Origin: an uncultured Anaerococcus sp.
Lineage (GTDB): Bacteria > Bacillota > Clostridia > Tissierellales > Peptoniphilaceae
Assembly (NCBI GenBank): GCA_902465755.1
Contig: CABQOK010000007.1
Coordinates: 1-17,035 of the forward strand
DNA length: 17,035 nt
Direction: 5' to 3'
The notes under the pieces were generated by a model. That model worked only from the letters and a program-made list of their open reading frames with translations, was not told the origin of the DNA and did no database searches. Each line of letters starts with the position of its first letter. The stretch's first letter is position 1. Positions 1-17,035 of the stretch are shown here, in pieces. A program made the translations under genes and the position numbers.

Positions 1-133
1 GCGAGGTGAAGCGAAGCTGAGCCCGCAAACTACCGTCGACCGAAGTGGAGACATCTCATAAAACTTCTCCACCTCTAATGGAGTTGTCATAGCGAGCGTA
101 GCGAACTGATAAAATGTGCCGGACTGTCGAGCT

Positions 134-202
134 TCGATTTTTGGAAAAAATCGAGTTCTTGGGACTTATTTGAAAAATAAGTTCCAAGAACTCGAAGAGT
201 TC
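134..202. other. Three overlapping, mutually exclusive hairpins
   Basis: Three inverted repeats share arms. The first is TCGATTTTT (134-142) with AAAAATCGA (146-154). The second is a 21-bp stem, 151-171 with 175-195, around a GAA loop, containing one G-T wobble (163/183). The third is GAACTC (188-193) with GAGTTC (197-202). Hairpin 1 overlaps the left arm of hairpin 2, and hairpin 3 overlaps its right arm, so an RNA could form either the central long stem or the two outer ones. No T-run follows, so this is not a standard terminator. Whether the region is transcribed is unknown. Confidence 0.6.
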
Positions 203-210
203 AAAATCTA

Positions 211-306
211 GGGAGCCCTCGTCATGGGCCACTATTTTGTAAAGCAAAATAGTGTAGTATCCTTTGTTAATATTAACAAAGGATAAAAGAACCATGAATA
301 TCGTTC
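211..306. repeat. Repeat block A, copy 1 (hairpin cluster)
   Basis: This block of about 96 bases matches 6250-6346 closely. It contains successive inverted repeats: a 10-bp stem with arms 230-239 and 245-254, a perfect 26-base palindrome (259-284), and a weaker 7-bp hairpin with one mismatch (289-306). Loop bases differ between the two copies while stem arms are nearly unchanged. It has no coding character, so it is most likely a structured mobile or dispersed intergenic repeat. Confidence 0.75.
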
Positions 307-341
307 TATTAAAAAAAGGTGAAACGAAGCTGAGCCCGCAA

Positions 342-602
342 TCCACCTCGACAGAGCTTCCACGGGGAAGCGACAAGAGGTCTACAGTCTAAGCCACACG
401 TAGATATTACAGAACAACTTATTTAAGCAAATATCCGAAACCCCAAACTTCTCCACAAGGTCGAAGTAAGGGAAAACTTGTGCTTCAAATAACAGCAAGA
501 GAAACAGTCCTTTATATCGATCGAATAGAATGCCCTTACCCTTATATCTAATGGGCCTGGCAACAATGAACGATAGAGAATTGATGGCAGCCCTTAATCG
601 AG
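342..602. repeat. Repeat block B, copy 1
   Basis: This block corresponds to 6017-6251. Shared phrases include the start TCCACCTCGACAGAGCTTCC, a GGTCGAAGTAAGGGAAA-like element near 461-477, and a nearly identical 58-base end (about 545-602) running into CTTAATCGAGG. The start can fold: CTTCC and GGAAG flank a four-base loop. This copy carries insertions relative to copy 2. Shorter partial relatives lie at about 5068-5160 and 5818-5920. Confidence 0.75.
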
Positions 603-642
603 GCTTTGCGAGTATGAGACGAAGTCGAATCCGCAAACTACC

Positions 643-670
643 GTCGAGCGAAGTCGAGACATCTCATAAA
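643..670. repeat. GTCGA...GAGACATCTCATAA intergenic motif
   Basis: One of about eight copies of a short motif whose form is GTCGAGCGNAGTCGAGACAT followed by CTCATAA. Other copies, some degenerate, are at 35-63, 5178-5205, 5262-5288, 5932-5956, 5986-6008, 6394-6430 and 6450-6487. All lie between genes. It resembles the short GAGCGNAGTCGA-type intergenic repeats seen in many unrelated bacterial genomes; that comparison is from memory. Confidence 0.65.
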
Positions 671-819
671 ACCTTCAATTCCCCTTCTGTCTACCTCAGA
701 GAAGACATCTCGCATCCATTACTATCTAAAATAAATTTCCTTCCCAAATCATGGTAAATCAAGGCCTCAACCCATATAATGTAGATGCTAATACTATGAA
801 AATAAAAATTATTTTCTTT

Positions 820-834
820 TGATATTGATTATTG
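820..834. promoter_or_regulatory. Fur-like box upstream of feoA1
   Basis: TGATATTGATTATTG matches the 7-1-7 Fur consensus TGATAATNATTATCA at 11 of 14 defined positions. It overlaps the -35 region of the feo promoter, where bound Fur-Fe(II) would block RNA polymerase. A better box lies before the flavodoxin gene, which supports shared iron control. PerR or Zur boxes are similar in sequence, so the exact family member is not fixed by sequence alone. Confidence 0.55.
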
Positions 835-853
835 TTTCGTTTTGTGATATATT
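825..853 (+). promoter_or_regulatory. Promoter of the feo operon
   Basis: TTGATT (825-830), a 17-base spacer and TATATT (848-853), with an extended -10 TG at 845-846. This is the best sigma-A-type promoter upstream of feoA1. It predicts a transcript start near 860 and a leader of about 80 bases. The Fur-like box at 820-834 covers the -35 element. Confidence 0.6.
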
Positions 854-878
854 ATTAGCAGATAATAAACAGAGTAAA

Positions 879-906
879 TTTTAGATATATTATAATATAT
901 CTAAAA
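879..906. promoter_or_regulatory. 28-base perfect palindrome in the feo leader
   Basis: A perfect AT-rich palindrome with TTTTAGATATAT as its left arm, centred between 892 and 893. It lies between the predicted transcript start and the feoA1 ribosome binding site (931-936). It could be a second operator for a dimeric regulator, or a leader mRNA hairpin. It is not a clean match to the Fur or DtxR/MntR consensus, so the role is open. Confidence 0.5.
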
Positions 907-941
907 AATGTTTGTTGCTGTTAAAATAGATTGGAGTTATA

Positions 942-1160
942 GTGCCTGTAACATTATTAAATGAAGGTGAAAAAGCTGAAATTGTCGCCATCAAGGGGAC
1001 AGATTCAATTAGGAAACATTTGAACAATCTTGGTTTTGCGAAGGGCAGAATCATTAGCTTGCAGAAATTTGATGGAGTAAACTATATTTTCGTTATCGAT
1101 GGCAACCGCTTTGCTCTAAGCAAGGATTTGGCTAAACGAATTATGGTTAAGGAGTGTTAA
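942..1160 (+). CDS. feoA: FeoA family protein, first copy
   Basis: This 72-residue protein fits the small SH3-like FeoA family (usual length 70-85), cytoplasmic partners of the FeoB ferrous-iron transporter. The family pattern is visible: a leading L-x-x-G-E-x-A-x-I segment, then a R-K-H-L-x-x-L-G-F-A-x-G turn at about residues 24-36, and a C-terminal strand ending A-L-S-K-D-L-A-K-R-I. The start is GTG, chosen because TTGGAG at 931-936 sits five bases upstream and the family N-terminus begins there. It is the first gene of feoA-feoA-feoB; the next start directly abuts its stop codon. It is more divergent than the second copy. FeoA is thought to modulate FeoB, but its mechanism is not settled, and why two copies are needed is unknown. 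Confidence 0.85.
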   Translation: MPVTLLNEGEKAEIVAIKGTDSIRKHLNNLGFAKGRIISLQKFDGVNYIFVIDGNRFALSKDLAKRIMVKEC

Positions 1161-1388
1161 ATGAATACATTAGATAAGACAGAAATAGGTAAGACTGTCA
1201 AAGTAGTAAAGATTTTAGGAGATTCCCCAACCAAGAGGAGAATCATGGATATGGGTCTTACAAAAAATACAGAAGTTTTTGTAAGAAAGGTAGCTCCCTT
1301 AGGAGATCCTATCCAAGTAAGCTTACGTGGATATGAGCTTACTATTAGAAAAGAAGATGCGAAGAATATAGGGGTTGAAGAAATATGA
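1161..1388 (+). CDS. feoA: FeoA family protein, second copy
   Basis: A 75-residue FeoA protein with the textbook pattern: an early G-K-T-V-K-V-V-K-I strand, the loop K-R-R-I-M-D-M-G-L-T around residues 25-34, then P-L-G-D-P-I-Q-V-S-L-R-G-Y-E-L-T-I-R-K-E-D-A near the C-terminus. That last segment is the strongest FeoA signature. AAGGAG (1149-1154) precedes the ATG, which follows the stop of feoA1 with no gap. Its stop overlaps the feoB start in an ATGA arrangement, implying translational coupling with the transporter. It probably binds the cytoplasmic side of FeoB. It is the more typical of the two FeoA copies here. Confidence 0.9.
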   Translation: MNTLDKTEIGKTVKVVKILGDSPTKRRIMDMGLTKNTEVFVRKVAPLGDPIQVSLRGYELTIRKEDAKNIGVEEI

Positions 1389-3535
1389 CTTACAAAATAG
1401 CATTAGCAGGTAACCCAAACTCTGGAAAAACTACCCTATTTAATGCCTTGACAGGTTCAAACCAAAGAGTTGGTAACTGGCCAGGGGTTACAGTAGATAA
1501 GAAACAAGGAGTTTTGAAGGGCCACAAAGATATAATTATAGAAGACCTTCCTGGCATCTACTCTCTTTCTCCTTACACAATGGAGGAGGTCGTAAGTAGG
1601 GAATATCTTGTAGGTGAAAGACCAGATTTAATTATCAACTTAGTAGATGGCTCAAATATAGTTAGAAACTTATACCTTACAAGTCAACTATTAGAGCTAA
1701 ATATCCCTGTTGTCATCGCTCTTAACATGATGGACATTGTAAGAAGTAGGGGAGATAAGATTGACGTAGACAAGCTTTCAAAGAAGTTAGGCTGTCCTAT
1801 TGTCGAGATAGTTGCCATGAAAGGCCAAGGTGTTGATAAGCTAATTAGTGAGACAGTTAAGCTTAAAGACAGAGATATCAAACCAAATAGCTTGGTTTTC
1901 GACGACGAACTTGAAGAAGTTTTAAGTAAAATAGAAAAAGATTATTCAAACAAATTAGACAAAGAATTATCAAGATATTATGCAATAAAATTGTTTGAAA
2001 ATGACGAAGAAAGCCTAAGCCATCTCAATATCAACTCAAATGATTTGAAGGAAGTTACAAAAATCAGAGAAGACTTCGAAGAAAAGATGGATGATGACGC
2101 AGAAAGTATCATCACTTCCGCAAGATACGAAAATCTCGAAAATTTGTCAACAGCTGTCTTGGTCAAGGCAAAACCAAAATTATCCATAACTGACAGGATA
2201 GATAAGATCGTTACAAGCAGAATTTGGGGACTTCCAATCTTTGCCCTAGTGATGTTCTTAGTTTATTTCATGGCAGTTTATGAGAAAAGTCCAGGAACCT
2301 TAGGAACAGATGCCGTAAATGGTTTCTTTGAAGAAACTCTAACCCCTTGGGTGTCAGGTCTAATGGATCAAGCATCAATCCACCCGGTAATCCACTCCCT
2401 AGTAATAGATGGTATCATTGCAGGTGTGGGAGCTGTACTTGGATTCTTGCCACAAATGATGGTCCTATTTGCCCTCCTAAGCATCCTAGAAGACATTGGA
2501 TATATGGCAAGAGTGGCCTTCATCATGGACAGAATGTTTAGGAGATTTGGCCTATCAGGAAAATCATTTATCCCAGCCATGGTTGCTACAGGATGTGGAG
2601 TTCCAGGAGTTCAAGCATCAAGGACTATCGAATCTGATAGGGACAGAAAGATTACAATAATGACTTCGACCTTTATGCCTTGCTCAGCAAAACTACCAGT
2701 AATAGCATTAATCGTTGGAGCCTTCTTCCCAGAACACCAAGCCCTTGTTTCCTTCTCCTTCTATATGATAGGTATAGCAAGCATAGTAGTATCTGGAATC
2801 ATATTGAAGAAATTCAAAGAGTTACAAGCAGATCCTGCTCCATTTATCATGGAACTACCTCCATACCACGCACCACGTGCTAAGTCAGTGCTTACAGATG
2901 TCTACAACAAGTCAAAGGCTTACGTTAAAAGAGCAGGAACTGTAATATTCCTTTCAACAATTATAATATGGTTCCTATCAAACTTCGACTTTAGTCTTAA
3001 CCTAGTAGAAGCTGAAGCAGAAACATCAATACTAGCAAGATTAGGATCAGCAATTGCCATAATATTTAGACCAATTGGTTTTGATTCATGGCAGGCAACA
3101 GTAGCAACAATCACAGGCTTTGTAGCCAAAGAAAATGTAGTTGCTACAATGGGAGTTGTCCTAGGATTAGGTTCAGAAGTTACAGAAGAAAGCCAAGAAC
3201 TCTTGATGGCCTTCAACCACGCCCTAGCTACTCCAGTAGCTGGATATTCCTTCCTACTTTTCAACATGCTATGCATGCCATGCTTTGCAGCAGTAGGAGC
3301 TATCAAGACAGAAATGGCAGATAACAAATGGACAGCAATTACCATATCCTACCAAATGGGCTATGCTTACCTAGTAAGCTTGATATTCTACAATATTGCA
3401 AACCTAATATTATACAGAATATTCAACATAGGAACAATATTTGGATTTGCTGGACTAGCTTTACTAATCTACCTAATAGCTAGAAAACCATCACAAGAAA
3501 AGAAAAGACTTAACTACGAAAAATCAGTAGCTTAA
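1385..3535 (+). CDS. feoB: Ferrous iron transport protein B (FeoB)
   Basis: This 716-residue protein is the membrane Fe(II) importer FeoB. The N-terminal GTPase domain shows G1 GNPNSGKTT (residues 9-17), the conserved G-V-T-V-D switch region near 35-39, G3 DLPG and G4 NMMD. A helical linker (about 165-270) follows, then a multi-helix membrane domain from about 283. Both Gate motifs carry the expected cysteines: GCGVPG (403-408), CSAKLP (433-438) and CMPC (630-633), plus the conserved AKEN at 581-584. Length suits Gram-positive FeoB proteins, somewhat shorter than the E. coli protein. It overlaps feoA2 by four bases and is probably repressed by iron through the Fur-like box at 820-834. The frame is intact throughout. 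Confidence 0.97.
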   Translation: MTYKIALAGNPNSGKTTLFNALTGSNQRVGNWPGVTVDKKQGVLKGHKDIIIEDLPGIYSLSPYTMEEVVSREYLVGERPDLIINLVDGSNIVRNLYLTSQLLELNIPVVIALNMMDIVRSRGDKIDVDKLSKKLGCPIVEIVAMKGQGVDKLISETVKLKDRDIKPNSLVFDDELEEVLSKIEKDYSNKLDKELSRYYAIKLFENDEESLSHLNINSNDLKEVTKIREDFEEKMDDDAESIITSARYENLENLSTAVLVKAKPKLSITDRIDKIVTSRIWGLPIFALVMFLVYFMAVYEKSPGTLGTDAVNGFFEETLTPWVSGLMDQASIHPVIHSLVIDGIIAGVGAVLGFLPQMMVLFALLSILEDIGYMARVAFIMDRMFRRFGLSGKSFIPAMVATGCGVPGVQASRTIESDRDRKITIMTSTFMPCSAKLPVIALIVGAFFPEHQALVSFSFYMIGIASIVVSGIILKKFKELQADPAPFIMELPPYHAPRAKSVLTDVYNKSKAYVKRAGTVIFLSTIIIWFLSNFDFSLNLVEAEAETSILARLGSAIAIIFRPIGFDSWQATVATITGFVAKENVVATMGVVLGLGSEVTEESQELLMAFNHALATPVAGYSFLLFNMLCMPCFAAVGAIKTEMADNKWTAITISYQMGYAYLVSLIFYNIANLILYRIFNIGTIFGFAGLALLIYLIARKPSQEKKRLNYEKSVA

Positions 3536-3553
3536 AGCTATTAGAAAAGCACA

Positions 3554-3582
3554 TCTCCTCGCAATCATATATTGTGGGGAGA
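3554..3582 (+). other. Hairpin between feoB and the Cys-rich gene
   Basis: TCTCCTCGCAAT (3554-3565) and ATTGTGGGGAGA (3571-3582) form a 12-bp stem with two G-T wobbles around a five-base loop. A purine-rich stretch follows instead of a T-run, so it is not a standard terminator. In the feo transcript it could protect the feoB 3' end or reduce readthrough to the small gene. Confidence 0.55.
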
Positions 3583-3602
3583 GGGAGCTTAAAGGAGATA
3601 AC

Positions 3603-3773
3603 ATGAACATTCAATCAATAATTTTACTAATAATAATCCTCGGCATATGCGCCTATGTGATTTACACAAGATTTATATCAGCAGATGGTCATGCAGGATG
3701 TAAAGATTGCACAGCTTGCAGCTCATCAAATCACAAAAACGATAATCACACTTCTTGTGGTTGCGGTTGCTAG
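3603..3773 (+). CDS. FeoB-associated Cys-rich membrane protein
   Basis: A 56-residue peptide. Residues 4-20 form one hydrophobic membrane helix (S-I-I-L-L-I-I-I-L-G-I core). A short juxtamembrane segment follows, then a Cys/His-rich tail: C33, C36 and C39 in a C-x-x-C-x-x-C pattern, several His, and a terminal S-C-G-C-G-C. This is the layout of the small FeoB-associated Cys-rich family found after feoB in Firmicutes. AAAGGAG at 3591-3597 supports the ATG. The tail probably binds iron or another metal, possibly passing it to or from FeoB, but no function is proven for the family. It lies 67 bases after feoB, behind a hairpin, and is likely cotranscribed. Confidence 0.85.
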   Translation: MNIQSIILLIIILGICAYVIYTRFISADGHAGCKDCTACSSSNHKNDNHTSCGCGC

Positions 3774-3885
3774 AAGTTCTTAAATAAGGACATAACAAGC
3801 ACAAAATAATAAGACCCACTAAGAGGTAATTTCACAAAACTTCAATACTAATTTATAAAGAATGTAATTTTTTTTACAAAAACAC

Positions 3886-3900
3886 TGATAAAGGTTATCA
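3886..3900. promoter_or_regulatory. Fur-like box upstream of flavodoxin
   Basis: TGATAAAGGTTATCA has perfect 6-base inverted arms and matches 12 of 14 defined positions of the 7-1-7 Fur consensus TGATAATNATTATCA. It ends ten bases upstream of the -35 at 3911-3916. Flavodoxin induction under iron limitation is a classic Fur-regulated response, so the location makes sense. It is the stronger of the two boxes in this window. Confidence 0.65.
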
Positions 3901-3910
3901 CTATCATCAA

Positions 3911-3939
3911 TTGAGATGAGGTTAACATAAAAATAATAA
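3911..3939 (+). promoter_or_regulatory. Promoter of flavodoxin and DUF3793 genes
   Basis: TTGAGA (3911-3916), a 17-base spacer and TAATAA (3934-3939). The next strong element is the AAGGAG-type ribosome binding site at 3946-3951, so this would give a very short leader. An upstream promoter starting within the 3870-3900 T-rich region cannot be excluded. Confidence 0.5.
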
Positions 3940-3957
3940 ACAATAAAGGAGAAAATT

Positions 3958-4389
3958 ATGGCAAAAGTAGCAGTAGTATATTGGTCAGGAACAGGTAATA
4001 CAGAAAAGATGGCAGAAGAATTCGTACAAGCAGTAAAGGCAAATGGCAGTGAGGCAGAAATATTTTTCGCAGGAGAGTTCACATCAGATAATATAACAAA
4101 TTTCGATGCCTTCGCTTTTGGATGTCCAGCAATGGGAAATGAACAACTAGAAGATGGTGAGTTCGAGCCAATGTTTGAAGAAGTTGAAGATAAACTTGAT
4201 AACAAGCCAACAGTCCTTTTCGGATCATACGAATGGAATGACGGCCAATGGATGTATGATTGGCAAGAAAGGGCCAAAGATAGTGGAATCAACCTAGCAG
4301 CAGATGGTCTAATCGCCTACGATGACCCAGACGAGGAGGCTCTCGAATCAGTTAGGAATCTCGCCAAAACTCTTCTAGAGAAAATCTAA
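3958..4389 (+). CDS. Flavodoxin, short-chain
   Basis: A 143-residue FMN-binding electron carrier, cytoplasmic. The phosphate-binding loop S-G-T-G-N-T sits at residues 10-15, right after the first strand V-A-V-V-Y-W. The FMN isoalloxazine loops are also visible: G-C-P-A-M-G-N-E-Q-L-E-D (55-66) and F-G-S-Y-E-W-N-D-G-Q-W-M (88-99). Length and motifs match short-chain flavodoxins of clostridia. AAAGGAG precedes the ATG by six bases. In anaerobes flavodoxin replaces ferredoxin when iron is scarce. A near-consensus Fur-like box (3886-3900) and the adjacent feo operon support that role here. The DUF3793 gene starts on the last base of this stop codon, so the two form one operon. Confidence 0.95.
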   Translation: MAKVAVVYWSGTGNTEKMAEEFVQAVKANGSEAEIFFAGEFTSDNITNFDAFAFGCPAMGNEQLEDGEFEPMFEEVEDKLDNKPTVLFGSYEWNDGQWMYDWQERAKDSGINLAADGLIAYDDPDEEALESVRNLAKTLLEKI

Positions 4390-4940
4390 TGCAGGAAGAA
4401 TTCCTAGTCTTCCACGCATCTCCAGTTTTGTGCGGGATAAAGGCAGCTAATCTCTTCCAGATAAGATCAACTGACCTAAATTACGTAAGAAGAGTAATCA
4501 AATCTTGGGAAGAGGCCATTAAGACTTGCAAATCCTGCGATCTTAAGTTCAAACTTATTGCCAAAAAGGAAAAAGGGTTCCTAGTACTAGCATACAGAAA
4601 TAAGAAACTTGAGACCATCCTAGAAGATGAAGAAACTAAAACTTTTATAAAAAACTTAGGCTATGATACTGAAAGCCTTGCCAAATGCCTAAATAGGCTA
4701 GCAATAAGACTAAAAGTCGACGACTTCCCTCACGAGATAGGACTTTTTCTAGGCTACCCTCTAGACGACGTAAAGGCCTTTATCAAACACGAGGGCAAAA
4801 ACTTCATCCTCAACGGAACATGGAAAGTCTACTACGATGCAGAAAGAAAAAGACAAATCTTCAAAGCCTACAACGAAAGCAAAGAGAGATGCAGGATGCT
4901 AATAAAAAACGGAGGCCACATTCATGAACTAGTTGGATAA
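4389..4940 (+). CDS. DUF3793 family protein
   Basis: A 183-residue cytoplasmic protein of a family without known function. Typical features are S-P-V-L-C-G-I-K-A-A-N-L-F near the N-terminus (11-23), F-P-H-E-I-G-L-F-L-G-Y-P at 113-124 followed by D-D-V-K-A-F-I, N-G-T-W-K-V-Y at 142-148, and a basic helical tail. Cysteines occur at 15, in the K-T-C-K-S-C-D segment, and further on. The start ATG shares one base with the flavodoxin stop, so expression is coupled. From memory, DUF3793 genes often sit beside flavodoxin and iron-transport genes in clostridia, which suggests a link to iron limitation or electron transfer. No catalytic motif is evident. A terminator follows at about 4975-5007. Confidence 0.85.
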   Translation: MQEEFLVFHASPVLCGIKAANLFQIRSTDLNYVRRVIKSWEEAIKTCKSCDLKFKLIAKKEKGFLVLAYRNKKLETILEDEETKTFIKNLGYDTESLAKCLNRLAIRLKVDDFPHEIGLFLGYPLDDVKAFIKHEGKNFILNGTWKVYYDAERKRQIFKAYNESKERCRMLIKNGGHIHELVG

Positions 4941-4974
4941 GAAAAACACAAACATACTATAATATTAGAATAAC

Positions 4975-5007
4975 AAACTGCCCAACTCCTAGGGCAGTTT
5001 TCCTTTA
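4975..5007 (+). terminator. Rho-independent terminator after the DUF3793 gene
   Basis: AAACTGCCC (4975-4983) and GGGCAGTTT (4992-5000) form a 9-bp stem with an eight-base loop, followed by TTCCTTT. It lies 35 bases past the DUF3793 stop codon and should end the flavodoxin operon. Confidence 0.85.
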
Positions 5008-5388
5008 CCTAAAAATAAAAAATTCTAGGAATTAAAGTATAGATATCCTAAACAGTCACCCTACAGCCCGAGACTTCTCCACAAGGTCGAAGTAAGGGAA
5101 AGGGAATTGTAGTATTCACATAAAAACAAATCACGCTATTGTCCTTATATCTAATGGGAATGTATTCCGTACCTTATCCCGACCGAAGTGGAGGAATCTC
5201 ATAAATTATATAAAAACCACTATGAATCGAAGCGGAAGATTTCAAATCCTATACCCCTTATGTCGAGCGTAGTCGAGACATCTCATAATTAAAAATCACA
5301 CTTCTATAGCTACAAGCATCCAGAATAAAAGAATGAGAATTGCTTAATATAATAATATTAATAGAATAATTCAATAATTTTGTAGAAA
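5008..5388. repeat. Gene-free repeat stretch before the toxin locus
   Basis: No gene seen. About 5068-5160 is a partial relative of block B, with CTCCACAAGGTCGAAGTAAG and CCTTATATCTAATGGG both shared with blocks at 342-602 and 6017-6251. Copies of the GTCGA/ACATCTC motif lie at 5178-5205 and 5262-5288, and a degenerate relative near 5225-5245. From about 5330 the sequence is AT-rich and leads into the toxin promoter. Confidence 0.6.
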
Positions 5389-5389
5389 A

Positions 5390-5417
5390 TTAAAAACTAT
5401 ATAAAATGAAGTATAAT
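5390..5417 (+). promoter_or_regulatory. Promoter of the Fst-like toxin
   Basis: A perfect -10 TATAAT (5412-5417) with a weak -35 TTAAAA (5390-5395) at a 16-base spacing. This predicts a start near 5424 and a leader of about 40 bases that contains the hairpin over the ribosome binding site. Confidence 0.55.
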
Positions 5418-5433
5418 ATATATGTTATCATCA

Positions 5434-5458
5434 CTTCCATTAGCATGGAAGGAGGTGA
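5434..5458 (+). promoter_or_regulatory. Hairpin overlapping the toxin ribosome binding site
   Basis: CTTCCAT (5434-5440) and ATGGAAG (5445-5451) form a perfect 7-bp hairpin with loop TAGC. The right arm runs into the very strong ribosome binding site AAGGAGGTGA (5449-5458), hiding its first bases. Par loci of the Fst family use a 5' stem-loop to restrain toxin translation, so this fits a type I toxin leader. Confidence 0.6.
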
Positions 5459-5462
5459 AATC

Positions 5463-5558
5463 GTGCGAGAATTCTACAACATCATAGTTACTATCACAGT
5501 AGATATAGTTGGTCACTTAATCTGCAAATGGCTAGATAGTATACTCGATGATAACTAG
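5463..5558 (+). CDS. Putative Fst/par-family type I toxin peptide
   Basis: A 31-residue peptide starting at GTG. It has a charged start (M-R-E-F-Y-N), a hydrophobic helix (about residues 6-20) with the phrase V-G-H-L-I-C-K-W-L-D, and a polar, acidic end (S-I-L-D-D-N). This resembles Fst-type membrane toxins such as that of pAD1 in size, polarity and W-L-D/L-D motif. The assignment rests mostly on locus design: a strong but hairpin-masked ribosome binding site (5449-5458), a symmetric terminator directly after the stop (5563-5591), and a repeat of codons 4-13 placed in a convergent antisense unit (5616-5646). Such toxins damage the membrane when the antisense RNA is lost. It could instead be another small membrane peptide with antisense control. 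The internal Pro of classic Fst is absent. Confidence 0.7.
   Translation: MREFYNIIVTITVDIVGHLICKWLDSILDDN
5472..5501 (+). repeat. Direct repeat, toxin-side copy
   Basis: TTCTACAACATCATAGTTAC begins this 30-base segment inside the toxin coding sequence. It matches 5616-5646 with one extra base and about three substitutions. In Fst/par loci, such repeats give the toxin mRNA and convergent antisense RNA their complementarity outside the terminator. Confidence 0.75.
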
Positions 5559-5560
5559 CA

Positions 5561-5632
5561 TAAAAAAGACGAGCCCTACGCTCGTCTTTTTATTTGGTCG
5601 AAACCATGCATTTTCTTCTACAACAATCATGG
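5561..5632 (-). ncRNA. Putative antisense antitoxin RNA (RNA II-like)
   Basis: On the minus strand a perfect TATAAT (plus-strand 5638-5643) predicts a transcript starting at about 5630-5634 and ending at the shared terminator, about 70 bases long. That is close to the RNA II of pAD1 par. Its 5' part carries the complement of TTCTACAACA, which also occurs in the toxin mRNA (5472-5481), and its 3' part is complementary to the toxin mRNA terminator. AACCATG (5602-5608) and CATGGTT (5628-5634) could present the TTCTACAACA complement in a hairpin loop. Transcription is inferred, not shown. Confidence 0.55.
5563..5591. terminator. Symmetric bidirectional terminator
   Basis: A perfect 12-bp stem, AAAAAGACGAGC (5563-5574) with GCTCGTCTTTTT (5580-5591), around the loop CCTAC. 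The A-run on one arm and T-run on the other allow termination on either strand. It lies five bases past the toxin stop. A shared terminator between convergent sense and antisense RNAs is a hallmark of Fst/par loci. Confidence 0.9.
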
Positions 5633-5646
5633 TTACTATTATAGTA
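5616..5646 (-). repeat. Direct repeat, antisense-side copy
   Basis: This is the second copy of the toxin repeat (5472-5501), one base longer: TTCTACAACAATCATGGTTA and onward. It overlaps the antisense -10 and predicted start, so only its left half (about 5616-5632) would be transcribed. It has no open frame of its own, so its conservation is best explained by pairing with toxin mRNA. Confidence 0.75.
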
Positions 5647-5668
5647 CTTCAAACCATAAGAAATTCAA
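5638..5668 (-). promoter_or_regulatory. Promoter of the antisense RNA
   Basis: Read on the minus strand: TTGAAT (5668-5663), a 19-base spacer and a perfect TATAAT (5643-5638). The spacer is longer than ideal. The -10 is otherwise convincing and correctly placed to yield a short antisense RNA ending at 5563. Confidence 0.5.
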
Positions 5669-6016
5669 TATTCTAAAAATATATCTATATAACTCAACTA
5701 TTCAAAACCTTTATCTATTTTCAAACTTATAGCTCTATCGAATAAATTGATTTAATTAGTCATAAAGTACTTATATTAGATCCTTCAAATTCAACAAAGC
5801 GTAGCTACAGGAAATTTCCAGTCTATGACGATATGTAAATATCAAAGAACAACTTATCTAAATAAATTCCCAATACCCGAGATAAGGGAATTGTTATAAT
5901 CAAATAAAAGTAAATCACATCCTTATCCTTATGGCGAGCGAAATCGAGACATCTCAATGCTGTTTCTATTATATAAAGAGAAGCTAATCGAAATGGAGAC
6001 ATCTAGTAAAAAAATT
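5669..6016. other. Gene-free stretch: AT-rich spacer then repeat fragments
   Basis: No gene seen on either strand. About 5669-5810 is AT-rich sequence with no recognised element. From 5818 to 5920 it resembles the middle of block B (a GTAAATATC-x-AAGAA-type phrase and AATACCCGAG). GTCGA/ACATCTC motif copies follow at 5932-5956 and 5986-6008. Confidence 0.55.
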
Positions 6017-6251
6017 TCCACCTCGACAGAGCTTCCACGAGGAAGCGACGAGAGGTCTCCAGTCTACGATGACATGTAAATATCGAAGAATAAATTATCT
6101 AAGCAACTATTCCAATACCCGAGACATCTCCACAAGGTCGAAATAAGGGAAAACTGGTGCTACAAATAACAGTAAGGGAAATAGTTCCCTTATATCTAAT
6201 GGGCCTGGCCACAATGAATGATAGAGAATTGATGGCAGCCCTTAATCGAGG
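6017..6251. repeat. Repeat block B, copy 2
   Basis: The second copy of the block at 342-602, somewhat shorter. The start (TCCACCTCGACAGAGCTTCC), the GGTCGAAATAAGGGAAA element and the 58-base end ATATCTAATGGGCCTGGCCA through CTTAATCGAGG are nearly identical to copy 1. Here it runs directly into block A copy 2, unlike the left copy, where block A comes first. Confidence 0.75.
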
Positions 6252-6346
6252 GAGCCCTCGTCATGGGCCACTATTTTGCAAAGCAAAATAGTGCAGTATC
6301 CTTTGTTAAGAAATAACAAAGGATAAAAGAACGATGACTATCGTTC
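6250..6346. repeat. Repeat block A, copy 2 (hairpin cluster)
   Basis: The second copy of the block at 211-306. It includes hairpins CGAGG/CCTCG (6247-6260), an 11-bp stem with an AAA loop (6269-6293), ATCCTTTGTTA/TAACAAAGGAT (6298-6324) and a perfect GAACGAT/ATCGTTC (6329-6346). One stem pair is C-G here and T-G in copy 1, and the palindrome loops differ, so structure is kept while sequence drifts. Confidence 0.75.
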
Positions 6347-6700
6347 AAAGTTAATAAGATAAAGGTCAAATGTTCTTGACCTGAATCCGCAAACTGACAC
6401 CGAAGGTGGCATCTCGAGCTTGTCGAGAGATCTATTCAATTTACCTACCGTCGAGCGGAGCGAAGCGAAGCGAGATATCTCATAGGGGCTTTAACTTCCC
6501 TTATGTCGATCAAAGCCTTAATGTCTCAATTCTTTCCTTATATAGCCCGTCAACACATCTCAATTTTTACCAATTTCAACTATTGTCCCAAAATAAGCAA
6601 AAACCCCAACATTTTATAACATAAACACAAACATTATGAAACATTTTTTAGATATATTGGGTTTTTTAAAAATATATATAAAATTCTTCAAAAACTCTTG
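6347..6700. other. Gene-free stretch: repeat motif copies, then AT-rich DNA
   Basis: No convincing gene. GTCGA-type motif copies are at 6394-6430 (including the hairpin TCTCGA/TCGAGA, 6412-6428) and 6450-6487, the latter with an expanded GGAGCGAAGCGAAGCG core. From about 6560 the sequence is AT-rich and leads into the adhesin promoter. The 72-codon open frame at 6406-6624 lies in the repeats and has no ribosome binding site. Confidence 0.55.
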
Positions 6701-6702
6701 TT

Positions 6703-6731
6703 TTTATTTTGTATTTAAGTTAGAATATAAT
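6703..6731 (+). promoter_or_regulatory. Possible promoter of the giant adhesin gene
   Basis: A perfect -10 TATAAT (6726-6731) with a poor -35 TTTATT (6703-6708) at 17 bases. It predicts a leader of about 115-120 bases. The leader holds a small hairpin, AAGTGA/TCACTT (6810-6827). Activation by a regulator is possible given the weak -35. Confidence 0.35.
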
Positions 6732-6829
6732 TAAGAAGGGTACTAAGATTTGAAATAGAATTTAATATCCAAAAGAGAAATTATTTGTATTATATTAGCT
6801 TGAAAGATGAAGTGAACCCTATCACTTTA

Positions 6830-6841
6830 GCAAACTACCGT
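6830..6841. repeat. Repeat fragment in the adhesin leader
   Basis: GCAAACTACCGT occurs exactly at 25-36, 633-644 and here. In the first two places it is the entry to a GTCGA/ACATCTC motif; here it leads straight into the ribosome binding site AAAAAGGAG (6842-6850). It suggests a repeat boundary lies at the gene's leader. Confidence 0.45.
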
Positions 6842-6855
6842 AAAAAGGAGATATC

Positions 6856-9800
6856 ATGAACAAGAGAGCCAGAGAATTTATCGTAAAGCTATTTTCACTA
6901 ATAATAGCTATAACCATGTCGATACCTACCAATGTATTCGCCTCATCCGGCACAAAAAGGCCGAAAGAAATGCCTACTATCATAAGAATTGCCGATAGTG
7001 GTGGAGGGGAAGATACATATATTGAAGAAACGAGCGAAGACACCTACATAGAAGACAGTGGGGAAGTCTACAACGAAGATGTATTAGAAAGCGCACCAGC
7101 TGAGACTACAGAAGTCATAGAAGAAGCTCCACAAGAAGAAGCTCCTACCATAGCTGAGGAAGACCCTAGTAACTACATACTTAGCCAAAAGGCAAGGCTC
7201 AATGATAATCATGATGGAATAATCTATGATATCAAGTTAGCCAAGAAGGAAAAATCTTACCATAATCCTAATAACAAGCTAAGCCTAAGCCTAATGCTAA
7301 ACCCAAACCAAGCCCTAAAGGACATCAAGCTTACTAAAGTTGTAATCGATGGTAAGGAAGAGAAAAGAGAAGATAAGTCAAACAAGCAAGACGAGCTTCA
7401 CACACTAAATCTTAGTACACCAACTTTTGAAAACGAGATCACCTACACTGTAGAAGCTCCAATTGACAAGAAAGCAATCGATACAAATAAGCTCTACTCA
7501 ATGGATCTATCACTAGACATAGGTCAATTCAACTTAATTCTTCAAAGAATTTCCTACAAGTTCGTAGAATATGAAAAAGAAGATAAGAGTAAAGAGCTAA
7601 AGCTTACCCACATCAAGGAATCAGAAGATGCCCTAAGATCTATCTCCTACAAGAAGGACGATGGTGACGTGGATAAGGTAATCTACACTGATTACATCAT
7701 CTCCAAGGACAAAGGCGATGAAGAATCCAGAGTAAATGAGAAAAACAAAATCAACTATGCAATTAATCTAGAAAATCTTAAAAAAGAAGACACAGAAATC
7801 TCTCTTGACTACTACAAGGCAGATGATAAGGGATTCAATATACAGAAAGAATTCTCCACAAAAGTACCTTACCAAGAAAAGCTCGACCTTGATATCCCTG
7901 CTTCATATATCCTAAAACTTACCGTTACAAGCAAGACTGATAAGAATAATACCAAAATCGAAAGCCACAAGATAAATGGCAGAGAAGTCAAAAGCCCACG
8001 CTTTGTAAAGGAAGAAGAAAAATCCTCAGACGATGACGAAGAAGCTGCGAAAAAGGATGAAGAGGAAAAGAAAGCTGCTGAAGAAAAGGCTAAAGCAGAG
8101 GAAGCAAAAAAAGCCGAGGAAGCCAAGAAGGCAGAAGAAGCAAGAAAAGCCGAAGAAGCTTCTGCAGAAGAGAAAGCCTCCGAAGAAAAATCTCCAAGCG
8201 AGAAAGAAACCAAGGAATCTAAAGAAGAAACTAATGATAATCTTAAGGCAGAAAAGGAAGCTGCTAAGAAAGAAGCTAATAAGAAAGATGATCTTCTAAG
8301 AAACTTAAAGGAAGACTCTCCTACGAAAGAAGAAGAAAACAAAGCCAAAACCGAAGTCAAAGAAGACTCCAATCTATCCAAGGCAGACGCCGAACTAAAG
8401 GCCGCCCTCGCTGATAAAACTAAGGGAATAGAAGATATCCAAAATCTTCTAACAAGCCTAGGAGAAAAATACAAACTCACAAGAGAAGACCAAGCAAAAC
8501 TAATGACAGCAAACGACGCTGCCATCAAGGCTCTTGTAGAAAAAGACAGGAAAGAGAACTTTAGGACACTAAATTTAGCTGTATCTAATTCATGGGGCGA
8601 CAAAAAGTTCAACTTGAAAGCAACTATCCAGGTAAAGGCAACAGATAAGCTTCCTATACCAGAGAACCACTACTTTGATGTAAAGGTTGGTCCATATCTA
8701 AAAAAAGACGCTGATCAAGAGATAAACGACCTCTATCACGATGGCAAACTAATAGCAACTGGCAAATATATAGAAGAGGGCGACAACCACTACATTAGAT
8801 ATACTTATGTAGACAAAGTTACAGAAAACATGGATTTAGATATAGATCAAATCCTTGCCTTCGACACAGCTAATATAGGATATGCTAGCTCTGTCAACAT
8901 AGATATCAAGGTTGCACCGAAAGGTAATTCTGTCCAATCTATGCCAAGGATAACTGTAAGAAGAAACGATTCTTCACCAGTTGATTCAGGATACACTATT
9001 GTAGACCAAGGTGAAAGTCAATCAGGTACCTACCCTTACCAACTAAATTGGAGAACACTTTCTCAAAAACTAAAGGATAAGAATGGAAACTCTATTGATA
9101 AGATAGCTGAAGCAGATAAGGCAAAACTAACAGGGGCTTATGTAGAATGGGACATAGAGGTAGATACAGATAAGCTAATAGACACAAATAATAAGCTTGA
9201 TTTTGAAAAGTTGAACCTAACTGTCTTCGGTTCAGCCAATCAAGGTCTAAAGAATTTTAGATTCAAGGCATCAAAAGATAAAAAAGACTTAGATTCTACA
9301 ACAGATGACTATATTCTTTCAAGAAATATGGACGAGATTCTAAGCCAAGACACACAAATCAGTAAATCAGATCTTGGAGACAAATTATATATCAAGGTCA
9401 AGGCCCTAATAGATCCTGACCAAGTTCACGAAACTTATAATATAGGTTTTAGGATTAACCCTGACAAAAACTATATAGACAATCTCTTAACAGAGTACAA
9501 AGATAGATTTGACAGACTGCCTACTCCTATCAAATGGCTAAAGGGAGTAGATGATGCAGAAAGATTTGCAAAAGTTCCATTCAACCTAGTGGAAACAAAT
9601 ATTCCTGCAACCTTCTTTGGTCTAAATGACAGATTTACTAACGAGAGATTCTACTATGACAACACCAGAACTATAGTTGCAGATAGAAAATCTGATACAA
9701 GAGCTGACTGGTACGCCCTAGATCTTCTAAGACGTGGCGAGAGCCAAGACCCAGCCTTGGACAACCCTACCTTTGATACAAATAGCGTTCAAGAAGATCA

Positions 9801-12800
9801 AACTATCAAACCAAGAAAAGTTTACTTTGTACCACTAAAAGATGGTGGTTATAGGAGAACTACCCAAGCCCAAGACGTTATATTACCTAACGGTCAGTAC
9901 TACCCTGGCACCTTAGTCTCCTACGAATATATAAACGAAAAAGGTAAAAGAAACGACACCTACAACTTTAGGACACAACTAGAAGAGAAGAAAAAATATA
10001 ACGTAGATGAAGCCAATGATACAGAAGGTGGTAGTGTAAATCTATTTACAGAAAGGGTACCAGACCAAGCCTTGGTCAATGGATACCTAGCCTACGTTGA
10101 AAATCCATATCCAGTAATGCGTATCAACAAAAACTTCGATATGGTATCATGTTTCAACGATCGTATCAACGCTCCTGTATATGACGGATCCAAAGGAGTC
10201 TTCCTAGATATTCACGAAGACGTTTCAGGTGACTACCTTCTAAATAGACTTAATGAGTCCATAGGTAACAAATCTGGTGAATATAGCTTAAAATATCTTT
10301 TAACAAAGAATGTTAAATACAAAAATGAAGTTTACCTAAACGACGGTACCAAGACTCAGGGCCAAGCCATGGAAGAGCTTATGAAGAAAATTTACTTCTA
10401 TGGTGAAGAAGTCAAAAAAGAATACTATGAAGAAAATAATAATCACGAGATGCACAGGATGATAGAAGCATCCATGTACCAAAGGGTAATCCACCACTTC
10501 ACAGATGGTAAAGCTTTATCAAAAGATTATTTTGACGTTCCTTCAGACAACAACGTAGATGACTGGAAGGTAGAACACACCCTCCAAGGTAATCGTAAGC
10601 CTTTTCCACTACCAGGCTGGGAAGATTCCTTTGAAGGATCAGATGAAAAGAGAAAAACAAACGACGGTCTAAGAAGTCTAAAAGACAACGAAACAAGGAT
10701 TAGAAACTACCCACCAGTCCAATCTACCCAATATGCGATGGCAACAAGGCTTTATAACAAGGTTATAGCATCTTATAAAGATGGTAATGACTGGGACGAT
10801 GACAAGGCTAATTCAGTTAAGCTTGTATTCTACTCCCACACAGACACTGGAAAATGGCAAGAGCTAATCGCAGGTCGTGTCATGGATCCAATAGAAATTG
10901 ATAAATATAATAAGGCTGGCGAAAAGCTTGCTGGAGCTGAATTTAGATTTACCAATATCGATACAGGTGAAAGCAAAACTTGGACATCAACAGATGATGA
11001 CACAGTGAATAAACTCTACCTAAGACCTGGTAAATACAAAGTTCAAGAAATAAAGACTCCAAAAGTTGGAGGATACGAAAAAATCCAAGACTTCGATATT
11101 GAAGTAATTAGAAAAGAAATCCATCCAGACGACGGTCCATACAGGGCTAAGAAACTACCAAAAATCCATGTAAATGATGGATTTGAAACAGATGTAAAAA
11201 TAGATCAGGAAACTGTTCCAAAAGCAGCTGATGGTAAAACCTCTCTTGTAGAAATAAAAAAAGATGAGACCAACAATATCAAAGTCAAGGTTACAAATAT
11301 AGAAGACAACCTCGGTAAGCTTGAATTTGTCAAGAGAAATAAGTTTGTCAAACTTAATGGAGCAAAATTTAGACTAAGAAAAATAAACGCAAAAGATCTA
11401 AATGATGCTAAAAATAAATTCAAAACTCCAGATACTCTAACCTATGACAAAAAATACGATAAGGAATCTGCGGGTTCATATGGTGAGTTCAAATTCGACC
11501 AAATCCCAGCTGGTTTCTATGTATTAGAAGAAACAAAAGTACCAGAAGGCTACGAAAAAGCTTCACTCTACCTACTTCAAGCAGAGGAGAAAAAAGATAT
11601 TTCTGGCAAGATAATAGATGTAGAAGTAAGCTTTGTAGACGCAGATCTCGATACTGAGAAGGCCACAAGAGATGGAAAAGAAATCGACCTTCCTATAATC
11701 ATGAACGAGACCAAACAGACTGAGATCAAGTTTAGGAAGGTAAGAACCGAAAACCTAGATACTACAGAAGAACACCTGGGTTTAGGCGATGCTAAGTTTA
11801 GACTAATGTCTCTTGGCCTAATAGATGGGGACTTCTATCTAGAAGAAGACTACACTGACCACACAACCCCAACAGCAAGTACTGAAGATAAAATCGACGG
11901 TCAACAAGCCAAGGGTGGCGGTTACATTACATTCAAAGGCCTAAAACCAGGAACCTACCTCCTCCAAGAGCTAGAAGCTCCAAAAGGCTATAAGCAATCC
12001 ACACTTTACGGTTGGAAGCTTGTAGTAAGTGAAGTCAAAGAAGATGACGAAAAAGCAGGAAAGAAAAAAGGCGACCTAGAATATAAACTATACGAAGTCC
12101 CAAAAGAATCAGACCTTCAAAAACCAAATCTTACAGAGGTGCCATTAGCTTCCATAATAAATGGAAAGGATAGAGTTAAGGCCTTCCAAATAGGCAATGA
12201 CTCAAGAAAGATAGACGTACCTTTCAGTAAGTACAAGGGAGAAATCGTAACTGATGAAACTGGTAAAACAGAAGTAAAAACGACAGAACTTGGGGGACAA
12301 CTCAAAGGTAAGAACGGTGAGCCAGTAAGCTTCAATATATATAGAGCCGACTACTACGGAGCTATAATAGAAGCTAAGGATAAAGATGGAAACTATATTC
12401 CTTACAACAAGGAGCCAATCATCCAAGATGAAAAAGGAATCTTCCACCTTGAAAACCTAGAATTTGGTGGCTACTATATCCTAAGAGAAACAAACCCACC
12501 AGCTGCCTACAAGAAGGCTAATGATATCGTCCTAAAGGTAGAGGCAGAAGCCATTGCCAGCAGAGGAGAAATGAAACTAATCGTTAGAGACCCTAACACC
12601 AACGCCAAAACCGACCTCCACTCAGTATTTAAGGGAGTTGTCGACTTTGAAGAAAAGGCGCAATTAGGTAAATTCTCCATCAAAAAGGTTGGTAATGCTA
12701 TTGGCCACAAGGATAAAGACGGAAATCCTATAAGAGTTGGTCTAAGACGTGCTTACTTCAGACTCTATACAGCAAATGAAAAATACGAGATAGAAACAAA

Positions 12801-15800
12801 CGAAGCAGGCTACGCGAAAGAATACATCCAAAAGGTAACTCCTGGTGTGCCAATTACCAAGGATGATGGCAAGGGTGGTCAAACTGGAAAGAGCCCAGAA
12901 GAGATCGAAGCCGAAGCTCCTAACCAAGGTATAGTAACCTTCGACCAACTAAAACCAGGCTACTACGTCCTAGAAGAATACAGGGGACCAGCAGGTTACG
13001 AAAAAGATCCAGGCAAATGGTATATCCGTGTGGAAAAAGACGGAACAGTCAAGAAATACAGGGATAACCCAGCTACAAACAAAAACCCAAGGACATCTGA
13101 CTACTCAACTCAAAGTGTAAGATACCAAACCTTTGGCCTCGATAGAATCGAACCAATAGGCCTAGGAACTCTAATGAAATCAGTAAGCGGCCTAGAAATA
13201 TCTGATGAAAACACACCACAAAGTGTTGGAGCACCAATAACTGGTTGGCAAAATGTTGACCCTGCAAAGTCCGATGAGGAGAAAGTCTACACTGATAATA
13301 CACAAGGTAGAGTTGAATCCAAAATTATTTCTATAAATAAAGATGACGGAACTAAGGCTTATAGACAACAAATCCTTATTACTCCAAATAAAAAATCACA
13401 ACAATTCTTGGAATTGGAAAGATTTGACGGAACAGCAACTTTCAATTCTATAAAGGTATTAAGTGCAAAAGAAGTTGGAAAAGGCTCAACACTTGAACAA
13501 ATTAAGGGTACACCTAAATCTATCCCATACAAAGTGGGCCCATACGATAAAGATAATAATAATATTATGATAGCTAGATTTTCCACTAATGACGCTATAG
13601 AGAATCCTGTTTTAATAGAAGTAGAAGTTCCTTATACTAGTGGTGAAAGAATCGGTCTTATAGCGGGCTACTATCTTGACGGCGTAGGTCAAAAACGAAG
13701 AGCAAGTACCTATGCAAAAGGGTATGACAATGAAGATGCTATAAACAAAGAAACAACTTATAGTGTTACAATAGATAAAAATATAGTAAATGGTAGCGTA
13801 ACTGCTGATAAGTCCGAAAATCTAAAAGAAGGTGACACAGTCAACCTAACAGTTAAACCAAATGACGGATATATACTAAAGACCCTACTAGTAAACAATG
13901 AAGACAAGGCAGATGATGTTAATAATGGCAATTACCAACTTACAATGCCAGCAGCAGATGTAACAGTAAGTGCTGAATTTAGCGAAATCCCAGAACCTTC
14001 ACCAAACTCTTATACTATTACTACTATGCCAACAACTGGTGGTAAGATTAGCGTAAGTCCAAGTGGTAAAGTGGAAGCAGGAAAGAAAGTAACTGTTACA
14101 GTCACCCCAGACGACGGCAAAAAGCTAGATCAATTAAATATAAATGTCGAAAATGTTACTAAAGATGGAGATACTTACTCCTTCGATATGCCAGCACACG
14201 ACGTGACAATTTCTGCAAGCTTTGTAAATAAGACTATTGTCCCAACTGGTGATATGAATGTTAAGGCAAAATTCATCTACTCTAATGAAGAAAACGGCAT
14301 CGACACAAGCAAGAAACCACCTCAAGGATCTGCAGGAACCATTAGACTAGAAGTAAATAATAAACTTGGAGATCAAGACGATTGGCAGATAGTAGAAGGA
14401 AGTAAGACTAATGCTCCTTACGCCGGAACTGTTGATTTCAAGAACCTTGATGCTACAAGAGAATATAAACTTGTATATAGTAGAGATAGTGAAATAGCAG
14501 GTGGCTGGGGATCAGAAGTCAGAACAGAAATCCCAATAGACTTTAGTAAAGCAGGAAAGGACAAAACTGTAGTAGTAAATATCTCTAACGGTAATCTAAC
14601 AGAGATCTTTAACAAGGACGAGTCAGGATTTAGGATTCCTCTAAGAATAACCAAGGTAAACGAAAACAAGGCCGCCCTTACAGGAAGTAGATTTAGAGCT
14701 CGTAAGATTGTAAATGGAGATAGGACTCTTTATAAAGATGAGCTAGACGACAAAGGCAAAAAGACTGGAAGAATAATTCCAGAAGGCGAAGCTAACGAAA
14801 ACCTAAAATATGCCAAAGAAAAGTTCGACGCTACATCAGAAGCTACGGGTGAGCCAGGAGATAACTACTTCAGAGAACTAAGTCCTGGTATCTATGAACT
14901 AACCGAGATCGAAGCACCAGATGGAACTTACAAGCTACCAAAAGACAAAAACGGCAAGCCAATGAAATGGTACTTCAAGGTCTTTGTCTATGCGGGCAAG
15001 GAACCTAGTGATGCTGACTACATGGGAATCACCTTTGACTTCACTCATCAATTTACATCTAGCGATGATTTCAATATGGATGTAATAACTCCAGCTGAGA
15101 AGAATGATTTATTATTAAGAACAATCGAAGGTCTAGCATCTTCTAATGAGAAATTCGGTAAATATATCGAAGTAATCGAGGATGATGGTCGTTCCAAACC
15201 AGCCAGACCAGACGCTCCATACAAGGGAATCAACGATGCCCAAGTTACAAACTACAAGAATAGAACAAGCCTAAGCTTCTTCAAGAAAGATATTGAATCA
15301 TACCAAAACATAGCTGGTGCATCTTTCAGCTTGAAGAAAGTTAAGACTGAAATTAAAGAGAAACTTGTAGATGGAAAATTCGAAAAAGTTGAAAGAGTAA
15401 TAACTGACGAAAACAACAAGCCTGTATTAGATGACTCTGTCAGCAAGGAAGAGGGTAAAAGAGTTGAGCCATTTGACGAGGAAAAAGGATTCGCCATAGC
15501 CCAATCTGAGCTTAACCTCGGTGTAGAGTTTACTAATATCGAAGCAGGAACCTATATCCTAGAGGAGACAAAGCCTGCCGAGGGATATGCTCCAACTGAT
15601 TCCTTCCTCACAATCAAGTTCACTGAAGCAAAAGATGGTTCATGGACAGAGATTGTCAAAGGATACGAGAAAGGCAAAGATGGCAAGTATGTCGAAATGA
15701 CAGATAATAAGTTCTTCCAAACAAATAATGAAGGAAAACTTACAAGTATAACCAACGACAAGAACTACATCGACTTCAAATTCCAAAAGATCGAAGGTCT

Positions 15801-17035
15801 AAAAGATAAAGAAGGAAATAATATCCCAGTAGAAAACGCCGACTTTAGACTAACCCAAGTTGATGAGAATGGAAATAAGATTGAGGGCGGATACGATATG
15901 CCTATCTACTCTTATGGTGGTAACTCTGAGTTCGTATTTAAAAACCTTACAGTTGGACGCTACAAGCTCCAAGAGACAAGGGTTATAGATAGATTCGAAA
16001 AGCCAGACCCATGGTTCTTCAATGTAGTTCAAGATACAGATACTCACAAATTGAGAATTGAATTTGAAAAAACCAATGGAAAACTTGACGAATCAATTGG
16101 ATTTACGAAAGAGGTTGACGGCAGCCTCACAGACATCAAGATCAGAAACTACACCAAAGCTAACTTCTCCTTTATAAAATATAAAAACGAGACTGATGAA
16201 AAAACTAAGGAAAAACTTCCACTAAAGGACGCCTACTTCAGACTCAAAAAAGTTAGATATTCAATGGATGAGGATACCAAAACCTACGAATACTACGGAG
16301 AAGGCAAAGACGCAGTTCTAAAGAAATACACCAACGGCAAGAAGGTTACAGAATACAAGCCTGATGGTACGGTAGAAAAATACACCTACGATGGAAAAGT
16401 GATAGATAGTACTGATAAAGAAAACTACAAACCAGACTTTATCACAAACGCCACAGGTAAGTACAGTTCCCTACGTCGTTCCCAAAGAAATGGTAGCGTA
16501 GACTTCCAAAACTTAGGCGAAGGAATCTACCAGCTAGAAGAAGTTGGAATACCAGAAGGCTACCAATCAAATAACAATCAAACAAAGTGGATATTTGAAG
16601 TCAAAAAGACAGATGATGGCCTAAAGGTAGAACATAATGTAGATACAGAAAAGACCTACTTCGAAAAATATGACAATAAATATTACAAGGACTTTTACGA
16701 GAACTACTACAAGAAAGCCTACTTAGATAAAACTCAAAATCCAAATATCAAACCAGAGGCTGAGGGTAGCAAGTATTCTTATAACATTACCAATATCAAA
16801 TCCACAACCGACCTCAAATGGAAGAAGATCGGATCAGAGGTTAAGAGTGATGTAATAGAGAAATACACCAAGTTCGTCCTACTAAAGACATCAGACAACC
16901 CAGATGACATTCCAGATGTCATTGACCCTGATAATATTGACTCTGATACTAAAGAAAAAATCGATTATGCCATAAGAGGTCAATCAAACTATCCACCATA
17001 CTTGGTAGAAAGTACAGATGGTACGTTTGAAATCA
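6856..17035 (+). CDS. Giant secreted adhesin with thioester and Cna-B domains (partial, 3' end outside)
   Basis: The frame is open from ATG 6856 (AAGGAG at 6845-6850) to the window edge: at least 3393 residues. Order: signal peptide (1-29, K-R-A-R start, V-F-A cleavage site); acidic linker; N-terminal region (about 105-385); K/E/A-rich helix-forming stretch (386-545); unassigned region (about 560-1075); divergent thioester domain (about 1080-1342); Cna-B-like domains at about 1346-1481, 1488-1617, 1623-1781, 1786-1930 and 1937-2060; unassigned 2061-2295; two InlB-B-like repeats (2302-2375, 2386-2456); further Cna-B-like domains at about 2594-2700, 2804-2920, 2971-3060, 3102-3250 and one starting at 3319. 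Cna-B units show G-A-x-F-R-L and Y-x-L-x-E-E motifs. Likely a wall-anchored, host-binding fibrous protein; the sorting signal is not seen. Confidence 0.9.
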   Translation, partial: MNKRAREFIVKLFSLIIAITMSIPTNVFASSGTKRPKEMPTIIRIADSGGGEDTYIEETSEDTYIEDSGEVYNEDVLESAPAETTEVIEEAPQEEAPTIAEEDPSNYILSQKARLNDNHDGIIYDIKLAKKEKSYHNPNNKLSLSLMLNPNQALKDIKLTKVVIDGKEEKREDKSNKQDELHTLNLSTPTFENEITYTVEAPIDKKAIDTNKLYSMDLSLDIGQFNLILQRISYKFVEYEKEDKSKELKLTHIKESEDALRSISYKKDDGDVDKVIYTDYIISKDKGDEESRVNEKNKINYAINLENLKKEDTEISLDYYKADDKGFNIQKEFSTKVPYQEKLDLDIPASYILKLTVTSKTDKNNTKIESHKINGREVKSPRFVKEEEKSSDDDEEAAKKDEEEKKAAEEKAKAEEAKKAEEAKKAEEARKAEEASAEEKASEEKSPSEKETKESKEETNDNLKAEKEAAKKEANKKDDLLRNLKEDSPTKEEENKAKTEVKEDSNLSKADAELKAALADKTKGIEDIQNLLTSLGEKYKLTREDQAKLMTANDAAIKALVEKDRKENFRTLNLAVSNSWGDKKFNLKATIQVKATDKLPIPENHYFDVKVGPYLKKDADQEINDLYHDGKLIATGKYIEEGDNHYIRYTYVDKVTENMDLDIDQILAFDTANIGYASSVNIDIKVAPKGNSVQSMPRITVRRNDSSPVDSGYTIVDQGESQSGTYPYQLNWRTLSQKLKDKNGNSIDKIAEADKAKLTGAYVEWDIEVDTDKLIDTNNKLDFEKLNLTVFGSANQGLKNFRFKASKDKKDLDSTTDDYILSRNMDEILSQDTQISKSDLGDKLYIKVKALIDPDQVHETYNIGFRINPDKNYIDNLLTEYKDRFDRLPTPIKWLKGVDDAERFAKVPFNLVETNIPATFFGLNDRFTNERFYYDNTRTIVADRKSDTRADWYALDLLRRGESQDPALDNPTFDTNSVQEDQTIKPRKVYFVPLKDGGYRRTTQAQDVILPNGQYYPGTLVSYEYINEKGKRNDTYNFRTQLEEKKKYNVDEANDTEGGSVNLFTERVPDQALVNGYLAYVENPYPVMRINKNFDMVSCFNDRINAPVYDGSKGVFLDIHEDVSGDYLLNRLNESIGNKSGEYSLKYLLTKNVKYKNEVYLNDGTKTQGQAMEELMKKIYFYGEEVKKEYYEENNNHEMHRMIEASMYQRVIHHFTDGKALSKDYFDVPSDNNVDDWKVEHTLQGNRKPFPLPGWEDSFEGSDEKRKTNDGLRSLKDNETRIRNYPPVQSTQYAMATRLYNKVIASYKDGNDWDDDKANSVKLVFYSHTDTGKWQELIAGRVMDPIEIDKYNKAGEKLAGAEFRFTNIDTGESKTWTSTDDDTVNKLYLRPGKYKVQEIKTPKVGGYEKIQDFDIEVIRKEIHPDDGPYRAKKLPKIHVNDGFETDVKIDQETVPKAADGKTSLVEIKKDETNNIKVKVTNIEDNLGKLEFVKRNKFVKLNGAKFRLRKINAKDLNDAKNKFKTPDTLTYDKKYDKESAGSYGEFKFDQIPAGFYVLEETKVPEGYEKASLYLLQAEEKKDISGKIIDVEVSFVDADLDTEKATRDGKEIDLPIIMNETKQTEIKFRKVRTENLDTTEEHLGLGDAKFRLMSLGLIDGDFYLEEDYTDHTTPTASTEDKIDGQQAKGGGYITFKGLKPGTYLLQELEAPKGYKQSTLYGWKLVVSEVKEDDEKAGKKKGDLEYKLYEVPKESDLQKPNLTEVPLASIINGKDRVKAFQIGNDSRKIDVPFSKYKGEIVTDETGKTEVKTTELGGQLKGKNGEPVSFNIYRADYYGAIIEAKDKDGNYIPYNKEPIIQDEKGIFHLENLEFGGYYILRETNPPAAYKKANDIVLKVEAEAIASRGEMKLIVRDPNTNAKTDLHSVFKGVVDFEEKAQLGKFSIKKVGNAIGHKDKDGNPIRVGLRRAYFRLYTANEKYEIETNEAGYAKEYIQKVTPGVPITKDDGKGGQTGKSPEEIEAEAPNQGIVTFDQLKPGYYVLEEYRGPAGYEKDPGKWYIRVEKDGTVKKYRDNPATNKNPRTSDYSTQSVRYQTFGLDRIEPIGLGTLMKSVSGLEISDENTPQSVGAPITGWQNVDPAKSDEEKVYTDNTQGRVESKIISINKDDGTKAYRQQILITPNKKSQQFLELERFDGTATFNSIKVLSAKEVGKGSTLEQIKGTPKSIPYKVGPYDKDNNNIMIARFSTNDAIENPVLIEVEVPYTSGERIGLIAGYYLDGVGQKRRASTYAKGYDNEDAINKETTYSVTIDKNIVNGSVTADKSENLKEGDTVNLTVKPNDGYILKTLLVNNEDKADDVNNGNYQLTMPAADVTVSAEFSEIPEPSPNSYTITTMPTTGGKISVSPSGKVEAGKKVTVTVTPDDGKKLDQLNINVENVTKDGDTYSFDMPAHDVTISASFVNKTIVPTGDMNVKAKFIYSNEENGIDTSKKPPQGSAGTIRLEVNNKLGDQDDWQIVEGSKTNAPYAGTVDFKNLDATREYKLVYSRDSEIAGGWGSEVRTEIPIDFSKAGKDKTVVVNISNGNLTEIFNKDESGFRIPLRITKVNENKAALTGSRFRARKIVNGDRTLYKDELDDKGKKTGRIIPEGEANENLKYAKEKFDATSEATGEPGDNYFRELSPGIYELTEIEAPDGTYKLPKDKNGKPMKWYFKVFVYAGKEPSDADYMGITFDFTHQFTSSDDFNMDVITPAEKNDLLLRTIEGLASSNEKFGKYIEVIEDDGRSKPARPDAPYKGINDAQVTNYKNRTSLSFFKKDIESYQNIAGASFSLKKVKTEIKEKLVDGKFEKVERVITDENNKPVLDDSVSKEEGKRVEPFDEEKGFAIAQSELNLGVEFTNIEAGTYILEETKPAEGYAPTDSFLTIKFTEAKDGSWTEIVKGYEKGKDGKYVEMTDNKFFQTNNEGKLTSITNDKNYIDFKFQKIEGLKDKEGNNIPVENADFRLTQVDENGNKIEGGYDMPIYSYGGNSEFVFKNLTVGRYKLQETRVIDRFEKPDPWFFNVVQDTDTHKLRIEFEKTNGKLDESIGFTKEVDGSLTDIKIRNYTKANFSFIKYKNETDEKTKEKLPLKDAYFRLKKVRYSMDEDTKTYEYYGEGKDAVLKKYTNGKKVTEYKPDGTVEKYTYDGKVIDSTDKENYKPDFITNATGKYSSLRRSQRNGSVDFQNLGEGIYQLEEVGIPEGYQSNNNQTKWIFEVKKTDDGLKVEHNVDTEKTYFEKYDNKYYKDFYENYYKKAYLDKTQNPNIKPEAEGSKYSYNITNIKSTTDLKWKKIGSEVKSDVIEKYTKFVLLKTSDNPDDIPDVIDPDNIDSDTKEKIDYAIRGQSNYPPYLVESTDGTFEI
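8011..8490 (+). other. K/E/A-rich helical segment of the adhesin
   Basis: Residues 386-545 of the giant protein are dominated by Lys, Glu and Ala. The core (417-435) repeats A-E-E-A-K-K with a six-residue period about four times. This is typical of a long single helix or coiled coil, a spacer that may hold the N-terminal region away from the rest. On the opposite strand it produces a spurious 247-codon frame rich in Ser, Ala and Leu. Confidence 0.7.
10081..10881 (+). other. Divergent thioester domain (TED) in the adhesin
   Basis: Residues about 1076-1342. Hallmarks: S-C-F-N-D (Cys1099), matching the C-F/L-N start of bacterial adhesin thioester domains; Y-Q-R-V-I-H-H-F-T-D-G (Gln1209), matching the family T-Q-x-A-x-W-x-x-T-D block; and a closing strand V-K-L-V-F-Y with W-Q-E-L-I (about 1322-1338), like the usual end of the domain. 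The Cys and Gln would form the internal thioester that bonds covalently to host proteins. T-Q-x-A is replaced by Y-Q-R-V, so reactivity is uncertain. Cys1099 is the only cysteine I found in 3393 residues. Confidence 0.65.
13759..14223 (+). other. Two InlB-B-like repeats in the adhesin
   Basis: Residues 2302-2375 and 2386-2456 each follow the pattern Y-x-I/V-T, then G-x-V/I, then a G-D/K-x-V-x-L/V-T-V-x-P-x-D-G segment and M-P-A-x-D-V-T-V/I-S-A-x-F at the end. This is the divergent InlB B-repeat type of small beta domain seen in surface proteins. The two copies are clearly related but not identical, so the duplication is old. Confidence 0.75.

Follow-up and report, generated by a model that had tools for sequence, protein, structure and literature searches.

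A predicted class I-like thioester domain inside the head of a giant Anaerococcus surface protein

Known thioester adhesins and the giant protein of this locus

Thioester domains (TEDs) of class I share a fold, a cysteine motif (C-Phi-zeta), a C-terminal Phi-Q-zeta-Phi-Phi motif and a central helix motif with a Gln; a Cna-B type domain comes next, and the domains themselves mostly lie near the N-terminus. PMC4450167 and PMC6194298 place the bond-forming Gln in a C-terminal beta strand and show the helix Gln to be dispensable. PMC4450167 also describes the helix motif, TQxx-Phi-W, as conserved in most but not all TEDs, with a Gln that does not form the bond, and its survey finds TEDs 'almost always' N-terminal. 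Class II TEDs are marked by a seven-stranded beta-sandwich between alpha3 and strand P. In the Mobiluncus mulieris TIE adhesin (PMC10619420), likewise a giant single chain, a predicted TED (Cys529-Gln712) lies within the extended N-terminal part that precedes the stalk; that TED was overlaid on the class II SaTIE, and the accessible portion of the paper describes no MSCRAMM-like pair. TEDs beyond Pfam have already been found via AlphaFold (PMC9210967). Adhesins of the DLL-type MSCRAMM group are marked by tandem IgG-like N2-N3 domains in a closed arrangement with a latch.

Here we describe a giant SpaA/Cna-B surface protein encoded on the forward strand at 6856..17034 of the 17,035-nucleotide stretch of DNA analysed (the window), of which 3,393 aa could be read, the frame still being open at the window's 3' end. 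Pfam matches on the whole protein are mainly SpaA (Cna-B type) domains plus two InlB B-repeat-like domains, with no match in residues 1-1345 (given as two pieces) up to E 10. The first SpaA stalk domain, residues 1346-1417 (10891..11106, +; PF17802), is the best of nine such stretches in the protein. A charged spacer rich in Glu, Lys and Ala (40, 37 and 30 of 176 residues, respectively) occupies residues 385-560 (8008..8535, +), and within its DNA, positions 8092-8159 and 8257-8288 consist of short repeats in tandem.

A protein search with residues 560-1345, using the best 120 of 213 proteins, returned relatives at 50-82% identity, all of them covering the query fully except P0100 (55%). The closest among the matches listed reach 81-82%, for example A. 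marasmi P0006 (4,881 aa), and 112 of the 120 are 4,095-5,273 aa long. Because the named relatives include A. marasmi, A. hydrogenalis and A. vaginalis, we assign the window protein to Anaerococcus or a near relative; anaerobes of this family are known from human skin and vagina. TIE proteins combine a TED with isopeptide (Cna-B/SpaA) domains and a sortase anchor. Such a layout may apply here, in view of the SpaA domains of the window protein and of LPxTG-like C-terminal ends, mostly YPxTG or FPxTG, in 141 of 154 family proteins; the window protein is counted among the other 13, its own end being cut off by the window. In P0006, which reaches the sorting signal, residues 3932-4041 near the C-terminus form a Big_8 (MSCRAMM N2-type) domain, so that this protein may carry two adhesive modules.

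Fold and class of the domain before the stalk

The earlier note had placed a candidate thioester domain at 10081..10881. By its modelled fold, a TED does lie there, with an extent nearer residues 1071-1345 (10066..10890, +). Sequence searches returned no TED: PF08341 was not matched in the window protein even at E 10, nor was any NCBIfam TED; a PDB sequence search with the domain gave nothing up to E 10, and none of ten diverged family members matched PF08341, a few showing weak matches to unrelated Pfam families. We therefore turned to the fold. Comparison of predicted structures with known TEDs, which the note had proposed as a check, recovered a class I-like TED fold from two models, a weak one of the domain only (pLDDT 61.9) and one of the longer head built with 38 sequences (pLDDT 81.9). 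The structural matches include class I TEDs (Cpa-TED1/TED2, SfbI, CpTIE and PnTIE; PDB 4c0z, 2xic, 5a0l, 5a0g and 5a0n) at 10-18% sequence identity. When Foldseek was used by itself, the only TED it matched to the small model was 5a0n, weakly (E 0.009), and the 50 matches it listed for the head model include no TED.

On the modelled fold, the domain is thus a TED, although not a member of PF08341. In the head model, helix 729-746 is separated from strand 762-768 by only about 15 residues, which on this model argues for class I. Class II TED structures are absent among the 50 structural matches listed, although this alone does not rule out class II. Like class I TEDs, the domain combines the fold with C-Phi-zeta, a C-terminal Phi-Q-zeta-Phi-Phi, a divergent central helix motif with Gln and a following Cna-B type domain. 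It differs from them in its low identity (10-18%) and its place outside PF08341, in a Ser before the Cys and a His for the helix-motif Trp, in its length (about 275 residues versus 175-214 in solved single class I domains), in a stretch of about 70 residues that separates the model's second long helix from its third and in its internal position. The suggestion of a new subtype accordingly survives in part: the domain falls outside Pfam's TED family and the motif Trp is usually replaced by His (13 of 22 diverged members, with Trp in two), whereas the fold is class I-like.

Taking together the fold match, the invariance of a Cys and a Gln and the conserved internal position, we consider it very probable that residues 1071-1345 are a class I-like TED with a Cys1099-Gln1335 thioester, sitting at the inner end of a stalk-borne head that would combine docking with covalent capture.

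The cysteine and its predicted glutamine partner

Cys1099 (10150..10152, +), the predicted thioester Cys, had been singled out as the sole cysteine of the protein and hence as probably functional, and over the 3,393 aa read it is indeed the only one. It is retained in 121/121 homologous segments (the window protein and the 120 listed relatives), in 152/152 aligned domains of at least 200 aa (window protein included; 154 proteins were searched and two dropped for an aligned part below 200 aa) and in 22/22 diverged members, that is, the window protein and 21 others picked for divergence, at 16-83% identity to it. Conservation in all three sets supports the functional significance claimed for this residue. 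In 91 of the 152 proteins the TED Cys has no companion; the remaining 61 hold 77 further Cys, 36 of them in the first 59 residues, so that other Cys amount to 77 per 684,215 residues. The conservation of Cys1099 is far above chance. The set was clustered at 90% identity, so that related proteins are still counted separately. The surrounding motif, S-C-F-N, satisfies C-Phi-zeta, with Ser rather than Y/F/L at the preceding position of [YFL]C-Phi-zeta; one of these three residues does occur there in 10 of the 22 diverged members.

Across these 22 members, only Cys1099, Asn1101 and Gln1335 are invariant in the TED part. Gln1335 (10858..10860, +) is additionally kept in 152/152 closer proteins, and the diverged member L044 reveals its equivalent once a longer piece of sequence is aligned. 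It lies in W-Q-E-L-I at residues 1334-1338, which satisfies the C-terminal motif Phi-Q-zeta-Phi-Phi, and it matches the end register of solved TEDs: the structural alignments end with residue 275 of 5a0g on model position 784, 268 of 5a0l on 783 and 255 of 5a0n on 784. If the last eight or so positions are ungapped, Gln267, Gln261 and Gln247 of these structures (numbered as in PMC4450167) all fall on model position 776, which is Gln1335.

The earlier note had paired Cys1099 with Gln1209 (10480..10482, +), reading Y-Q-R-V as a variant second motif with the partner Gln and hence as the mark of a possible new TED subtype. The residue is real and conserved (121/121 close segments, 152/152 aligned domains and 18/22 diverged members), which is what such a bond would call for. 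It sits, however, in helix 642-658 of the head model, and four diverged members (L044, L068, L069 and L071) replace it by R, K, E or S while keeping both Cys1099 and Gln1335. The strand position of the published bond-forming Gln and the dispensability of the helix Gln (PMC4450167 and PMC6194298) also speak against this pairing, which we regard as highly improbable. Y-Q-R-V is better read as part of Y-Q-R-V-I-H, a divergent form of the helix motif TQxx-Phi-W given in PMC4450167; His1213 occupies the Trp position, and Trp itself is present in two distant relatives, L042 and L043. On alignment and model, Gln1335 is predicted to be the better thioester partner.

Alternatively, the TED fold may lack a thioester and now serve simply as a spacer or for non-covalent binding. 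This would fit the apparent occurrence of dead copies, since N-terminal TED-like domains of genomes G079 and G075 have Ser for the Cys. Yet neither the Cys nor Gln1335 varies as identity over the remainder of the domain drops to 16%, in proteins that are otherwise nearly free of Cys, and we find this explanation quite unlikely beside a predicted Cys1099-Gln1335 bond. The N-terminal domains in question (L049/L056 in G079 and L055/L058 in G075) match PF08341 and, by eye, keep a TQLAIWN helix motif. In G079 the same chain also bears an internal TED with Cys and Gln, which is missing in G075.

Head architecture, distribution and proposed capture

Upstream of the TED, the head begins with a tandem pair of beta domains, residues 574-924 (8575..9627, +), that is MSCRAMM N2-N3-like by fold. 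A third, mostly beta region follows, residues 925-1070 (9628..10065, +), as judged from the secondary structure predicted at positions 366-511 of the head model. Two tandem beta domains are the likeness to the N2-N3 modules of FnBPA, ClfA, SdrD and SdrG; the arrangement of the domains is different, superposition of the whole pair being poor (rmsd about 26), the head has no Big_8 match in Pfam up to E 10, and a TED comes after it. Homology between the head and the protein family's own C-terminal Big_8 region was also considered and dropped, the profile comparison (probability 2-5%) being too weak to claim it.

About 1,070 residues precede the TED, as had been noted, and the TED stands directly before the first Cna-B domain, the best SpaA/Cna-B match starting at residue 1346. 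Among 152 proteins, the TED Cys lies at residues 188-1163 (median 1005.5), below 400 in one. That adhesin TEDs usually sit at the N-terminal tip agrees with the survey in PMC4450167, but internal precedents exist in Cpa-TED2 and the Mobiluncus Cys529-Gln712 domain. A second TED within the N-terminal 1,070 residues was rejected: there is no second Cys, and each of the 154 proteins has one domain above 30 bits with the TED profile, which would miss a Cys-less TED far from the profile.

The TED profile matched 22/249 genomes of the order, in 8/92 genera that all belong to one family; three of these matches (G079, G125 and G126) are partial. The idea of a phylum-wide domain was dropped, as the profile matched 1/398 genomes across the phylum, that one being the nearest genome itself. 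With the head minus the TED as query, 62/249 genomes matched, many over the first beta domain only. Where the head match was longer but the TED profile gave nothing, one locus was inspected in each of six genomes (G012, G025, G064, G068, G088 and G128), and in all six a diverged domain with CxN and a C-terminal Q motif follows the head; G075, which carries part of the head, lacks a domain of this kind. At the loci inspected, the head is thus usually accompanied by the TED, and sequence comparison there makes an internal TED the norm for this family and not a peculiarity of a single gene. Protein searches with far relatives as queries gave two proteins in one case and 33 in another. A PF08341 search gave seven matches in 150 genomes of the order, none in the genus of the nearest genome, and 0/14 in control genomes.

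How such a head might act can be outlined. Sortase would fix the chain at its C-terminal sorting signal, and the Cna-B domains would form a long stalk carrying the head, with the TED as the inner end behind the two N2-N3-like domains and the third beta region. The side chains of Cys1099 and Gln1335 would form an internal thioester. The front beta domains would most likely dock a target protein non-covalently and present it to the thioester, which could react with an amine of the target, e.g. of a Lys, to leave a permanent isopeptide bond; bond formation, docking, covalent capture and a target are what we infer. We tentatively propose, as a possibility, a two-step covalent head, retained as one unit by several genera of the family to which Anaerococcus belongs. 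In it, MSCRAMM-like docking would stand in series with a thioester 'harpoon' on a single chain, with reversible recognition both choosing the target and gating the buried thioester. A thioester that links bacterium to bacterium (biofilm, co-aggregation) instead of bacterium to host is a serious alternative, albeit the less likely one. In Bacillus subtilis, an adhesin with a class II TED has a role in conjugative mating (PMC8092201), whereas the upstream fold here is like that of host-fibrinogen binders, though a fold reveals no ligand.

A TED regularly found behind a docking-type module offers a test case for whether reversible binding by front domains steers or switches on the covalent step, and TEDs, here invisible to Pfam, would extend to the Anaerococcus family of anaerobes. 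In the literature searched we found no account of this TED family or of an MSCRAMM-like pair followed by a TED; the 54 sequences of PMC4450167 may include a Peptoniphilus TED, as that genus is named once there, outside the main text.

Several loci vary. In A. vaginalis PH9 (L008/L021) the gene is interrupted, the frame changing just before the TED, and in G022 (same coordinates as L018, A. vaginimassiliensis) the head match falls in two pieces with a stop. Many genomes hold another giant frame, often above 4,000 aa, that matches the first head domain only (e.g. G001:C2:1714167-1714442). Upstream of the giant gene, the window encodes FeoB (1385-3535), a flavodoxin (3958-4389) and a 183-aa protein with no NCBIfam match (4389-4940); two small frames before FeoB (within 942-4940) resemble FeoA in position and look. 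An Rfam search gave nothing at gathering scores. Diverged repeats of 50-75 nt (64-97% identity) are common to the intergenic stretches 205-603 and 5060-6363, and bases 4-672 contain additional copies of 31-58 nt.
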